A stretch of DNA of 64,000 nucleotides from an uncultured Sulfitobacter sp. Lineage in GTDB: Bacteria > Pseudomonadota > Alphaproteobacteria > Rhodobacterales > Rhodobacteraceae. This document shows positions 1 through 64,000 of the stretch, piece by piece. The translations under genes and the position numbers were made by a program. A model generated the notes under the pieces. That model searched no databases. It saw nothing but the letters and a program-made list of their open reading frames with translations, and was not told the origin of the DNA. The number at the start of each line of letters is the position of its first letter. The stretch's first letter is position 1. The stretch lies in assembly GCF_947499945.1 (NCBI RefSeq), contig NZ_CANMQD010000001.1, positions 1,178,001 through 1,242,000 on the forward strand, written 5' to 3'.

Positions 1-1243
1 CGCAATCGCCACTGGCGCGGCGGCACTGCGGCGTAACGGTGCTGATCTGATTGTGGTTCTGGGCCATATGGGTGTGGGCAGAATCGACGGAAGCAATAAT
101 GATGCACGTGCCGCCCACAGCTTGGTTGAGACAGGGGAAATCGATGCCCTGATCCTTGGACATACCCACCGGCGACTTCCCTCCACCGATTATGCAAGCC
201 GCGAAGGTGTCGATTTTCAGAAAAGCACAGTGGGCAATGTACCCACCATTATGGCGGGACATGCAGGGTCTGACTTGGGGATAATGGACCTAACCCTTGT
301 TCATGATGAGAAAACCGGATGGCGCATACTGGATCACCATGCGTACCTGCGGCCCAACGGGGGTAACGTAAAGCCTGATCCGTTTGTGGTAGAAATCGCT
401 CAAACAACACATGAAACAGTTAGATGCCACCTCACCGAACAGGTGGCGACCACACCGACACATCTTCACAGCTATTTCTCACTGATGCGCCCCGCCCCGA
501 CCCAACAACTTACAGCGCTTGCGCAATATCGCCAAGTCCGCGATGCTTTGCGCGATGGTCCCTTTGGGGATCTGCCCGTGCTCAGCTGCGCCGCAGCCCA
601 TGGCGCAGGGGGACGTGATGGGCCGGCAAATTATGTGAATATTCCCGCCGGACCAGTTCTGCGGCGTCACATTGCAGGTCTCAATCCTTTCGCAAACCAG
701 ACCGTTGGCCTTCGCATAACGGGTGCGCAGTTGAAAAACTGGTTGGAGCATGCAGCCCTGCTCTTCAATTTATTGCGCCCCGACGCGCCCGCCCAAATGC
801 TGATTGATAGGGACATTCCCGCCTTTCAATTCGATACGATCTTTGGGCTTCACTACCAAATTGATCCCAGTGCATCCCCATTGAACCGCATTTCCCAGCT
901 TGAATTTGGCGGCAACCCTCTGCAACCCGATCAAGAGTTCATCCTAGCAACCAACAGGTTTCGTGCATCAGGCGGCGGCGGGTTCCCGATACTGCCTGCC
1001 AGCCTGCTTGCTTGCCGCGTAGGCACGCAGCTTGGGGAAACGATGATCGAAGTGCTGAATTCAACGGATCCACAGCCATGGGATACAAACCCGCCATGGC
1101 GATTCGCCCCACTAGGCGGTGTGGAGGCCATTGTTCTCACCCATCCAGAAGCGCTTCATTCGATCTCAGAGATTTCCCATCTTAAACCAAAATCCCAAGG
1201 GACGACGCCAGAAGGCTTCATCCGACTTTCCGTTACGCTCTAG
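1..1243 (+). CDS. cpdB: 2',3'-cyclic-nucleotide 2'-phosphodiesterase / 3'-nucleotidase, C-terminal part (5' end outside window)
   Basis: The reading frame is open from the left edge (frame beginning at base 2), so the start and most of the metallophosphatase domain lie outside the window. What remains has the end of the calcineurin-like domain (LGHM, then the metal-binding GHTH motif in 'LILGHTHRRLP') followed by a 5'-nucleotidase C-terminal domain. The segments 'SCAAAHGAGGRDGPANYVNI' and 'LATNRFRASGGGGFP' resemble the substrate domain of CpdB rather than UshA. CpdB enzymes are normally periplasmic and hydrolyse 2',3'-cyclic nucleotides and 3'-nucleotides to scavenge phosphate and nucleosides. 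The signal peptide cannot be checked here. The assignment to CpdB over a generic 5'-nucleotidase is likely but not certain. Confidence 0.85.
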   Translation, partial: AIATGAAALRRNGADLIVVLGHMGVGRIDGSNNDARAAHSLVETGEIDALILGHTHRRLPSTDYASREGVDFQKSTVGNVPTIMAGHAGSDLGIMDLTLVHDEKTGWRILDHHAYLRPNGGNVKPDPFVVEIAQTTHETVRCHLTEQVATTPTHLHSYFSLMRPAPTQQLTALAQYRQVRDALRDGPFGDLPVLSCAAAHGAGGRDGPANYVNIPAGPVLRRHIAGLNPFANQTVGLRITGAQLKNWLEHAALLFNLLRPDAPAQMLIDRDIPAFQFDTIFGLHYQIDPSASPLNRISQLEFGGNPLQPDQEFILATNRFRASGGGGFPILPASLLACRVGTQLGETMIEVLNSTDPQPWDTNPPWRFAPLGGVEAIVLTHPEALHSISEISHLKPKSQGTTPEGFIRLSVTL

Positions 1244-1245
1244 TC

Positions 1246-1274
1246 TTGCAGCCGAGCGCGTCATTGCCTATATG
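1246..1274 (+). promoter_or_regulatory. Probable sigma-70 promoter of the SRP RNA gene
   Basis: TTGCAG (1246-1251) and TATATG (1269-1274) are separated by 17 bp, and the predicted transcript start 7-8 nt later coincides with the first base of the closing helix of the SRP RNA. The fit of spacing and RNA 5' end is seen in the sequence. Promoter activity is inferred. Confidence 0.6.
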
Positions 1275-1280
1275 AAATTC

Positions 1281-1375
1281 TGAGAGGTTGGTGCGGGCAG
1301 GTGCCTCGCCAACCTGGTCAGAGCCGGAAGGCAGCAGCCACAACGAGTCCCACTTGGGTCGTTATCAATCTCTCA
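1281..1375 (+). ncRNA. ffs: Signal recognition particle RNA, small (4.5S) bacterial type
   Basis: The apical domain matches the universal SRP core: GGTCAGAGCCGGAAGG (1317-1332) followed by CAGCAGCC, which supplies the GGAA tetraloop and the asymmetric loop bound by Ffh. The ends pair as TGAGAGGTTG (1281-1290) with CAATCTCTCA (1366-1375), giving a hairpin of about 95 nt without an Alu domain, normal for alphaproteobacteria. The RNA binds Ffh and FtsY to target nascent membrane proteins. Its position upstream of dnaX-ybaB-recR matches the arrangement seen in many bacteria, although a minus-strand peptidase gene lies between. Confidence 0.93.
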
Positions 1376-1379
1376 CCTA

Positions 1380-1406
1380 GTCACATGCTGCAAAGCAGGA
1401 TGTGAC
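1380..1406. other. Nested hairpin just downstream of the SRP RNA
   Basis: GTCACAT (1380-1386) pairs with ATGTGAC (1400-1406), and inside it CTGC pairs with GCAG around an AAA loop, with one G/G mismatch between the helices. It begins 5 nt after the SRP RNA and has no T tract on either side, so it is not a classical intrinsic terminator. It may serve as a 3' processing or termination structure for the SRP transcript. Confidence 0.45.
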
Positions 1407-1515
1407 AGCCGGTAAGGGCATTCAGAGAATGCTCCCGAAAGGGTCAGTTTCAAATCAAATATACTGCCATCTTTGGGCAAAAGCGCACATTGCGAGCGAT
1501 ATTATCCCGCCGGCC

Positions 1516-2352
1516 TCACAACCGCGCCGCTGCAAACGTATCACATTGCCCGACATCACCACTGTCAAACCCGCGTCCGAACCATCCCGCACGCTGCGCG
1601 GAGGTGCCGTGCGTAAACGTATGCGGCTGCGGAACACGCCCCGCCTGACGTTGCAAATGATCATCCCCGATTTTTCGGGCCGCATTGAGCGCTTCTTCCA
1701 GATCGCCCCGCTCCATCAGTCCCTTAACATTCCGCGCCCAAATCCCCGACAGACAATCCGCCATCAGCTCCAATCGCACGGTCAGTGCATTTGCTTCCGC
1801 CTCGGAGGCCCGCTGCCGCGCCGCATTCACTTTGGGCAGAATACCCAACTCGTTTTGGACATGATGCGCCACTTCATGCGCGATGACATAAGCCGCCGCA
1901 AAATCGCCACCCGCGCCCATCTGGCGGTCCAGCGCCGTGAAAAATTCAGTGTCGAGATATGCTGTGTCATCGGCCGGACAATAGAAAGGGCCTGTAGCGC
2001 CGTTGGCGCCGCCACAAGGGCTTTGCGTTACGCCAGAGAAAATCAACAACTTGGGCGGGGCATAAGTGCGACCAAGTTGATCGCGAAATACTGCTGCCCA
2101 AACATCTTCGGTAGTGGCTAAAACCTGCGCGCTGAACTCAACAGATGCTTCGTCAGGCATGCTTCCAATACTCTGCTCTTGCTGGACATTGCCTCCTTGC
2201 AACAGCGGAGAGACATCAATGCCCGTGAAATAGCCGATGGCCAACACGGCAAGGACCCCCACAACCCCAAGGCCCCCTTTTGCACCCAAACTGCGCCGAC
2301 CGCCGCCACGTACTTCTACATTCTTACTGCGCCGAATCCCTCTGAGCCGCAT
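1516..2352 (-). CDS. Neutral zinc metallopeptidase family protein (YpfJ-like)
   Basis: The 278-residue product begins 'MRLRGIRRSKNVEVRGGG', the typical opening of the YpfJ/putative neutral zinc metallopeptidase family (PF04228), followed by one membrane segment ('VVGVLAVLAIGYFTG') near residue 35. The catalytic HExxH motif is present in 'HEVAHHVQNELG'. The start at 2352 was chosen because it matches the family N terminus and has an AAAGGA ribosome site; an upstream ATG at 2388 would add 12 unrelated residues. The protein is probably anchored in the inner membrane with the peptidase domain outside the cytoplasm. Its substrate is unknown. It lies on the opposite strand between the SRP RNA and dnaX. 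Confidence 0.85.
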   Translation of the reverse strand: MRLRGIRRSKNVEVRGGGRRSLGAKGGLGVVGVLAVLAIGYFTGIDVSPLLQGGNVQQEQSIGSMPDEASVEFSAQVLATTEDVWAAVFRDQLGRTYAPPKLLIFSGVTQSPCGGANGATGPFYCPADDTAYLDTEFFTALDRQMGAGGDFAAAYVIAHEVAHHVQNELGILPKVNAARQRASEAEANALTVRLELMADCLSGIWARNVKGLMERGDLEEALNAARKIGDDHLQRQAGRVPQPHTFTHGTSAQRAGWFGRGFDSGDVGQCDTFAAARL

Positions 2353-2533
2353 ATCACCCATCCTTTGCCGATTATTCGGCACTACCATGGCATCATTGTG
2401 AGTGCAGTGCCATCACCCTGTGCCGTTGCGAAATAAGCAGCGCCATCGCGCCACAATATGATGTGCCCCGTTGCCCCCACCGCCTGCACCGCCTACCTTG
2501 GAAGCACTTCCCGAATCCAACTTCAGGACACTC

Positions 2534-4279
2534 ATGTCAGACGCCACCGCCTACCGCGTACTCGCGCGCAAATACCGCCCCGAGACCTTCACCGATCTGG
2601 TGGGGCAAGAAGCGATGGTGCGCACGCTGAAAAACGCGTTTGAAGCAGACCGCATTGCCCAGGCCTTCATCATGACGGGCATCCGCGGCACAGGGAAAAC
2701 CACCACTGCCCGCATTATCGCAAAAGGCATGAATTGCATTGGCACTGACGGCACTGCAGGCCCCACAACAGAGCCTTGCGGCCAATGCGAGCATTGCAGC
2801 GCAATCATGGAAGGCCGCCATGTCGACGTGATCGAAATGGACGCCGCATCGAATACAGGCGTGGCCAACATCCGCGAAATCATCGACTCTGTACACTACC
2901 GCGCGGCCTCGGCCCGTTACAAAGTATACATCATCGATGAGGTGCACATGCTCTCCACAGGGGCGTTCAACGCCCTGTTGAAGACCCTTGAAGAGCCGCC
3001 AGAACACGTAAAATTCATCTTCGCCACAACCGAGATTCGCAAAGTGCCCGTCACGGTCCTGTCCCGCTGCCAACGGTTCGATCTGCGCCGCATCGAGCCT
3101 GAAGTGATGATCGCCTTGCTGCAAAAGATCGCTGGCGCTGAGAATGCGGAAATTGCAGATGATGCCCTCGCCTTGATTACCCGCGCCGCCGAAGGCTCCG
3201 CCCGCGATGCGACCTCCCTGCTGGACCAAGCGATCAGCCACGGCGCAGGCGAGACAACAGCCCTTCAAGTCCGCGCCATGCTGGGGCTCGCCGACCGCGC
3301 GCGTGTGCTCGACTTGCTCGACATGATCTTGCGCGGCGATGCAGCAGGGGCATTGACCGAGATCGGCGCGCAATATGCCGAAGGGGCCGACCCGATGGCC
3401 GTCCTGCGCGATCTGGCCGAGATTACGCATTGGATCAGCGTGGTGAAAATCACGCCCGACGCCGCCGAAGACCCGACAATATCGCCTGAGGAGCGCGACC
3501 GTGGCCGCCAGATGGCAGATGCCCTGCCCATCCGTGTCCTCACCCGCCTGTGGCAAATGCTGCTCAAAGCGCTGGAGGAAGTCTCCGCCGCACCGAACGC
3601 AATGATGGCCGCCGAAATGGCGATCATCCGCCTGACCCATGTGGCCGATCTGCCGTCACCCGACGAGCTTGTGCGCACGCTGCAAAACACACCCGCCCCC
3701 ACGGGTGGCAACACGCTGCCTACTGGTGCAGCCCCGCAAAGCAATGGTGCCCAAGCCGTAAGCCACGCCCAAACCCGCATGGCATCCCAGCCGAACGCGG
3801 CAGGCCAAACAACTGCACTGGCACGCGCCCCTGATGCCGCCCTCGCGCATTATCCAACCTTCGAACACGTGCTGGAACTCATCCGCCACAACCGTGATGT
3901 GAAACTGCTCGTCGAGGTTGAGACCTCCCTCCAACTCGCGGCTTACCAGCCAGGCCGGATTGAGTTTGTTCCAACCGATGCAGCCCCCCGCGACCTTGCG
4001 CAACATCTTGGAAACAAACTGCAACTGTGGACAGGCAACCGCTGGGCCGTTACAGTCGTCAACTCGGGCGGCGCCCCCACCATCGCCTCCTTGCGCGATG
4101 AAAAAGACAACGCATTGCGCGCTGACGCCACAGCACATCCATTGATGCAAGCCGTCCTCGCCCAATTCCCGCAGGCAAAGATCACCAGTATTCGCACCGC
4201 CCAAGATATCGCCGCCGCAGCAGTGAGCGAGGCCCTGCCCGAAGTCGAGGATGAATGGGATCCCTTCGAGGACAGCTGA
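2534..4279 (+). CDS. dnaX: DNA polymerase III subunits gamma/tau
   Basis: DnaX is the ATPase of the clamp loader that opens the beta clamp and, as tau, links the two polymerase cores. The 581-residue protein has the N-terminal motif 'YRVLARKYRPETF', Walker A (GIRGTGKTT, residues 49-57), a zinc-binding cysteine set (C68, C82, C85, C88), and DEVH Walker B at 135-138, then a Pro/Ala-rich linker and a C-terminal tau domain. The start at 2534 has CAGGA upstream and matches homologues; a farther upstream ATG at 2471 gives an unconserved Pro-rich extension. The stop overlaps the next start by one base, so dnaX, the membrane ORF, ybaB and probably recR form one operon. I did not identify a frameshift site for gamma. 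Confidence 0.97.
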   Translation: MSDATAYRVLARKYRPETFTDLVGQEAMVRTLKNAFEADRIAQAFIMTGIRGTGKTTTARIIAKGMNCIGTDGTAGPTTEPCGQCEHCSAIMEGRHVDVIEMDAASNTGVANIREIIDSVHYRAASARYKVYIIDEVHMLSTGAFNALLKTLEEPPEHVKFIFATTEIRKVPVTVLSRCQRFDLRRIEPEVMIALLQKIAGAENAEIADDALALITRAAEGSARDATSLLDQAISHGAGETTALQVRAMLGLADRARVLDLLDMILRGDAAGALTEIGAQYAEGADPMAVLRDLAEITHWISVVKITPDAAEDPTISPEERDRGRQMADALPIRVLTRLWQMLLKALEEVSAAPNAMMAAEMAIIRLTHVADLPSPDELVRTLQNTPAPTGGNTLPTGAAPQSNGAQAVSHAQTRMASQPNAAGQTTALARAPDAALAHYPTFEHVLELIRHNRDVKLLVEVETSLQLAAYQPGRIEFVPTDAAPRDLAQHLGNKLQLWTGNRWAVTVVNSGGAPTIASLRDEKDNALRADATAHPLMQAVLAQFPQAKITSIRTAQDIAAAAVSEALPEVEDEWDPFEDS

Positions 4280-4683
4280 TGCGCCGCCTGTGGGTTTTCG
4301 TACTGATGTTTCCAACTGCCGCCTTTGCCGAAGTATGCGATAAAGAGCGCCCCTTGTGGACCGGCACCCCAACAACCGCATGGTCCGAAGCCATCATCCT
4401 GCTGACCTACCCCTCCCAGATTGTTCTGCTTACCGCGACCATGTTTGCAATGTGGTACGGCTGGCGGATTGCTTGCTTTATCTTCGCCCTGATATGGGTC
4501 GCCTTCATCCCTATTATGCTGACCCGCGATCTTGATGACATGACATGGGAAGCATCCCAAGAAGGATGTATTAGCTCGCCCATCTTGTTCATGGGCTTAT
4601 GTGGTGCCATATCTGTGCTAAGCTTTTATGCCGCCTTCAGAAGGCGCAAAACCAAAAAGGATACGACATGCTCAAAGGACTAG
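4279..4683 (+). CDS. Small exported membrane protein embedded in the dnaX-recR operon
   Basis: I do not recognise a family. The 134 residues start with a signal-peptide-like segment ('MRRLWVFVLMFPTAAFA', cleavage expected after AFA), then three hydrophobic segments ('LTYPSQIVLLTATMFAM', 'IACFIFALIWVAFIPIML', 'SPILFMGLCGAISVLSFYA') and a short basic tail (RRRKTKK). Cys residues occur at the start of the mature part and in 'EGCISS'. The ATG shares its A with the dnaX stop (TGATG) and the end overlaps ybaB by 16 nt, so translation is probably coupled to both neighbours. This tight packing argues that it is a real gene. No functional link to replication or repair can be shown. Confidence 0.7.
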   Translation: MRRLWVFVLMFPTAAFAEVCDKERPLWTGTPTTAWSEAIILLTYPSQIVLLTATMFAMWYGWRIACFIFALIWVAFIPIMLTRDLDDMTWEASQEGCISSPILFMGLCGAISVLSFYAAFRRRKTKKDTTCSKD

Positions 4684-5012
4684 CAGGCCTCGGCGATATG
4701 GCCGGAATGATGAAAAAAGCCCAAGAGATGCAGGGCAAGATGGCCGAGATGCAGGAAGAAATGCACAATATCATGGTCACAGGCGAATCTGGCGCTGGCC
4801 TTGTGAAAGCCACCTGCACCGCCAAGGGCGAGCTAAAAGGTCTCGACATAGATCCGTCCATCTTTAACGGCGACGACAAGGAAGTCGTCGAAGACCTAAT
4901 CCTCGCCGCGATTAAAGACGCCCAAGGCAAAGCATCCGAGCGTGCCGCCGAAGAGATGGGCAAACTGACCGAAGGCATGGGCCTTCCCGCAGGCATGAAG
5001 CTACCATTTTAG
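4668..5012 (+). CDS. ybaB: YbaB/EbfC family nucleoid-associated DNA-binding protein
   Basis: The 114-residue protein opens 'MLKGLAGLGDMAGMMKKAQ' and continues with the Met-rich coiled-coil arm and the conserved 'VKATCTAKGELKGLDID' and 'LPAGMKLPF' segments of the YbaB/EbfC family. Family members form tweezer-shaped dimers that bind DNA and are encoded between dnaX and recR in a wide range of bacteria, exactly as here. The start at 4668 lies inside the 3' end of the preceding gene and matches the family N terminus; the frame stays open upstream, but the extra residues are not conserved. Confidence 0.94.
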   Translation: MLKGLAGLGDMAGMMKKAQEMQGKMAEMQEEMHNIMVTGESGAGLVKATCTAKGELKGLDIDPSIFNGDDKEVVEDLILAAIKDAQGKASERAAEEMGKLTEGMGLPAGMKLPF

Positions 5013-5097
5013 CGCCAATTCAACGCATTGGTGACAGTGTTAACGCCCATTATATTTCTATGCGCGTTACCACTCCCCATTGTCGGAGCACGAAACC

Positions 5098-5691
5098 TTG
5101 AGCAGCACCCGCGACATCGACGCCCTGATCGAGCTGATGGCCAAACTCCCTGGCCTCGGCCCCCGTTCGGCGCGCCGTGCGGTGCTGCACCTCATCCGCA
5201 AACGTGCGCTATTGCTCACTCCATTGGCCGACACCATGCAGACAGTCGCGGCAACAGCACGGGAATGCCTCAACTGCGGTAATGTCGGCACGGCGGACAT
5301 CTGCGACATCTGTGACAGCAACAAACGCGCCAACGGCGAGCTTTGTGTGGTCGAGGATGTGGCCGACCTCTGGGCGATGGAGCGCTCAGGCGTTTTCAAA
5401 GGGCGCTACCATGTTCTAGGTGGCACGCTCTCGGCCCTCGACGCGATAGGCCCGCAAGAGCTGCGGATCCCCCGCCTCATTGACCGCGTCCAAAGCGAAG
5501 GGATCACTGAAGTCATCCTCGCTCTCAACGCTACCATAGACGGCCAAACAACCGCTCATTACATCGCCGATCAGCTTGACGGACAGGTTCAACTGACCTC
5601 TCTGGCCCAAGGCGTGCCCATCGGCGGCGAACTCGATTATCTTGACGACGGGACAATCACCGCCGCCATGCGTGCACGCAAACAGATCTAG
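5098..5691 (+). CDS. recR: Recombination mediator protein RecR (TTG start)
   Basis: RecR works with RecO (and RecF) to load RecA on gapped DNA. The 197-residue product has the N-terminal helix-hairpin-helix ('[17 protein letters not shown]'), a C4 zinc finger (CLNCGN...CDICDS), and a Toprim domain ('[14 protein letters not shown]', 'GRYHVLGG'). I place the start at the TTG at 5098: GGAG lies 9 nt upstream and the resulting N terminus (M-S-S-T-R-D-I-D) matches relatives. The other candidate, a TTG at 5080, has no ribosome site. It follows ybaB by 85 nt and is the last gene of the dnaX group, facing the terminator shared with the next gene. Confidence 0.95.
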
Positions 5692-5706
5692 CCCAAACAT
5701 ACGAAA

Positions 5707-5730
5707 AGGGCGCTCCAAGCGGAACGCCCT
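5707..5730 (-). terminator. Intrinsic terminator for the DUF1013 gene, possibly bidirectional
   Basis: AGGGCG-c-TCC pairs with GGA-a-CGCCCT around an AAGC loop. On the minus strand it is followed by TTTTC, placing it correctly for the gene ending at 5758. On the plus strand it sits 16 nt after recR but lacks a T tract. Confidence 0.6.
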
Positions 5731-5757
5731 CTACAAAAACCTGAATGTCAGACGCGC

Positions 5758-6519
5758 TTACTTTGCGTCGTCTTCCTCATCATCATCGCCATCAGGGATG
5801 TTGAAAAAGCTCTCCGCATCTGCGAAATCGCTGTCTTTCTTCTCGTCCTCCTCGTCGGACACATCTGTGGAAAGTGTGAATGTCTCCAGTCCTTCAATCG
5901 CTGACGGGATCTTAGGCTCTGTGTCCATGCCAAGGCTCTGCTCGGTGCTGACCAGCTTGCGACGCTCGTCATCAGACATAACGCCCCCCTCGGCTGCCTT
6001 CTTGGCAGCTGCTTTTTGCACCATTGCATCCAGCTCGGACTGCTTACACAGACCCAAAGCAACGGGATCAATCGGTTGGATGTTGGAGATGTTCCAGTGG
6101 GTGCGCTCACGGATCGCCTGAATGGTCGGCTTGGTTGTGCCAACCAGCTTGCTCACTTGCGCATCCGACAATTCGGGATGGAATTTCACCAGCCACAGGA
6201 TGGAAGCAGGACGGTCCTGACGTTTGGACAATGGCGTATAACGCGGACCACGGCGCTTTTCTTCACCAGCAGCAGCAGCGTTGAACTTCAGCTCCAGCTT
6301 GTGCAGCGGATTGTCCTGCGCTTTGTTGATCTCTTCTTGCGTCAGCTGGTTGTTGGCAATCGGGTCAAAACCTTTGACGCCAGCAGCCACATCACCGTCC
6401 GCGATGCCCTGCACTTCCAACTCATGCATACCGACAAAATCGGCGATCTGCTTGAAATTGATGGTCGTGTTATCCACCAGCCATACTGCGGTGGCTTTCG
6501 CCATAATCGGTTTGCCCAT
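5758..6519 (-). CDS. trcR: DUF1013 family cell-cycle transcriptional regulator (TrcR-type)
   Basis: The 253-residue protein carries the strongly conserved DUF1013 sequence: 'MAKATAVWLVDNTTI', 'LSFxQIADF-like KQIADFVGMHELEVQGIADG', 'RRGPRYTPLSKRQDRP' and a helix-turn-helix-like 'LSDAQVSKLVGTTKPTIQAI'. The C terminus is a long acidic low-complexity tail ending in runs of Asp and Glu. Homologues in alphaproteobacteria have been named TrcR and linked to cell-cycle transcription; that role is taken from family knowledge. The start at 6519 has an AGGAG site and matches homologues; the frame extends upstream to 6591 with unconserved residues. Confidence 0.9.
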   Translation of the reverse strand: MGKPIMAKATAVWLVDNTTINFKQIADFVGMHELEVQGIADGDVAAGVKGFDPIANNQLTQEEINKAQDNPLHKLELKFNAAAAGEEKRRGPRYTPLSKRQDRPASILWLVKFHPELSDAQVSKLVGTTKPTIQAIRERTHWNISNIQPIDPVALGLCKQSELDAMVQKAAAKKAAEGGVMSDDERRKLVSTEQSLGMDTEPKIPSAIEGLETFTLSTDVSDEEDEKKDSDFADAESFFNIPDGDDDEEDDAK

Positions 6520-6647
6520 GTCTCTCTCCTCTAAACGCACCTTCCCCGTCGCCTGACTTAGGCTGTCCTGGCAGGCCAGAACCGTTTCCAATTTGGGGGA
6601 ACTTATGGCTTATATAGAGAATGGCACTCCATAAGGAAAGACCCCAG

Positions 6648-7286
6648 ATGCGCCCCATTTTACTCAGCCTGATCCTGTTGCTCACAGCATTATCCGCCCG
6701 TGCAGAAGGAGAACGCGCAGGCGACTTCGATTATTACGTCATGGCACTCAGTTGGTCAGCAAACTGGTGCGCCCTTGAGGGTGATGCCCGCAATTCCCCG
6801 CAATGCGACACTTCCGAGGACCACGGTTGGATTCTCCATGGCCTCTGGCCGCAATTCCACCGCGGCTACCCCTCATTTTGCCAAACGGCAAAACGTCCCC
6901 CCTCACGCGGTATGACGGCTGATATGGCTGATATCATGGGCACGGGTGGCCTTGCATGGCACCAATGGAAAAAGCACGGCACCTGCACCGACCTGAGTGC
7001 GTCAGACTACTACGACCTGTCCCGCAAAGCCTATGCCACCATCACCCGCCCCGCGATCTTCCGCAAACTCGACCGCGCTGTGAAGCTCCCCGCCTCCGTG
7101 GTTGAGGACGCATTTCTTAAAGACAATCCAGACCTAACCCGCAACAGCATTACCATCACCTGCCGCCAAGGTTATATCCAAGAAGCACGCATCTGCCTGT
7201 CAAAAGAGCTTAGCCCCGTCCCCTGTGGCCGCGAGGTGATCAAAGATTGCTCTCTGAGAGACGCCATTTTCACCCCCCTGCGCTGA
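6648..7286 (+). CDS. Secreted ribonuclease T2 family protein
   Basis: A 212-residue protein with an N-terminal signal peptide ('MRPILLSLILLLTALSARA'). Both catalytic sequences of the RNase T2 family are present: CAS I HGLWP at 64-68 and CAS II 'WHQWKKHGTC' at 104-113, giving the expected pair of histidines, plus several cysteines for disulfides. RNase T2 enzymes cleave single-stranded RNA through 2',3'-cyclic phosphate intermediates in the periplasm or outside the cell. The start at 6648 follows AAGGAAAG by about 7 nt. A periplasmic role in RNA scavenging would fit with the CpdB-like enzyme at the left edge, which consumes cyclic nucleotides, but the genes are not in one operon. Confidence 0.92.
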   Translation: MRPILLSLILLLTALSARAEGERAGDFDYYVMALSWSANWCALEGDARNSPQCDTSEDHGWILHGLWPQFHRGYPSFCQTAKRPPSRGMTADMADIMGTGGLAWHQWKKHGTCTDLSASDYYDLSRKAYATITRPAIFRKLDRAVKLPASVVEDAFLKDNPDLTRNSITITCRQGYIQEARICLSKELSPVPCGREVIKDCSLRDAIFTPLR

Positions 7287-7330
7287 CCTCGTCTCCACTT
7301 GGAAAATTAAACTCAAATCCCAAACGAAAA

Positions 7331-7356
7331 GCCGAACGCAGTCTCCCGCGTCCGGC
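7331..7356 (-). terminator. Terminator downstream of the quinone oxidoreductase gene
   Basis: GCCGAACGC and GCGTCCGGC form a 9-bp stem with one mismatch. Read on the minus strand the stem is followed by TTTTCG. It lies 43 bp after the oxidoreductase stop codon and between two convergent genes. Confidence 0.6.
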
Positions 7357-7398
7357 CCTGACTAAAGGTTTAATCGCGCGAAAACCGCATCCTTTGGA

Positions 7399-8385
7399 TC
7401 AGCCGCCGACCTTGAGCACAATCTTCCCGATGTGCTGGCTGGCCTCCATGTGCGCATGTGCTCCCGCCGCGTCCTCGAATGCAAACTCACTGTCCATCAC
7501 GGGTGCAATGCGCCCTGCATCGAGCAACGGCCAGACTGCCTCGCGCAACTCGGTCGCAATGCCAGCCTTGGCCAGATCCGACTGCGGCCGCAAGGTCGAG
7601 CCTGTCATCGTCAGCCGCTTCATCATCAGAGGCGCAAAGTTAATTTCGGCTTTCGGTCCACCAAGGAACGCGATCTGCACCAGACGTCCCTCCATATCCA
7701 GCGCATCAATATTGCGCGCTATGTAAGAACCGCCAACCATATCAAGGATCACATCCGCGCCACCTTCGGCTTTCATCACTTCGACAAAATCCTCTTCGCG
7801 GTAGTTGATCGCACGCTCCGCGCCTAGTTCAACACAGGCCGCACATTTCTCGGCATTGCCCGCTGTCACAAATACTCGCGCACCAAAAGCATTCGCCAGC
7901 TGGATCGCCGTCGTCCCGATCCCGCTAGAGCCACCATGAATCAAAATCCGCTCACCCGCCTTGAGCCCACCACGCATGAACACGTTGGACCAGACGGTAA
8001 AGAAGGTCTCGGGCAGACAAGCCGCCTCCTTCATCCCCATGCCCTTTGGCACGGGCAGGCAATGGGCCGCTGGCGTCATGACATACTCGGCATAGCCACC
8101 ACCCGGCAGCAAGGCACAGACATGATCTCCAATGGCCAGACCACTCACACCCTCCCCAATCGCCACAACTTCACCAGAGGCCTCCAGCCCTGGAAGATCA
8201 CTGGCAGTAGGAGGCGGCGCATAGGCTCCAGCGCGTTGCAGCGCATCAGGACGGTTCACACCCGCCCACGCCACTTTGAGCACAACCTGCCCCTGCCCTG
8301 CCTGTGGCATCGGGCGCTGCGTTTCTTTCAGCACCTCTGGCCCACCGGGTTTGGTAATTTCGATGGCACGCATCATCTGGGTCAT
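7399..8385 (-). CDS. NAD(P)H-quinone oxidoreductase of the MDR family (PIG3/QorA type)
   Basis: The 328-residue protein is a zinc-free medium-chain dehydrogenase/reductase: 'MRAIEITKPGGPEVL', 'WAGVNRPDALQRAGAYAPP', and the NADPH-binding motif in 'ILIHGGSSGIGTTAIQLA'. The sequence order matches the PIG3-like quinone oxidoreductases common in Rhodobacteraceae. It probably reduces quinones or related enones with NADPH in the cytoplasm. The start at 8385 has GGAGGAG 7 nt upstream. It is transcribed away from the acyl-CoA ligase gene at 8516 and appears to be a single-gene unit. Confidence 0.9.
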   Translation of the reverse strand: MTQMMRAIEITKPGGPEVLKETQRPMPQAGQGQVVLKVAWAGVNRPDALQRAGAYAPPPTASDLPGLEASGEVVAIGEGVSGLAIGDHVCALLPGGGYAEYVMTPAAHCLPVPKGMGMKEAACLPETFFTVWSNVFMRGGLKAGERILIHGGSSGIGTTAIQLANAFGARVFVTAGNAEKCAACVELGAERAINYREEDFVEVMKAEGGADVILDMVGGSYIARNIDALDMEGRLVQIAFLGGPKAEINFAPLMMKRLTMTGSTLRPQSDLAKAGIATELREAVWPLLDAGRIAPVMDSEFAFEDAAGAHAHMEASQHIGKIVLKVGG

Positions 8386-8515
8386 GGTCGGCTCCTCCAA
8401 ACTATTTCAATCTTGCCCACACCATAAATACGCACCGACTAGTGTACAGCCCCATATGGCCAGCACGCCTTCGCTTTGCTACATCTCACCACAATCGCGT
8501 AACAAGGATGCCAAC

Positions 8516-9709
8516 ATGCCGCTGCCCCGTTTCCATTGGCATCCAGATGCACGCGTCTTTCTAGATGTGCATCAAGTAACGAAAGCCACCTCTCCCCCGC
8601 CTCTCGCAGCCTCCCCCGTGACACAGGCGCTCCAGGTGGTGGAGAAAGCCCTTACAAACCAAACCCCCTTCTGCGTGAGCGACACGGCACCGCCGCCTCT
8701 CGACCATCTCGATCCGGCATGGTTTGCGACCCTCACAGGCGGCACCTCCGGTCCGCCCAAAGTCATCGCCCGTAGCCAAGCATCTTGGATCGCCAGCTTT
8801 CACACCAACGCGTCACAGTTTGCATATTCCCCTACCGACAGCATAGCCGTGCTCGGCGCGCTCACCCATTCGCTTGCTCTTTATGGCCTCCTCGAAGGGC
8901 TGCACCTTGGTCACGATGTCCACATCCTCTCCGGCTCAAAGCCCACTGCGCAAAGCAACGCACTGCGCCAAAGCCACTGCACCATCCTCTACGCCACACC
9001 CACTCAACTTCACCTCCTGCCAATTGGCACGATTCTGCCCGACATCCGCCTCATCCTCTGCGGCGGCGGTACGCTAAACCGTGCAACCCGCAACCATATC
9101 CACACCATCTGTCCCAACGCGGCGCTGCATGTTTTCTATGGCGCAGCCGAGACAAGCTTTATCACGCTGAGCGATGCGCAGGCGCCCGAAGGGTCCGTAG
9201 GACGCGCCTATCCAGATGTCGAGATCGAAATCCGCACCGCCGACAGCATGGGAATAGGTCTCATCTGGGTACGCAGTCCCTATCTGTTTGAGGGATATCT
9301 GAAAGGCGAAAGCTCCCACACCCAGCGTGATGGCGACTGGCTCACCGTCGGGGAATATGGGACCATGGATGAGCAGGGGTATCTGTATTTGCGGGGTCGT
9401 GCGGGGCGCATGATCAATATCGCCGATACGGCCGTCTTCCCCGAAGAACTCGAAGCACAGATCGCAGCAATGCCCGAAATGCCAAATTGCGCCATTCTTG
9501 TCCGACTTGATGCAATGCGTGGGCGACATCTCGTTGCAGTGATTGAGGAATCTGACAACCCTCAACTCCGCGACAGGCTTATGACCTATTGCAAGCAACA
9601 GGGCCTGATCGCGCCACGCACTATCGAGTTTATGAAATCATTCCCACTGCTGCCCTCGGGCAAACCCGACCTCACCCGCATCGCAGCCCTCACAGGATGC
9701 GTTTTATGA
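8516..9709 (+). CDS. AMP-binding acyl-CoA synthetase, short form (YhfT-like), beside biotin transport genes
   Basis: The 397-residue protein has the adenylate-forming P-loop (LTGGTSGPPK, 73-82), 'FYGAAETSFI' (A5-like), 'GEYGTMDEQGYLYLRGRAGRMIN' (A7/A8) and a C-terminal 'LPLLPSGKPDLTRI' with the catalytic-type lysine. It is about 100 residues shorter than ordinary acyl-CoA synthetases because the N-terminal subdomain is reduced. The start at 8516 has AAGGA upstream; an ATG at 8456 is possible. Its stop overlaps the thiolase start (ATGA). The pair faces bioMNY. From memory, Bacillus subtilis yhfU-yhfT-yhfS (BioY paralogue, ligase, thiolase) is a biotin-regulated operon, so a biotin-related substrate is a reasonable guess. 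The substrate is unknown. Confidence 0.85.
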   Translation: MPLPRFHWHPDARVFLDVHQVTKATSPPPLAASPVTQALQVVEKALTNQTPFCVSDTAPPPLDHLDPAWFATLTGGTSGPPKVIARSQASWIASFHTNASQFAYSPTDSIAVLGALTHSLALYGLLEGLHLGHDVHILSGSKPTAQSNALRQSHCTILYATPTQLHLLPIGTILPDIRLILCGGGTLNRATRNHIHTICPNAALHVFYGAAETSFITLSDAQAPEGSVGRAYPDVEIEIRTADSMGIGLIWVRSPYLFEGYLKGESSHTQRDGDWLTVGEYGTMDEQGYLYLRGRAGRMINIADTAVFPEELEAQIAAMPEMPNCAILVRLDAMRGRHLVAVIEESDNPQLRDRLMTYCKQQGLIAPRTIEFMKSFPLLPSGKPDLTRIAALTGCVL

Positions 9710-10806
9710 CCGCGCGGATCATCGCCGCCTGCCGCAGCGCCGTTGTCCCGCGCGGCGGTGCCTTTGCCGCTCTAACCCTCGATCAACTCGGCGCACCCAT
9801 CCTCTGCGCTGCCCTGACCCATGCAGGCATCGATCCTGTACAAGTAGATGAAGTCATCGTTTCAAACGCCATCGGCGGTGGCGGCAATCCTGCACGCCTT
9901 ATAACCCTCGCCGCAGGCCTCCCCGAACGCATCGCGGGCCTCAGCATCGACCGCCAATGCGCAGGCGGCCTCGACGCGCTGCTGCTCGCCAAAGCAATGG
10001 TGGAAAGTGGTGCCGCCGATGTTGTCGTCGCAGGCGGGGTTGAAAGCTATTCCCGCCGCCCCCAACGCCTTCAAACCTTTGCAGATGAACGCCCGCCCGC
10101 ACCCTACGACCAGCCGCCCTTCGCCCCATGGCCCGACCGCGATCCTGACATGGCAGACGCCGCAGACGCCCTCGCCACCGCCTATGGCATCACCCGCGTG
10201 GACCAAGACGAATGGGCCATCCAAAGCCATGCAAAAGCCTGCACCGCCAAACCATCCCCCGATGGAATAATCCCCATCGAGGGCCAGCACACCGACCCCT
10301 TCACCCGCAACATGACTCAAGCACTAACCACCCGCGCCAAAGTCATCAGCGGCACCATCACCGCCGCCAATATGGCCGTTGCCGCCGATGCCGCTGCATT
10401 TTGTGTGGTAGTCTCAGCGCGGATGGCCAAGCAGCTTGGCACTCAAGGCATCACTCTGCTTGGTGGGGTAACCAAGGGCGACAAACCCGAACTCCCTGGC
10501 ATCGCGCCTATCGCTGCAATAGAAGCGGCTTTCGCCAAAACGGGGCTTAGCGTGAACGACATCACCCATGCGGAAGTCATGGAAGCATTCGCCGTGCAAG
10601 CCATCGCCTGCGTGCACGGCGCGAACCTCGATCCCGCCTGCGTGAACATCAGTGGCGGCGCGCTCGCACGTGGCCACCCCATCGGCGCATCAGGCACCAT
10701 CAACGCAGTATGCCTCTATCACGAATTGCTCAGAGAAGGCGGCACTGGTCTCGCCACCATCGCCGCAGCGGGCGGCATCGCAACGGCGTTGATCTTAACT
10801 GCGTGA
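9706..10806 (+). CDS. Thiolase-family protein (YhfS-like) with degenerate catalytic motifs
   Basis: A 366-residue thiolase-fold protein, shorter than the usual 390 or so. The nucleophile motif is intact ('IDRQCAGGLDALLLA', C85) and so is the 'GGALARGHPIGASG' histidine (H324). The usual NEAFA reads MEAFA (residues about 292-296), and the C-terminal C-x-GGG, which supplies the second catalytic cysteine, reads 'IAAAGGIATA'. It may therefore have altered Claisen chemistry or act as an acyltransferase; this is inference. The start overlaps the ligase stop by 4 nt. The 3' end overlaps the convergent bioY end by 12 nt. Together with the ligase it suggests acyl-CoA formation and chain modification. 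Confidence 0.85.
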   Translation: MTARIIAACRSAVVPRGGAFAALTLDQLGAPILCAALTHAGIDPVQVDEVIVSNAIGGGGNPARLITLAAGLPERIAGLSIDRQCAGGLDALLLAKAMVESGAADVVVAGGVESYSRRPQRLQTFADERPPAPYDQPPFAPWPDRDPDMADAADALATAYGITRVDQDEWAIQSHAKACTAKPSPDGIIPIEGQHTDPFTRNMTQALTTRAKVISGTITAANMAVAADAAAFCVVVSARMAKQLGTQGITLLGGVTKGDKPELPGIAPIAAIEAAFAKTGLSVNDITHAEVMEAFAVQAIACVHGANLDPACVNISGGALARGHPIGASGTINAVCLYHELLREGGTGLATIAAAGGIATALILTA

Positions 10807-11346
10807 CAACACGCTATGGGGCCGCGCACGAAACAATGCCGCCGTAATCAACCCCGCAAAAACCGCCTTGATCAGATCACCTGGAATAAACGCCGTCACC
10901 AAAAGGGCGGCCTCAATCGCGGATCTGTCCAGCACAATCGCAAGTCCTGCAATCCCGAAGATATAGAGCGCAACGACACCGCCAAAAACTGACGCTATCC
11001 CTGCGGCCCAACCGACAGGCAACCCACGCAACCGCTCCATCACCAGACCCGTCACAAACGCCGCCACAGGAAAACCGATCAAAAATCCCGCCGTCGGTGC
11101 CGTAAACAGTCCCAAACCACCGCGTCCACCTGCCAACAACGGGAGCCCGATCGCAACCAGCCCGACAAAAAGCAGCGCAGCATAGCCGCCACGCTTTGCC
11201 CCCAGAACTGTGCCACACAACATCACCCCAAGGCTTTGCGCCGTAATCGGTACGCCAAAAGCCAGCGTCAGTTGCGGGATCAGACCCAGCGCTGCGATCA
11301 ATGCCGTAAAAAGAGCGATCAGCGCTACGTTTCGTTCCATACTCAT
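10795..11346 (-). CDS. bioY: Biotin ECF transporter substrate-binding component BioY
   Basis: The 183-residue protein has about six hydrophobic segments and BioY signatures: 'GVPITAQSLGVMLCGTVLGAKRGG', 'GLPLLAGGRGGLGLFTAPTAGFLIGFPVAAF' and 'FIPGDLIKAVFAGLI'. BioY binds biotin in the membrane and works with the BioM ATPase and BioN transmembrane subunits encoded directly upstream. Its ATG shares one base with the bioN stop (TGATG). The gene ends inside the 3' end of the convergent thiolase gene. I saw no BioR-type box in front of the transporter genes. Confidence 0.95.
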   Translation of the reverse strand: MSMERNVALIALFTALIAALGLIPQLTLAFGVPITAQSLGVMLCGTVLGAKRGGYAALLFVGLVAIGLPLLAGGRGGLGLFTAPTAGFLIGFPVAAFVTGLVMERLRGLPVGWAAGIASVFGGVVALYIFGIAGLAIVLDRSAIEAALLVTAFIPGDLIKAVFAGLITAALFRARPHSVLSRS

Positions 11347-11957
11347 CAGTTCTTATCCACTTCAAAACCGCCACGTGCCCGCAACGCTTCGGCCACACGG
11401 TCAGCATCATCCAATGCCAGCACCATGAATGGCACAATTACCCGCCAGCCTGCACGCTTGGCCGACCGTGCCCGCCACGCAAGCGCTAATGCACTGCCCT
11501 TCTGCGCCAGAACGGGGGTAAAGCGGATCACCATCGCAGCCGCAAGCTCTATTGCGCGCAGATTAATACCAAAACGTGCAAAGGGCCGCAGCAGCCAGTT
11601 TACCACTGCCATCATGTCACCCAGCTTGGTCGTCATCGTCACCAAATTGGCGAGGCCAACAGCACTCAACATCCGAAGCGCGATCAGCGCCCCTTCATGC
11701 GGCACACCTGTCGCCACATGCCACGCGACCAACACCGCCACAAACGGCCAAAGCGGCCAGAGCCGCTGCATTCCATGCCAAAGAAATACCTGTCCAGGCA
11801 GCGTGTAAAGCAAAAGCACTCCAAAGGCTGCTCCGACCTGCACCCACAAATCACGCGCAGCAAAAAGCGCTAGGGACGCCACACAAAGCGCTAGCAACTT
11901 GCCCCCCGCAGGCCAGTCATGGGCGCAGGTCTTAACCGGAGAGGTCAGTGAAATCAT
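11346..11957 (-). CDS. bioN: Biotin ECF transporter transmembrane (T) component BioN
   Basis: This 203-residue membrane protein belongs to the EcfT/CbiQ family. It has the coupling-helix arginine motifs 'RAIELAAAMVIRFTPVL' and 'LAWRARSAKRAGW', which dock on the ATPase, and four to five hydrophobic segments. The start at 11957 follows GGGAG at 6 nt and gives a normal T-component N terminus; the frame is open farther upstream with Arg-rich unconserved sequence. It overlaps bioM by 26 nt and bioY by one base, so the three genes are one operon in the order bioM-bioN-bioY. Confidence 0.93.
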   Translation of the reverse strand: MISLTSPVKTCAHDWPAGGKLLALCVASLALFAARDLWVQVGAAFGVLLLYTLPGQVFLWHGMQRLWPLWPFVAVLVAWHVATGVPHEGALIALRMLSAVGLANLVTMTTKLGDMMAVVNWLLRPFARFGINLRAIELAAAMVIRFTPVLAQKGSALALAWRARSAKRAGWRVIVPFMVLALDDADRVAEALRARGGFEVDKN

Positions 11958-12672
11958 CACGCGCTCCCAAGCCCCGCATCGCAGCTTCGAACGCAGGCGC
12001 AACCTCCGCCGCACCCCCCTGCATCTCGATCCTGCCGCCCTCAATCCACAGCACATGATCATATTCCGCGATCATGCGCGGATCGTGAGTGATATGAACC
12101 AGCGCAGCCTCGGCCCCGTCCAGCACTCGCGCCAAATGCATCGCCGTTGGAATATCCAATCCCGCAAACGGCTCATCTAGAATGATCATCTTCGGGTTCA
12201 TCGCAAGGATCGCCATGAGGCAGATCAACTGCCGCTGTCCTTGGGACAAATGCTGCACCGCCACATCCAGCCACGCGCCCTTACCGAACCGCCCAAGCGT
12301 CTGCGCCACACGCTCCTGCACCTGCCGTTTGCTCAACCCCATCTGGGTCATACCAAACGCCAATTCTTCACCAACAGTGGGGAAAATAATCTGATGATCA
12401 GAGTTCTGGAACAAAATACCAACCGCCCCCAAAGCGCCCCGCCTGTCCCGCGCTACGTCCACACCAGCGATTCGCGCGGTACCACCGGAGGGCTTTTGTA
12501 GCCCTGCCATGATACGCGCCAATGTCGTCTTGCCCGAGCCATTGCGCCCCAATACCGCAACACGCCGCACATCCGTGCGCACAGAAATACCGCGCAAAAT
12601 ATCGCGCCCGTCAATCGAAAGATCAACATTATCCAAACGGATCAAGGGGGACGTATTAGGTGAGATGGTCAT
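11932..12672 (-). CDS. bioM: Biotin ECF transporter ATP-binding component BioM
   Basis: The 246-residue ABC ATPase has Walker A (GRNGSGKTT, 42-50), Q-loop 'LFQNSDHQI', signature 'LSQGQRQLI', Walker B 'MIILDEPFAGLD' and the H-loop 'ITHDPRM'. The 'FQN.D.Q' version of the Q-loop is typical of ECF-type ATPases. It powers biotin uptake with BioN and BioY, which follow with overlapping reading frames. The start at 12672 has AAAGG upstream and matches the family; the 29 residues encoded farther upstream are unlike any ATPase N terminus. Confidence 0.94.
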   Translation of the reverse strand: MTISPNTSPLIRLDNVDLSIDGRDILRGISVRTDVRRVAVLGRNGSGKTTLARIMAGLQKPSGGTARIAGVDVARDRRGALGAVGILFQNSDHQIIFPTVGEELAFGMTQMGLSKRQVQERVAQTLGRFGKGAWLDVAVQHLSQGQRQLICLMAILAMNPKMIILDEPFAGLDIPTAMHLARVLDGAEAALVHITHDPRMIAEYDHVLWIEGGRIEMQGGAAEVAPAFEAAMRGLGARDDFTDLSG

Positions 12673-12750
12673 GAACCTTTGGCTTTTACATTGCCTGCGG
12701 CCTACCAGCACGAACCGCTCACGAAAAGATCGAAACTTGACCAAACCGAA

Positions 12751-13125
12751 ATGCAGCACACCTCAATCAGCATGGTTTACATCTCACACGCCGCAAATGT
12801 CCTGATCCTGATTGCTGTCTGCACCGCCATGTGGCGTGCCGATGCAGGAATGGAAATCGCCTTTGGTCCCGACAGTCCCGCCCGCCGCATCCTTGCTTGC
12901 GTCTACTTTGCGATATTGTTGGCCAGCCTCTATGCTCTAATACGCGCAGGCTTTGGCGCACCACAGATCGCTGTGCAGATCGCTATGGTCCTCTTCCCCT
13001 TTCAGATCACCTACAAACTCGCAACAGCCTTTGCTGTCGGCATAGACAACCCTGTCGTAGTGACCAACCTCGCTGTGGTCGCTCTCCACACGGTCACATT
13101 GATCGTTATGCTGCGCAGCACCTAA
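12751..13125 (+). CDS. Small integral membrane protein, unknown function
   Basis: A 124-residue product with four hydrophobic segments: 'YISHAANVLILIAVCTAM', 'RILACVYFAILLASLYALI', 'IAVQIAMVLFPFQITYKL' and 'VTNLAVVALHTVTLIVML'. I do not recognise the family. The start is uncertain: ATG at 12751 or 12772, neither with a clear ribosome site. It is divergent from bioM (79 bp between starts) and its 3' end overlaps the convergent COQ9 gene by 4 nt. Confidence 0.65.
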   Translation: MQHTSISMVYISHAANVLILIAVCTAMWRADAGMEIAFGPDSPARRILACVYFAILLASLYALIRAGFGAPQIAVQIAMVLFPFQITYKLATAFAVGIDNPVVVTNLAVVALHTVTLIVMLRST

Positions 13126-13814
13126 GGTCGGGTCCACCGTCCGGGCAGTCCAGCTTGCGGCATCCGCTGCGGCGCTTTCACATGGCTCAGCAACCATTTC
13201 GGCCCCGCCATCAGCTTGCTCAACACAGGGCTATCGTTCACCTGTGCTTTGAGTTTTTCAATCTGCATTACATTCTCAATGCGCCGATCCAAAAATGCCC
13301 AAGTGTCAGCGTGACCCTCACTGCTATCGCCCAGCCAGAACAGGACAGTCGCGGAATACACCCCGCTCAATGTGGCCCGTTTGGTGTACCAATTCACATC
13401 CTCAGAGGTATCGCCCAAGGTGTTCCAGATCGCATCCGCCGTGCCCCAAATCGCCTTGGCACCGTCCCCCGCATACATCGGCAGAGCAAAAAGCGCGGTA
13501 CCACGTCGCACAATTTCCTTATCCTCAACAGCTTCCAACCTGAACCGCACCGCCGCAGCAACGCACTCGCTATATTTCATCGCTCCCAGATCAGCCTCGC
13601 TCATCCGCGCCACCATCTCGGCATCGCCCTGCTGGTGATAGGCAATTGCCAGATCAACGGCCCCACGCGGACAAACACTCTCCGCCACCGTGCGCTCCAC
13701 CCCCGAATCGAGGGTAGCTGCGTCAAACGTAGCCTGTGACCAGCCATCAAACGGTACATGCATGAGGGCCGCCTCCAAAAGCTGCTCTTTCGGGGATGTT
13801 TTCATGGCAGTCAT
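13122..13814 (-). CDS. COQ9 family protein (ubiquinone biosynthesis accessory factor)
   Basis: The 230-residue protein follows the COQ9 pattern: a TetR-like N-terminal helical part ('KEQLLEAALMHVPFDGWSQATFDAA') and the C-terminal domain with 'NWYTKRATLSGVYSATVLFWLGDSS', which is the lipid-binding hallmark of COQ9. In eukaryotes COQ9 presents ubiquinone precursors to COQ7; alphaproteobacterial homologues are assumed to act similarly. The start at 13814 has GGAG 7 nt upstream; a second ATG at 13805 is possible. It is divergent from rpsU. Confidence 0.9.
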   Translation of the reverse strand: MTAMKTSPKEQLLEAALMHVPFDGWSQATFDAATLDSGVERTVAESVCPRGAVDLAIAYHQQGDAEMVARMSEADLGAMKYSECVAAAVRFRLEAVEDKEIVRRGTALFALPMYAGDGAKAIWGTADAIWNTLGDTSEDVNWYTKRATLSGVYSATVLFWLGDSSEGHADTWAFLDRRIENVMQIEKLKAQVNDSPVLSKLMAGPKWLLSHVKAPQRMPQAGLPGRWTRP

Positions 13815-13923
13815 GGCGATGCTCCGTTCGGGTCAAGACACTGGACAATATAGCACGGCTTTGCTAAAGCACCACTTCCTGCAAATCCTTGCAACTTCAA
13901 ACTAGAAAGGTGGTGAAAACCAC

Positions 13924-14130
13924 ATGCAGGTTAGTGTTCGTGATAATAACGTCGATCAAGCGCTGCGCGCCCTGAAGAAAAAACTTCAGCGCGAGGGTGT
14001 GTTTCGTGAAATGAAGCTCAAGCAACATTTCGAGAAACCGTCCGAGAAAAAAGCACGCGAGAAAGCCGAAGCGATCCGCCGTTCCAGAAAATTGGCACGG
14101 AAAAAGCTCCAGCGCGAAGGTATGATGTAA
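13924..14130 (+). CDS. rpsU: 30S ribosomal protein S21
   Basis: The 68-residue basic protein '[20 protein letters not shown]...' is S21, including '[28 protein letters not shown]'. S21 sits on the 30S platform near the anti-Shine-Dalgarno sequence. The gene has a strong ribosome site (AAAGGTGGTG) and ends just before a clear terminator, so it is monocistronic. Confidence 0.98.
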
Positions 14131-14165
14131 GTCATACTTCTCCTGCTAAGCAAAAGAATAAATTA

Positions 14166-14196
14166 CCCCGTGGCCCTCGTGGCTGCGGGGTTTTTT
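14166..14196 (+). terminator. Intrinsic terminator of rpsU
   Basis: CCCCG (14166-14170) pairs with CGGGG (14186-14190), with an inner GCC/GGC helix, and is followed by six T residues (14191-14196). It lies 35 bp after the rpsU stop. Confidence 0.88.
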
Positions 14197-14347
14197 GTTG
14201 AAATACAGAAAAGTCACAAGTCCGCTGTGCGGACAGAGAAAGCTTTCGCTGCGCCTGCGCTAATGTCTAAATCTGAGTTTGATGGACGTGGAAAAAGAAT
14301 GCGCCTCTTCACATTAGTTTCCAACAAGAACCCGTTGGTTTGCCCCT

Positions 14348-15670
14348 TCACAACCCACGCTTTCTCACAACAACTTTGAACGGCGAAGGAACGAGGAGGG
14401 GCTTTTGTTCAATTTCGGGTAATGTCTTTTGTTGAGTGATCACTTCATGTCCGCGCAATGTACCGACAACAATTGCCATTAATTGCTGCATAGCCATGCC
14501 TTGAGCCACGCAATTTCGAGGCCCGTGGCCAAACGGGGCAAAGCTGGTGGAGCGCTCAAGAGTCCCATCCAAGAACCTTGTCGGAGCAAAGATCTCGGGT
14601 CTCGTGAATACAGCCGGGTTATGATGCATGTTGTAGAAAGAATTGAAGATGTACGTACCCTTGGGAAGTCGGTGCCCAGCGATATTCACTTCCTTGCGTA
14701 AAACGCGTGGCTGATTGGCAGGCGCTGGCGGGCGCAATCGGAGCACTTCGGAAATTGTTGCTTTGAGTAGCGCGCAATTGTGAAAGTCCTGCGCCTCCGA
14801 ACCAATGTCTGCAACTTCGGTCCGAATTTCATCTTGCAGGTGGGGGTGATGCGCAAGAAACGCCAAAACCCACGCTGTTGCTGCTGCAATATTATCTTGG
14901 GCACCCATCAACAAACCGACGAGAATGGCCAGCACTTCATCATCATTTGAGGTGATAAAATCGCCCTTAACGTAGTGGTTCATCAAGCCATCATTAGGCA
15001 CGTCCGTGTCTCGCAGATCGTCTATGGCACTCTGAACAATCGGGAAGACGTCACTCTTACGGCGGGTCAATTCTCTTCGCCAAGGCGCAAGCATCCAATT
15101 GGGGCGCGCAAAAAGTTGGGCAGACTCTGCGTTAAACCTATCTGCTGCCGCTTGGCTAAATGCAATTTGAGTGTCGGCCTCACCCAAAGAAATCGCGCGT
15201 CCAAGAATTCCGCGACTTGAGGTCAGCGCGGCCATGCGTCTTGCAATTGTGATTGCATCTTGTGGTGCCGCACCCAGCCCCGCGACATAATTGCGTGTAA
15301 CGTCGACTTGCCCTGAGCAAGACGCTTCGACGACATTGCGTGAGAACAAGATGTTGGCCTCTTTGCGTTTCCTACGCCAATCACCACCATGGGCCGTCGC
15401 GACGCTTTGGCCGGCGGCATAAATAAACGTTTGGATCTGGGAAGGTGATTTCCCAAGCGCTTCGGTGTTGCGCACAAACAATTCTCTGTTCGCGGCACCG
15501 TCACTGATGAATGCAAAATTCAACAAACCACCGAAAAGCCGCCAATGAATCAAATCGCCGTGGCGCGCTTGCACTTTGGACATTGTGCCAATGTAGTCGT
15601 TGGGCAATTCCTTTAAAAACCGCACCAACGGCCAGCCAAACTCTCTTCCGTTAACAACATTAAACTGCAT
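14348..15670 (-). CDS. Cytochrome P450
   Basis: The 440-residue protein has the P450 hallmarks: I-helix 'LVGLLMGAQDNIAAATAWVLAF', the K-helix ExxR pair (E308, R311 in 'SEVLRLRPP'), a PERF-like 'EIFAPTRFLDG', and the heme loop 'FAPFGHGPRNCVAQG' with the ligand Cys at 387. The I-helix has D-N where many P450s have the acid/alcohol pair, so proton delivery may differ. The substrate cannot be deduced. No ferredoxin or reductase gene is adjacent, so it must use redox partners encoded elsewhere. Its start overlaps the upstream DUF2867 gene by 11 nt, making a two-gene operon next to a divergent AraC-type regulator. Confidence 0.93.
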   Translation of the reverse strand: MQFNVVNGREFGWPLVRFLKELPNDYIGTMSKVQARHGDLIHWRLFGGLLNFAFISDGAANRELFVRNTEALGKSPSQIQTFIYAAGQSVATAHGGDWRRKRKEANILFSRNVVEASCSGQVDVTRNYVAGLGAAPQDAITIARRMAALTSSRGILGRAISLGEADTQIAFSQAAADRFNAESAQLFARPNWMLAPWRRELTRRKSDVFPIVQSAIDDLRDTDVPNDGLMNHYVKGDFITSNDDEVLAILVGLLMGAQDNIAAATAWVLAFLAHHPHLQDEIRTEVADIGSEAQDFHNCALLKATISEVLRLRPPAPANQPRVLRKEVNIAGHRLPKGTYIFNSFYNMHHNPAVFTRPEIFAPTRFLDGTLERSTSFAPFGHGPRNCVAQGMAMQQLMAIVVGTLRGHEVITQQKTLPEIEQKPLLVPSPFKVVVRKRGL

Positions 15671-16154
15671 TTTTTAAAACCGATCGTACGATCATTCGAT
15701 GAAACGGCGTGATGATGGCGATATAGATGCGCCCCAATGCGTTGTGGCGATTAACGAGGGTTGTCGCACGCAATCGAAAGGCCTGAGCCCCTTTGCTTCG
15801 GTCAACGATGATACGAAAATCCAGATGCCTATCATCAAAACCAAGGACGATCCGGTCCTTCGTTTCGTCCAAGATCGGGAAAATACCAACGCTATCCACT
15901 TCGCCTTGCAGGTCGTTCATACCGTCGATCTTCAACCCAAACGGCGCGACAACAATATTTCGAACTCGAAGAAGCCCTCTCGCCCAGCGTGGCATGGAGC
16001 CGATCGTTTGACCGGCGACGGATCTCATGTCCCCAAAATCTCGGTGCGTTTCAATTTCAAATGCATCCGCCCAATTCGCACCGGGTAAGATGGGGTTCGG
16101 AAATTGCGGAGTGACTTGGACCGGTTTTACGTTTGATGTGATGTTGTCTGACAT
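15660..16154 (-). CDS. DUF2867-like protein in a P450 operon
   Basis: The 164-residue protein ('MSDNITSNVKPVQVTPQFP...') resembles DUF2867 proteins: 'FEIETHRDFGDMRSVAGQTIGSMPRWARGLLRVRN' and 'GFDDRHLDFRIIVDRS' with a C-terminal hydrophobic 'IYIAIITPFHRMIVRSVL'. Function is unknown; some proteins of this family may bind lipophilic ligands, but I cannot show that here. The start at 16154 follows AAAGG at 9 nt. The gene is first in the operon and overlaps the P450 start, so the two products probably act together. Confidence 0.7.
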   Translation of the reverse strand: MSDNITSNVKPVQVTPQFPNPILPGANWADAFEIETHRDFGDMRSVAGQTIGSMPRWARGLLRVRNIVVAPFGLKIDGMNDLQGEVDSVGIFPILDETKDRIVLGFDDRHLDFRIIVDRSKGAQAFRLRATTLVNRHNALGRIYIAIITPFHRMIVRSVLKNAV

Positions 16155-16244
16155 GTGATTAGCCTTTCGCGTGTTGCAGGCAATCTGGCACAATCATTTC
16201 ACCGTCTATAGAATGAACACGTCAACTTTTAAAAAGGCGGCTCA

Positions 16245-17075
16245 ATGCCAACAAAAAGCCAACTGATCCTACCGCCAAAAACACTCTCCAACTGTATCGC
16301 TGGCTGTATTGTCCGTGATACCCGGGGCGTGCCGTTATCAGTCACCGACCGCGTGAATTACTTTCCCGCCTCGCCCCTTTATACGGTCACTTTAACTTTT
16401 GCAGGGAGGATACATATGGCGGACCAAATTCTCCCGCTTGAGCAACTTCGCAAGCGACCTTGTGCCCCAAAGAGGTTGTTCATGCCGCCTCAAAGCAAGC
16501 CGCAGATGAGTTGGAGTTCTGGACCTATCTGGGCAATGACAGTCGCATTTTATCCTGATGCCTGGCAGCGACTGGGAGGCACATTGGATGGTGCGCCGCC
16601 TGAAACTATTGAAGATGCGTTATCCCTGCTGGAAACGGGGCTTCTTGAAATCTCTTGGTCTGAGTTTTGGCAGGAAATGTCGACCATTTGGGCGAAAAGT
16701 GAAGGCAGCGATTGGCCGACGAATTGGAGCGGTTCTGACCGACTTAAAGATTGGACCAATCACCTGATGGGCCAACTTTTGCAAACAGGCTTGGGGCGCA
16801 GTCTTCGATCTACACAACGTCGCCTCCAACGTTGGACGGGTCTCGACAAACAGGCGCTCGAATTTTTTGCCAGGATCGAAGAAGTGCACCGATTAATTTC
16901 CGCCGAACCTACGGCCACTCCGGCTGAACTTGCCACAGAAGCAGGTTTTGCCGATCAGTCGCATATGGGGCGTTCTCTCAAGCGTGCAACCGGCTTTTCT
17001 CCAGTGAGCCTGAACCAAAAAATCGCCACCGAAGAATCATTCTGGTGTTATCGCCTTCTAGGTGAAAGGTTTTGA
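16245..17075 (+). CDS. AraC family transcriptional regulator
   Basis: The 276-residue protein has a non-cupin N-terminal sensor ('LSNCIAGCIVRDTRGVPLSV', 'NYFPASPLYTVTLTFAG', similar to the DUF6597 domain) and a C-terminal AraC-type DNA-binding region ('GRSLRSTQRRLQRWTG' and 'LATEAGFADQSHMGRSLKRATGFSPVSLNQ'). It is divergent from the DUF2867-P450 operon with a 90-bp intergenic region, the usual layout for a local activator. The effector is unknown. Codon use is less GC-rich than in the housekeeping genes around it. Confidence 0.85.
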   Translation: MPTKSQLILPPKTLSNCIAGCIVRDTRGVPLSVTDRVNYFPASPLYTVTLTFAGRIHMADQILPLEQLRKRPCAPKRLFMPPQSKPQMSWSSGPIWAMTVAFYPDAWQRLGGTLDGAPPETIEDALSLLETGLLEISWSEFWQEMSTIWAKSEGSDWPTNWSGSDRLKDWTNHLMGQLLQTGLGRSLRSTQRRLQRWTGLDKQALEFFARIEEVHRLISAEPTATPAELATEAGFADQSHMGRSLKRATGFSPVSLNQKIATEESFWCYRLLGERF

Positions 17076-17290
17076 TCTTCCAAAACTCTGGCTCTCAGAC
17101 ACGATGCTACCCCAACATTCATCAACAGGTACCGGATGGCCGCTTTTCGTGATCCAACGTCATTGGATATTTGAACCAAATAGCCACCATCTATAGGCCG
17201 GATATTGATTTATTCTCCAGCATCATACATTTTTGGCTCGGGTTTGGCGGTTTGCTCAGCAGGTTGGAAGTGGCTGGCAAGTAAGATAAA

Positions 17291-18220
17291 TTATTGCTCT
17301 CTTAATGTAATAAGGCCATTCCAAAGTCGCTTGCCGTGGGTGATGGCATCTAACGCGATTGCGCCACTGTCCGACAAGGCGGCATCAAAGGAGACGATGA
17401 GTTCGATCTGGGGCGAGATGTCTATGCGGGTGTAGCAGCGGCCATTAACGCAATCGCCGTCCGCTATTGTCAGCCCATTACCGCGTGTCTGGAAATACAC
17501 TCTGAACCGCGCGTCATCGGCATCTTGAACACAAACAACAGATCTATGTTCTGAAGGCACTGAGGTGCACCAGTCCCGAAGTTGCGCACCGCTAACGCCC
17601 TCGCAGTATGCGCGCGACGGCCCATCGCAATCCAATGCGACCTCCAAAACAATAAGTTGCGACAGAACCAATGGGCCTGAATTTGTCGCAAGAACCTCAG
17701 CGAATTCTTCTAAGCTGCGCTGTCGTTTCAGATTGCCACCGTAAAAGTTTCCGTCCGCGCCACGATAAACCAGATGAAAGCGCGGGCTTAAGGGCAATTG
17801 AAAGTTCATATCCCCGAGTTGAACAACAGGGTGTTGCGTCCAGACCGCATTGCGGGCGGCTGCGTCCTCGCGTTCTGACAGAAACGTCCAGGCACTACCT
17901 ATCAACACGGGCAATGCCAGCAAAACCACAGCTACAACAACTCCGCGTCCGACGTTTCGCCCGCGAACAATGCCCTGCACATACAGCCCCGCCGCAAGCC
18001 CGGCTGCCACCACCGTTGGGACCCCGAAAAAGGCAATAACGGGAAGCAAAACGAGGCCTGCCCCAGCTTGTCGCGCTGTAGCAAGGCTAAAAAAAATGAT
18101 CACCCCCAGCGAGACAAACATCACTCTTAAGCACGACTTAACCCACAGCCTTATATTGCGAACGGGTAGCACAACCCCAAGCAAGAAAGCGCATGCATAA
18201 ATATACCAAAAGAGCATCAT
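17291..18220 (-). CDS. Membrane-anchored protein of unknown function
   Basis: Not recognised. The 309 residues begin with four hydrophobic segments in the first 115 residues ('IYACAFLLGVVLPV', 'VMFVSLGVIIFFSLA', 'LLPVIAFFGVPTVVAAGLAAGLYV', 'GVVVAVVLLALPVLIGSAWTF'), followed by a soluble domain of about 190 residues that probably lies outside the cytoplasm. That domain contains paired cysteines ('LDCDGPSRAYCEG', 'DWCTS', 'VVCVQ', 'DCVNGRCYT') suited to disulfides. It stands alone, with 215 bp before it and no obvious partner. The start is the first of two adjacent Met codons. Confidence 0.6.
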   Translation of the reverse strand: MMLFWYIYACAFLLGVVLPVRNIRLWVKSCLRVMFVSLGVIIFFSLATARQAGAGLVLLPVIAFFGVPTVVAAGLAAGLYVQGIVRGRNVGRGVVVAVVLLALPVLIGSAWTFLSEREDAAARNAVWTQHPVVQLGDMNFQLPLSPRFHLVYRGADGNFYGGNLKRQRSLEEFAEVLATNSGPLVLSQLIVLEVALDCDGPSRAYCEGVSGAQLRDWCTSVPSEHRSVVCVQDADDARFRVYFQTRGNGLTIADGDCVNGRCYTRIDISPQIELIVSFDAALSDSGAIALDAITHGKRLWNGLITLREQ

Positions 18221-18537
18221 ATTCCTTGTGACATCGTTGAAATACCTGAAACGCCACCGGTGCTACGTTACCATGGCTGTAGAGACTGCAAGTTAAGGAC
18301 GATGCTTAGCGCAACTTAAATTACTCTTTGCGCCTGCTGATCTGGGTCGGTTTCCCGCTAATTGACTACAACAAGTGGCTGCCAGACAAGGGCTGGGTGC
18401 GGACACTGGCTCATGAACCCGGCTTCTTTGGTACGCAGTTAGTACGGCTGGTTCAGCCTGCTTCGTCTCTAGAGGCTCGGCGCATTGCTTGTCCTGTCCA
18501 ATGCCCATCATGAACTCCGCCTCCAGTTTCCGCGACA
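18221..18537. other. Intergenic stretch without a convincing gene
   Basis: Short frames exist on both strands, but none has a plausible ribosome site, a recognisable product or neighbouring coupling. I see no strong hairpin or repeat either. It may hold a decayed gene. Confidence 0.4.
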
Positions 18538-19098
18538 CTATTTCGTTTCCGTCGCGGCCAGTATCATTTGTTTCAGTGCAGTAAGCGCGCCGCTGCTGTT
18601 TGTACGGCCCTTGGATTGCAGATCATCCAGACCGATATATGCCCCATAAATCAATTCAGAGAGTACTTTTCCATCTAATCCCCAACCATCCAACAGGCTC
18701 TTTAGAAACAAGAGCCGCAGCGTATCTAAGTCAGCTAATGCCTTTCCTACGTCTTGATCAGAAAGCGCCCATGCCCGCATGGCAGGTTCGATTTTTTTCC
18801 CGCCGTACTCTTCGGGTGCGGGGCGCGTGGCATCTGCAAACAACGCATCCAGCTGCTGCTCAAGGGTTTGTTGGGCATTGATGTTATCGATGACATCGCT
18901 TGCAACTTTGGTACGCCAAAGCTCAAGCATAGCCGATTTGTATTCTGAGATATCCTTAAAGTGCCAGTAAAAGGATCCCTTTGTTGCACCTAATTTTTGG
19001 GACAGCAAATTGATTTGCACGGAGGTAGGACCGCTGTCCGCCAGAGATTGAAAACCAGCTGCAAGCCAAGTGTCTTTGGAGAGTTTTTCCTTTGCCAT
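18538..19098 (-). CDS. TetR family transcriptional regulator
   Basis: The 186-residue protein has a TetR helix-turn-helix at the N terminus ('LGATKGSFYWHFKDISEYKSAML'), with the classic 'GSFYWHFK' recognition region, and a helical C-terminal effector domain. It is divergent from the membrane gene at 19155, and two nearly identical operator-like sequences lie between the starts, one in front of each gene. It is therefore likely to repress both itself and the membrane gene. The -10 like TATGGT lies only 5 nt before its ATG, so the mRNA may be leaderless. Confidence 0.9.
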   Translation of the reverse strand: MAKEKLSKDTWLAAGFQSLADSGPTSVQINLLSQKLGATKGSFYWHFKDISEYKSAMLELWRTKVASDVIDNINAQQTLEQQLDALFADATRPAPEEYGGKKIEPAMRAWALSDQDVGKALADLDTLRLLFLKSLLDGWGLDGKVLSELIYGAYIGLDDLQSKGRTNSSGALTALKQMILAATETK

Positions 19099-19103
19099 AC
19101 GGG

Positions 19104-19159
19104 ACCATACCCAAGGGTATTGACATTTGCAACAGGCTTACCGTACCTTTGGGTATGGT
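19104..19159. promoter_or_regulatory. Paired TetR-type operators overlapping two divergent promoters
   Basis: A 16-nt element, TACCYTTGGGTATGGT, occurs twice in opposite orientation: minus strand 19119-19104 (Y=C) and plus strand 19144-19159 (Y=T). Each copy points toward the adjacent start codon. The left copy contains the perfect inverted arms ATACCC/GGGTAT. On the minus strand TTGCAA, 17 bp and TATGGT form a promoter ending 5 nt before the TetR ATG. On the plus strand TTGACA (19120-19125) and TACCTT lie just before the ATG at 19155. Binding by the TetR protein is inferred. Confidence 0.7.
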
Positions 19160-19799
19160 AAGAACTATTTTCAGTATTCCCGCCCTCATTGCCATTAGAG
19201 CAACCGCGCTGCACCGTCTGTTGGGGCTGTCGCTGGTCGTGTTCATCGCAGCGCATCTTGGCAATCATATTGCACTATTCTGGGGGGTGGAGCAGCACCT
19301 CGCAGTGCAGGAGGCTCTGCGAAAAATTTACCGCCATACTGTTATCGAGACAATTCTTGTTGCTGGCTTTGCGATTCAGCTATTCTTGGGTATGCGGCTA
19401 CTCATAAAGCGAGGTTGGCCGCGGCGTTTCTGGTCTCGATTGCAATGGTTGAGTGGCGTCACTTTAGTCTTGTTTCTCGTTCAGCATGTTGGCGCAGTTT
19501 TATATACAAGGGCGTTCTGGCCAAGCATTGATACCAATATATATTGGGCAGCTTCTGTCGTCAGTCAAACCAACTCGGCTTTATACTTCGCCCCTTACTA
19601 CGTTCTAGGTGTCAGTGCGTTTTTTGTTCATATCGCCGCCTTCGTAGCCCTGAAAAAACGGCGCATGCGCCTTGCTTGGGCAGTCTGCATTCTAGGTGGC
19701 ATGCTTTCGATCGCGCTCGTTATGGCACTTAGCGGGGCATTCTATTCGATAGATTTGCCTTTGCCCTATGTTTCATATCTTAACGCGGCAGGTTTTTGA
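19155..19799 (+). CDS. Membrane protein resembling di-heme cytochrome b subunits, TetR-controlled
   Basis: The 214-residue protein has five to six hydrophobic segments with histidines near their ends: 'HRLLGLSLVVFIAAHLGNHIALFW', 'RHTVIETILVAGFAIQLF', 'VLFLVQHVGAVLY' and 'VHIAAFVALKK'. The pattern recalls the succinate dehydrogenase/fumarate reductase cytochrome b fold, but identity is not established and no partner subunits are nearby. The ATG at 19155 lies inside the right-hand operator with no ribosome site, consistent with leaderless translation. The frame is also open back to 19092, overlapping the TetR start, which seems less likely. Confidence 0.65.
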   Translation: MVRTIFSIPALIAIRATALHRLLGLSLVVFIAAHLGNHIALFWGVEQHLAVQEALRKIYRHTVIETILVAGFAIQLFLGMRLLIKRGWPRRFWSRLQWLSGVTLVLFLVQHVGAVLYTRAFWPSIDTNIYWAASVVSQTNSALYFAPYYVLGVSAFFVHIAAFVALKKRRMRLAWAVCILGGMLSIALVMALSGAFYSIDLPLPYVSYLNAAGF

Positions 19800-19888
19800 A
19801 TAGATTTAGCTTCTGAAGCAGATATTTGACTGCGATGCAGTATCGGTCATAATTGGCTCGAAGCTGCCGTTCGCGGCATTTGCCTCCC

Positions 19889-20344
19889 TCAAACCGGCAA
19901 CGCCGTCGTCTTACAAACAGTCCTGAGCGCAAAGCTCGACTGCATCTGCCCCACCCCCGGCAACCTCGCCAGATACTGGCGGTGGATGCGCGCAAAATCC
20001 TCGGTATCCTCCGCCACAACCTTCAGTAAATAATCCGCCGATCCCGCCATCAGGTGACACTCCAGCACATCAGGTATCCGCCGCACACCCTTCTCGAAGG
20101 CCTCTAACAACTCATCCGCCTGCCCCGACAGCGTGATCTCGACAAACACAGTCGTCGGCACCCCCAGCTTGCGCGCATCCAGCAGCGCGACGTAATCGCG
20201 GATATACCCCTCCGCCTCCAACCGTTGCACACGCCGGTGACAGGCCGAGGGCGACAGATTCACCTGCTCCGACAGTTCTGAATTCGACATCCGCCCGCGT
20301 TGCTGCAACGCGGCGAGGAGCTTTCGGTCTATACTATCCAACAT
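19889..20344 (-). CDS. Lrp/AsnC family transcriptional regulator
   Basis: The 151-residue protein has the N-terminal helix-turn-helix ('LDSIDRKLLAALQQRGRMSNSELSEQVNLSPSACHRRV') and the C-terminal RAM domain ('VPDVLECHLMAGSADYLLKVVAEDTEDFARIH') that senses amino acids. It is divergent from ald with 138 bp between the starts. That arrangement is typical of AldR-type activators that switch on alanine dehydrogenase with L-alanine, and I infer the same job here. Confidence 0.92.
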   Translation of the reverse strand: MLDSIDRKLLAALQQRGRMSNSELSEQVNLSPSACHRRVQRLEAEGYIRDYVALLDARKLGVPTTVFVEITLSGQADELLEAFEKGVRRIPDVLECHLMAGSADYLLKVVAEDTEDFARIHRQYLARLPGVGQMQSSFALRTVCKTTALPV

Positions 20345-20482
20345 ACGCGCAATACCTTTGCGTCTAGGTGTCCTTTATCCGCAGACTATTCGAACATCCC
20401 CCCCTTTAGCGACCCATAATCGCCACCTAATTGCAGTCAATCAGGCGTATTCCTCACGCAATCATCGGAGGAGGAAAATTCC

Positions 20483-21598
20483 ATGAAAATCGGTTGCCCA
20501 AAAGAGATTAAACCCCAAGAATTCCGCGTCGGCATGACACCAAACGCAGCTTATGAAGCTGTCCAAGCAGGCCATAGCGTCATCATCGAGACAAACGCAG
20601 GCGCAGGTGCAGGCTTTGAAGACGCTGACTACATCGCCGCTGGTGCCGAGATTATCGCCACTGCCGCCGAAGTCTTCGCCGCCGCCGATATGATCGTGAA
20701 GGTGAAAGAGCCACAAGCAGGCGAGCGCAAGATGCTGCGCGAGGGCCAAGTGCTGTTCACCTACCTCCACCTCGCCCCCGATCCAGAACAGACAAAGGAC
20801 CTCATCGCGTCAGGTGCAACTTGCATCGCCTATGAGACAGTGACCGACCGTAACGGCGGCCTGCCCCTGCTCGCCCCGATGTCCGAAGTCGCAGGTAAAC
20901 TCGCCCCCCAAGTAGGCAGCTGGACATTGCAAAAGGCCAACGGCGGCCGCGGCGTCCTCATGGGCGGCGTTCCGGGTGTTGGCCCTGCAAAAGTCGTCGT
21001 CATCGGCGGCGGCGTTGTGGGTACTCACGCCGCTCGCGTTGCGGCGGGCATGGGCGCAGACGTCACAGTCCTCGACCGCTCGCTCGTGCGCATGCGCTAC
21101 CTCGACGATGCCTTCTCTGGCGTGTTCAAAACCAGCTTCGCCTCCGCAGGCAACACCATAGAGCTGGCCCGTCAGGCCGACCTGATCATCGGTGCGGTCC
21201 TCATCCCCGGTGCCGCTGCCCCCCAGCTTATCACGCGCACTCAACTGTCCGAACTCAAACCTGGTGCCGCCCTCGTGGACGTCGCCATCGACCAAGGCGG
21301 CTGTTTCGAGACGTCAAAAGCCACCACGCACCAAGACCCGATCTATGAGGTGGACGGCATCATGCACTATTGCGTGGCCAACATGCCAGGTGCTGTGGCC
21401 CGCACCTCCACCATCGCCCTTGGCAATGCCACCATGCCCTTCATGATGGCACTCGCCAACAAAGGCTGGAAGCAAGCCTGCGCTGACGATGCGCATCTGC
21501 TGGCAGGTTTGAACGTCCACGCAGGCCAGATCACCTATGCCGCAGTGGGTGAAGCGCTCGGCATGGACTACATCACAGGCGAACAAGCCATCGCATAA
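20483..21598 (+). CDS. ald: Alanine dehydrogenase
   Basis: The 371-residue protein begins 'MKIGCPKEIKPQEFRVGMTP' and has the alanine dehydrogenase NAD-binding motif 'VVVIGGGVVGTHAARVAAGMGADVTVLD', the substrate Lys/His region ('KVKEPQAGER', 'LFTYLHLAPD') and C-terminal 'HAGQITYAAVGEALGM'. It reversibly deaminates L-alanine to pyruvate and ammonium with NAD. In taurine degradation it regenerates the pyruvate used by Tpa, so it links functionally to the cluster at 57-64 kb though it is not adjacent. The ribosome site is strong (GGAGGAGG). An inverted repeat ATTG-CAGT-CAAT at 20430-20441 could be part of an Lrp-type site. Confidence 0.97.
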   Translation: MKIGCPKEIKPQEFRVGMTPNAAYEAVQAGHSVIIETNAGAGAGFEDADYIAAGAEIIATAAEVFAAADMIVKVKEPQAGERKMLREGQVLFTYLHLAPDPEQTKDLIASGATCIAYETVTDRNGGLPLLAPMSEVAGKLAPQVGSWTLQKANGGRGVLMGGVPGVGPAKVVVIGGGVVGTHAARVAAGMGADVTVLDRSLVRMRYLDDAFSGVFKTSFASAGNTIELARQADLIIGAVLIPGAAAPQLITRTQLSELKPGAALVDVAIDQGGCFETSKATTHQDPIYEVDGIMHYCVANMPGAVARTSTIALGNATMPFMMALANKGWKQACADDAHLLAGLNVHAGQITYAAVGEALGMDYITGEQAIA

Positions 21599-21601
21599 AC
21601 G

Positions 21602-21630
21602 AAAAAGGGGGCCGCATCACTGCGACCCCC
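21602..21630 (-). terminator. Shared terminator between ald and mscL
   Basis: GGGGG-c-CGCA pairs with TGCG-a-CCCCC around TCAC. The minus strand continues with five T residues, fitting mscL. The plus strand ends in TCCTCT, so ald termination here is weaker. It lies 8 bp after the ald stop. Confidence 0.75.
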
Positions 21631-21658
21631 TCCTCTATGTCAAAAGGCTGATGCCTTC

Positions 21659-22087
21659 TTACTTCTTCAACGCAACTAAGATTTGAGCCAACAGCTCTTC
21701 TTGTGTTGGACCAGCAGGCGCCTCAGGAGCGGCCTCTTCTTTTTTCTCTGATGCTTCCTTCACGCGGTTCACCATTTTCACCAGCATGAACACAACAAAA
21801 GCAATGATCAGGAAGTTGATGACAGCCATGACAAAACGGCCAATCGCAAAGACAGCAACGCCTGCTTCGGTTGCGGCCTCGATGGAGCTGTACTCGGACG
21901 CGTCGCCACCGATTACATAAAACCAGCCAGAGAAATCAATGCCGCCAGTAAAAAGAGCGATGATCGGGTTGATCAAGTCGCCGACAAGCGATGACACAAT
22001 TGCAGTGAATGCCGCACCAATGATGATACCAACAGCCATGTCCATGACGTTGCCCTTGGCGATAAAGTCTTTGAATTCGTTAATCAT
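21659..22087 (-). CDS. mscL: Large-conductance mechanosensitive channel MscL
   Basis: The 142-residue protein starts '[49 protein letters not shown]' (the pore-lining TM1) and has a second membrane helix '[24 protein letters not shown]', then a charged C-terminal bundle. MscL forms a pentameric pore that opens under membrane tension to release solutes on osmotic downshock. It is monocistronic and convergent with ald. Confidence 0.97.
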
Positions 22088-22331
22088 GTGTTTTGTCCCT
22101 TACAGTGTTATCGGCCGCAGGTTTTCCCACCCTTTGGTCCGTTGCGTAAGCCACTAGCACAGCAGTTCAAGCGAGACACCTTATTTTTATGGGGAAACAA
22201 CAGACATCTCGCCCCATCATAAGGGCACAGAAAACTCTTGGGGGACGTTGAACAGCTCCACTTTAATATGCAAACCGCACGCACTACTATTGTTCAATAT
22301 TTCCAAGCACATCACCCGCAACCAAGTGCAT

Positions 22332-22757
22332 CTATCGGAAATTGCGACCGTTCCAGCGGATAGCCCAAGGTGCCCCGCCATGCGCGTATCCCGATATCAC
22401 AGGGACATTCGTCGGCCCCAATGTTACACCACCGCCCAGAAAATCGGAGCTTAACTTCAACAATTGTCCTTGGCGCACAAATATCTTCACCGTACAGACC
22501 TGCATCCCGCAGTACTTGCTCAGGGTTCTGCTGCCCTTACACCTAAGCTCGCCATGCGAGAGCAACAGATCCTTGCGTCCGTCGCCGTTCAGATCCCGTT
22601 CAATCGCACCTTTTGATGTAAACCGCCCGCCCAAAGGACAGGCCGCCTTGATCTCTTGAGCCATCAAATACCTCGCCGCTTTGGAATAAGACTGCGCCGC
22701 AGCGGCCCCAACAGATGCTACGACCAGCACCAGCCCCAAAACAGCCGCATGGATCAC
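22332..22757 (-). CDS. Exported protein of unknown function coupled to ytoQ
   Basis: The 141-residue product has a signal peptide ('MIHAAVLGLVLVVASVGAAAAQS', cleavage near AAA-QS). The mature part contains a Ca-binding-like loop 'DLNGDGRKDLLLSHG', as in FG-GAP/VCBS repeats, and four cysteines. The start is a GTG at 22757 whose bases overlap the stop of the upstream ytoQ gene (GTGA), so translation is probably coupled. Function is unknown. Confidence 0.65.
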   Translation of the reverse strand: MIHAAVLGLVLVVASVGAAAAQSYSKAARYLMAQEIKAACPLGGRFTSKGAIERDLNGDGRKDLLLSHGELRCKGSRTLSKYCGMQVCTVKIFVRQGQLLKLSSDFLGGGVTLGPTNVPVISGYAHGGAPWAIRWNGRNFR

Positions 22758-23197
22758 GCCAGCGCGCCTGTCAGGACATAGCGCAAAATCTCCACAACCT
22801 GCGCTGGTTCTGATGCGACCGCCAGCGCCGCTGCATCCACTTCTTTCAGCGCATGGGCATGATCGGCCCCATGCAAAATGATCAACGACTTACCAAGTGC
22901 AGCAACATAGCCAGCATCAAACGCAGCATTCCACTGCTTGTACTGATCTCCAAACCGCACAACCACTACATCCGCGTCGGCAATCCCCTTGCGCGTGCGG
23001 ATCGCATTGATCTGCGCACCTTTACGGTCATGCCAGAACTTGTTCGCCTCAGCGCCCAAAATGGCCACGCCGCAATCATCGCTCGCCGCATGATCTGTCA
23101 CAGGGCTAGAGAACTCCACATCAAGCCCAGCCGCACCTTCAACAATCTGCTCCCGCCAATCGGTATGAATCTCACCCGACAAATACACTTTCAACAT
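22754..23197 (-). CDS. YtoQ family protein
   Basis: The 147-residue protein opens 'MLKVYLSGEIHTDWREQI', the signature of the YtoQ family, and continues with 'DHAASDDCGVAILGAE', 'INAIRTRKGIADADVVVVRFGDQYKQWNAAFDAGYVAALGK', which looks like a nucleoside 2-deoxyribosyltransferase-type fold. Its biochemical role is not established. The start at 23197 follows GGAGG; the frame continues upstream to 23248 without conservation. It precedes the exported-protein gene with a GTGA overlap and follows pheT by 78 nt on the same strand. Confidence 0.85.
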   Translation of the reverse strand: MLKVYLSGEIHTDWREQIVEGAAGLDVEFSSPVTDHAASDDCGVAILGAEANKFWHDRKGAQINAIRTRKGIADADVVVVRFGDQYKQWNAAFDAGYVAALGKSLIILHGADHAHALKEVDAAALAVASEPAQVVEILRYVLTGALA

Positions 23198-23275
23198 CGC
23201 ATCATCCTCCTGCCGCATCTTCAGTTGGCCAATAAACTCAAATCCCACGCTCTCAAATAGGTGCAGGTAATTCGG

Positions 23276-25675
23276 TTATCCGCGCAATACACCACCCGTT
23301 GCCTTCGCAATAGATGCAACCACCTTGGCGGAGACCGCCTCGATATCCGCATCCTTCAACGTGGCATCACGCGGCTGCAAACGGACCGTCAGCGCGAGGG
23401 ACTTCTTACCCTCCCCCAGACTGCCACCAATGAACTCATCAAAGACACGCACATCGTCGATCAGTGCCTTATCCGCACCCATCGCCGCATTGACCAGCGT
23501 CAGCGCTTCAACATCGGCATCAACAACAAAGGCAAAGTCACGCTCGACTGCCTGCAAGTCGCTCACCTTGAGCGCGGGACGCGTGGCCCCTGCCTTGCGC
23601 TTGAGCGGCACTTCCGCAGGATAGAGGGTAAAGGCCATCGCAGGCCCCTTCACATCCAGCGCAGCCAGCACTTTAGGATGCACTTCACCAAAGATGCCCA
23701 AAACCTTCTTCGGCCCCAGACAAATCTTGCCGTGACGGCCAGGATGCCACGTATCATCCGCCCCGCGCATGACTTGCACTTTTGCAGGCGCACCAATCGC
23801 AGCCAAAATCGCCTCGGCATCCGCCTTCACATCAAACACATCCACATCCCGCGCCGAGCCCAGAACATCCTTCGGCCCCGTGCGCCCAACCAGCAGACCA
23901 CTCACTTGCATATGCTGCTCACCGGGCTCACCACCTGTGAAGACTGGCCCCACTTCAAACAGCGCCATATCGGCAAATCCACGCGCCTGATTGCGCGCCG
24001 CCGCTTGCAAGAGGGCAGGCAACAGTGACGGGCGCATATGGCTCATGTCATTGCTGATCGGGTTCTCCAGACGCGTCGCATCTGTGCCCCCGCCAAACAG
24101 CGCCGCAGAGGGCTGATCGATGAAGCTGTAGGTTACGCACTCATGGTACCCCAGCGCCGCAGCCGTCCGCCGTGCGGCCACTTCACGCCGCTGCACAAGT
24201 GACATTACAGGACGCGGCACACCCGCCGTCAAACGCGGCAGTGGCACACCTTCCAGCTTGGTCAGCGATGCAATCCGCGCCACTTCCTCCACCAGATCAG
24301 CCTCCCCCTGCACATCGGGACGCCAGCTGGGGACATGAGCCATATCACCCTCCAAACGGAAGCCTAGTGCAGTCAACGACTGCCGCTGCGTCGCCTCCGG
24401 AATGTCCATCCCCACCAGCGAGATGACACGCTTTGCGTTCAGCTTATACGCCCGCGCCGTGTCAGGCACCTTACCCGCAATCACCACGTCAGAGGCCTCG
24501 CCACCCGCATGCTCCATGATCATCCGCGTCGCATGCTCGATACCGTCCACCACAGATGCAGGATCAATCCCGCGCTCGAAACGGTAGCGCGCATCGGAGT
24601 TTATCTTGAGCGCGCGGCCCGTATACGCCGTGCGCACTGGATCGAAATACGCCGCCTCGACAAACACATTCACCGTCTCATCGGTCACACCGGACGGCAG
24701 ACCACCCATCACACCACCGATGCTCTCGACACCATTCGCGTCCGAGATCAGCGTCATCCCCTCGGTGAGGGTATATTCCTTGTCGTCCAGCGCGACCAAA
24801 GTCTCACCACCAACCGCACGGTGCACGCGCAGCGCATCGCCGCCAATCTTATCCGCATCAAACACATGCAGCGGGCGGTTGCGGTCATAGGTGAAAAAGT
24901 TCGTCACATCGACCAGAAAACTAATCGGCCTCAGGCCGATCGCACGCAACTTGTCTTGCAACCAAACAGGCGATGGCCCGTTCTTCACACCGCGGATCAT
25001 ACGGCCATAAAACACCGGACACTGCTCCAGCGTATCGGCGTCAATACTCACCGAGACAGGACAGGAAAAACTGCCATCGACAGCCTCCACATCGCGCTGC
25101 TTGAGCTTACCTAAACCACGCGCTGCCAGATCACGCGCAATGCCGCGCACGCCCAACGCATCGGGGCGGTTCGGCGTAATCGCAATCTCTATCACAGGGT
25201 CCACTTTGCTCGGGTCATTCTCGGCCAGCCAATCGGTGAAGCTGTCGCCGACATTGCCCGACGGCAGCTCGATAATCCCGTCATGCTCCTCGGACAGCTC
25301 CAGCTCCCGCTCGGAGGCCATCATGCCAAAACTCTCGATCCCGCGAATTTTGCCGACGCCAATCGTCGTATCAATGCCGGGCACATAAACGCCGGGCTTG
25401 GCGATCACGACAGTAATCCCCTCCCGCGCATTGGGCGCACCACAGATGATCTGTTGCAGCCCCTCGTCCGTCTCGACCTGACACACACGCAGACGGTCCG
25501 CATCGGGATGCTTCTCGGCAGATTTCACAAAGCCCAAGGTAAACGCGCGCAGCTTAGCGCCCCGATCCTCGACCCCCTCCACTTCCAGACCAAGATCGGT
25601 CAGGGCATAGGTGATCTCATCGACCGAAGCCGTGGTGTCGAGGTGCTCTTTGAGCCAAGAGAGTGTGAATTTCAT
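23276..25675 (-). CDS. pheT: Phenylalanine--tRNA ligase beta subunit
   Basis: The 799-residue beta subunit begins '[21 protein letters not shown]' and includes the tRNA-binding EMAP-like domain ('VKSAEKHPDADRLRVCQV'), B3/B4 editing region, B5 domain and the C-terminal ferredoxin-like anticodon-binding domain ('PALKVSDLQAVERDFAFVVD'). It assembles with PheS as an alpha2-beta2 enzyme that charges tRNA-Phe; the beta subunit edits mischarged Tyr-tRNA. Its ATG overlaps the stop of an unknown gene inserted between pheS and pheT (ATGA). The start at 25675 matches the family; upstream residues do not. Confidence 0.97.
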   Translation of the reverse strand: MKFTLSWLKEHLDTTASVDEITYALTDLGLEVEGVEDRGAKLRAFTLGFVKSAEKHPDADRLRVCQVETDEGLQQIICGAPNAREGITVVIAKPGVYVPGIDTTIGVGKIRGIESFGMMASERELELSEEHDGIIELPSGNVGDSFTDWLAENDPSKVDPVIEIAITPNRPDALGVRGIARDLAARGLGKLKQRDVEAVDGSFSCPVSVSIDADTLEQCPVFYGRMIRGVKNGPSPVWLQDKLRAIGLRPISFLVDVTNFFTYDRNRPLHVFDADKIGGDALRVHRAVGGETLVALDDKEYTLTEGMTLISDANGVESIGGVMGGLPSGVTDETVNVFVEAAYFDPVRTAYTGRALKINSDARYRFERGIDPASVVDGIEHATRMIMEHAGGEASDVVIAGKVPDTARAYKLNAKRVISLVGMDIPEATQRQSLTALGFRLEGDMAHVPSWRPDVQGEADLVEEVARIASLTKLEGVPLPRLTAGVPRPVMSLVQRREVAARRTAAALGYHECVTYSFIDQPSAALFGGGTDATRLENPISNDMSHMRPSLLPALLQAAARNQARGFADMALFEVGPVFTGGEPGEQHMQVSGLLVGRTGPKDVLGSARDVDVFDVKADAEAILAAIGAPAKVQVMRGADDTWHPGRHGKICLGPKKVLGIFGEVHPKVLAALDVKGPAMAFTLYPAEVPLKRKAGATRPALKVSDLQAVERDFAFVVDADVEALTLVNAAMGADKALIDDVRVFDEFIGGSLGEGKKSLALTVRLQPRDATLKDADIEAVSAKVVASIAKATGGVLRG

Positions 25676-26133
25676 TTTGGTGCTCCCCAGTGAAGTATTG
25701 CCCAAGTCGTTAAGGCAGCGGTTACTATGCTAGTTATCCCATGAGGGACACGCTCTAAAGTGGTTAACCACCAACCATGAAGCAACGGCTTGTTGTGCTC
25801 TTCCAGATATTCCCAACCGATCTGTGTTAGGCGAACAATTTCGCTTTCTATCTGATAAGAAGGCCTTTCAAGGCCAGGGTGCCTCTCAACCTCCTTATAC
25901 TTAGAGCGAATAACGAAACCGAACCTATAAGCAAGGATCATATAGTCCTCGAATTCTTTGCCATGAAACTGATAGGCAGGGGTACACGAGAACCTAAAGC
26001 GTTTAGACTGGAAAACTTGAGTATCATCTAGCTGGCTCGAAATCAGACCGTTGTGTTCCATTCCGTGGATGCCAGCTTCACCGACTATCGTTAACGCTTC
26101 TGCCATTAACTTTCGGCTATAGGAAAAACTCAC
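25672..26133 (-). CDS. Unknown protein encoded between pheS and pheT with overlaps on both sides
   Basis: Not recognised. The 153 residues are soluble and charged, with a C-terminal hydrophobic helix ('[18 protein letters not shown]') that could be a tail anchor. '[24 protein letters not shown]' suggests a winged-helix-like segment before it, which is a guess. The start is a GTG at 26133 overlapping the pheS stop (GTGA), and the stop overlaps the pheT ATG (ATGA), so it is coupled to both. Base composition is visibly more AT-rich than in pheS and pheT, which hints at later insertion into the operon. An ATG at 26106 is an alternative start. Confidence 0.7.
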
Positions 26134-27203
26134 CTACTCAACCCACCATGCAAATTCGGCTGATCCAAGCTGGCAAACCCATAGTGCCGCAGCCAGCGCA
26201 GGTCTGAATCAAAGAACGCGCGCAAATCAGGTATCCCGTATTTCAGCATCGCAATCCGGTCGATCCCCATGCCAAAGGCAAAGCCCTGCCAGATGTCGGG
26301 ATCAATCCCGCCAGCGGCGAGAACTTTGGGGTGGACCATGCCAGAGCCGAGGACTTCCATCCAACCATCACCCTCACCAATGCGCAGCTGCCCGTCGACC
26401 CAAGAGCATTGGATATCCACCTCGGCAGACGGCTCCGTGAACGGAAAGTGCGAGGCGCGGAAACGGGTTTTGATGCCGTCAATCTCGAAGAACGCGGCAA
26501 AGAACTCCTCCAGCGTCCATTTCAGGTTCGCCATGGAGATGTCTTTGTCGATCGCCAAGCCCTCAACCTGATGGAACATCGGCGTGTGGGTCTGGTCATA
26601 ATCGGCACGGTACACACCACCGGGGCAGATGATGCGCAGCGGCGCGCCTTCGGCCTCCATCGTGCGGATTTGCACAGGGGACGTATGCGTGCGCAGGACG
26701 TGCGGCGGACGGTTATCCCCCTCGTCCCGCGCCATATAAAATGTGTCCATCTCGGCCCGCGCAGGATGGTGACCCGGGATGTTCAGCGCGTCAAAGTTAT
26801 ACCAATCGGTATCAATGCGCGGCCCCTCGGCCACGGAAAATCCCATCTCGGCAAAGATCGCAGTCAGCTCTTCGGTGACCTGTGACACAGGGTGCAACGT
26901 CCCCGCAGGGCGCCCCCGCGACGGCAACGTCACATCAAGCCACTCAGACCGCAAACGCTCATCCAAAGCCGCATCGCCCAACGCAGCCTTCTTCGCCGCC
27001 AGCGCCGAGTTAATCTCGTCCTTGAGCGCGTTCAAAGCTGGCCCAGCCACCTGACGCTCCTCAGGGGTCATCTTGCCCAGTTCGCGCATCTTGAGGGCCA
27101 CTTCGCCCTTCTTGCCAACGGCACCCAGACGGATGTCCTCCAATGCGGCTTCGTCGCTCGCATTTGCAATCTGGCTGAGGTATTTTTGCTTAAGATCGTC
27201 CAT
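26130..27203 (-). CDS. pheS: Phenylalanine--tRNA ligase alpha subunit
   Basis: The 357-residue catalytic subunit has the N-terminal coiled coil ('[26 protein letters not shown]'), class II motif 1 ('[19 protein letters not shown]'), motif 2 ('[12 protein letters not shown]', '[21 protein letters not shown]') and motif 3 ('[18 protein letters not shown]'). The start at 27203 follows AAGGA and gives the usual length; upstream in-frame residues (to 27317) are not conserved. It is the first gene of the pheS-ORF-pheT unit. Confidence 0.97.
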
Positions 27204-27436
27204 ATCACACGCGTCCTTGAGAATGTCCAAACCTGCTACCAGAACCGCCACCAAACGCAACCCGTCAGCCTGCCCCGACACCCTACTGCGCTCCTCCACG
27301 ACAAAATTTTCCACCAAATTTCCTGCCAGTGCAGATACTTTTTCCTAAGGGGTGGAAAACGCGCTAGCATGGCACAGGTTATGCGCGGGGAATTTGTGTG
27401 CTACGCATCCCCAAGACACAGACAGATAGGGTAAAA

Positions 27437-27646
27437 ATGACACCAGTGATGTACTCACACAGACTTAAAAACGTCCTCCAGCACACCGTGCGGGAACTGG
27501 GCCTGACTGTGTCGCTCACCGATGAAAACACGCCTGTGTCCCTCGCCGATAATGAGGCGATGATCCGTGAAACCGCTACAATGCTGGGCATTCAGCTGTC
27601 GATTGAGCATGGCGAAAGTGGCACCTACGTGACATTCTTTCCTTGA
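27437..27646 (+). CDS. Small hypothetical protein
   Basis: A 69-residue product ('MTPVMYSHRLKNVLQHTVRELG...') with alternating charged and hydrophobic residues and no membrane segment. It is not recognised. The ATG at 27437 has a weak AGGG site; an ATG at 27398 is possible. It opens a set of three small plus-strand genes transcribed away from pheS. Confidence 0.45.
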   Translation: MTPVMYSHRLKNVLQHTVRELGLTVSLTDENTPVSLADNEAMIRETATMLGIQLSIEHGESGTYVTFFP

Positions 27647-27685
27647 TCTGCCAATTAGGTGTTCTCAGGAAACCGGACTGTATCC

Positions 27686-27931
27686 ATGACTGACAAAAAG
27701 ACCCAAATCGAAATCCAGCGCTTACGTGCCGCCGGATTTTCGCTGGCCAATGCCGAACGAATGGCCCGTGGCAAACGCGGATCGGGAATGTTTCTCATCA
27801 TTTGTCTGATTGTCGCGCTTTTTTTGTTGGGTGGAATACTCACCCTCGCCTACGAGCGGTACCGCAGCGCAAACACCACGGTAGAGCAGATACAGATACC
27901 CACACTCCAGCAGACGGATGACATCGCATGA
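27686..27931 (+). CDS. Small single-span membrane protein
   Basis: The 81-residue product has a basic amphipathic N terminus ('TQIEIQRLRAAGFSLANAERMARGKRG') followed by one strong membrane helix ('MFLIICLIVALFLLGGILTLAY') and a polar tail. Not recognised. Its stop overlaps the next start (ATGA), indicating a co-translated pair of small membrane proteins. The ATG at 27686 was preferred over one at 27659 because it starts right before the conserved-looking basic region. Confidence 0.55.
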   Translation: MTDKKTQIEIQRLRAAGFSLANAERMARGKRGSGMFLIICLIVALFLLGGILTLAYERYRSANTTVEQIQIPTLQQTDDIA

Positions 27932-28161
27932 CACTCGCCTTCATACTTCGATTTATGCTCATTCTTCTGGCGATGCTCGCCGCAGGTGCCGCAGGCTTTG
28001 TCTATGCCCGCAACCAGGCAGAGCGGCGCTCGGCCATGCAAATCGCTATGCTGTCATCAGAGATCGGCAAAATGCGTCGGCGCACCGCTCACGCCGAAAG
28101 CGAGGCAGAACGCGCCCGCAGCAGGTTCTCGCAAGAGAAACGTCGCAATCGTCGGGCGTAA
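27928..28161 (+). CDS. Small membrane protein with coiled-coil tail
   Basis: The 77-residue product has an N-terminal membrane helix ('LAFILRFMLILLAMLAAGAAGFVYA') and a highly charged helical tail ('SEIGKMRRRTAHAESEAERARSRFSQEKRRNRRA') likely to form a coiled coil. Not recognised. It overlaps the preceding gene by 4 nt and converges on the BLUF gene 5 bp away. Confidence 0.55.
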   Translation: MTLAFILRFMLILLAMLAAGAAGFVYARNQAERRSAMQIAMLSSEIGKMRRRTAHAESEAERARSRFSQEKRRNRRA

Positions 28162-28166
28162 CGCTC

Positions 28167-28580
28167 TCAGGCCAATTCAACAGAGAGGTCTTGTAACACG
28201 TCTAGCAGGCTCTCCACGTTTACCGTCTCGGGGTTCACTTCGTCGGTAGCAAAGTAGCGCAGATAGATCGCACGCGTCTGGTCATCCATTCCCTGATGCA
28301 GGCCCATAGACCAGCGCGGGAACATCCGCTCACGCACATCATAACATCCCATTAGGATAATATTGCTGTGCCGCGTGTCACGGGCAATCCGGTGGTACAG
28401 CGCCGACACCTCGACGCGTCCCCCTTCAAGCACCTGCAAAAAGTGGTCGCCGTTGTAATGCAACAGACCCGAGACATTCATTCTGCCGTTATTGCGCTGG
28501 CACGTCTCGATCAGCTTGTCGATTTCAAGGCTCTCGGACGGGTTCCGTTGGCTGTAATAGACCAGTCGCGTGAGGTTCAT
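28167..28580 (-). CDS. Stand-alone BLUF domain blue-light sensor
   Basis: The 137-residue protein is a BLUF (FAD-binding blue-light) domain: the flavin-contacting triad can be placed at Y8 ('LVYYSQ'), N31 ('QRNNGRMNVSGLL') and Q49 ('DHFLQVLEG'), with the expected spacing, and a Trp near 'FPRWSMGLH'. There is no fused output domain, so signalling must go through a protein partner or the short C-terminal helices. No obvious partner lies next to it. The start at 28580 gives the canonical N terminus, but the ribosome site is poor. Confidence 0.9.
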   Translation of the reverse strand: MNLTRLVYYSQRNPSESLEIDKLIETCQRNNGRMNVSGLLHYNGDHFLQVLEGGRVEVSALYHRIARDTRHSNIILMGCYDVRERMFPRWSMGLHQGMDDQTRAIYLRYFATDEVNPETVNVESLLDVLQDLSVELA

Positions 28581-28740
28581 GTGCGTATCCGTTCTGACAT
28601 TTATATCGATTCCGAGGTAACCTAGCACTTCGCAGGGAAAAGCACACATAACAACAGGTGCAAAAACAGTCTGTACATTCAAACTGGACAATGTGCCGCC
28701 CCCCCTCGTAGCGTTGCATACCCCAGCAGGAGAAAGCATC

Positions 28741-29148
28741 ATGACGACAACCGGAAAATGTTATTGCGGTGAAATTACTTACACCAGCACCGACGCGCCT
28801 GTGTGGCAGGCACAGTGCCACTGCCGCGAGTGCCAGTATATCTCGGGCGGCGGTCCAAATTATTTTATGATGGTCCCTGAAGAAGGATTTTCATACACAA
28901 AAGGCACTCCATCACAGTTCACCCGTAGTGATCTGGAGGCCCCGCGCACCCGTGACTTCTGCGGTACCTGCGGCACACATCTGCTCACCCGCTTGCCCGG
29001 TCGCCCGCTTCTGGTCCTCAAGGTGGGAACGCTGGACGATCCAAAGGCCTACACAGGCCCAGAGATGGCGATCTTTACCTGTGACAAACAAAGCTTTCAT
29101 GTCATCGCTGATGGCGTCCCAACAGCAGACAAACTACCGCCCCGTTAA
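28741..29148 (+). CDS. GFA family protein (glutathione-dependent formaldehyde-activating enzyme-like)
   Basis: The 135-residue protein has the zinc-binding pattern of the GFA/CENP-V fold: 'GKCYCGEITY', 'QCHCRECQYISGG' and 'RDFCGTCGTHL'. Most members of this family have unknown substrates; only a few act on S-hydroxymethylglutathione. The start at 28741 follows AGGAG. It is divergent from the BLUF gene, with 160 bp between the starts, and is followed by the terminator of the convergent rplT transcript. Confidence 0.88.
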   Translation: MTTTGKCYCGEITYTSTDAPVWQAQCHCRECQYISGGGPNYFMMVPEEGFSYTKGTPSQFTRSDLEAPRTRDFCGTCGTHLLTRLPGRPLLVLKVGTLDDPKAYTGPEMAIFTCDKQSFHVIADGVPTADKLPPR

Positions 29149-29162
29149 CAAGGCCAACAACG

Positions 29163-29188
29163 AAAAAAGCCGCCCCTTACAGGACGGC
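29163..29188 (-). terminator. Terminator of the rpmI-rplT operon
   Basis: GCCGTCC and GGGCGGC (minus strand) form a stem with one mismatch and are followed by TTTTTT. It lies 31 bp past the rplT stop, and the GFA gene converges on it from the other side. Confidence 0.8.
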
Positions 29189-29218
29189 CTCTCAATCTCA
29201 TGGCATCAGTGGCGCATT

Positions 29219-29584
29219 TTACGCTGCCAGTGACGCCTGTGCCTGCTTCACAATCGCTGTGAAGGATTCCGGCTCGTTCACGGCCAGATCAGCGAGAACT
29301 TTGCGGTCAACTTCGATACCGGCAAGGTTCAGACCATTGATAAAGCGTGAATACGTCAGCTCGGCGTCATGTGCGCGAACAGCCGCGTTGATCCGCTGGA
29401 TCCACAATGCGCGGAAATTGCGCTTGCGATTCTTGCGGTCACGGGTTGCATACTGGTTGGCCTTATCGACGGCCTGACGTGCGACCTTAAAGGTACTCTT
29501 GCGGCGGCCATAATAACCTTTGGCTGCTTTGACGACCTTACGGTGACGGGCGTGGGTAACTGTACCACCTTTTGTACGTGACAT
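29219..29584 (-). CDS. rplT: 50S ribosomal protein L20
   Basis: The 121-residue basic protein '[42 protein letters not shown]' is L20, needed early in 50S assembly. It lies 12 bp behind rpmI. In many bacteria the order is infC-rpmI-rplT with L20 autoregulation; infC is absent from this window. Confidence 0.98.
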
Positions 29585-29595
29585 ATCGGCTCTCC

Positions 29596-29796
29596 TTAGC
29601 GGTCGTAGGGCATAAAGCCCTTGATGATCTTGGCATCAGCAGAACAAAGTGTTGTTGTGCCACGTGCGTTGCGCAGGAACTTATTGCTCCGCTTGATCAT
29701 GCCGTGCTGTTTACCAGCCTGACTCGCGATGACCTTGCCGGTCGCCGAGATCTTGAAGCGCTTTTTAGCGCTCGACTTCGTCTTCATCTTGGGCAT
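29596..29796 (-). CDS. rpmI: 50S ribosomal protein L35
   Basis: The 66-residue protein '[22 protein letters not shown]' with '[19 protein letters not shown]' is L35. It is the first gene of the rpmI-rplT operon. No infC gene precedes it, so the leader region upstream (29797-29929) must carry the promoter. Confidence 0.98.
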
Positions 29797-29929
29797 TTCT
29801 GTCTCCTAATAGTCTACAGTTTAAGCGATGCTCGGCATGCCACTTGAGCCGGCACCGCAGGAATGAAACTGGGCTATAAGATGCACAGCAGTTTAACGCA
29901 AGAGGGGATCACCGCCTCCCGTCAGATCC

Positions 29930-30154
29930 TCAGGGCATGTAGCGTGCAATCACGTTTACAAAAACATCAGGCAGCTGCGCCAGTTGGTATCCACCGGGTT
30001 TTCCCTGGATGGCAAACACGATCAGACCTCCCGCAATCAGAATCGTAATTGCAGACGCACGCGGCGCACGCCGGTCCGACAGTGCCGACAAAATCGAGGG
30101 GACTGTTAGGGCCGCCAAAACAAGGCCAATAACAAGCGCCAGATCTGAATCCAT
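29930..30154 (-). CDS. Small two-span membrane protein
   Basis: The 74-residue product has two hydrophobic segments ('DLALVIGLVLAALTVPSILSAL' and 'SAITILIAGGLIVFAIQG') separated by 'SDRRAPRA'. It is not a named family that I can recognise. The gene lies 32 bp downstream of pyk on the same strand and upstream of rpmI, so it may be cotranscribed with pyk. Confidence 0.65.
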   Translation of the reverse strand: MDSDLALVIGLVLAALTVPSILSALSDRRAPRASAITILIAGGLIVFAIQGKPGGYQLAQLPDVFVNVIARYMP

Positions 30155-30186
30155 TATAGGTCTCCGTGTAACAGGTTAATCGAACG

Positions 30187-31632
30187 TTACTCCGGATCGG
30201 CCGCGAAAATCAAACGTTCATCACAGGGGGCAACCCGCAGGATATTGGTACTGCCTGGCACGTTAAACGGCACACCGGCAATCACAACAACATGATCCTG
30301 CTCCTCGGCAAAGCCCTCGTTCCGCGCAGCACGCACTGCACTCACTACTGCCTTTTTGAAACGATCCAATTCCTCAGTCAGTACACAATTCACACCCCAG
30401 CTGAGTGCCAGACGGCTCGCCGTCCGCTTGAGCGGGGTCAATGCGATGATCGGCACGCGTGGCCGCTCCCGCGCGGTGAGCAATGCAGTGGTTCCTGAAT
30501 GGGTAAAACAACAGATCGCTTTCACGTCGGTTGTCTCCGCAATCTCGCGCGCTGCCACTACCATCGCATCGGCAATGCCAGAGCGTGACGCGGTGCGGCT
30601 CGCCTCTATGATCTGGGTATAAGTGGGGTCGCGCTCCACCTCGATGGCAACATTGTCCATCGTTTTGACTGCCTCAATCGGATAGCTGCCCGCTGCTGAT
30701 TCCGCCGAGAGCATGACCGCATCCGCACCTTCATAAATCGCTGTTGCCACATCGGACACTTCCGCACGAGTGGGCATCGGGCTCTCGATCATGCTCTCCA
30801 ACATCTGGGTCGCCACGATCACAGGCTTGCCCACGGCACGACAGCGCCGCACCAGCCGCTTCTGGATCGGCGGTACCGCCGACACAGGAAGCTCGACCCC
30901 CAGATCACCCCGCGCCACCATGATTCCGTCACTCACTGCCAGAATATCGTCAAACCGCTCAACCGCAGAAGGTTTCTCGATTTTCGACAGCAGCGCCGCA
31001 CGGCCCTTAGCCAGCGCCCGCGCCTCTTCCACATCCTCTGGACGCTGGACAAAACTCAGCGCGAGCCAGTCAACACCAAGCTCACAAACGAACTCCAGAT
31101 CGGCACGGTCCTTATCGCTCAGCGCGGCCAGCGGCAGCACAACGTCAGGCACGTTCACGCCCTTACGGTTGGAGATAGTGCCCCCGATCACAACCTCACA
31201 TTCCGCGAAATCCGCTCCACAGCGCACAACCTTGAGGCGGATCTTCCCGTCATTCACCAACAAGGAGGACCCTTCCTTTAGAGCTGCAAAAATCTCGGGG
31301 TGCGGCAGGCACACACGGCTGACATCGCCCTCGGCAGAGTCAAGATCAAGGCGGAACGCCGCCCCCTCAACCAGTTCCTCACTCTCGGCCGCGAACACCC
31401 CCACACGCAGCTTGGGTCCCTGCAAATCCGCCAGAATACAAATGCTCGATCCGGTTTCTTCTTCAACCGCACGGATCATAGCATGTTTGGCGCGAATCTC
31501 GTCATGGCTGCCGTGGCTCATGTTGAGGCGAAACACATCCGCACCCGTCTCGTGCAGTAGCTTGATCATCTCATAGGTATCTGACGCAGGCCCAAGGGTC
31601 GCTACGATCTTTACATTGCGTTGACGTCTCAT
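30187..31632 (-). CDS. pyk: Pyruvate kinase
   Basis: The 481-residue protein begins 'MRRQRNVKIVATLGPASDTYEMI' and has the full PK barrel: 'VFRLNMSHGSHDEIRA', the catalytic Lys region 'ALLSKIEKPSAVE', 'IMVARGDLGVELP' with Mg ligands, 'MLESMIESPMPTRAEVSDVATAIYEGADAVMLSAESAAG' and the C-terminal allosteric domain. It makes pyruvate and ATP from phosphoenolpyruvate. The start at 31632 follows AAAGGA at 9 nt. Confidence 0.97.
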   Translation of the reverse strand: MRRQRNVKIVATLGPASDTYEMIKLLHETGADVFRLNMSHGSHDEIRAKHAMIRAVEEETGSSICILADLQGPKLRVGVFAAESEELVEGAAFRLDLDSAEGDVSRVCLPHPEIFAALKEGSSLLVNDGKIRLKVVRCGADFAECEVVIGGTISNRKGVNVPDVVLPLAALSDKDRADLEFVCELGVDWLALSFVQRPEDVEEARALAKGRAALLSKIEKPSAVERFDDILAVSDGIMVARGDLGVELPVSAVPPIQKRLVRRCRAVGKPVIVATQMLESMIESPMPTRAEVSDVATAIYEGADAVMLSAESAAGSYPIEAVKTMDNVAIEVERDPTYTQIIEASRTASRSGIADAMVVAAREIAETTDVKAICCFTHSGTTALLTARERPRVPIIALTPLKRTASRLALSWGVNCVLTEELDRFKKAVVSAVRAARNEGFAEEQDHVVVIAGVPFNVPGSTNILRVAPCDERLIFAADPE

Positions 31633-31820
31633 TGGGTCGTTCCTTTTAACCAGATTTGGCAAATGTTAGCGCACACATTGCCTATTGATATAGCCATAGC
31701 GCCTGACCACCGCCACTAAAACCCGAAAACTGTTTCATTGCGGTGACAGTCTGGCAAAGCACCGATACCATGATCCAGCAATCACACACCCCACTTTAGG
31801 TCAAATAAACAGGAGCCCCC

Positions 31821-32138
31821 ATGACAGAGCACACACAACAAGAAATCGAACTTCAGGCCGCCGCATTCCGCCGTTTGCAAAAACATCTGATGGAGGACCG
31901 GACCGATGTGCAGAACATCGACATGATGAACCTCACCGGCTTTTGCCGCAACTGCCTGAGCCGCTGGTATCAGGAAGCCGCCGCCGAGAGTGGCGTCGAG
32001 ATCGGCAAAATGGAAGCGCGCGAGTTGTTCTACGGGATGAGCATGGACGACTGGAAAGCCAACTATCAAACCGATGCGACCGACGGCCAACAAGAGGCGT
32101 TCAAGACGGCGTTTGAGGAGAATGTGGGGAAGAAATAG
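31821..32138 (+). CDS. DUF1244 domain protein
   Basis: The 105-residue protein matches DUF1244: 'EIELQAAAFRRLQKHL', 'VQNIDMMNLTGFCRNCLSRWYQEAA' with a CxxC pair, and 'ARELFYGMSMDDWKANYQTDAT'. The family is small, conserved in alphaproteobacteria and gammaproteobacteria and of unknown function; the CxxC may bind metal. It stands alone, divergent from pyk. Confidence 0.88.
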   Translation: MTEHTQQEIELQAAAFRRLQKHLMEDRTDVQNIDMMNLTGFCRNCLSRWYQEAAAESGVEIGKMEARELFYGMSMDDWKANYQTDATDGQQEAFKTAFEENVGKK

Positions 32139-32378
32139 AAGGATGCTGTGGGTCTCGTAGCACGCCAGCATCCGCATCCAGCCCATACTGACAGATGCTT
32201 CAGGGCGCATGAATGCCCGCTATCATGAGACCGACCAAAAAACCTTAAACAACTACATGGGTTTTGAACGGGGTTTTTGGCAGCGTGAATTAAGGTGATT
32301 TGAAGCTGTTCCAGAAAGGAGGGTTTTTGGAACATATCTGAAGATCTCCAATGCCCGATAAAGCGGCCATTGAAAAAA

Positions 32379-32759
32379 TCAGAGACCGCTCAGAGCCGTA
32401 AAGGCAAACCATGTCCAAGCCGCAGACGCCAAAACCACAAAGCGCAGCCAGCCGAAAACCGGCTGGCCCCGACGTTTTTGGTGAACATGGATCGGCCATG
32501 CGATTGCACAAGCTATGGTCGGCATGAAAAGCAGCCCTAGAAACATAGCTGCCTCTGCCAAAGCAGCTAGATAGCGAGGATGTGTCCCGACTGTATCGGA
32601 TGGAGGCGTGAATAAATCTGCAAAGATAACCATTAACAAAACGACACTGGCCGCCAGTGCCACCGTTGCTATGAAGTCCAGATATGTCCCAACTCGTGAT
32701 GAAATACCCGGCAAACTCTTCTCCTTCAGGATGTAAATAGCGCAATAATTTTCCGGCAT
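32379..32759 (-). CDS. Hypothetical membrane protein
   Basis: The 126-residue product has three hydrophobic segments ('IATVALAASVVLLMVIFADLF', 'LAEAAMFLGLLFMPTIACAIAWPI', 'LRFVVLASAAWTWFAFTAL'). Not recognised, and the ribosome site is weak. The 240 bp after it (32139-32378) and 128 bp before it hold no other gene I can support. The region is more AT-rich than its neighbours. Confidence 0.5.
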   Translation of the reverse strand: MPENYCAIYILKEKSLPGISSRVGTYLDFIATVALAASVVLLMVIFADLFTPPSDTVGTHPRYLAALAEAAMFLGLLFMPTIACAIAWPIHVHQKRRGQPVFGWLRFVVLASAAWTWFAFTALSGL

Positions 32760-32887
32760 CTACCCTCCCAAAAACGACCGTTTTTGAACAATCTCGAAGC
32801 AACAATTGGGCGACGAATGTAAAACCTAACTTTGTTCTGCAAAATAGACCCAAAATCGCTCGAATCCCTGCCGCACCGCGACAGCTT

Positions 32888-33748
32888 TCAAACTGCCGCC
32901 TTGCGCATCTCGTCCAGATAAATTTCGCGCAGCCGCAGCGCCACTTTGCCGGGCACACCTTCGCCCAAGGCAACACCGTCAATCTCCACCACAGGCATCA
33001 CAAACGCACTGGCCGAGGTGGTAAACGCCTCATCCGCCGCTTGCGCTTCCTCGATGGTAAAGGACCGCTCCTCGACTTCCATCTGCGCCTCACGCGCAAA
33101 CCGCAGCACAGCCGCCCGCGTAATCCCGTGCAAAATTTCCGTCCCCAGATGCCGTGTGATGATACGGTTGCCCTTCACGATATAGGCGTTGTTTGATGTC
33201 CCCTCGGTCACCATCCCGTCTTCAACCATCCACGCATCATCGCATCCGGCCTTCTTGGCCATCATCTTGCCCATCGACGGATAGAGTAGTTGCACCGTCT
33301 TGATGTCACGCCGCCCCCACCGGATATCCTCAATGGAAATCACCTTGGAGCCACGCTTCGCCGCAGGGCTGTCCGCCAGTCCGGGCTTGTTCTGCGTGAA
33401 CAACACAATCGTAGGCTCTGTCGTCTCGGGATCAGGGAAGGCAAAATCACGATCCCCATCCGACCCGCGCGTAACCTGCAAATAGATCAACCCTTCGTCA
33501 ATCTCGTTCACCCGAACCAACTCGCGGTGCACCTCCAGCAAATCCTCCTTGGAGATCGGATTGCGCATATCCAATTCACCCAACGAGCGTTCCAACCGCA
33601 CAGAGTGTCCCTCAAAATCGATCAGCTTGCCGTCCAGCACCGATGTCACTTCATACACACCATCCGCCATCAGAAACCCGCGATCAAAGATCGACACAGT
33701 GGCTTCATTCTCCGGCATATACTGCCCGTTCACATATACTGTCCGCAT
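32888..33748 (-). CDS. dat: D-amino-acid transaminase
   Basis: The 286-residue class IV PLP enzyme has the fold-type IV features: 'VSIFDRGFLMADGVYEVT', the Schiff-base lysine in 'DIRWGRRDIKTVQLL' (K150), 'WMVEDGMVTEGTSNNAYIV' and 'RHLGTEILHGITRAAVL'. The R/D pattern favours D-amino-acid transaminase over branched-chain enzymes. It moves amino groups between D-amino acids and 2-oxo acids. It starts 5 bp after the end of the enolase-superfamily racemase gene, in a set of three same-strand genes for D-glutamate-type metabolism. The start at 33748 follows a purine-rich GGGGGTAAAG. Confidence 0.88.
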   Translation of the reverse strand: MRTVYVNGQYMPENEATVSIFDRGFLMADGVYEVTSVLDGKLIDFEGHSVRLERSLGELDMRNPISKEDLLEVHRELVRVNEIDEGLIYLQVTRGSDGDRDFAFPDPETTEPTIVLFTQNKPGLADSPAAKRGSKVISIEDIRWGRRDIKTVQLLYPSMGKMMAKKAGCDDAWMVEDGMVTEGTSNNAYIVKGNRIITRHLGTEILHGITRAAVLRFAREAQMEVEERSFTIEEAQAADEAFTTSASAFVMPVVEIDGVALGEGVPGKVALRLREIYLDEMRKAAV

Positions 33749-33752
33749 GTCT

Positions 33753-34718
33753 TTACCCCCACAATGCACGGGATGGTGGATGCACCCCCGCCGCGTCAAA
33801 TTTCAATGGCTCGGCCCTGTCTTCGGCCAACAACAACGGCCCGTCAAGGTCCACGTAAGGCATCCCCTGCGCCACTAATACCGCAGGGGCCATCGCAAGC
33901 GACGACCCCACCATACAGCCAACCATCACATCATACCCCTGCGCCAGTGCTTCCTCACGCAGTGCCAAGGCCTCGGTTAAACCGCCCGTCTTATCCAGTT
34001 TGATATTAACCACATCGTACTTACCCTTCAGGCTCGGCAAACTCCCTCGATCATGGCAGCTCTCGTCCGCACAAACAGGCACAGGCCGCGCCATGCCGAT
34101 CAACGCATCATCGTCACCCGCAGGCAACGGCTGCTCCACCAACGCCACCCCAAGCCGCACCAGATGCGGCGCCAGATCAGCATAAACCTCTGCCGACCAG
34201 CCCTCATTTGCATCCACAATAATCGTGCTCTCAGGCGCACCCGCACGCACCGCCTCAAGACGCGGCATATCATCGGGCGTGCCCAGCTTGATCTTCAACA
34301 AGGGACGAAACGCATGTTCCGCCGCTTGGCGTTGCATCGCCTCTGGCGTGTCCAACGACAGCGTATAAGCCGTAATCTCGGGCTTCAAAGGCGCCAGCCC
34401 CGCCAACTCCCAAACAGCTTTGCCAGACTGCTTCGCCTCCAGATCCCACAACGCACAATCAACCGCATTCCGCGCCGCCCCCGCGGGCAACAAATCATAG
34501 AGGTCCGCCCGCGTCACAGGCCCAGACAGCCCTTCAATCTGCGCCGTCACAGATTCAAGCGTTTCACCATACCGCGCATAGGGGACACATTCCCCCATGC
34601 CCACAGCACCACCATCGCTGATGCGCACTGTCAGCACCTTGGCCTCCGTCCGCGATCCCCGCGAGATGGTAAACACCTGCGCCAGCCGAAACACATCTGC
34701 CGTCACTTCAATCCGCAT
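33753..34718 (-). CDS. dgcA: Enolase-superfamily racemase, probable N-acetyl-D-glutamate racemase (dipeptide-epimerase-like)
   Basis: The 321-residue protein has the muconate-lactonizing/enolase barrel with the acid-base lysines K142-x-K144 ('KIKLG') and K240 ('VVNIKLDKTGG'), and metal ligands D169 ('VDANEGW'), E195 ('VEQPL') and D218 ('CADES'). General annotation would be L-Ala-D/L-Glu epimerase. From memory, DgcA of marine bacteria, encoded beside the DUF1611 protein DgcN, racemizes N-acetyl-D-glutamate to the L form. Because a DUF1611 gene lies directly upstream here, I favour that role. It remains inference. Confidence 0.82.
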   Translation of the reverse strand: MRIEVTADVFRLAQVFTISRGSRTEAKVLTVRISDGGAVGMGECVPYARYGETLESVTAQIEGLSGPVTRADLYDLLPAGAARNAVDCALWDLEAKQSGKAVWELAGLAPLKPEITAYTLSLDTPEAMQRQAAEHAFRPLLKIKLGTPDDMPRLEAVRAGAPESTIIVDANEGWSAEVYADLAPHLVRLGVALVEQPLPAGDDDALIGMARPVPVCADESCHDRGSLPSLKGKYDVVNIKLDKTGGLTEALALREEALAQGYDVMVGCMVGSSLAMAPAVLVAQGMPYVDLDGPLLLAEDRAEPLKFDAAGVHPPSRALWG

Positions 34719-34813
34719 ACTGCCCTCACAAATCGCACGCAGACCTTACAGCCCGCATTGCTTCTTTATTTTGCCCTTAAACCCAATCCCGCACCCTCAA
34801 CAGATGCGACAGA

Positions 34814-35815
34814 TCAAATCGCTTCCAGCGCCTCCGCCAAACGCTCCGCACCAAAGCGGAAAGGATCAACCGCAGGAATACCCATATCAGCTTCAACTTT
34901 AGCCAGATACGCCTTCGCCTCATCCTCTCCCATGTGTTGCGTGTTGATCGCAGCCCCCACAACCACACAGGCAGGGTTCGCAACCCGCGCCAGCGTCAGC
35001 GCCACATCACGGATCGCCTCCATGCTCGGCACCTTATAATCTGGCAAACCGCGCATATGCTCCCGCGTCGGCTCATGACAGATGATCAGTGCATCAGGCT
35101 GTCCCCCATGAATCAACGCCAGCGTCACACCGGAGTAGCTCACATGCATCAGGCTGCCCTGGCCTTCGATCACATCCCAGTGATCAGGGTCATTATCAGG
35201 CGTCAGATATTCGATCGACCCCGCCATAAAATCCGCCACAACAGCATCAAGCGGCACACCATCACCCGTGATCAAAATCCCGGTCTGTCCCGTCGCGCGG
35301 AACGTGCTTTTCATACCGCGTGCCTGCATCGCCTTATCCAGCGCCAGCGCCGTGTACATCTTACCGACAGAGCAGTCGGTCCCAACAGCCAGCACCCGCT
35401 TGCCCGTCCGCTTCACACCATTGGCAATCGGATACTCGACCGTCGGAATCCGCACGTCATGCAAGGTGCGCCCCTTGTCCGCCGCCACAGCCACCAGTTC
35501 CTCGTCATCACTCAGCAGGTTGTGCAAACCCGAGGCCAGATCATACCCCATGCCCAGCGCCTCGATCAGCACCTCTTTCCACGCCTGCGAGATATAGCCA
35601 CCACGGTTCGCAACCCCGATCACCAGCGTCTTGGCGCCCTTGGCCTTGGCATGGGCCAGTGTCAGATCCTCCAACCCAAGATCAGCTTTGCAGCCCTCCA
35701 TCCTTAGTTGCCCTACAGCGTTCTCGGGACGCCAGTCTTTGATCCCCTGCGCCACTTTTGCCGACAACTGGTCAGGCGCATCGCCAAGGAACAGCAGGTA
35801 AGGTGTCTGGATCAT
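34814..35815 (-). CDS. dgcN: DUF1611 protein, probable D-glutamate N-acetyltransferase
   Basis: The 333-residue protein matches DUF1611: a short Rossmann-like N-terminal part ('YLLFLGDAPDQLSAKVAQGIKDW') and a P-loop domain ('RVLAVGTDCSVGKMYTALALDKAMQ') with 'ATGQTGILITGDGVPLDAVVADFMAGSIE'. Homologues named DgcN acetylate D-glutamate in the DgcN-DgcA pathway of marine proteobacteria, as I recall. It leads the three-gene set DgcN, DgcA, Dat, ending 96 bp before dgcA. The pathway would turn D-Glu into N-acetyl-L-Glu. Confidence 0.85.
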   Translation of the reverse strand: MIQTPYLLFLGDAPDQLSAKVAQGIKDWRPENAVGQLRMEGCKADLGLEDLTLAHAKAKGAKTLVIGVANRGGYISQAWKEVLIEALGMGYDLASGLHNLLSDDEELVAVAADKGRTLHDVRIPTVEYPIANGVKRTGKRVLAVGTDCSVGKMYTALALDKAMQARGMKSTFRATGQTGILITGDGVPLDAVVADFMAGSIEYLTPDNDPDHWDVIEGQGSLMHVSYSGVTLALIHGGQPDALIICHEPTREHMRGLPDYKVPSMEAIRDVALTLARVANPACVVVGAAINTQHMGEDEAKAYLAKVEADMGIPAVDPFRFGAERLAEALEAI

Positions 35816-35934
35816 GGGTCGATTCTCCGATTAAATATGCGTTAGCGCCAGATTGCGCCAAAACCCCCGCAATTCAATCGCGTATCCGCGCATAGCCCCC
35901 AACTGGGCGCAAGAATATCCGAGAACTGGACTTA

Positions 35935-35957
35935 TTTGCGCAACATTTTTGCGCAAA
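35935..35957. promoter_or_regulatory. Candidate ScfR-type operator upstream of mcl1
   Basis: TTTGCGCAA (35935-35943), the four bases CATT, then TTTGCGCAAA (35948-35957). Each half contains the palindrome TTGCGCAA. From memory, the short-chain acyl-CoA regulator PccR of Rhodobacter sphaeroides binds TTTGCAAA-N4-TTTGCAAA, so the N4 spacing matches and each half differs by an inserted GC. It lies about 125 bp before the mcl1 start and about 120 bp before dgcN. Confidence 0.55.
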
Positions 35958-36080
35958 GCTTCACACTCGCAAGCATTAGAGGAATGCTGCACCTGCAAAA
36001 AGACCTTGCAGCGCTTGGCGTAACTTTATAACTCACAACGGCAATTATACGACATTTTATGTCTCGAAAGGATCACTGTA

Positions 36081-37037
36081 ATGAGCTTCCGCCTCCAGCC
36101 AACACCCCCCGCACGCCCCAACCGCTGTCAGCTTTTCGGCCCGGGCTCCAACACCAAGCTCTTTGCAAAAATGGCCGCCTCTGCCGCTGACGTCATCAAC
36201 CTCGACCTCGAAGACAGCGTCGCCCCCAACGACAAAGACATGGCCCGCGCCAATGTGATCGAAGCGATCAACACCGTCGATTGGGGCAACAAAACCCTCT
36301 CCGTGCGCATCAATAGCCTCGACACTCCTTACTGGTACCGCGATGTTGTGGACCTGCTGGAGCAAGCCTCCGAGCGTCTGGACCAGATCATGATTCCCAA
36401 AGTAGGTTGCGCCGAAGATGTCTATGCCGTCGACGCACTTGTCTCTGCAATCGAGGCCGCAAAAGGCCGCAAAAAACGCATCGCATTCGAAGTCATCATC
36501 GAGAGCGCCGCAGGCATCGCCCATGTTGAGGCAATCGCCGCCTCCTCGCCGCGCTTGGAAGCAATGAGCCTCGGGGCCGCAGATTTCGCCGCCTCTATGG
36601 GCATGCAAACCACAGGCATCGGTGGCACACAGGAAAACTATTACATGCTGCACGACGGCCAGAAACACTGGTCCGATCCATGGCACTGGGCACAAACCGC
36701 AATCGTCGCCGCCTGCCGCACCCATGGCATCCTGCCCGTGGACGGCCCCTTCGGTGACTTCTCCGATGATGAGGGATGCCGCGCTCAGGCACGCCGCTCC
36801 GCCACGCTCGGCATGGTCGGCAAATGGGCAATCCACCCCAAACAAATCGCCATCAGCAACGAAGTGTTCACCCCGTCGGAGGAAGCTGTCACCGAAGCCC
36901 GCGAAATCCTCGCCGCAATGGAAACTGCAAAGGCCAATGGCGAAGGCGCCACAGTCTACAAAGGCCGCTTGGTCGATATCGCCTCAATCAAGCAAGCCGA
37001 AGTGATTGTGCGCCAGTCCGAGATGATAGCAGGCTAA
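36081..37037 (+). CDS. mcl1: L-malyl-CoA / beta-methylmalyl-CoA lyase
   Basis: The 318-residue CitE-like protein ('MSFRLQPTPPARPNRCQLFGPGSN') has 'VINLDLEDSVAPNDKDMARANV', the Mg-binding Glu in 'IAFEVIIESAAGI' and Asp in 'MSLGAADFAASMGM', and is close to Rhodobacter Mcl1. It cleaves beta-methylmalyl-CoA to glyoxylate and propionyl-CoA in the ethylmalonyl-CoA pathway and also L-malyl-CoA. It lets an isocitrate-lyase-free cell assimilate acetyl-CoA, which is what taurine degradation yields. It has its own upstream region and strong terminator. Confidence 0.95.
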   Translation: MSFRLQPTPPARPNRCQLFGPGSNTKLFAKMAASAADVINLDLEDSVAPNDKDMARANVIEAINTVDWGNKTLSVRINSLDTPYWYRDVVDLLEQASERLDQIMIPKVGCAEDVYAVDALVSAIEAAKGRKKRIAFEVIIESAAGIAHVEAIAASSPRLEAMSLGAADFAASMGMQTTGIGGTQENYYMLHDGQKHWSDPWHWAQTAIVAACRTHGILPVDGPFGDFSDDEGCRAQARRSATLGMVGKWAIHPKQIAISNEVFTPSEEAVTEAREILAAMETAKANGEGATVYKGRLVDIASIKQAEVIVRQSEMIAG

Positions 37038-37056
37038 GACCACTCCCCAAAACGAC

Positions 37057-37087
37057 AAAAAGGCCCGCTATTTCTGCGGGCCTTTTT
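37057..37087 (+). terminator. Bidirectional intrinsic terminator after mcl1
   Basis: AGGCCCGC/GCGGGCCT forms an uninterrupted stem (7-nt loop), flanked by five A residues on the left and five T residues on the right. It serves mcl1 and the convergent small gene at 37106. Confidence 0.92.
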
Positions 37088-37105
37088 CATGTGTGCTTTC
37101 GGGTA

Positions 37106-37237
37106 TCAGGAAAGATCAGTGAAAACTGGCAAATCGCGCATTTTACTATCCTGCGAGAAATCTACCTTCGCCATGTAGAGCGCGATCCCGACAATCGTTC
37201 CAAGCAATCCAACCAGCACATAATTAACCAACGTCAT
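37106..37237 (-). CDS. 43-residue single-span membrane protein
   Basis: 'MTLVNYVLVGLLGTIVGIAL' is a clear membrane helix, followed by 'YMAKVDFSQDSKMRDLPVFTDLS'. The ATG at 37237 is preceded by AAAGGTGG at good distance, and the gene ends 19 bp before the shared terminator, so I treat it as real despite its size. A longer frame reaches back to 37375 without support. It is not recognised. The 204 bp before lysE contain a CtrA-like site. Confidence 0.6.
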   Translation of the reverse strand: MTLVNYVLVGLLGTIVGIALYMAKVDFSQDSKMRDLPVFTDLS

Positions 37238-37388
37238 ATTTAGCCACCTTTGAAACACATTCTCGCCACATTCAGACCAGCACCTAACCGAGGATACAAG
37301 CAAACGGCTCGAAACAGTCTGTTTCGACATCCTTACCGATCCTAGTTCTACCCAGACGAGAAAGATTGTTTCCACGCTGGCGTCGCCG

Positions 37389-37404
37389 TTAAGGAGAAAT
37401 TAAC
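37389..37404. promoter_or_regulatory. Candidate CtrA-type site (TTAA-N7-TTAAC)
   Basis: TTAA (37389-37392), seven bases, TTAAC (37400-37404) matches the CtrA consensus exactly. It lies 38 bp upstream of the lysE start. One such match is expected by chance in a window of this size, so the call is tentative. Confidence 0.3.
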
Positions 37405-37441
37405 AATTTCAACCCGTCAGCTTTTCGCGCAAACCATACGT

Positions 37442-38035
37442 ATGAATTTTGAAACCCTTACCGCCCTCACCCTCTTCGCCTTTGTCAGCTCCTCCACACC
37501 GGGACCGAACAACCTGATGCTGATGGCCTCGGGCGCAAACTTTGGCTTTATCCGCTCGATCCCTCATATGCTGGGTATCTCCGTAGGGTTCATGATGATG
37601 ATGTTCGCCGTGGGTGCAGGCCTTGTGCAAATCTTTGACCGCTTTCCTGTGATCTATGACGTGCTCAAAGGGGCCAGCGTGGTATATATGCTCTGGCTTG
37701 CATGGAAAATCGCCAACGCAGCCCCGATCACGAAAAACGCACTGGCAGGCAATCCAATGACCTTCCTCCAGGCCGCCGCTTTCCAGTGGGTAAATCCCAA
37801 AGCATGGGCAATGGCCCTCACTGCGATCACCGTCTACGTAGGGGATGCCTCCATCCTTTGGTTGGGCTTAGGCGCCTTGGTGTTTGCCATCGTTAATCTG
37901 CCTTCGGTTTCCATCTGGACCATTGCGGGCCAGCAGATGCAGCGCTTACTGACCAATCCCCGCCGCCTGCGCATCTACAATTGGACCATGGCCGCGCTGC
38001 TCGTCGCCTCCCTCTACCCTGTGCTCGGCCTTTGA
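37442..38035 (+). CDS. LysE/RhtB family translocator
   Basis: The 197-residue membrane protein has the LysE family opening '[45 protein letters not shown]' and '[15 protein letters not shown]', with about six membrane segments. Family members export amino acids and related metabolites. The substrate is not defined here. The ribosome site is weak. It precedes accA by 64 bp. Confidence 0.88.
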
Positions 38036-38099
38036 GTCCCGTTGCATCGCGCCGCGTTCACCGCCATATAAGGCGCAACATCAGTGCGGAGCGCATCAC

Positions 38100-39062
38100 A
38101 TGACCCAGTATATGGATTTCGAAAAACCCCTCGCCGAAATCGAGGGAAAAGCCGAAGAACTGCGTGCCATGGCGCGGCGCGACCCTGACACCGACATGAC
38201 CGCAGAGGCAAAAGCGCTCGACGCAAAAGCCGCTAAAATGCTGGACGATCTCTATAAAAACCTCACCCCATGGCGCAAATGTCAGGTGGCCCGGCACCCC
38301 GACCGCCCCCATTGCAAAGACTACATCGAGGCGCTCTTTACCGAATACACGCCCCTCGCAGGGGATCGTAACTTCGCCGATGATCACGCGGTCATGGGGG
38401 GCCTTGCACGATTCAATGACAAACCGGTGATGGTCATCGGCCACGAAAAAGGCAACGATACCAAATCACGCATCGAGCGGAATTTCGGCATGGCCCGACC
38501 AGAGGGTTACCGCAAGGCCGTGCGCCTGATGGAAATGGCCCATCGCTTTGGCCTTCCCGTGATTACCCTCGTTGACACTCCCGGTGCCTACCCCGGCAAA
38601 GGTGCGGAAGAACGCGGCCAGTCCGAGGCCATCGCCCGCGCCACCCAGAAATGCCTTGAGATCGGCGTGCCCCTCGTCAGCGTCATCATCGGTGAAGGTG
38701 GCTCAGGCGGCGCTGTTGCATTTGCAACCGCCAACCGCGTGGCGATGCTGGAACACTCCGTCTATTCTGTGATCTCTCCCGAAGGCTGCGCCTCCATCCT
38801 ATGGAAAGATGCCGAGAAAATGCGCGAAGCCGCAGAAGCTTTGCGCCTCACCGCACAAGATCTCAAACAACTCGGCGTAAACGATCGCATCATTCCAGAG
38901 CCTAAAGGCGGCGCTCACCGCGACCCCCAAACCGCCATCGCTGCAGTCTCCGAGGCCATCACAGAGATGCTCAAATCGCTTGAGGGCAAAGACCCGAAGG
39001 CCCTGATAAAAGACCGCCGCGAGAAATACCTCGATATGGGCGACCGCGGGTTAGCCGCCTGA
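38100..39062 (+). CDS. accA: Acetyl-CoA carboxylase carboxyltransferase subunit alpha
   Basis: The 320-residue protein '[21 protein letters not shown]' has the carboxyltransferase features '[35 protein letters not shown]', '[24 protein letters not shown]' and '[40 protein letters not shown]'. With AccD it transfers carboxylate from biotin to acetyl-CoA to make malonyl-CoA for fatty acid synthesis. GGAG lies 9 nt before the ATG. The following phosphatase gene starts about 27 nt after its stop. Confidence 0.97.
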
Positions 39063-39088
39063 TCACCCTCTATCCCATCGCCACAAAT

Positions 39089-39541
39089 TTGGCTGGCGCG
39101 CTCACCATCATGACGCGCCCGCAAGTTCTGCCTGACGACATCAAGACTGCGCGTGCCGCTGGCATCACCACCATAATCTCCCTGCTGGAACCAGACGAGG
39201 CCGCCAAAATCGGCCTTCAGGATGAGCCCGCCGCCTGCGCCGCAAACGGCATTACTTTCCTAGACCACCCCATCCGCGACATGCACCTGCCAGAGCCCGC
39301 AGCTTTCACAGCATTCGCCGCAACAATCGCGAACCGCATCCAAGACGGCGAACACGCAGCCCTTCATTGCTATGCCAGCATCGGCCGCTCGGGCATGCTC
39401 ACCTGCGCCATCCTCGCCCATTTCGGCTTTGACGCGGAAGCCGCCCTCGCCCACACAAGCAAGATGCGCGGAACAGAAGTTCCAGACACACACGCGCAAG
39501 CCTCCTTCATCCATCAAATAATGGTGGGTAAGGCCAGCTGA
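39089..39541 (+). CDS. Dual-specificity/tyrosine phosphatase-like protein
   Basis: The 150-residue protein has the cysteine phosphatase P-loop in 'ALHCYASIGRSGMLTC' (HCx5GRS) and the general-acid loop 'FLDHPIRDMHLPEP'. That is the catalytic set of small dual-specificity phosphatases. The start is uncertain: I use TTG at 39089, but the frame is open into accA and '[21 protein letters not shown]' reads like conserved sequence, while ATG at 39110 is also possible. It follows accA on the same strand. Confidence 0.75.
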   Translation: MAGALTIMTRPQVLPDDIKTARAAGITTIISLLEPDEAAKIGLQDEPAACAANGITFLDHPIRDMHLPEPAAFTAFAATIANRIQDGEHAALHCYASIGRSGMLTCAILAHFGFDAEAALAHTSKMRGTEVPDTHAQASFIHQIMVGKAS

Positions 39542-39610
39542 TCCAGCTCCCGCATCTCTATTTTGCCAATAACTCAATCCCGCGCTCACAAACCGCGTAA
39601 GCCCTAACCG

Positions 39611-40261
39611 TCAGCTCGCAAGCATCCGCAGTCCCTGCGTCACATCCGACCGCACAGCCAGCCGCAACCCCGGCTCATCCCCAGCCCGCAGCGCCGCAAT
39701 GATCAAACGGTGAAACTGCGGCGGCTCCGTCCTGCGTAATCGTCCATAAAGCGCACGCATCGTCGGTCCCATCTGCAACCAGACAGTCTCGGCCATGGCA
39801 AGCATCGCAGGCGCTTGGGCACGCAGATAAAGCGTGCGGTGGAATTCCAGATTTGTGCGGATGTAGCTGACTGCATCACGCTGCGCGACGGCCTCCGCGA
39901 CTTTCACGTTGATGTTCTGCAACCGCTCAATTAGCGCCAGATGCGCACGCGGCAGCGCACGGCTCGCCAGTTCCACCTCGATCAATGCCCTAAGCGCCGC
40001 CAACTCCTCGATCCGCTCATTGCTCAACAATGGCGTCGAGATGCGCCCCGAGTTCGACATACTCAGCGCGCCTTCCGCGACCAACCGCCGCACCGACTCA
40101 CGCGCGGGTGTCATTGAAACTTCGTATTCTTTTCCCAGGCCGCGCAGTGTGAGCGCCTGACCAGGCGGAATATCTCCATGCATGATACGAGACCGCAAAT
40201 GGCGGTACACCCGATCATGGGCAAGCGGAGCGGGGTCAATAGGACGGGCGGTCAAACTCAT
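39611..40261 (-). CDS. GntR family regulator (FadR/FCD subfamily)
   Basis: The 216-residue protein has an N-terminal winged helix ('RVYRHLRSRIMHGDIPPGQALTLRGLGKEYEVSMTPARESVRRLVAEG') and an all-helical FCD ligand domain ('ALRALIEVELASRALPRA', 'NLEFHRTLYLRAQAPAML'). It probably senses a small carboxylic acid. The start at 40261 gives a normal N terminus. A palindrome TGTGATCACA at 40270-40279, directly in front of the start, is a candidate autoregulatory operator. Its target genes are not evident. Confidence 0.88.
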   Translation of the reverse strand: MSLTARPIDPAPLAHDRVYRHLRSRIMHGDIPPGQALTLRGLGKEYEVSMTPARESVRRLVAEGALSMSNSGRISTPLLSNERIEELAALRALIEVELASRALPRAHLALIERLQNINVKVAEAVAQRDAVSYIRTNLEFHRTLYLRAQAPAMLAMAETVWLQMGPTMRALYGRLRRTEPPQFHRLIIAALRAGDEPGLRLAVRSDVTQGLRMLAS

Positions 40262-40269
40262 ACCGCTTG

Positions 40270-40279
40270 TGTGATCACA
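40270..40279. promoter_or_regulatory. Palindromic operator candidate before the GntR gene
   Basis: TGTGATCACA is a perfect 10-bp palindrome 9-18 bp upstream of the GntR start codon, the position expected for autoregulation. FCD-type regulators bind short palindromes of this general kind. Confidence 0.45.
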
Positions 40280-40304
40280 AATTTTCCCTGCGTCAACCAC
40301 CCTG

Positions 40305-40348
40305 CCATGCGCAGCTGTCACTTCTTCCATGCGCAGCTGTCACTTCTT
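40305..40348. repeat. Perfect 22-bp tandem duplication covering the stop codon of the DUF3140 gene
   Basis: The 22 bases at 40305-40326 (CCATGCGCAG...CACTTCTT) are repeated exactly and without a gap at 40327-40348. The right copy holds the last two Lys codons and stop of the DUF3140 gene, so the left copy is a duplicate of the gene's end placed beyond it. This looks like a recent replication-slippage event. Confidence 0.9.
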
Positions 40349-40675
40349 CGGATCATGCCCCCAGTTCATCAACGAATAGCGCCAGTCGGAATGCTCCATA
40401 TCCTCTTCAGGCCCCCCTTGGGACAAATGCCGTTTGATATAACCAACAACCGTGGCCATGTGGTCCCACTGATCCTCCGTCAGATTGTCCTTGTTGGTTC
40501 GCTTGATTTTCACAATCCGCCGCCCCGATTTATGGCCAGTCGATTCACCGCTGTCACTATCCCCGACCGAACGTGATTCGTCCGTCTCCAACCACTCTTC
40601 GATCTCCTGCGGTGCCATATTGACGAGATCGCGCCACTCGTCCCAAATTTGCTCATGTGATTTCGATGATGACAT
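40340..40675 (-). CDS. DUF3140 family protein
   Basis: The 111-residue protein matches DUF3140: 'EQIWDEWRDLVNMAPQEIEEWLETDESRSVGD' and 'GHKSGRRIVKIKRTNKDNLTEDQWDHMATVVGYIKRHL'. The family has unknown function and is sometimes described as DNA-binding because of its basic centre. The 3' end lies inside the 22-bp tandem duplication without changing the reading frame. It is divergent from the SMR exporter. Confidence 0.85.
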   Translation of the reverse strand: MSSSKSHEQIWDEWRDLVNMAPQEIEEWLETDESRSVGDSDSGESTGHKSGRRIVKIKRTNKDNLTEDQWDHMATVVGYIKRHLSQGGPEEDMEHSDWRYSLMNWGHDPKK

Positions 40676-40804
40676 ATCTTACTCCTTGGTTTCGCAGTAC
40701 CAACGCTGCACGGACCAATATCGTTCGCTTCTCGCTGTTGCACCTTTGGCGAAATCCGCTCCACAGACGATACTCTTCGCAATCCTCTGGTAAAGGACCA
40801 CAAA

Positions 40805-41119
40805 ATGAACCCATGGATCATTCTGATCATTGCAGGCCTCTTCGAAGTTGTTTGGGCAGTTTCAATGAAAGCCTCCGATGGCTTCACCAATACGGTGCCC
40901 AGCATCATCACGGGCATCGCTGCCTTTATCAGCTTCTGGCTGCTGGCCATCGCAATGAAAGAACTCCCGCTCGGCACGGCCTATGTGGTCTGGGTCGGCA
41001 TCGGTGCAATTGGCGCGGCAGTATTTGGAATCATAATGTTCGGTGACGCGGTGACAGCACTGCGAATCGCAGGCATCGCACTGGTTGCCGCAGGGATCGC
41101 AGCACTCAAATTCGCCTAG
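40805..41119 (+). CDS. sugE: SMR family exporter, SugE/Gdx type
   Basis: The 104-residue four-helix protein 'MNPWIILIIAGLFEVVWAVSMKASDGFT' carries the essential Glu13 and the 'FEVVWAVSMK' variant typical of SugE/Gdx, many of which export guanidinium rather than quaternary ammonium compounds. It works as an antiparallel dimer exchanging substrate for protons. I looked for a guanidine riboswitch upstream and did not find a convincing one. The 3' end overlaps the convergent peptidase gene by 4 nt. Confidence 0.92.
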   Translation: MNPWIILIIAGLFEVVWAVSMKASDGFTNTVPSIITGIAAFISFWLLAIAMKELPLGTAYVVWVGIGAIGAAVFGIIMFGDAVTALRIAGIALVAAGIAALKFA

Positions 41120-41802
41120 AACTTGTAACGGTGCAATGTGCTGCCGTGCGTGCGCAACCATCCGCGCGCGGCGGCATAATCCCCGTAAATCCGCGTCACC
41201 TCGTCCCAAAACGCCTGCGAGTGATTCATCTGCGCCAAATGGGCCACTTCATGCGCCGCGACATAGTCCAGCACTTCTGGTGGAGCCATTATCAATCGCC
41301 ACGAGTACATGAGCCCCCCATCCGAGGTGCACGATCCCCAGCGCGAGCGTGTGTCGCGCAAACTCAGACGACTATAAGACCGCCCCAAACGCGCAGCGTA
41401 ATCATCGCTCGCCCCGGCCAGTCTGTCGCGGGCAATCTCTTTGAGGTGTGCGCCAAGTCGCTTGCTTACGCGCTCGGCAGGCCCGGGAACAAATATTCCT
41501 TCGGGTGTGATCTGCACGCGACGCCCCGTGCCAGACACCACTGGATACATCTTCCCTGCCAGTGGCAACTCGCTGCCGATTCCAACAGTCTCGTCTTCGC
41601 CCCGCGCCTCCAGATGCTTGCGAATCCATCCCTCCTTGCTGCGCGCAAAATCCATTGCTTCGCGTTCCGCCAGCCGTTTTGGCATGGTCAACGTAACTCG
41701 CCCGTCCAGTTGGCTGATGCGCAACGAGATGCGCTTTGCCTGCGCAGAGCGCCGCAAGATCAAGGGAATCGGCGGATTGCCGGGTAAATGCGGATCGGAC
41801 AT
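41116..41802 (-). CDS. YgjP-like (M48/SprT-type) zinc metallopeptidase
   Basis: The 228-residue protein has the zinc site HEVAH (H184, E185, H188) with the third ligand H194 in 'HLAQMNHSQAFWDEV', and the family motifs 'RDTRSRWGSCTSDGGLMYSWRLIMAPPEVLDYVAAHE'. YgjP-like DUF45 proteins are thought to be proteases, some tied to restriction or DNA-protein crosslink processes, but no role is known here. The start at 41802 matches the family; the frame runs upstream to 41907. Confidence 0.88.
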   Translation of the reverse strand: MSDPHLPGNPPIPLILRRSAQAKRISLRISQLDGRVTLTMPKRLAEREAMDFARSKEGWIRKHLEARGEDETVGIGSELPLAGKMYPVVSGTGRRVQITPEGIFVPGPAERVSKRLGAHLKEIARDRLAGASDDYAARLGRSYSRLSLRDTRSRWGSCTSDGGLMYSWRLIMAPPEVLDYVAAHEVAHLAQMNHSQAFWDEVTRIYGDYAAARGWLRTHGSTLHRYKF

Positions 41803-41925
41803 GGAAGGCTCTTGGCTAAGGGACAATAGGCTTAGGGCTGGACAGCATGCCCTGCATATGGCACTTGGCCATGAAACTGAATACACATCATCTAGACACA
41901 ACACCAAGTATCAAAGGGGAAATCC

Positions 41926-42252
41926 ATGCCCAACGAAGAATGGGGAACCAAGCGCCTGTGCCCCACCACGGGCAAGCGTTTCTACGACCTGAACAAAAAC
42001 CCGATCATCAGCCCCTACACGGGCGAAGTCGTGGAAGTAGACCAGTCCAAATCCCGCATGATTGCCGCTGACGCGGAAGATGCAGCCACAGCAAAAGCAA
42101 AAGCATCCGAGGTAAAAGACGAAGACGATCTCGTAGATGACGAAGATGTTGACGTGGATCTGGACGACGATCTGCTGGACGACGACGAAGACGATGATGA
42201 TACTGTTCCGCTCGAAGAGATCGCTGACGTAGCATCAAACGACGACGACTAA
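41926..42252 (+). CDS. TIGR02300 family protein with acidic tail
   Basis: The 108-residue protein starts 'MPNEEWGTKRLCPTTGKRFYDLNKNPIISPYTGEVVEV', the TIGR02300 signature with a CPxTGKRFYDLNK core. The second half is almost entirely Asp and Glu. The family is restricted mainly to alphaproteobacteria and its function is unknown. Acidic tails of this kind often contact basic partners or ribosomes, which is only a suggestion. It lies 132 bp before tRNA-Ala. Confidence 0.9.
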   Translation: MPNEEWGTKRLCPTTGKRFYDLNKNPIISPYTGEVVEVDQSKSRMIAADAEDAATAKAKASEVKDEDDLVDDEDVDVDLDDDLLDDDEDDDDTVPLEEIADVASNDDD

Positions 42253-42384
42253 AAACGCTGTGGCGGGCGCATGCGTTTTTCGCTTGATCCCGCCGCCGCG
42301 AGTGCCTAGTACACGGCGCATCGGGTCCATTGGATCCACACCAGACACTCGGAAACGGGTGGACCAAACCACGCTTGCGTGATT

Positions 42385-42460
42385 GGGGCATTAGCTCAGC
42401 TGGGAGAGCGCCTGCATGGCATGCAGGAGGTCAGCGGTTCGATCCCGCTATGCTCCACCA
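42385..42460 (+). tRNA. tRNA-Ala (anticodon GGC)
   Basis: A full cloverleaf is present: acceptor GGGGCAT/ATGCTCC, D arm with 'TTAGCTCAGCTGGGAGAGC', anticodon stem CCTGC/GCAGG with loop ATGGCAT (anticodon GGC), T arm 'GCGGTTCGATCCCGC' and an encoded CCA end. It reads GCC and GCU codons. Confidence 0.97.
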
Positions 42461-42461
42461 A

Positions 42462-42562
42462 GCGCTTTTACGTAGTAAAAGCGCGAAGCCACGGCAGGGT
42501 ATTCGTGAAACGAATGTCCCGAGAGTGGCAAGGCCTTCAAAAACCCTTCAACTGATTTCAGT
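42462..42562. other. Series of three perfect hairpins directly behind tRNA-Ala
   Basis: One base after the CCA end a hairpin of 10 bp with loop GTA begins (GCGCTTTTAC / GTAAAAGCGC, 42462-42484). A second follows at 42497-42520 (GGG-ATTCGT / ACGAAT-CCC, GAA loop) and a third at 42549-42562 (AACTGA / TCAGTT). Read on the minus strand, the third hairpin is followed at 6 nt by TTTTT and could terminate the matB-ttuD transcript. The first two have no T tract. They may be tRNA 3' trailer structures or a small structured RNA. Confidence 0.5.
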
Positions 42563-42592
42563 TCCTATCAAACTCGGCTCGACAGCCGCCCC

Positions 42593-43852
42593 TCACTCCT
42601 CAATCAATACCGCCCGAAAATCATTCACATTCGTCCCGGTCGGTCCCGTCACAAACAAACTGCCCGCAGCGTCAAACGCGCCCCACGCATCATTGCGCCT
42701 CTGTGCATCCGCAGGGTCCACGCCCGCCGCCCGCATGACCGCAGCCGTGCCGCCATCTGCAAACGCCCCAGCATTATCCTCTGACCCGTCAATCCCGTCC
42801 GTATCCGCCGCCAGCGCCGTGATCCCACCAACCCCGTCGATTGCCTGAGCAAAGCCCAGAAGGAACGCCGTGTTCCGCCCGCCGCGCCCGTCCTTATGGC
42901 GCAAGGTCACTGTCGTCTCGCCACCCGACAGGATCACAACAGGCGCCTTGAACGGGCGCCCCTGCGCCTTAACTTCCCGCGCAATCGCAGCATGCATCTG
43001 GCCAATGACCTCCGCCTCGCCCTCAATCGCATCCGACAGGATCACCGCAGGAACGCCTGCCGCCTCCGCATTCGCTGCCGCCGCCTCCAGCGATAGACGC
43101 GCCGAAGCGATCACCCGCACTTCATGCCCCGCAAAAACTGCATCATCAGGGTGCGGCGCATCGGCAAGCTTGGCCAGCACCGCCTCAGGCACCGCAATCC
43201 CCCGCGCCGCAATCATCGCACGCGCATCGCTCAAACTCACCGCATCAGGCACTGTGGGGCCAGACGCCACCTGCGCAGGATCATCGCCGGGCACATCCGA
43301 GACCACCAGGCTCAGCACACGCGCCGGATGGGCCGCCGCTGCCAGCCTTCCACCCTTGATCCCGCTCGCATGTTTGCGGATCGCATTCATCACACCAATC
43401 GGCGCACCAGACGCCAACAGCACCTCGTTCAGCCCCTGCTCATCCCCCAGCGTCAAGCTATCAGGCGGACAGGGCAGCAGCGCCGACCCACCGCCACACA
43501 TCAAAGCCACCACCAAATCATCAGGTCCCAAACCGCGTACCGCCTCAAACAACGCCGCCATCGCCGCCAGACCCGCAGCGTCAGGCACAGGATGCGCGGC
43601 CTCCATCACGCGGATGGACTTTGTCTCACAACCATAGCCATAGCGCGTGACGACAACCCCCTCGCACACGCCGTCCCACAACTCCTCAAACGCCGCCGCC
43701 AGTTGTGCCGCACCTTTGCCAGCCCCCACAACAACCAACCGCCCCTTGGGCCGCTCAGGCATATTCGGGCGCAGCGCCGCCTTGGCATCTGCCGCCTCAA
43801 CGGCTGCCTCGAACAACCCCGTCAGAAACGCCCGTTTTGCTGGGTCAATCAT
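42593..43852 (-). CDS. Glycerate 2-kinase (MOFRL family; TtuD/GckA type)
   Basis: The 419-residue protein has the DUF4147/MOFRL architecture: 'LVVVGAGKGAAQLAAAFEELW', 'VVALMCGGGSALLPCPP', 'IRKHASGIKGGRLA', 'VVSDVPGDDPAQVASGPTVPD' and the C-terminal MOFRL part 'LSGGETTVTLRHKDGRGGRN' and 'ALAADTDGIDGSEDNAGAFAD'. Such enzymes phosphorylate glycerate to 2-phosphoglycerate; older annotation as hydroxypyruvate reductase (TtuD) persists. Its ATG overlaps the matB stop (4 nt), so both genes are cotranscribed. The metabolic link to malonate is not obvious. Confidence 0.9.
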   Translation of the reverse strand: MIDPAKRAFLTGLFEAAVEAADAKAALRPNMPERPKGRLVVVGAGKGAAQLAAAFEELWDGVCEGVVVTRYGYGCETKSIRVMEAAHPVPDAAGLAAMAALFEAVRGLGPDDLVVALMCGGGSALLPCPPDSLTLGDEQGLNEVLLASGAPIGVMNAIRKHASGIKGGRLAAAAHPARVLSLVVSDVPGDDPAQVASGPTVPDAVSLSDARAMIAARGIAVPEAVLAKLADAPHPDDAVFAGHEVRVIASARLSLEAAAANAEAAGVPAVILSDAIEGEAEVIGQMHAAIAREVKAQGRPFKAPVVILSGGETTVTLRHKDGRGGRNTAFLLGFAQAIDGVGGITALAADTDGIDGSEDNAGAFADGGTAAVMRAAGVDPADAQRRNDAWGAFDAAGSLFVTGPTGTNVNDFRAVLIEE

Positions 43853-45345
43853 CCGCCATACTCCGCACGCAACGCGACCTTCTGCACCTTACCCATTGTA
43901 TTGCGCGGCAGCTCCTCCACAATGCGGTACTCCCGCGGCTGCTTGAACCGCGCCAGCGCCATGCCCACCGCCGCCTTTACTGCGTCCAGATCAACCTGCG
44001 CGCCAGCCTGCGGCACCAACACCGCGAGCGGCACCTCCCCCAGATCAGCATGGGGAATGCCCACAACAGCACTCTCCATCACACCGTCCTGTGCATCCAA
44101 CACCAACTCCAACTCTTTAGGATAGATGTTATAGCCGCCCGAAATGATCAGGTCCTTGCCGCGCCCGACGATGGTAACATAGCCCGCTTCGTCCTGCACC
44201 CCCAGATCACCCGTGATGAAAAATCCGTCCTCACGCATCTCTTCGGCTGTCTTTTCGGGCATGTTCCAATAGCCGGCAAAAACATTGTCACCGCGCACTT
44301 CAACCACACCTGTCTCGCCACGGGGCAGCTCAACGCCGTCCGCATCCGCCACCCGCAACTCCACATCAGGCAAAGGCAGGCCCACCGTTCCCGCGCGCCG
44401 CTCGCCTGCGTAAGGGTTGGACGTGTTCATATTCGTCTCCGTCATGCCATAGCGTTCCAGAATACGGTGGCCCGTCCGCGCCTCAAACGCCACATGCGTA
44501 TCCGCGAGCAGCGGCGCAGAGCCCGAGATAAACAGCCGCATATTCGCTGTCAGATCACGGTCAAACCGCGCATCATCCAACAGCCGTGTATAGAATGTCG
44601 GCACGCCCATCATCGCAGTCGCCCGCGGCATCCAGTCAATCAACTGATCCACATCCAGCTTCGGCATAAACACCATCGCTCCCCCCGCGATCAGCATCAC
44701 GTTCGTCGCTACGAACAGGCCATGCGTGTGAAAAATCGGCAGCGCATGGAGCAACACGTCATCGCTCGTAAACCGCCACAACTCTGTCAGCGTCGCAGCG
44801 TTGGAAATCAGGTTCTTCTGCGTCAGCATCGCCCCCTTGGACCGTCCCGTCGTGCCCGAAGTATACAGGAACGCCGCCAGATCATCCTCATCCCGCGCCA
44901 CAGTCTCGAACGTCTCGTCCTGCCCATCCGCCGCGTCGCTTAAACTGCCGCCCGCACTGCTCAGCGTGGCAAACACCGCACCAGACGCATCCGCCACGGT
45001 ACGTAATTCATCCTCCCGCGCAGGATCGCCCACCAACAACGCCGCCCCACTATCGCCCACAAAATAGGACAGCTCCGCACCCGTATAAGCCGTGTTCAGT
45101 GGCAGAAAAATCGCCCCCATCTGCGCACAAGCAGCATAAAGCGCCAGCATGTCAGGGCATTTCTCGACCTGAACCGCCACGCGGTCCCCAGCCTTTACAC
45201 CCATGCCCCGCACCGCATGGGCCAGCTGCGCCGCACGCCGCACGAACGCATCATGCGTTATCACACCCCCCTCGGGCAGATGCAAAAAAACCGTGTCCTT
45301 ACCCGCATGGGGTGCAAACATCGTATCATAAAGCGGGTTATTCAT
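43849..45345 (-). CDS. matB: Malonyl-CoA synthetase
   Basis: The 498-residue adenylate-forming enzyme has 'FLYTSGTTGRSKGAMLT' (P-loop), 'ILERYGMTETNMNTSNPYAGERRAGTVG', a sequence closely shared with MatB enzymes of Rhodopseudomonas, 'FFITGDLGVQDEAGYVTIVGRGKDLIISGGYNIYP' and the catalytic lysine in 'LPRNTMGKVQKVAL'. It makes malonyl-CoA from malonate, CoA and ATP. The malonyl-CoA decarboxylase usually called matA is not adjacent here. It is first in a two-gene operon with the glycerate kinase. Confidence 0.92.
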   Translation of the reverse strand: MNNPLYDTMFAPHAGKDTVFLHLPEGGVITHDAFVRRAAQLAHAVRGMGVKAGDRVAVQVEKCPDMLALYAACAQMGAIFLPLNTAYTGAELSYFVGDSGAALLVGDPAREDELRTVADASGAVFATLSSAGGSLSDAADGQDETFETVARDEDDLAAFLYTSGTTGRSKGAMLTQKNLISNAATLTELWRFTSDDVLLHALPIFHTHGLFVATNVMLIAGGAMVFMPKLDVDQLIDWMPRATAMMGVPTFYTRLLDDARFDRDLTANMRLFISGSAPLLADTHVAFEARTGHRILERYGMTETNMNTSNPYAGERRAGTVGLPLPDVELRVADADGVELPRGETGVVEVRGDNVFAGYWNMPEKTAEEMREDGFFITGDLGVQDEAGYVTIVGRGKDLIISGGYNIYPKELELVLDAQDGVMESAVVGIPHADLGEVPLAVLVPQAGAQVDLDAVKAAVGMALARFKQPREYRIVEELPRNTMGKVQKVALRAEYGG

Positions 45346-45390
45346 GTCGGGACCTCTGTGCTGTTTCCAACACCCTAGCCCAGCATCGCG

Positions 45391-48300
45391 TCAGTGAAAA
45401 TCACGAGATTTCGGGATCACCCGCACATCACGCGGATGCCTGCGCCCGCCCCCCACTTGGGAGGGCAGCGGATGGGTCGCATGATCCCCACGCACCGTTG
45501 TGGCAGGGACCCGCTCCTGCGCCAAACGGTCAAGCCGCGCCGTGCCATCCTCCAACCGCTCGGCGACCACATGAATAACCCGCCCGTCCGTCTGCACACG
45601 ACCATGCACCACCAGCAGACGCGCCGTCATAATCAGCGCACGGTAGTGCTCGAACATCTTGGGCCATATCACAAGGTTCGCCACCCCGTCCTCATCCTCG
45701 ATGGTGATGAAACAAACCCCCTTCGCACTGCCGGGTTTTTGCCGCACAAGAACCAGCCCCGCCAGCGATACACGTTGCCCATGCCCCATGTGGATCAGGT
45801 TATGCGTGCTGGAAAACCCCTGTTTGCGCAGGCTCCCCCGAAAGAACCCCATCGGATGCGCCTTAAGCGAGAGGCGCAGCGTCTGGTAATCCGCCACCAC
45901 ATGCTCCGCCTGCGCCATGGCGGGCAAATGCGTCTCTGGCTCCGCCCCTTCCCCTGCCGCCTCCGCATGTTCGAACAACGCCAGCGCAGGCGCATCGCGC
46001 AACCCCTGCGCCTGCCAGAGCGCGGCCCGTCGATCTATCCCGCAGGATCGAAACGCATCCGCAGCCGCCAGCTTGCCCACGATCCCACGGTCCAGCCGCG
46101 CCCGCGCCTTCACATCCCCCACATCCACAAACGGCTCAGACCGCGCACCCATCAGACGCAGCGCCGCATCCATGCGCATCCCGTCCACCTGCCGCAGGCC
46201 CAATCGCAACGAAAACCCCTTATTATCAGGCTCTAACGTACAATCCCAATCGGAATAATTCACATCCACAGGCCGCACCTCGACCCCATGCTCGCGCGCA
46301 TCACGCACAATCTGCGCAGGGGCATAGAACCCCATCGGCTGACTGTTGAGCAGCCCACAAGCAAACGCCGCCGGATAATGACACTTCATCCACGAGGACA
46401 CATAGACCAGCTTGGCAAAACTCGCTGCATGGCTCTCGGGAAATCCGTAATCCCCGAACCCTTTGATCTGGTTGAAACACCGCGTGGCAAACTCCTCGTC
46501 ATAGCCGCGCTCGGTCATCCGCCCAACCATCTTTTGCTGGAGCAACTCAATCGTCCCGCGCGACCGAAACGTCGCCATCGCCTTGCGCAACTCGTTCGCC
46601 TCCTTGGGGCTAAACCTTGCCGCATCAATCGCGATCTTCATCGCCTGTTCCTGAAAAATCGGCACGCCAAGTGTGCGCCCCAAAATCCGCAGCAACTCAT
46701 CCTGCGGATGCTCTGGTCCGGGCGCGGGATAAGACACCCCCTCCAACCCCTGCCGCCGCCGCAGATAAGGATGCACCATATCCCCCTGAATGGGGCCAGG
46801 CCGCACAATTGCCACTTCAATCACCAGATCGTAAAACTTGCGCGGCCGCAGCTTGGGCAGCATGGCCATCTGCGCACGGCTCTCCACCTGAAACACGCCC
46901 AAGCTGTCCCCCGCACAGAGCATGTCATAGGTATCCGCATCATCGCTCGGCACAGATGCCAGATCATGCCGCACCCCGTAATGCGCCCCCATCAGATCAA
47001 ACACCTTTGCGATGCAGGTCAGCATCCCCAGCGCCAGAATATCCACCTTGAAAATCCCCAGCGCGTCGATGTCGTCCTTATCCCACTCGATAAAACTCCG
47101 CTCTGGCATGGCCCCGTTCCCGATCGGAACCATCTCCGTCAGGGGCCGCTCCGTCAGAATGAACCCGCCCACATGCTGGGACAAATGCCGTGGCATCCCC
47201 GTCATCTGCCGCGCAATGGCAATGACGCGGCGCAGGTACGGATCGCTGAGGTCCATCCCTGCATCCTTGACACGCTCGTCGCCCATCTGCCCCTCGAAAC
47301 TGCCCCAGACCGTGCTGGCCAGCTTGCTGGTCACATCCTCGCTCAGTCCCATCGCCTTGCCCACTTCGCGGATGGCACTGCGCGGGCGGTAGTGGATCAC
47401 AGTTGCGCACAACCCCGCACGCTCCCGCCCATAAGTGCGGTACATATACTGGATCACCTCTTCGCGCCGCTCATGCTCGAAATCCACGTCAATATCAGGC
47501 GGCTCATCGCGCTCCTCGGACAGGAACCGCTCGAACAAAACGTCATGCTCCTCAGGGTCCACCGCAGTGATCCCCAAACAAAAACACACCACCGAATTCG
47601 CCGCCGAGCCGCGCCCCTGACACAGGATCGGCGGGCTGGCCTCCTCCCGCGCAAACCGCACAATGTCATTGATGGTCAGGAAATACCGCGCAATGTCCTT
47701 GGAGCGGATCAAATCGAATTCCTTCTCAATAATCCCCCGCACCCTGTCCGTCACCCCGTCAGGATAGCGCCACGCCGCCCCTTCCCACGTCAGGCGCTCC
47801 AACTCGCTCATCGCGGTGGCCCCTTCGGGGACAATTTCGTGCGGGTACTCATACTTCAGATCATCAAGGCTAAAGGCGCAGGCATCTGCCACCTCCCGCG
47901 TCGCCGCAATCGCGTGGGGCCACTGCGCGAACAGGCGGCGCATCTCTTCTGGCGGCTTAAGGTATCGCTCCGCATTTGCCTCCAACAAGAACCCCGCCGT
48001 CTCGATCGTCTTGCCGTGGCGGATGCAGGTCATCACATCCTGCAAAGGCCGCCGCGCAGGATGGTGATACAGCACATCATTCGTCGCCAATATCCCCAAC
48101 CCATGCCGCTGCGCGATCCGGTCAAGTCGCGCAATCCGCGCCACATCATCCCCGCGATAGAGATACGCCGCCCCCACATGCCGTAACGTGGGCAAAGCAT
48201 TGCACAACCGCCCCAACCCCGCCTCGAAGACATCCAGATTGTCGGGCGGCATCACAATCAACTGCACACCCGCTGAATACGCTGCCACCATCTCCAGCGT

Positions 48301-48705
48301 AAGATGCGTCTCGCCCTTGACCTGCCACCCACCATCCGCATCCACCATTTTCCCCCGCGACAGCAACGTAGACAGCCGCGCATAAGCCTCACGGTCACGA
48401 GGATAGGCCAACAACTCCGTCCCACAGAGCAACAACAAGCGCGCCCCAATCAGGGGCCGCACCTTGGCCGACCGCGCCTCCACATGTACCCGCACCACCC
48501 CCGCCAGCGTGTTGTGATCGGCCACCCCGATGCTGTGATAGCCTAGCATATTCGCCGTCACCGCGAGATCGACAGCATCCGACGCCGCGCACAGAAACGA
48601 AAAACACGTCGCCAACCCCAGCTCCACATAAGGGCCGGGGGCGTTCCAGTGGAACGGATCGTCGTCCTCTATCGAACGGCGCTTATGTCCCTCTTGTTGT
48701 GGCAT
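45391..48705 (-). CDS. dnaE2: Error-prone DNA polymerase III alpha subunit DnaE2
   Basis: The 1104-residue C-family polymerase has an N-terminal PHP domain ('SIGVADHNTLAG', about 59-69), the palm with 'CQGRGSAANSVVCFCLGIT' and catalytic aspartates in 'DEPPDIDVDFEHERREEVIQY', 'HVGGFILTERPL', tandem HhH and a C-terminal OB fold ('VRQKPGSAKGVCFITIEDEDG'). The placement beside imuA and imuB defines it as DnaE2, which does translesion synthesis in SOS mutagenesis, rather than the replicative DnaE1. The start is uncertain because no ribosome site precedes the first ATG at 48705, 144 bp after imuB. Confidence 0.96.
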   Translation of the reverse strand: MPQQEGHKRRSIEDDDPFHWNAPGPYVELGLATCFSFLCAASDAVDLAVTANMLGYHSIGVADHNTLAGVVRVHVEARSAKVRPLIGARLLLLCGTELLAYPRDREAYARLSTLLSRGKMVDADGGWQVKGETHLTLEMVAAYSAGVQLIVMPPDNLDVFEAGLGRLCNALPTLRHVGAAYLYRGDDVARIARLDRIAQRHGLGILATNDVLYHHPARRPLQDVMTCIRHGKTIETAGFLLEANAERYLKPPEEMRRLFAQWPHAIAATREVADACAFSLDDLKYEYPHEIVPEGATAMSELERLTWEGAAWRYPDGVTDRVRGIIEKEFDLIRSKDIARYFLTINDIVRFAREEASPPILCQGRGSAANSVVCFCLGITAVDPEEHDVLFERFLSEERDEPPDIDVDFEHERREEVIQYMYRTYGRERAGLCATVIHYRPRSAIREVGKAMGLSEDVTSKLASTVWGSFEGQMGDERVKDAGMDLSDPYLRRVIAIARQMTGMPRHLSQHVGGFILTERPLTEMVPIGNGAMPERSFIEWDKDDIDALGIFKVDILALGMLTCIAKVFDLMGAHYGVRHDLASVPSDDADTYDMLCAGDSLGVFQVESRAQMAMLPKLRPRKFYDLVIEVAIVRPGPIQGDMVHPYLRRRQGLEGVSYPAPGPEHPQDELLRILGRTLGVPIFQEQAMKIAIDAARFSPKEANELRKAMATFRSRGTIELLQQKMVGRMTERGYDEEFATRCFNQIKGFGDYGFPESHAASFAKLVYVSSWMKCHYPAAFACGLLNSQPMGFYAPAQIVRDAREHGVEVRPVDVNYSDWDCTLEPDNKGFSLRLGLRQVDGMRMDAALRLMGARSEPFVDVGDVKARARLDRGIVGKLAAADAFRSCGIDRRAALWQAQGLRDAPALALFEHAEAAGEGAEPETHLPAMAQAEHVVADYQTLRLSLKAHPMGFFRGSLRKQGFSSTHNLIHMGHGQRVSLAGLVLVRQKPGSAKGVCFITIEDEDGVANLVIWPKMFEHYRALIMTARLLVVHGRVQTDGRVIHVVAERLEDGTARLDRLAQERVPATTVRGDHATHPLPSQVGGGRRHPRDVRVIPKSRDFH

Positions 48706-48849
48706 CAGGTGGCAGCCTTATCCCCTAAAAACAGTCTCTACCGGCCCTCATCGCTCGAACGCGCCTGCGGCCCCTCCGCAAGACGCTCTTCGCATGAACC
48801 CCGAAAGGGATGGTGGGTGGGGAGCCGCGCACAGTGCGCTCGTCACCCG

Positions 48850-50379
48850 TCATCCAAAAACCCCATGCACAAACCACTGCGGATCCCCGCCCCGCGCATC
48901 GCCTACAATGCCCTCCCGAAACAGCCAGAACCGCCGCCCGTCCGTGACCTCGACCTTGTAATAATCCCGCAACCGCGTGCCGCTACGATCCCGCCACCAC
49001 TCTGGCGCAATCCGCTCTGGCCCCTCGAACCGCGTCATCAAAAACGCCACCCTGCGCCAGCGAAACCGCGCAGGCGGCCCCTCTGGCACCGCATACAAAA
49101 CCGCAACCTCCTCCGCAGGGTCAAACATCCGCAAAGGCCGCTCACGTGCGATCTCCACCACACCCGCAGGTGGCCCCGCCAGCACCGACACACGCTCTTC
49201 TACCCGTTCGGGCTTATGGCTTTGCACCCATGCATCCCATGTCACCTTCGACGGCCCCAACTTGGCAGTCAGCCGGTCCAGCAACGCTGCCACATCCGCC
49301 CCTGCATCGCGTCCTCCGTCCAGACGGTCTTGGCGCAGGACCAGCGGCTCCACCCGCAGCGCCTCCAACGTCATCAAATCAAACCCGAAACCCGGATCAA
49401 TCCCCTCCAGCTTTCCCGCGACCAGCCGCACAAAATGCAGCGCGTCACGGCTCGCCCGCGCAGTCGAGACATCGCGCGACCGCCACTCCCCATCCACACG
49501 GTAGATCGTCACCCGCAACCGCCGCGCACCTTGATCTGCCTCCGCCAGTTGCTTGCCCAAATCCTCCGCCAACCCCTCCAGCCATGGCACAGGATCGACT
49601 ACAGGCTCCGCCATCCGCACCCGTGCCAGCCAGCGTGGCACCTCTGCAGGCGCATCCAACGGATCGGCAGACCGCCCCAACGCACGGTCCAGCAGCACCA
49701 GCGGGTTCACCGCTTCCGCCGCTCCCGCAAACCGCCGCATCAACCCCACACGCGGCACATCCGCCAGCGCACCAACCGTGCGCTGCCCCAAGCGCTCCAA
49801 CAAGCGTACCGTTTCACGCGGCAGACGAAGTGCTGCCACAGGCAGCGGCGCCAAAACATCCGCCACATCCTCCTGCGCACAAATCACCCCCTGCCCGCCA
49901 AACCGCGCCAGCATCTGCGCCGCACCGCGCGTAGGCGCCAAGGCCAGCCGCGCGCGCAACCCCTGCATCGCAAACCGCGTGTGCATGTCGCGCAACATCT
50001 GCGCCTCGCCGCCGAACAAATGCGCCGCACCGCGCACATCCATCAAAATGCCGTCCTGCTCTGCCACTGTCCACGGACACCACCGCCGCGCCCACAGCGC
50101 CACACGCTTGAGCAAGGCCTGATCCCCCTCCACATCCGCCTGTTCCACATGCAGATCAGGGTGGATCGCCTGCACATCAACGACCCGCGCACCGCAGGTA
50201 ATCCCCCGCACGACACCCGCCGCATTTACCGCATGCACCACAGGTCCGTGTGTGCCACCCGCGGCCAGAACAACAGGCACCGCCTCATCCGGCAGCGTGC
50301 GCTGCGCGGCTGTGATCCTCCTCCAACGGTCCATCGCCAGATCGGGAAAGAAAACGGAGACCACTCTCGCCCCCGTCAT
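48850..50379 (-). CDS. imuB: ImuB, inactive Y-family polymerase-like mutasome protein
   Basis: The 509-residue protein starts 'MTGARVVSVFFPDLAMDRWRRI', where the catalytic Asp region of Y-family polymerases is replaced, as is usual for ImuB. It carries 'HVxxADVEGD'-type fingers region, helix-hairpin-helix 'GQRTVGALADVPRVGLMRRFAGAA' and a long C-terminal part. ImuB scaffolds the mutasome by binding the beta clamp, DnaE2 and ImuA. The start at 50379 lies inside imuA (95-nt overlap); it matches the family. It is the middle gene of imuA-imuB-dnaE2. Confidence 0.93.
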   Translation of the reverse strand: MTGARVVSVFFPDLAMDRWRRITAAQRTLPDEAVPVVLAAGGTHGPVVHAVNAAGVVRGITCGARVVDVQAIHPDLHVEQADVEGDQALLKRVALWARRWCPWTVAEQDGILMDVRGAAHLFGGEAQMLRDMHTRFAMQGLRARLALAPTRGAAQMLARFGGQGVICAQEDVADVLAPLPVAALRLPRETVRLLERLGQRTVGALADVPRVGLMRRFAGAAEAVNPLVLLDRALGRSADPLDAPAEVPRWLARVRMAEPVVDPVPWLEGLAEDLGKQLAEADQGARRLRVTIYRVDGEWRSRDVSTARASRDALHFVRLVAGKLEGIDPGFGFDLMTLEALRVEPLVLRQDRLDGGRDAGADVAALLDRLTAKLGPSKVTWDAWVQSHKPERVEERVSVLAGPPAGVVEIARERPLRMFDPAEEVAVLYAVPEGPPARFRWRRVAFLMTRFEGPERIAPEWWRDRSGTRLRDYYKVEVTDGRRFWLFREGIVGDARGGDPQWFVHGVFG

Positions 50380-50989
50380 GACAGACCTCATGGCTGACCT
50401 CCCAGACACCGGGCGCACGCCCCCGCGCCCGAAACAGCTCCGCCTCCCAAACAGGCGCACCAGGGGCCGCCGCATTGTAGGAATGCACGCCCGAGGGCAG
50501 TGATCCGATCCGCCACCGCTCCCGCGCCGCACTCAACCCCTCGACAGCACCCGACCGTATCAACCAAACAGGCAGCCCCGTTGCTTCCGCCCGCATCGCC
50601 AAGCGTTTGGTCGCTGTGAAATCCAGAACGGGCGGCGCGCCATGCACTTCGCCCACCACAGCGGCCAACCCGCCACAAGACGCCCCCTCCTCCATCGCCC
50701 AAAGCACATCGCGGGCATTGCTCACCTCGACCCGCAACAGCCGCACACCCTTCAAAGCAGGCCCATAAACCCGCCCGTTCTCCAACCGTGAAGTACGGTC
50801 CTGCACCCAAAGCACGGGAGCCTTGCTGCGCGGCAAACACGCTAACACAAAGGCCGTCACCGCCGCATCGAAAGGCCGCGCCGACAGCGCATCCTTGAGC
50901 ACCGCCTGCGCCACGTCGGGCCGCGGCATATCTGCCCCCGCCTCCCCGTCGCCCAGCCGCACCAATCGGTGCAAAGAAGAATCGCTCAT
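50285..50989 (-). CDS. imuA: ImuA, RecA-like mutasome protein
   Basis: The 234-residue protein matches alphaproteobacterial ImuA: 'RPFDAAVTAFVLACLPRSKAPVLWVQD', 'VRLLRVEVSNARDVLWAMEEGASCGGLAAVVGEV' and 'FTATKRLAMRAEATGLPVWLIR'. It is a truncated RecA/SulA-like protein without an obvious Walker A. It acts with ImuB and DnaE2 in damage-induced mutagenesis. The ATG at 50989 has GGAGGA 7 nt upstream; the ATG just before it at 50992 is possible. A perfect alphaproteobacterial LexA box lies 19-33 bp upstream. Confidence 0.92.
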   Translation of the reverse strand: MSDSSLHRLVRLGDGEAGADMPRPDVAQAVLKDALSARPFDAAVTAFVLACLPRSKAPVLWVQDRTSRLENGRVYGPALKGVRLLRVEVSNARDVLWAMEEGASCGGLAAVVGEVHGAPPVLDFTATKRLAMRAEATGLPVWLIRSGAVEGLSAARERWRIGSLPSGVHSYNAAAPGAPVWEAELFRARGRAPGVWEVSHEVCHDGGESGLRFLSRSGDGPLEEDHSRAAHAAG

Positions 50990-51007
50990 CATACATTCCT
51001 CCATTTT

Positions 51008-51022
51008 GTTCTTCTTTTGTTC
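51008..51022 (-). promoter_or_regulatory. LexA (SOS) box of the imuA-imuB-dnaE2 operon
   Basis: GTTC (51008-51011), seven bases, GTTC (51019-51022) is an exact match to the alphaproteobacterial SOS consensus GTTC-N7-GTTC. It lies immediately before the imuA ribosome site, where LexA would block transcription until DNA damage. Confidence 0.85.
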
Positions 51023-51191
51023 TATATGGAAGTCATCATTTTTACACCCTCTTTTTGCACCCCTTCACATCACATCGCGCCACAGCCCTGCATCACACAC
51101 AATGCTGCATCCGCAAAACGCCCCATGTACAAACGCACCTCAACGCTTTAGGGGCAGGAAACCTTATTCTTTATCCGCTCAGGAACACCCC

Positions 51192-53300
51192 TTGATTCAA
51201 ACGATCGCAGACGCACTGGCCGCTCAAGGCTACGATACAATGACACCCGTTCAGGACGCTGTAATAGCGCCCGAACTCGACGGCGCCGACCTTCTGGTTT
51301 CCGCCCAAACCGGCTCGGGCAAGACCGTGGCATTCGGCATGGCAATCGCCCCCACATTGCTGGGCGACGAGACGCATTTCGGCCGCGCAGGTGCGCCATT
51401 GGCCCTCGTTATCGCCCCAACGCGCGAACTTGCCATGCAGGTAAGTCGTGAGCTGACATGGCTTTACGGCAAAGCAGGCGCGATTGTCGCCACTTGTGTC
51501 GGCGGCATGGACACGCGCACAGAGCGTCGCACGCTCGACCGTGGCGCACACATCGTTGTGGCCACACCGGGCCGTCTGTGTGACCACATCAAACGCAACA
51601 ACATCGACCTCACCGACATCCGCGCCGTGGTGCTGGATGAGGCGGACGAGATGCTCGATCTGGGCTTCCGCGAGGACCTTGAGTTCATCTTGGGCGAATC
51701 CCCCGCGACACGCCGGACACTGATGTTCTCCGCAACCGTGCCTGCCGCAATTGCAAAACTGGCAAAAGCATACCAGCGCGATGCACAGCGTGTGTCCGTT
51801 GTATCCGATGGCAAGCAGCACTCTGACATCGAATACCGCGCACTCACCGTGAACCCGCGCGACACCGAGAACGCGATCCTAAACATCCTACGCTTCTATG
51901 AAGCCAAGAATGCGATCGTCTTCTGCAACACCCGCGCCGCCGTGGCCCGCCTGACCGCGCGCCTGTCAAACCGCAACTTCTCTGTCGTTGCCCTATCAGG
52001 TGAGCTGTCCCAGCAAGAGCGCACAAACGCCCTGCAATCACTGCGCGATGGTCGTGCTCGCGTTTGTGTGGCGACTGATGTTGCTGCACGCGGCATCGAC
52101 CTTCCCAATCTTGAGTTGGTCATCCACGCCGATCTGCCCACCAACGCCGACACGCTTCTGCACCGCTCTGGCCGTACAGGCCGCGCGGGCCGCAAAGGGG
52201 TTTCCGCCCTTATCGTGCCGCCAAAAATGCGCTCAAAAGCAACCCGCCTGATGGGCTGGGCCAAACTTGACGCCGAATGGGCACTGCCACCCTCTGCTGC
52301 CGAAGTGAACGCAGCGGATCAAGAGCGCCTGCTCAACGACGATGCATGGACAACACCTGCACCCGAAGACGCAGTCGAGTTCGTGGCAAAGCTGGTCGAG
52401 CAATACACGCCCGAACAACTGGCCACCGCCTTCGTCAACCTCCACCGCTCGCGTGGATCAGCGCCCGAGGAACTCTCCAACCCGGGTGATGGTAAAGAAA
52501 ACGCACCACGCATGGAATTCGGCAAATCCGTCTGGTTCACCGTCTCCACAGGCCGCAACGATGGGGCCGAGCCGCGCACGATCCTGCCAATGCTCTGCCG
52601 CGTCGGCGACATGACCCGCGACGACATTGGTGCGATCCGCGTACAGCCGCGCCACTCCTACGTCGAGGTGGCCGAAGGCGCTGTGCCGAAACTGACAAAC
52701 GCCCTTGGTCCCGACATGAAGGCAGAAGACGGCGTGACCCTCACCCGTCTCGACGGTGTGCCAGACTTTGGCCCCCGAACAGGCCGCCCCGAGAATAAAG
52801 GTAGCGGCCCCAAAGGTGGCAATGATCGCGGCCCAAAGCCAGCGTGGAAAGACAAGCCAAGCTACGACAAAGCCGCAAAACCCGCACCGCGCGATAAACC
52901 TGCCTACGACCCAGACGCGCCAAAGCCTGCCTATAAGGCAAAGCCCGCACGCGACGAAGCTCCCAAGGCAGAGTACAAACCCCGCACTGACAAACCACGC
53001 GGCGCACCCGCCAAGCCAAAGCGCGATGCAGCACGCCCGCCAAAGTCCCACAAGACTGAGCGGACGCCCATGAAAGCAGGCGAAAAGCCAAAGGCAAAGC
53101 CGGCATGGAAAGACAAACCCGCCGGCGACAAACCCGCAGCTAAGTCTGGCGCAAAAGCAGTGTGGAAAAAGCCGTCAAAAGAGGGCGGCGCCCCAGCGCG
53201 TGATGCGAAACCAGCAGGCGGCTACAACCGCGCGTCAGACGCTTCCAAACGCTTCACCCCTCCGGGCAAAGGCAAAAAGCCAAGCGGCCCGAAGAAGTAA
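51192..53300 (+). CDS. DEAD-box RNA helicase with DbpA-like RNA-binding domain and basic repeat tail
   Basis: The 702-residue protein has the Q motif region 'ALAAQGYDTMTPVQDAV', motif I 'AQTGSGKT', 'PTRELA', 'TPGRL', DEAD as 'VLDEADEMLDLGF', 'SATVP', and 'HRSGRTGRAGRKG', followed by a DbpA-type RNA-binding domain and about 190 residues of Lys/Pro/Asp-rich repeats ('KPAWKDKP' twice, 'KPAYxxKP' forms). It probably remodels rRNA or structured mRNA. The TTG at 51192 has AGGA 7 nt upstream and gives the family-like start; an ATG at 51102 would add 30 residues. It is divergent from imuA. Confidence 0.92.
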   Translation: MIQTIADALAAQGYDTMTPVQDAVIAPELDGADLLVSAQTGSGKTVAFGMAIAPTLLGDETHFGRAGAPLALVIAPTRELAMQVSRELTWLYGKAGAIVATCVGGMDTRTERRTLDRGAHIVVATPGRLCDHIKRNNIDLTDIRAVVLDEADEMLDLGFREDLEFILGESPATRRTLMFSATVPAAIAKLAKAYQRDAQRVSVVSDGKQHSDIEYRALTVNPRDTENAILNILRFYEAKNAIVFCNTRAAVARLTARLSNRNFSVVALSGELSQQERTNALQSLRDGRARVCVATDVAARGIDLPNLELVIHADLPTNADTLLHRSGRTGRAGRKGVSALIVPPKMRSKATRLMGWAKLDAEWALPPSAAEVNAADQERLLNDDAWTTPAPEDAVEFVAKLVEQYTPEQLATAFVNLHRSRGSAPEELSNPGDGKENAPRMEFGKSVWFTVSTGRNDGAEPRTILPMLCRVGDMTRDDIGAIRVQPRHSYVEVAEGAVPKLTNALGPDMKAEDGVTLTRLDGVPDFGPRTGRPENKGSGPKGGNDRGPKPAWKDKPSYDKAAKPAPRDKPAYDPDAPKPAYKAKPARDEAPKAEYKPRTDKPRGAPAKPKRDAARPPKSHKTERTPMKAGEKPKAKPAWKDKPAGDKPAAKSGAKAVWKKPSKEGGAPARDAKPAGGYNRASDASKRFTPPGKGKKPSGPKK

Positions 53301-53365
53301 ACCAGACAAGACGGAGAGCATAATTTCTTAAAGAAATCGCTCTCTCAACCTTCTGTACTACACAT

Positions 53366-53398
53366 AAAAAGGGCCGGAGCATCTGCTCCGGCCTTTTT
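53366..53398 (+). terminator. Bidirectional intrinsic terminator between the helicase and tauC
   Basis: GGCCGGAGC/GCTCCGGCC is a perfect 9-bp stem with an ATCT loop, flanked by five A and five T residues. It ends the helicase transcript and the convergent tau transport operon. Confidence 0.92.
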
Positions 53399-53423
53399 CT
53401 TATCCAAAACTAATACGGCGGGA

Positions 53424-54692
53424 TCAGCCTTTTCCTTTCCACGGCACCATCACCCGCTCGGCACCGCGCATCAGCATATCAATACCAAAACCGATGATCC
53501 CGATAAGGATGATGCCCAAGATTACGATATCCGTGTTCTGGAACTTGGACGCGACCATGATCATCATACCCGCCCCCTTCTCCGCTGCCACCAACTCGGC
53601 CGCGACAACAGTACCCCAACACACGCCCATCGCCACACGCGCACCCGTAAATATCTCGGGCAGCGAGTTGGGGATGATAACATACCGCATGATCTGCCAC
53701 TTGCTTGCCCCCAGCGAATAGGCTGCGTGCACCTTGGCAATGTTGACACCAGACACGCCCGACCGCGCCGCAATCGCCATGATCCAAAGTGCGGCAAGGA
53801 AGAGCAGGATAATCTTCCCCTTCTCCCCAATCCCCGCCCAGATAATCACCAGCGGGATCAGCGCCAGCGGCGGCACGGGGCGCATAAATTCAACAATCGG
53901 ATCAAACCAGCCACGGAACCAGTTGCTCAAACCCATGGCATAGCCAAGCGGAATACCCACAATCGCGCCACAGACAAAACCGGCCACAACACGAAACAGC
54001 GACCAGCCCAGATGGCCCAGTAGGGACGTTCCACGAAACCCCTCATCCAGTACCTTGGCCGTCCGTTCAAGAACCGCTTCGGGCGACGGCAGATACAATG
54101 GCTCCATCTGCAATCCCTTTTCAGGCGCAAAATTTGGCGTGCCTTTGTCGGAGATCGTCACCGATCCTCCTTCTATTTCCACCGTATCACCTGGCTTCAC
54201 AGGCGCGCCATTGATCGCGACAACTTTTGCACCATCAGCACGTTTGACCTCATCGTTGCGGTCAAACAGCACAAGTTCGCTGCGATATTGCGCAACGGTG
54301 ATGCTGTCATTTTTGGCGATCCCGTCACCCGGCTCTATTGCCAATGCATCGGGATTCTCTTCCCGCTCATGCACCAGCACAGACACAGTTGCCGTATCAG
54401 TCTGGCCATTGGCCGAAACCGTATAGTCAAACGATGTCTCGCCCTTGAATGGGGCAGGCGCGTGCAAAAAGCGCGGAACTAACGAGGACCCCGTAAACAT
54501 CCCCCACAACAACAACAGCGTCAGAATGGAAATAATCCCTGCCGCACGGTTGGGCCGCACTGCACTCTCGTCGCCAAAAGTAACCGTCTTGAGGGCGGTG
54601 TACCCGTCCTTGCGCACCCCAATGCGCGTAAAGATAAACGCCGCAGCAGCAAAGATGCCAACATAGACAGCCAGCAGAATGAATCCGGTCAT
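53424..54692 (-). CDS. tauC: Taurine ABC transporter permease TauC with a large inserted extracytoplasmic domain
   Basis: The C-terminal 225 residues are a standard SsuC/TauC permease ('LYLPSPEAVLERTAKVLDEGFRGTSLLGHLGWSLFRVVAGF', the 'EAA' loop 'AAYSLGASKWQIMRYVIIPNSLPEIFTGARVAMGVCWG'). The protein is 422 residues, against about 270-280 for TauC. It has an extra N-terminal helix (2-22), the usual first permease helix (about 50-68), and then some 120 inserted residues (75-197) between 'VPRFL' and 'LPSP' that include a beta-rich 'TSFDYTVSANGQTDTATVSV' segment like VCBS/cadherin-type repeats. The insert should face the periplasm, near the TauA docking site. The ATG overlaps the tauB stop by 4 nt. 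Confidence 0.9.
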   Translation of the reverse strand: MTGFILLAVYVGIFAAAAFIFTRIGVRKDGYTALKTVTFGDESAVRPNRAAGIISILTLLLLWGMFTGSSLVPRFLHAPAPFKGETSFDYTVSANGQTDTATVSVLVHEREENPDALAIEPGDGIAKNDSITVAQYRSELVLFDRNDEVKRADGAKVVAINGAPVKPGDTVEIEGGSVTISDKGTPNFAPEKGLQMEPLYLPSPEAVLERTAKVLDEGFRGTSLLGHLGWSLFRVVAGFVCGAIVGIPLGYAMGLSNWFRGWFDPIVEFMRPVPPLALIPLVIIWAGIGEKGKIILLFLAALWIMAIAARSGVSGVNIAKVHAAYSLGASKWQIMRYVIIPNSLPEIFTGARVAMGVCWGTVVAAELVAAEKGAGMMIMVASKFQNTDIVILGIILIGIIGFGIDMLMRGAERVMVPWKGKG

Positions 54693-55495
54693 GCTTTTTC
54701 CTCCGCAGTGCCCATAATCTCTTCTTCCATGTCCCAAATCATGTTCAGAATCTCTTCACGCTTAACCGAGAAATCAGGATGCTTCTTCACCTCTCGCAAA
54801 TCCGCCGCGACACCCAGCTCCGCAAATGGCAGACGATATTCTTTGTGGATGCGACCCGGACGCGGGGCCATCACAATCAACCGCTCGCCAAGAAGCAGCG
54901 CCTCTTCAACCGAGTGGGTGATCAAAATGATCGTCTTTCCCGTCTCTTTCCACAGCTTGAGCACCAGCGATTGCATCTTTTCCCGCGTCAGCGCGTCCAA
55001 TGCGCCCAGCGGCTCATCCATCAAAATCACATCGGGATCATTCGCAAGGCAACGGGCCAAAGCCACACGCTGCTGCATCCCGCCAGACAGTTCGTAAACC
55101 GCCTTTTCCTTGAAATCCTGTAGCCCTACAACGTCCAGCAGATGATTTACAATCTCTGCCTTGTCGTTGCGCGGCATCCCCTTCATCGACGGGCCAAATC
55201 CTACGTTCTCGCGCACGCTCATCCATTCGAACAATGCACCCTGCTGGAACACCATGCCGCGGTCGGCATCGGGTCCGGTAATCGTCTTGCCGTTCAGGGT
55301 CATCACACCTTCGGTCGGCGCCAGAAACCCCGCAACGATGTTCAGGAGCGTTGTCTTACCACAGCCCGACGGCCCCAGCACACTCAGCAGCTCACCCGCT
55401 TTGAGATCAAGCGATACATCCTTGAGCGCCTGCACCGATCCGCCATCTGGTAAATCAAATCGCATCGAGAGTTTATCAATGGAAAGTCCGGACAT
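54689..55495 (-). CDS. tauB: Taurine ABC transporter ATP-binding protein TauB
   Basis: The 268-residue ATPase has Walker A (GPSGCGKTT, 41-49), 'GMVFQQGALFEWMSVRENV', signature 'ELSGGMQQRVALARCLA', Walker B 'VILMDEPLGALD' and H-loop 'ITHSVEEALLLGERLIVM', the pattern of the nitrate/sulfonate/taurine importers. It energizes uptake through TauC. A terminator-like hairpin separates it from tauA, which may reduce its expression relative to the binding protein. Confidence 0.95.
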   Translation of the reverse strand: MSGLSIDKLSMRFDLPDGGSVQALKDVSLDLKAGELLSVLGPSGCGKTTLLNIVAGFLAPTEGVMTLNGKTITGPDADRGMVFQQGALFEWMSVRENVGFGPSMKGMPRNDKAEIVNHLLDVVGLQDFKEKAVYELSGGMQQRVALARCLANDPDVILMDEPLGALDALTREKMQSLVLKLWKETGKTIILITHSVEEALLLGERLIVMAPRPGRIHKEYRLPFAELGVAADLREVKKHPDFSVKREEILNMIWDMEEEIMGTAEEKA

Positions 55496-55576
55496 GTCCC
55501 TGCTTTCTGGCCGCGGCTGGCGGCCCGTAGGATGGGGTTGGCCCCACCTCGTTTTCCGTAAAGTCGTCTTGGCTAC

Positions 55577-55609
55577 AAAAAGGTCCGGCGCACATATGGA
55601 CGCCGGACC
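55577..55609 (-). terminator. Intra-operon terminator/attenuator between tauA and tauB
   Basis: GGTCCGGCG/CGCCGGACC is a perfect 9-bp stem with a 10-nt loop; on the minus strand five T residues follow. It lies 20-52 bp after the tauA stop, and tauB starts about 80 bp later. Partial termination here would give more TauA than TauBC, as is common for binding-protein transporters. Confidence 0.8.
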
Positions 55610-55628
55610 AGAATAACTCCCGAAGGAA

Positions 55629-56636
55629 TTACATGCCTTTTACGGCCATCAACGGGCCTGTGTTCACAGTGCCTTCATAGCTTTCCAGCGCGCCGTCAAT
55701 AGAGCCACTTTCAACGAAGACCTGAGCAACGCCACCCATGAAGGTCTGGCTGCCGCCGCCGAACCACTTGGCGCTCAACTGCTCTTCAACGGACGGGAAG
55801 GAGAAGCCCGCCAGCGTCTCTGCTGTGGCCGCTTCGTCCATGCCTGCATCTTTTGCAATCACGGGCAGCATTTTGGCCGCATCATCACCACCGGCATTCC
55901 ACATGGCGTTGGCATCTGCCGTCACCTTCAGGAACTTTGCCAGCTCGTCACCGTTCTCGGCAACGTAAGATGCGGGTGCGGATGTCACGTCAAACACCAA
56001 GATACCAAGTTCTTCTTTCTCGGCACCAGTCAGCAGGATATTACCGGATTCTTTCATGCGACGCAGTGCACCACCCCAACCACATGCCATGTCTACGGCA
56101 CCTTGGCTCAGCGCTGCTGCACCTTCGGCAGGGGCCATATCAACAACGGACATGCCTGTAACATCCACGCCAAAGTGGCCCATCTGCTTAAGAAAGCCAT
56201 AGTGCGCGGCAGTACCAAGTGGCACAGCCACCTTCTTACCTGCCAGCTCCGCTGCGGAAGTCTTGTCGATCTCCAGACCGGAAGCCACAACGCAGTTGTC
56301 ATTCTCGGAATAGGATACTGCAACGTCAACAATCTGGATATCCTGACCACCCGATGTCGCCACAACGAACGGCGGCACACCTTGGCTTACGGAAATCTGC
56401 ACGTCACCAGACGCCATGGCCGCAGACATCGCAACGCCGCTGTCAAAGCTGACCCAGTTAACTTTCTTGCCCAAAGCCTCGTCATACGTGCCATTCACTT
56501 TTGCAAACTGAAACGGCATGGGCCACTCAAGGAAATAACCGACTGTGATCTCACCATGGCCATCTGCAAATGCAGCCGTGGATGCCAGTGACATTACTGC
56601 GCCAGCGACGAACGCGCTTACTGTTTTCTTCATCAT
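55629..56636 (-). CDS. tauA: Taurine ABC transporter substrate-binding protein TauA
   Basis: The 335-residue protein has a signal peptide ('MMKKTVSAFVAGAVMSLASTAAFA') and a NMT1/SsuA-type periplasmic binding domain: 'ITVGYFLEWPMPFQFAKVNGTYDEALG', 'SGDVQISVSQGVPPFVVATSGG', 'AAELAGKKVAVPLGTAAHYGFLKQM'. It captures taurine for TauBC. Two adjacent ATGs (56636, 56633) fit a GGGAGA site; I use the first. It is transcribed away from tpa across a long regulatory region, which matches a taurine-controlled divergent unit. Confidence 0.94.
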   Translation of the reverse strand: MMKKTVSAFVAGAVMSLASTAAFADGHGEITVGYFLEWPMPFQFAKVNGTYDEALGKKVNWVSFDSGVAMSAAMASGDVQISVSQGVPPFVVATSGGQDIQIVDVAVSYSENDNCVVASGLEIDKTSAAELAGKKVAVPLGTAAHYGFLKQMGHFGVDVTGMSVVDMAPAEGAAALSQGAVDMACGWGGALRRMKESGNILLTGAEKEELGILVFDVTSAPASYVAENGDELAKFLKVTADANAMWNAGGDDAAKMLPVIAKDAGMDEAATAETLAGFSFPSVEEQLSAKWFGGGSQTFMGGVAQVFVESGSIDGALESYEGTVNTGPLMAVKGM

Positions 56637-57314
56637 ATTAGAATTCTCCCAGTTTCATTTTTGCCCGGCTCCTTAACAGAACTCGGGATCGTAGGTTGTG
56701 TTTTCACAACTGACGCAGGCATCCTGTGCGATGCCCGAACCACTTGCAATACACTTTGCGGCGATACCCAGACACGAGGCCTGCATACACGCAGATCGTT
56801 TTCCGTCCCGTTCAAACGGTCAACAGCAGTTTCGTTCCTCCCCGAGGCATTGACGAAAAGACGGCCCTGCCCCGCGACGTTTGCACATCAACCATGCACA
56901 ACGCCCGAACTTGCAGCACTCTGGGCTTTGCACACAGAAAACAAATAACCAGTTTCTCCCCCGCCATGAGTCCAGTCACCGCACCTCTCTTTTGCTTTCA
57001 ATCCCGCTTACACAGGCAAAGCTGCCGACCTCGACCAGAACCCGCACTGCGCACCGCCAAAAGTGATCTCACCGATCCAGCGGCCGTGCATTTGCAGCAC
57101 CGTCTCAATCGTGCCGTACCTCCCTAATTCCACCTCCAAAACATCTCGCCAAATCCGCCGTAAACAAGGGCTTTTACAGCAACGACAAAACTGGCCATAC
57201 GCTTCCCTCCCTGCTGGCCCTATTTCCAGAATGAAATTCCCCGTCTAACATAGTGTGAATCAGGGAAGGCACTGCTGATTTCCCATTCTCCTATCCAATC
57301 GAAAGGTCGCCTCC
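56637..57314. other. Long intergenic region between tauA and tpa, no gene supported
   Basis: Short frames occur but none has family resemblance or a good ribosome site. Near tauA it holds two inverted repeats, GTTGTG-TTTT-CACAAC (56695-56710) and GGCATC-CTGTGC-GATGCC (56718-56735), which would be hairpins in the tauA leader. Near tpa it holds the CTGGCC direct repeats listed separately. No T tract follows the hairpins. Confidence 0.6.
57191..57223 (+). promoter_or_regulatory. Candidate TauR operator upstream of tpa
   Basis: CTGGCCATAC (57191-57200) and CTGGCCCTAT (57214-57223) are direct repeats 23 bp apart, 92-124 bp before the tpa start. Closely related pairs lie upstream of xsc and tauR. 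MocR-type regulators typically bind two direct repeats, and the TauR box of Rhodobacter capsulatus is, as I recall, a CTGGACYTAA repeat. Confidence 0.75.
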
Positions 57315-58706
57315 ATGGACGGTACATTTAACGAAAATGACATTTCCCGCATCGTAGAGGCGGACCGCGCCCATGTCTGGCACCACCTGAGCCAGCATAA
57401 ACCCTATGAAACAACCGATCCGCGCATCATCGTTGAGGGCAAAGGCATGCGCGTCTGGGACCAGAACGGCAAAGAGCATCTTGATGCCGTCTCGGGCGGT
57501 GTGTGGACCGTCAACGTAGGCTACGGCCGCGAATCAATCGCCAATGCGGTCCGTGACCAATTGATCAAATTGAACTACTTCGCAGGCTCCGCAGGTTCGA
57601 TCCCCGGCTCCATCTTCTCCGAAATGCTGATCGACAAGATGCCCGGGCTGAGCCGCGTCTACTTCTGCAACTCCGGCTCGGAGGCAAACGAAAAGGGCTT
57701 CAAAATGGTCCGCCAGATCGCGCACAAGCGGTTCGGCGGCGTGAAGCACAAGATCCTTTACCGCGACCGCGACTATCACGGCACAACGATCACCACTCTC
57801 TCTGCAGGGGGTCAGGACGAACGCGGCGCACAATACGGCCCCTTCACACCGGGCTTCATCCGCGTCCCCCACTGCCTTGAGTACCGCAGCTTTGAGCAGG
57901 ATGGCGCGCCCGTTGAAGGTTACGGCGTCTGGGCCGCCAACCAGATCGAAAAAGTCATCCTTGAAGAAGGCCCCGAAACTGTCGGCGCCCTCTGCCTTGA
58001 GCCCGTGACCGCTGGCGGCGGCGTCATCACGCCCCCCGATGGTTATTGGGAGCGTATCCGCGAGATTTGCGACCAATATGACATCCTCCTGCACATCGAT
58101 GAAGTCGTCTGCGGCTTGGGCCGCACAGGTACGTGGTTCGGCTACCAGCACTACGGGATCAAACCTGACATGGTGACAATGGCCAAAGGGGTGGCATCAG
58201 GCTACGCCGCCATCGCCTGCCTCGTGACCACCGAAGATGTCTTTGACAAGTTCAAGGACGACGCCTCCGATCCCATGAACTACTTCCGCGACATCTCCAC
58301 CTTTGGCGGCTGCACTGCCGGCCCCGCGGCCGCAATCGAGAACATGAAGATCATCGAGCGCGAAGGCCTGCTGCAAAACACCGTCGACATGGGCGACTAC
58401 ATGACAGGCCGCCTGCATGAGCTTGCGGACAAATACCATGTCATCGGCGATGTTCGCTCCAAGGGTCTATTCCTCGGTGCCGAACTGGTCACAGATCGCG
58501 AGAGCAAAACACCCGTGGCCGAGAAACTGGTTCAGGCAGTCGTGGGCGATTGCATGCAGCAGGGCGTTGTCATTGGTGCGACCAATCGTTCTCTGCCAGG
58601 CAAGAACAACACCCTGTGCTTCTCCCCCGCGCTCATCGCAACAAAAGACGACATCGACCAGATCATCGACGCTGTCGACGGCGCCATGGGCCGTGTTTTC
58701 GGCTAA
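57315..58706 (+). CDS. tpa: Taurine--pyruvate aminotransferase
   Basis: The 463-residue class III aminotransferase has 'FCNSGSEANEKGFKMVR', 'LLHIDEVVCGLGRTGTWFG' and the PLP lysine K291 ('VTMAKGVASGYAAIACLVT'). The context of tauABC, tauR and xsc assigns it to taurine rather than to GABA or other amines. It transfers the amino group of taurine to pyruvate, yielding sulfoacetaldehyde and L-alanine in the cytoplasm. AAAGG lies 9-12 nt before the ATG. A pair of TauR-like repeats lies upstream, and a strong terminator follows. Confidence 0.96.
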   Translation: MDGTFNENDISRIVEADRAHVWHHLSQHKPYETTDPRIIVEGKGMRVWDQNGKEHLDAVSGGVWTVNVGYGRESIANAVRDQLIKLNYFAGSAGSIPGSIFSEMLIDKMPGLSRVYFCNSGSEANEKGFKMVRQIAHKRFGGVKHKILYRDRDYHGTTITTLSAGGQDERGAQYGPFTPGFIRVPHCLEYRSFEQDGAPVEGYGVWAANQIEKVILEEGPETVGALCLEPVTAGGGVITPPDGYWERIREICDQYDILLHIDEVVCGLGRTGTWFGYQHYGIKPDMVTMAKGVASGYAAIACLVTTEDVFDKFKDDASDPMNYFRDISTFGGCTAGPAAAIENMKIIEREGLLQNTVDMGDYMTGRLHELADKYHVIGDVRSKGLFLGAELVTDRESKTPVAEKLVQAVVGDCMQQGVVIGATNRSLPGKNNTLCFSPALIATKDDIDQIIDAVDGAMGRVFG

Positions 58707-58731
58707 ACTTGCAAAATTCCGCTCATCAGAC

Positions 58732-58759
58732 AGGCCTTCCTCGCAGGGAAGGCCTTTTT
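58732..58759 (+). terminator. Intrinsic terminator of tpa
   Basis: AGGCCTTCC/GGAAGGCCT forms a perfect 9-bp stem with a short loop and continues into TTTTT. It lies 26 bp after the tpa stop. Confidence 0.9.
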
Positions 58760-58826
58760 CGTATCTACAGATCAGGAACCTTCTAATATCCCGCACGTTA
58801 AGAACTGATAGATAAGGAATACTCTT

Positions 58827-59084
58827 ATGAAAAAATTCGCACTCGTTATCCCGATGATCGCCGCCCTCGCGGCTTGCGACACACCTGACGGCACCCTCGC
58901 TGCATCAACTGTGACAGGAGCAATCATCGGCGCAAGCGTGTCTGGTAGCAACGACAAAGCAAAAGGGGCCATAATCGGTGGCGCTGCTGGCTTAGCCGCA
59001 GGAACGCTTATCAACCGTGGCCAAAACGGCAACTGCACATATCAACGCCCAAACGGCACGACATACATCGCAGCCTGCCCGTAA
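58827..59084 (+). CDS. Small lipoprotein with glycine-zipper domain
   Basis: The 85-residue protein has a lipoprotein signal with lipobox LAAC ('MKKFALVIPMIAALAAC') and a glycine zipper ('GAIIGASVSGSNDKAKGAIIGGAAGLAAGTLI'), like small outer-membrane or periplasmic surface antigens. Two cysteines near the C terminus could form a disulfide. It stands between two terminators, so it is an independent unit unrelated to taurine genes on either side. Confidence 0.82.
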   Translation: MKKFALVIPMIAALAACDTPDGTLAASTVTGAIIGASVSGSNDKAKGAIIGGAAGLAAGTLINRGQNGNCTYQRPNGTTYIAACP

Positions 59085-59106
59085 CCGCAACGCCTGTTAA
59101 AACGAG

Positions 59107-59137
59107 AAAAGGCCCTGTTGAAAAACAGGGCCTTTTT
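59107..59137 (+). terminator. Intrinsic terminator of the lipoprotein gene
   Basis: AGGCCCTGTT/AACAGGGCCT is a long perfect stem with a GAAA loop, flanked by A and T runs, so it may act in both directions. Confidence 0.92.
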
Positions 59138-59208
59138 CCATTCCACACGGAGCTCTTACTCTTTGGTAGCCTAAACACCCCACATAATTGAATGCCAACT
59201 ACGCTTGT

Positions 59209-59403
59209 TCACATACCTCTGATACAGCAGAATGACCGTAAGAGCACCGAGCAAGACAGACAAAAAGCTTTCAATCCGACATAGAAAAGCGCGATCGTCC
59301 CGACTGCGAACAACGGAACAAACGCGATCATCCGATTTCGCCATGCATTGCGTATTGCGGCCTCTCGTTCAGGGTCTGTATTTTTCTCAATTATTTCAAC
59401 CAT
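59209..59403 (-). CDS. Possible small membrane protein
   Basis: The 64-residue frame ('MVEIIEKNTDPEREAAIRNAWRNRMIAFVPLFAVGTIALFYVGL...') looks coding up to the membrane helix, after which the sequence turns into a Cys/Leu/Arg run that may reflect a frameshift. No family is recognised. It could be real, decayed, or a chance frame. Confidence 0.35.
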   Translation of the reverse strand: MVEIIEKNTDPEREAAIRNAWRNRMIAFVPLFAVGTIALFYVGLKAFCLSCSVLLRSFCCIRGM

Positions 59404-59513
59404 CCATCACGTTATCCGATCTTAGGTGGCATCACCTCTTAGGGCAACGCGCTCCATCATCCCTTATTATTTCCAAGATTCACCATTTGTAGAATAATTC
59501 AATTCGCCCTAGG

Positions 59514-59545
59514 GTAAGGCCAGTTGATTCACCAATTAAGTCCAA
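59514..59545 (-). promoter_or_regulatory. Candidate TauR operator at the tauR promoter
   Basis: On the minus strand TTGGACTTAA (59545-59536) and CTGGCCTTAC (59523-59514) are direct repeats 22 bp apart, matching the CTGGNCNTAN pairs at tpa and xsc. They end 15 bp before the tauR ATG, a position suited to autoregulation, and point opposite to tauR. Confidence 0.6.
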
Positions 59546-59560
59546 ATAAAAAGGCACCCC

Positions 59561-61045
59561 ATGGCCCTTCCCGTCGAGACATTCTTCCTCCAGACAGATG
59601 CCCAAGGCACATTGCAATCACAGATTCAGCAGATGATTGCACAGGGGATATTGTCGGGCCGTTTCCAGCGCGGGGAAAAGCTACCTTCAACCAGAAAACT
59701 CGCTGTGCATCTGGGCGTTAGCCGCATCACAGTGACCATCGCCTACACCGAACTTCTGGCCTCTGATTACCTCAGCTCTAAAGGGCGCTCAGGATATTTC
59801 GTATCAGAGAATGCGCCCTCGCCTCCCGTCTTTACTCCGGGTCCCGACACGCAGGATGCTGTCGATTGGACCCGTGCCATCGGGCAGCGGTTTAGTGGCG
59901 GCGTCACTCCCAGCAAGCCGCAAGACTGGTCAAAATACCGCTATCCCTTTGTTTATGGTCAGGCTGATAAAACCTTGTTTGACCACGCAAACTGGCGGCT
60001 TTGTGCACTTCAAGCTTTGGGTCAACGGGACTTTAACTCGATGACAAATGACTATTATGATCAGGACGATCCACAACTGATTGAATTCATCGCCCGCCAT
60101 ACGCTGCCCCGTCGTGGCATCACCGCAGCGCCTGAACAAATTTTGATTACCCTCGGTGCCCAGAACGCATTATGGCTGACAGCGCAGGTGCTGCTTACCC
60201 AGCGTCGTCGCGCCGCTCTTGAAGACCCCTGCTATCACGCCCTGCGCGATATCCTGATCCAATCACGGTGCCACGTAACACCAGTCCGCGTTGATCAGGA
60301 CGGCCTTCCACCCGAGGCAGTTCCACCCGATACGGATGTCATTTTCACTACCCCCAGCCATCAATGCCCCACAAATGCAACAATGCCCATGGCGCGACGA
60401 AGTGCCTTGCTGGAGCGTGCCCGAGAGATAGACGCAATCATTGTGGAGGACGATTACGAATTCGAAACGTCATTTTTGCGCCCGCCGTCCCCCGCGCTCA
60501 AATCTCTCGATACCGATGGCCGCGTGATCTATGTCGGCAGCTTCTCCAAATCTTTGTTTCCGGGCCTGCGCCTTGGCTATCTGGTCGGGTCCGAACCATT
60601 TATACGCGAGGCCCGCGCCTTACGTGCGTCAGTTTTGCGTCACCCGCCCGGCCACATCCAGCGCACAGCCTCCTACTTTCTGTCCCTCGGCCACTATGAT
60701 GCGCTGGTCCGTCGCATGAGCAACGCGCTGCATGAACGCCGCACAAGAATGGAAGAAGTTATCGCGCAAACAGGTCTGATCATCGCAGGTCAGGGCGCAC
60801 ACGGTGGCTCCTCATTTTGGATGCGTGCACCTGAAGATGTGGATACGAATACACTCGCCACACGCTTACGCGCCTGTGGCGTATTGATCGAACCTGGGCA
60901 GTCCTTTTTCGGCGGTGAAGAACAGCCACAAAACTTCTACCGCCTCGGCTATTCCTCCATCCCAACAAGTCGCATAACCGACGGGCTGCAAGCTCTGGCA
61001 TCAGAAATTGATGCCATGACAAAAGCTGGTCCTATTCCAGTATAA
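59561..61045 (+). CDS. tauR: MocR-family PLP-dependent regulator of taurine genes
   Basis: The 494-residue protein joins a GntR-type winged helix ('LQSQIQQMIAQGILSGRFQRGEKLPSTRKLAVHLGVSRITVTIAYTELL') to an aminotransferase fold I domain with the PLP lysine in 'VIYVGSFSKSLFPGLRLGYL'. This is the MocR/GabR architecture. Its place between tpa and xsc identifies it as TauR, which in Rhodobacter capsulatus activates taurine genes. The C-terminal codons overlap the first repeat of the operator in front of xsc. The start has AAAAAGG upstream. Confidence 0.95.
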   Translation: MALPVETFFLQTDAQGTLQSQIQQMIAQGILSGRFQRGEKLPSTRKLAVHLGVSRITVTIAYTELLASDYLSSKGRSGYFVSENAPSPPVFTPGPDTQDAVDWTRAIGQRFSGGVTPSKPQDWSKYRYPFVYGQADKTLFDHANWRLCALQALGQRDFNSMTNDYYDQDDPQLIEFIARHTLPRRGITAAPEQILITLGAQNALWLTAQVLLTQRRRAALEDPCYHALRDILIQSRCHVTPVRVDQDGLPPEAVPPDTDVIFTTPSHQCPTNATMPMARRSALLERAREIDAIIVEDDYEFETSFLRPPSPALKSLDTDGRVIYVGSFSKSLFPGLRLGYLVGSEPFIREARALRASVLRHPPGHIQRTASYFLSLGHYDALVRRMSNALHERRTRMEEVIAQTGLIIAGQGAHGGSSFWMRAPEDVDTNTLATRLRACGVLIEPGQSFFGGEEQPQNFYRLGYSSIPTSRITDGLQALASEIDAMTKAGPIPV

Positions 61046-61058
61046 TAACTGGCCCTAA
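61026..61058 (+). promoter_or_regulatory. Candidate TauR operator upstream of xsc
   Basis: CTGGTCCTAT (61026-61035) and CTGGCCCTAA (61049-61058) are direct repeats 23 bp apart, 72-104 bp before xsc. Spacing, orientation and distance to the start match the pair upstream of tpa. The first repeat lies in the last codons of tauR. Confidence 0.75.
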
Positions 61059-61129
61059 CCTTATCCACGCCAAGCGCCTAAATTGCCCCAAACCAGATTC
61101 GCATTCATTTAATCCAAGGATCACCTGCT

Positions 61130-62908
61130 ATGAAGATGACCACCGAAGAAGCATTCGTAAAAACGCTCCAGCGTCACGGCATCCAACATGCTTTTGGCAT
61201 TATTGGCTCTGCCATGATGCCGATCTCCGACATTTTCCCAAAGGCAGGGATCAAATTCTGGGACTGTGCGCACGAAGGCTCCGCCGGTATGATGTCTGAC
61301 GGCTACACCCGCGCCACTGGCAAAATGTCGATGATGATCGCGCAAAACGGTCCGGGCATTACCAACTTTGTGACGGCTGTTAAAACAGCATATTGGAACC
61401 ATACGCCTTTACTTTTGGTCACGCCCCAAGCTGCGAACAAGACGATCGGTCAGGGTGGCTTCCAAGAGATGGAGCAGATGAACCTCTTTGCCGATTGTGT
61501 CGCCTACCAAGAGGAAGTGCGCGATCCCTCCCGCATCGCCGAAACGCTGAACCGCGTGATCATGCAGGCCAAACGCGCCTCTGGCCCCGCTCAGATCAAC
61601 GTCCCGCGCGATTTCTGGACCCAAGTCATCGACATCGAAATTCCAGAAGTGGTCGAATTGGAAGTCCCTCAAGGCGGCGACAATGCGATCACACGCGCCG
61701 CCGAAATGCTCTCCGAAGCGAAGTTCCCCGTGATCCTGAACGGCGCTGGTGTAGTGCTAGCACAGGGCGGCATCGAGGCTTCCCGCGTGCTTGCCGAACG
61801 GCTCGACGCACCTGTTTGCGTGGGCTACCAGCACAACGATGCCTTTCCCGGAAACCACCCGCTGTTCGCAGGTCCGCTTGGCTATAACGGCTCAAAAGCT
61901 GGAATGGAGCTAATCTCGAAAGCGGACGTGGTCCTGTGCCTCGGCACGCGCCTCAACCCCTTCTCGACCCTGCCGGGATACGGCATTGATTACTGGCCCA
62001 CAGACGCCAAAATCATTCAGGTCGACATCAACCCCGACCGCATCGGTCTAACCAAAAAGGTCACCGTCGGCATCGTCGGGGACGCCGCAAAAGTGGCCAC
62101 TTCCATCACTGCAAAACTGGCAGAAACAGCAGGCGATGCAGGTCGCAAAGAGCGCACCGCCCTAATCGCACAAACCAAATCCGCTTGGGCGCAGGAACTC
62201 ACCTCCATGACAGACGAGGCCGACGATCCGGGCACAGACTGGAACGTGCGCGCCCGCGCGGCCAAGCCTGACTGGATGAGCCCCCGCATGGCATGGCGCG
62301 CGATCCAGCAAGCACTGCCTGTCGAGGCGATTATCTCCTCCGACATCGGCAACAACTGCGCCATCGGTAACGCCTACCCCTCCTTCAATGAGGGCCGCAA
62401 ATACCTTGCACCCGGTCTGTTCGGCCCCTGCGGCTACGGCCTGCCCGCCATCGTTGGTGCCAAGATCGGCCAGCCTGACGTGCCTGTTGTCGGTTTCGCT
62501 GGTGACGGCGCTTTCGGCATCGCGGTCAATGAGTTGACGGCGATCGGCCGCGGCGACTGGCCGCCAGTGACCCAAATCGTCTTCCGCAACTACCAGTGGG
62601 GCGCGGAAAAGCGCAACTCGACACTATGGTTTGACGACAACTTTGTTGGCACGGAGCTTGACGAAGACGTGTCATATGCAGGCATCGCACGGGCCTGTGG
62701 CCTGCAAGGCGTTGTTGCCCGCACACAAGAAGAGCTGACAGCGGCGCTGGCCAAGGCACTCGACGACCAGATGAACCACGGAAAAACCACGCTGATCGAA
62801 GCGATGATCAATCAGGAACTTGGCGATCCCTTCCGCCGTGATGCGATGAAACAGCCCGTTCAAGTTGCAGGTATCGACCCTGCCGACATGCGCGAGCAGG
62901 CGGTATAA
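61130..62908 (+). CDS. xsc: Sulfoacetaldehyde acetyltransferase
   Basis: The 592-residue thiamine-diphosphate enzyme begins 'MKMTTEEAFVKTLQRHGIQHAFGIIGSAMMPISDIFPKAGI', the Xsc signature, and has the ThDP-binding 'VGFAGDGAFGIAVNELTAIG'. It converts sulfoacetaldehyde and phosphate to acetyl phosphate and sulfite, the key desulfonation step. The start at 61130 has AAGGA upstream; ATG at 61136 is possible. It has its own candidate TauR-controlled promoter and is followed 4 nt later by ackA. Confidence 0.97.
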   Translation: MKMTTEEAFVKTLQRHGIQHAFGIIGSAMMPISDIFPKAGIKFWDCAHEGSAGMMSDGYTRATGKMSMMIAQNGPGITNFVTAVKTAYWNHTPLLLVTPQAANKTIGQGGFQEMEQMNLFADCVAYQEEVRDPSRIAETLNRVIMQAKRASGPAQINVPRDFWTQVIDIEIPEVVELEVPQGGDNAITRAAEMLSEAKFPVILNGAGVVLAQGGIEASRVLAERLDAPVCVGYQHNDAFPGNHPLFAGPLGYNGSKAGMELISKADVVLCLGTRLNPFSTLPGYGIDYWPTDAKIIQVDINPDRIGLTKKVTVGIVGDAAKVATSITAKLAETAGDAGRKERTALIAQTKSAWAQELTSMTDEADDPGTDWNVRARAAKPDWMSPRMAWRAIQQALPVEAIISSDIGNNCAIGNAYPSFNEGRKYLAPGLFGPCGYGLPAIVGAKIGQPDVPVVGFAGDGAFGIAVNELTAIGRGDWPPVTQIVFRNYQWGAEKRNSTLWFDDNFVGTELDEDVSYAGIARACGLQGVVARTQEELTAALAKALDDQMNHGKTTLIEAMINQELGDPFRRDAMKQPVQVAGIDPADMREQAV

Positions 62909-62912
62909 GCCT

Positions 62913-63998
62913 TTGGCTCAATCGCCCATATTGGTGATGAACGCAGGATCGTCATCAATCAAGACAGCGCTCTTTGACGGGGCGCTGTCTGAACTTCTCC
63001 GCATCGAGGCGACAGGCATCGGCGGACAAGGCGCGGTGAAGATCGGTGAAACGTCGCAAAGCGTCGACCTTCCCGACAACGCCAGCGCCCTATCAACAAT
63101 CATCGACGCACTTGGGAGCCAAGGCATCGCCCTCACCGATCTGCGCTGTGTCGCCCACCGCGTTGTGCACGGCGGCACTGGCCTGACGACGGCCCAGCGG
63201 ATCACCCCGCACATCCGCCAAGAGATTGCCGACTGCATCCCGCTGGCTCCCTTGCACAATCCTCACCACCTTGCTGCAATCGACGCCGTGCAGCAGGCCG
63301 CCCCTGATCTGCCCCAATGCGCCAGCTTTGACACCGCCTTTCACGCGACCATCCCAGCGCTCGCCCATCGCTTTGCCCTGCCCGACCAGCCTGACCTTGC
63401 TGGCCTGCGCCGCTACGGGTTTCACGGTACCAGCTATGCCGCCCTCATCCATCGCTTGCCCGATCAAAGCGGCATACTGCCCCCCCGCCTGCTCGCACTC
63501 CACCTTGGCAATGGTGCATCGCTTTGTGCGATAAAGGACGGCCAATCCATCGCCACAACCATGGGCTACTCCCCGCTGGGCGGTCTGACGATGGGTACAC
63601 GCGCGGGCGAGATTGACCCAGGTGCTGTGCTGGCACTGGCACGGCTGCGCGGGCTGGACGCGGCCGATCACCTGCTCCACCACCAGTCGGGCCTGCTCGG
63701 CCTATCGGGTCTCAGCGCCGACATGCGCACCTTGGAAAGCAGCGATACACCTGAAGCGCATTTCGCAATCGCGCATTTCTGCTACTGGATTGGTCGTCAG
63801 GCGGGCTCCATGATTGCCGCTCTCGGCGGGCTGGACGCCATCGCCTTTACAGGTGGCATCGGTGAGAAATCGGCCCGCGTGCGGGACACTGTCCTTGAGA
63901 ATTTGCGCTGGATGGGTGACGTTCCTTCCTACATCGTTCCAGCCGAAGAAGAACTTCATATTGCACGCGAGGCACGCGACCTGCTCGACCAGACATAG
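62913..63998 (+). CDS. ackA: Acetate kinase
   Basis: The 361-residue protein is acetate kinase: 'ILVMNAGSSSIKTALFDG', 'VAHRVVHGGTGLT', 'FDTAFHATIP', 'RYGFHGTSYAA', 'LHLGNGASLCAI', 'MGTRAGEIDPG' and 'FTGGIGEKSARVR'. It turns acetyl phosphate from Xsc into acetate and ATP. It is about 35-40 residues shorter than usual enzymes but has all motifs and ends 2 bp before the window edge. The TTG at 62913 gives the family start; an ATG at 62865 inside xsc is an alternative. In related clusters pta follows, and it may lie just outside. Confidence 0.93.
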   Translation: MAQSPILVMNAGSSSIKTALFDGALSELLRIEATGIGGQGAVKIGETSQSVDLPDNASALSTIIDALGSQGIALTDLRCVAHRVVHGGTGLTTAQRITPHIRQEIADCIPLAPLHNPHHLAAIDAVQQAAPDLPQCASFDTAFHATIPALAHRFALPDQPDLAGLRRYGFHGTSYAALIHRLPDQSGILPPRLLALHLGNGASLCAIKDGQSIATTMGYSPLGGLTMGTRAGEIDPGAVLALARLRGLDAADHLLHHQSGLLGLSGLSADMRTLESSDTPEAHFAIAHFCYWIGRQAGSMIAALGGLDAIAFTGGIGEKSARVRDTVLENLRWMGDVPSYIVPAEEELHIAREARDLLDQT

Positions 63999-64000
63999 CG

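Follow-up and report, generated by a model that had tools for sequence, protein, structure and literature searches.

The paired direct repeats in the 64,000-nucleotide stretch of DNA analysed here (the window) are very probably operators of TauR, through which this regulator would activate tpa and xsc and repress its own gene. In the mechanism that we infer from sequence comparison, TauR, a MocR-type protein, would bind two direct half-sites spaced by about two helical turns. The pairs of tpa and xsc stand in gene orientation immediately 5′ of the core promoter, and that of xsc touches a weak predicted −35 position; TauR responding to taurine would draw RNA polymerase to both tpa and xsc-ackA. 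The tauR half-sites appear to abut the −35 element and to take up the spacer as far as the −10. Because they occupy this interval, TauR sitting there would keep polymerase off the promoter and curb its own production. Taurine is a widespread bacterial source of carbon, nitrogen and sulfur (PMC5320631), and the conserved layout offers a testable picture in which one regulator could switch on the degradation genes and limit itself.

Probable operator pairs and genes in the window

The tpa pair consists of CTGGCCATA (57191-57199) and CTGGCCCTA (57214-57222) on the plus strand, with 14 bp between them (period 23) and with box starts 124 and 101 bp 5′ of the tpa ATG at 57315. The xsc pair, CTGGTCCTA (61026-61034) and CTGGCCCTA (61049-61057), has the same strand, the same 14-bp gap and the same period of 23; its boxes start 104 and 81 bp 5′ of the xsc ATG at 61130, the end of the pair is 72 bp ahead of the ATG base, and the first box sits within the 3′ end of tauR. 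The tauR pair is reversed: TTGGACTTA (59545-59537) and CTGGCCTTA (59523-59515) lie on the minus strand, 13 bp apart (period 22), spanning 16-46 bp upstream of the tauR ATG. The coordinates, orientations, 22-23 bp period and distances given in the earlier note all proved correct on recheck. Its statement that the six boxes share one sequence holds for five, which are exact matches to CTGGNCNTA, and fails for the tauR box at 59545, which opens with TTGG and so has one mismatch.

The tpa-like frame (57315..58706, plus strand) encodes a class-III aminotransferase (PF00202), a taurine:pyruvate aminotransferase by context; the name rests on context because none of the best 25 of its 69 NCBIfam matches reaches the cut-off. 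After it, a terminator-like hairpin (58732..58755, plus strand) would part tauR from the tpa promoter, a feature that is weak taken alone, with five terminator-like sites in the region against 5.2 by chance. The gene xsc (61130..62908, plus strand) encodes sulfoacetaldehyde acetyltransferase (TIGR03457 and PRK07525, above cut-off). Its putative −10, TAAATT (61079-61084, plus strand), has conserved TA..tT columns in relatives and lies 21 bp after box 2, so that the −35 position touches that box. The frame of the acetate kinase gene ackA (62865..63998, plus strand; TIGR00016 at 295.9 bits, cut-off 293.4) overlaps the end of xsc, which makes a shared operon probable; the true ackA start probably lies later than 62865, as the TIGR00016 match begins at residue 21. 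On the minus strand are tauA, for a taurine-type ABC substrate-binding protein (55629..56636; TIGR01729, E 7.5e-45, under the curated cut-off), and tauB and tauC, for the corresponding ATPase and permease (53424..55495; best matches PRK11248 and PRK10160, both under cut-off).

The putative tauR promoter and proposed autocontrol

Interleaved with the reversed pair is a putative tauR promoter on the plus strand, TTGATT (59524-59529) and TAAAAA (59547-59552) with 17 bp between. In the window this promoter is weak, with 8 of 12 consensus bases and a −35 off by one base, and a scan of the window favours hexamers at 59470-59498 (9/12), for which no conservation was seen in relatives. By comparison, both TTG and TA occur at the exact promoter spacing in 67 of 77 relatives, and these promoter-forming bases are 87-99% conserved by the tauR boxes against 24-63% by the tpa and xsc boxes. 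A generic promoter search places the end of the −10 5-9 nt before the tauR ATG in 44 of 80 loci and favours another site within the last 80 bp in the other 36. All 80 usable tauR starts are ATG. Since the −10 ends about 6-8 bp before this codon, the transcript would start at or next to it, giving a putatively leaderless tauR message. A reversed pair interlocked with a conserved −35 and −10 fits autorepression combined with such a message.

The same arrangement could in principle serve positive feedback, with TauR activating its own gene through the reversed pair. PMC5320631 presents TauR as an activator of taurine genes, and the sequence alone is compatible with this reading. We nevertheless regard it as improbable, given that in those 67 relatives the boxes fill the stretch from −35 to −10, a place from which a protein on the DNA normally keeps polymerase away, and that MocR regulators are often auto-repressors according to PMC5320631.

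Identity of the regulator

The product of tauR (59561..61045, plus strand) has the architecture of the MocR subfamily of the GntR family, an N-terminal GntR winged helix (PF00392, residues 19-81) and a C-terminal aminotransferase-like domain (PF00155, residues 150-475). Its closest solved structure is GabR (chains 4n0b and 4mgr, E ~1e-42, aligned over 17-455), and the alignment of its GSFSKS with GabR GTFSKS suggests that the pyridoxal phosphate lysine is kept. No TauR model is found among the best 25 of its 51 NCBIfam matches, and the protein exceeds the cut-off of the PdxR model (355.7 against 320); the name PdxR was set aside because of the gene context. The gene stands among taurine catabolism genes, flanked by the tpa-like gene and xsc with tauABC-like genes near, and this neighbourhood is the same in many relatives. 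The TauR motif has been reported as a direct repeat, CTGGACYTAA (PMC5320631, citing Wiethaus 2008), and the window holds pairs of such repeats about two helical turns apart.

That another MocR or GntR regulator uses the sites is very unlikely. The TauR assignment does draw on work in a different genus, most MocR motifs have a TGT or TGG group in common, and the genome itself encodes four further weak relatives, of which the best shares 38% identity over 155 residues. Against this, the sites surround tauR itself, recur at matching positions in relatives and agree with the published TauR consensus.

Conservation among relatives

We compared the loci of TauR relatives, together with the window, for pairs at periods 22 and 23. 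A reversed pair precedes tauR in 78 of 80 usable loci, every one of them reversed and at period 22, and in relatives it lies 44-46 bp from the tauR ATG. Forward pairs, the window included, precede tpa in 54 of 55 usable loci (12 at period 22 and 42 at period 23) and xsc in 70 of 70, where the best pairs are all at period 23; the tpa and xsc counts cover loci whose fetched stretch contains that gene. Two loci are true misses for tauR (L046 and L067) and one for tpa (L014). Loci with a missing start were left out: L076 and L077 for tpa and, for tauR, L019, in which the apparent forward match is the xsc pair of that locus. Resampled sequence yields a comparable pair in 0.18-0.25%. The comparison with relatives upholds the readings of the earlier note: a TauR motif, same-orientation sites before tpa and xsc, which fit activation, and a reversed pair overlapping the tauR promoter, which fits autocontrol.

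The reversed pair is also found further afield. Among 29 distant TauR loci (50-66% identity; periods 21-24 scanned, at most two mismatches), 18 have it, 15 of them at period 22, and 11 lack it; a forward tauR pair occurs in none of the 29. In this set one locus (L161) is indexed one base off, another (L178) is shortened by a contig end, and the starts of L165 (TTG) and L196 (GTG) are uncertain.

Conservation also bears on the proposal that the reversed pair serves a divergent 64-aa frame (59209-59403, minus strand) and not tauR. The pair does face this frame, 112-142 bp ahead of it, a layout resembling that of the tpa and xsc pairs. However, the frame has no NCBIfam match, and the nearest upstream frame, picked mechanically at 79 loci, runs the same way as tauR in 60 and the opposite way in 19, yet the pair keeps to 44-46 bp from the tauR ATG. 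With 60 of 79 upstream frames co-directional, a divergent small gene is a most unlikely target, and we retain tauR as the gene that the reversed pair would control.

Rarity in the window and the genome

The lone CTGGNCNTA word is not rare, with 14 occurrences in the window against 3.7 expected from shuffles. Exact pairs number two in the window (tpa and xsc) against none in 100 shuffles, and the genome-wide search proposed in the earlier note finds exact pairs in the 4.15-Mb genome only at these two genes; the backwards-read pattern, used as a control across the whole genome, gives none. Loose pairs (at most two mismatches) are at background level, with 19 at period 22 and 22 at period 23 in the genome against 28 and 23 for the backwards control. 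It is the exact pair, unlike the lone word, that is rare.

Matrix scores separate the three sites from the rest. Together, the pairs of tpa, xsc and tauR take ranks 1-3 among the 41 loose genome pairs (28.2, 27.8 and 27.5 in order of rank), the tauR pair being third by a tiny margin and top of the 19 loose period-22 sites, and their scores far exceed everything else in the window, where the scan left out pairs with any half-site below −2. The window matrix differs in pseudocount from the matrix used for the genome ranking and for the tauA pair described below. Ranks 4 and 5 (23.7 and 21.3) lie within open frames; the loose pairs at C7:18150 and C1:1773823, both within open frames, were attributed to chance. 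With 150 of 1033 candidates scored, a model of the activator pair (R1) returned tpa and xsc only from the genome at E ≤ 10. A model of the tauR operator-promoter (R2) gave three weak partial matches in the same genome and did not recover the window's own tauR site (150 of 1001 candidates scored). That the pairs are chance repeats, an idea to which the common lone word and the background level of loose pairs lend themselves, is ruled out by their conserved place and orientation in relatives and by these matrix scores.

The tauA pair and a TauE-family gene

The earlier note had found no clear pair near tauA. There is indeed no clear one, but a degenerate TauR-like pair, CTGGACTCA and CTGGTTATT with 14 bp between (56975-56944, minus strand, period 23), lies 339 bp upstream of the tauA ATG (56636). 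Its matrix score is 9.5, against a maximum of 8.2 over 740 resampled sequences, and similar degenerate pairs occur at 12 of 13 loci where the gap between tpa and tauA is wide and at 1 of 24 where it is narrow.

Elsewhere in the genome, an unlinked TauE-family gene is preceded by a further weak, conserved, reversed candidate pair. This gene would be expected to be activated, so a reversed pair does not necessarily imply repression by its orientation. We consider it possible, if rather doubtful, that a geometric code operates, in which period 23 upstream of the −35 activates and a promoter-interlocked period 22 represses, within a regulon reaching this unlinked TauE-family exporter. If true, spacing and phase would set the sign of control. 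The layout points to where control of tauA and of the unlinked exporter gene could be sought.

Comparison with known systems

The motif is the published TauR direct repeat, and the TauR system is thus already known; the window is a conserved example of this switch in a marine bacterium, to which our analysis adds detail of layout. GabR of Bacillus subtilis works on a divergent gene pair, unlike the arrangement here, in which separate pairs would serve tpa, xsc and tauR. GabR also recognises direct repeats and combines repression of its own promoter with activation of its targets, as summarised in PMC5320631, and so resembles TauR in MocR type, direct repeats and the proposed self-repression with target activation. 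The window shares regulator type, motif and kinds of target (tpa, xsc, ackA and tauABC) with the TauR regulon known from Rhodobacter capsulatus and from other Proteobacteria (Wiethaus 2008; Suvorova and Rodionov 2016). The reversed period-22 operator of tauR lying over its own putative promoter sets the window apart from the taurine section of PMC5320631, and Wiethaus 2008 may describe such an operator. A further parallel is acuR of Rhodobacter sphaeroides, whose operator overlaps a TTGATT/TATTAT promoter and whose transcript, with its start mapped by RACE, has the ATG at its 5′ end and lacks a Shine-Dalgarno site (PMC3017554). AcuR differs in being a TetR-family repressor acting on an inverted repeat; the proposed likeness lies in an auto-repressed regulator gene with its operator over the promoter and a transcript starting at the ATG, as we would predict for tauR.

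Probable operator pairs in the taurine cluster

The assembly GCF_947499945.1 (24 contigs, 4,145,890 bases) carries its taurine cluster in the order tauC, tauB and tauA on the minus strand, followed by tpa, a small glycine-zipper protein gene, tauR, xsc and ackA on the plus strand. The small protein (58827-59084, between tpa and tauR) has Pfam matches below cut-off, and frames resembling it are present in nine other loci. Of 80 loci retained from named genomes, the three with the closest TauR belong to Sulfitobacter assemblies (88-89% identity), which places the source within or near that genus. An earlier note placed paired direct repeats, with a period of 22-23 bp, before tpa (57191-57222, plus), tauR (59515-59545, minus, reversed relative to the gene) and xsc (61026-61057, plus). 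Re-reading the window sequence bore out their positions, orientation and distances, while the shared box word required amendment, as five of the six boxes start with CTGG and one begins TTGG. With a half-site matrix built from the boxes that relatives carry at tpa and xsc, the window being excluded, the pairs scored 28.4 (xsc), 28.0 (tauR) and 27.7 (tpa), and the next-best pair passing the scan filter in the 64-kb window scored 9.4. The note's concern that such pairs might be frequent at random applies to poor sites and not to good ones: the entire genome holds two exact pairs with a period of 22-23, those of tpa and xsc, and loose pairs (≤2 mismatches) are no commoner than a backwards-pattern control.

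Conservation and a possible tauA operator

In a close set of the best 80 of 584 TauR-relative loci (71-89% identity) plus the window, whose members share ancestry so that counts are non-independent trials, a reversed pair (≤2 mismatches) precedes tauR in 78 of 80 usable loci, always with period 22 and at 44 (9 loci), 45 (52) or 46 bp (17) from the start. Forward pairs precede tpa in 54/55 usable loci and xsc in 70/70; the chance level in either orientation is 0.18-0.25% in upstream regions resampled from dinucleotide counts. Among 40 distant stretches, hand-picked from the low-identity end of the TauR match list, the reversed tauR pair (≤2 mismatches) recurs in 18 of 29 loci at 50-66% identity, where a forward pair was found in 0/29; of the remotest copies (45-50%), 7/11 have a reversed pair. 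Fifteen of those 18 have period 22, and the distance to the start is 32-37 bp in 13 of the 18 and 43-45 bp in three, with two placed elsewhere. In these distant loci (L161-L200) the pair is often ~12 bp, roughly one helical turn, nearer the ATG, and several have a -10-like TATAG within the ATG-proximal box.

Near tauA (minus strand, ATG at 56636) the earlier note saw no clear pair, which holds for clear pairs, but a degenerate one is present at 56975-56944 (minus), oriented as tauA with period 23 and scoring 9.5 versus a maximum of 8.2 over 740 resampled sequences. The tpa-tauA gap is at least 478 bp in 13 of 37 loci and shorter in 24. A pair that is oriented as tauA and scores beyond the 99% level of the resampled sequences occurs in 12/13 wide-gap loci, several of which are closely related to one another, at 277-344 bp before the gene, versus 1/24 short-gap loci. 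In all 24 of the latter, tauA has the tpa pair 284-333 bp away, pointing the opposite way to the gene. The simplest reading is that compact loci would use one operator common to tpa and tauA, and that separated genes would have a distinct, weaker tauA operator. Short-gap relatives have a long tauA leader with a conserved TTGATC...GGAT element; the window's leader (about 56640-56900) has a GGCATC/GATGCC hairpin-like repeat.

A possible further target

On another contig of this genome, a TauE/SafE-family exporter gene (PF01925; C2:189134-190042, minus), which comes after an ABC permease gene (PF02653), has a reversed TauR-like pair 78 bp upstream (C2:190089-190120, equal to 1501-1532 of fetched locus L120; period 23, 2 mismatches). 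The pair is weak but conserved: it recurs (≤3 mismatches) in 22/30 fetched loci of the genus, and across genus and family in 20/58 loci at ≤2 mismatches versus 0.1% of resampled sequence, or 29/58 at ≤3 versus 1.9%. TauR was found in 30/30 genomes of the fetched genus loci. The pair is missing in four genomes without TauR, but also in four further TauR-bearing ones; relatedness may explain the absences, since 7/8 misses among the 30 genus loci fall in less similar loci (82-86%). It is possibly a site for TauR or another MocR regulator.

Putative promoters and the reversed tauR pair

Across relatives, TA..tT columns lie 21 bp past box 2 of xsc, and the window counterpart is a putative -10 (TAAATT, 61079-61084, plus) whose -35 position, unlike TTGACA in sequence, would be in contact with box 2. 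At tpa, no clear -10 was recognised.

When the regions before tauR are aligned by their pair, the shared pattern is TAAnnCCAGATTGC-n(8)-TAAGTCCAGTnTAnnCT, with TTG and TA at -35/-10 distance (17-bp spacer) in 67/77 relatives. These promoter-forming bases are 87-99% conserved beside the tauR boxes versus 24-63% beside the tpa and xsc boxes. The window counterpart is a putative TTGATT-17-TAAAAA promoter that ends 8 bp before the ATG, the start codon in 80/80 usable loci. A generic promoter search of the last 80 bp, which supports this placement less well than the pair-anchored alignment, put the -10 end 5-9 nt from the ATG in 44/80 loci and elsewhere in 36. From its sequence, the arrangement of pair and putative promoter is the layout of a polymerase-excluding operator, and tauR transcription is predicted to start at or adjoining the ATG. 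A terminator-like hairpin 3′ of tpa, of a kind that occurs at chance frequency in the region, would insulate tauR from the tpa promoter.

PMC5320631 gives a TauR consensus (CTGGACYTAA) for R. capsulatus, includes tpa, xsc, pta or ackA, and tauABC in TauR regulons, and describes self-repression as frequent among MocR regulators. Titles and abstract openings yielded no publication describing a tauR operator in reverse orientation; the key 2008 paper lay outside this scope, so we do not claim that such an operator is unpublished. For both the operator/promoter layout and a start at the ATG, acuR of Rhodobacter sphaeroides (PMC3017554) provides a mapped precedent.
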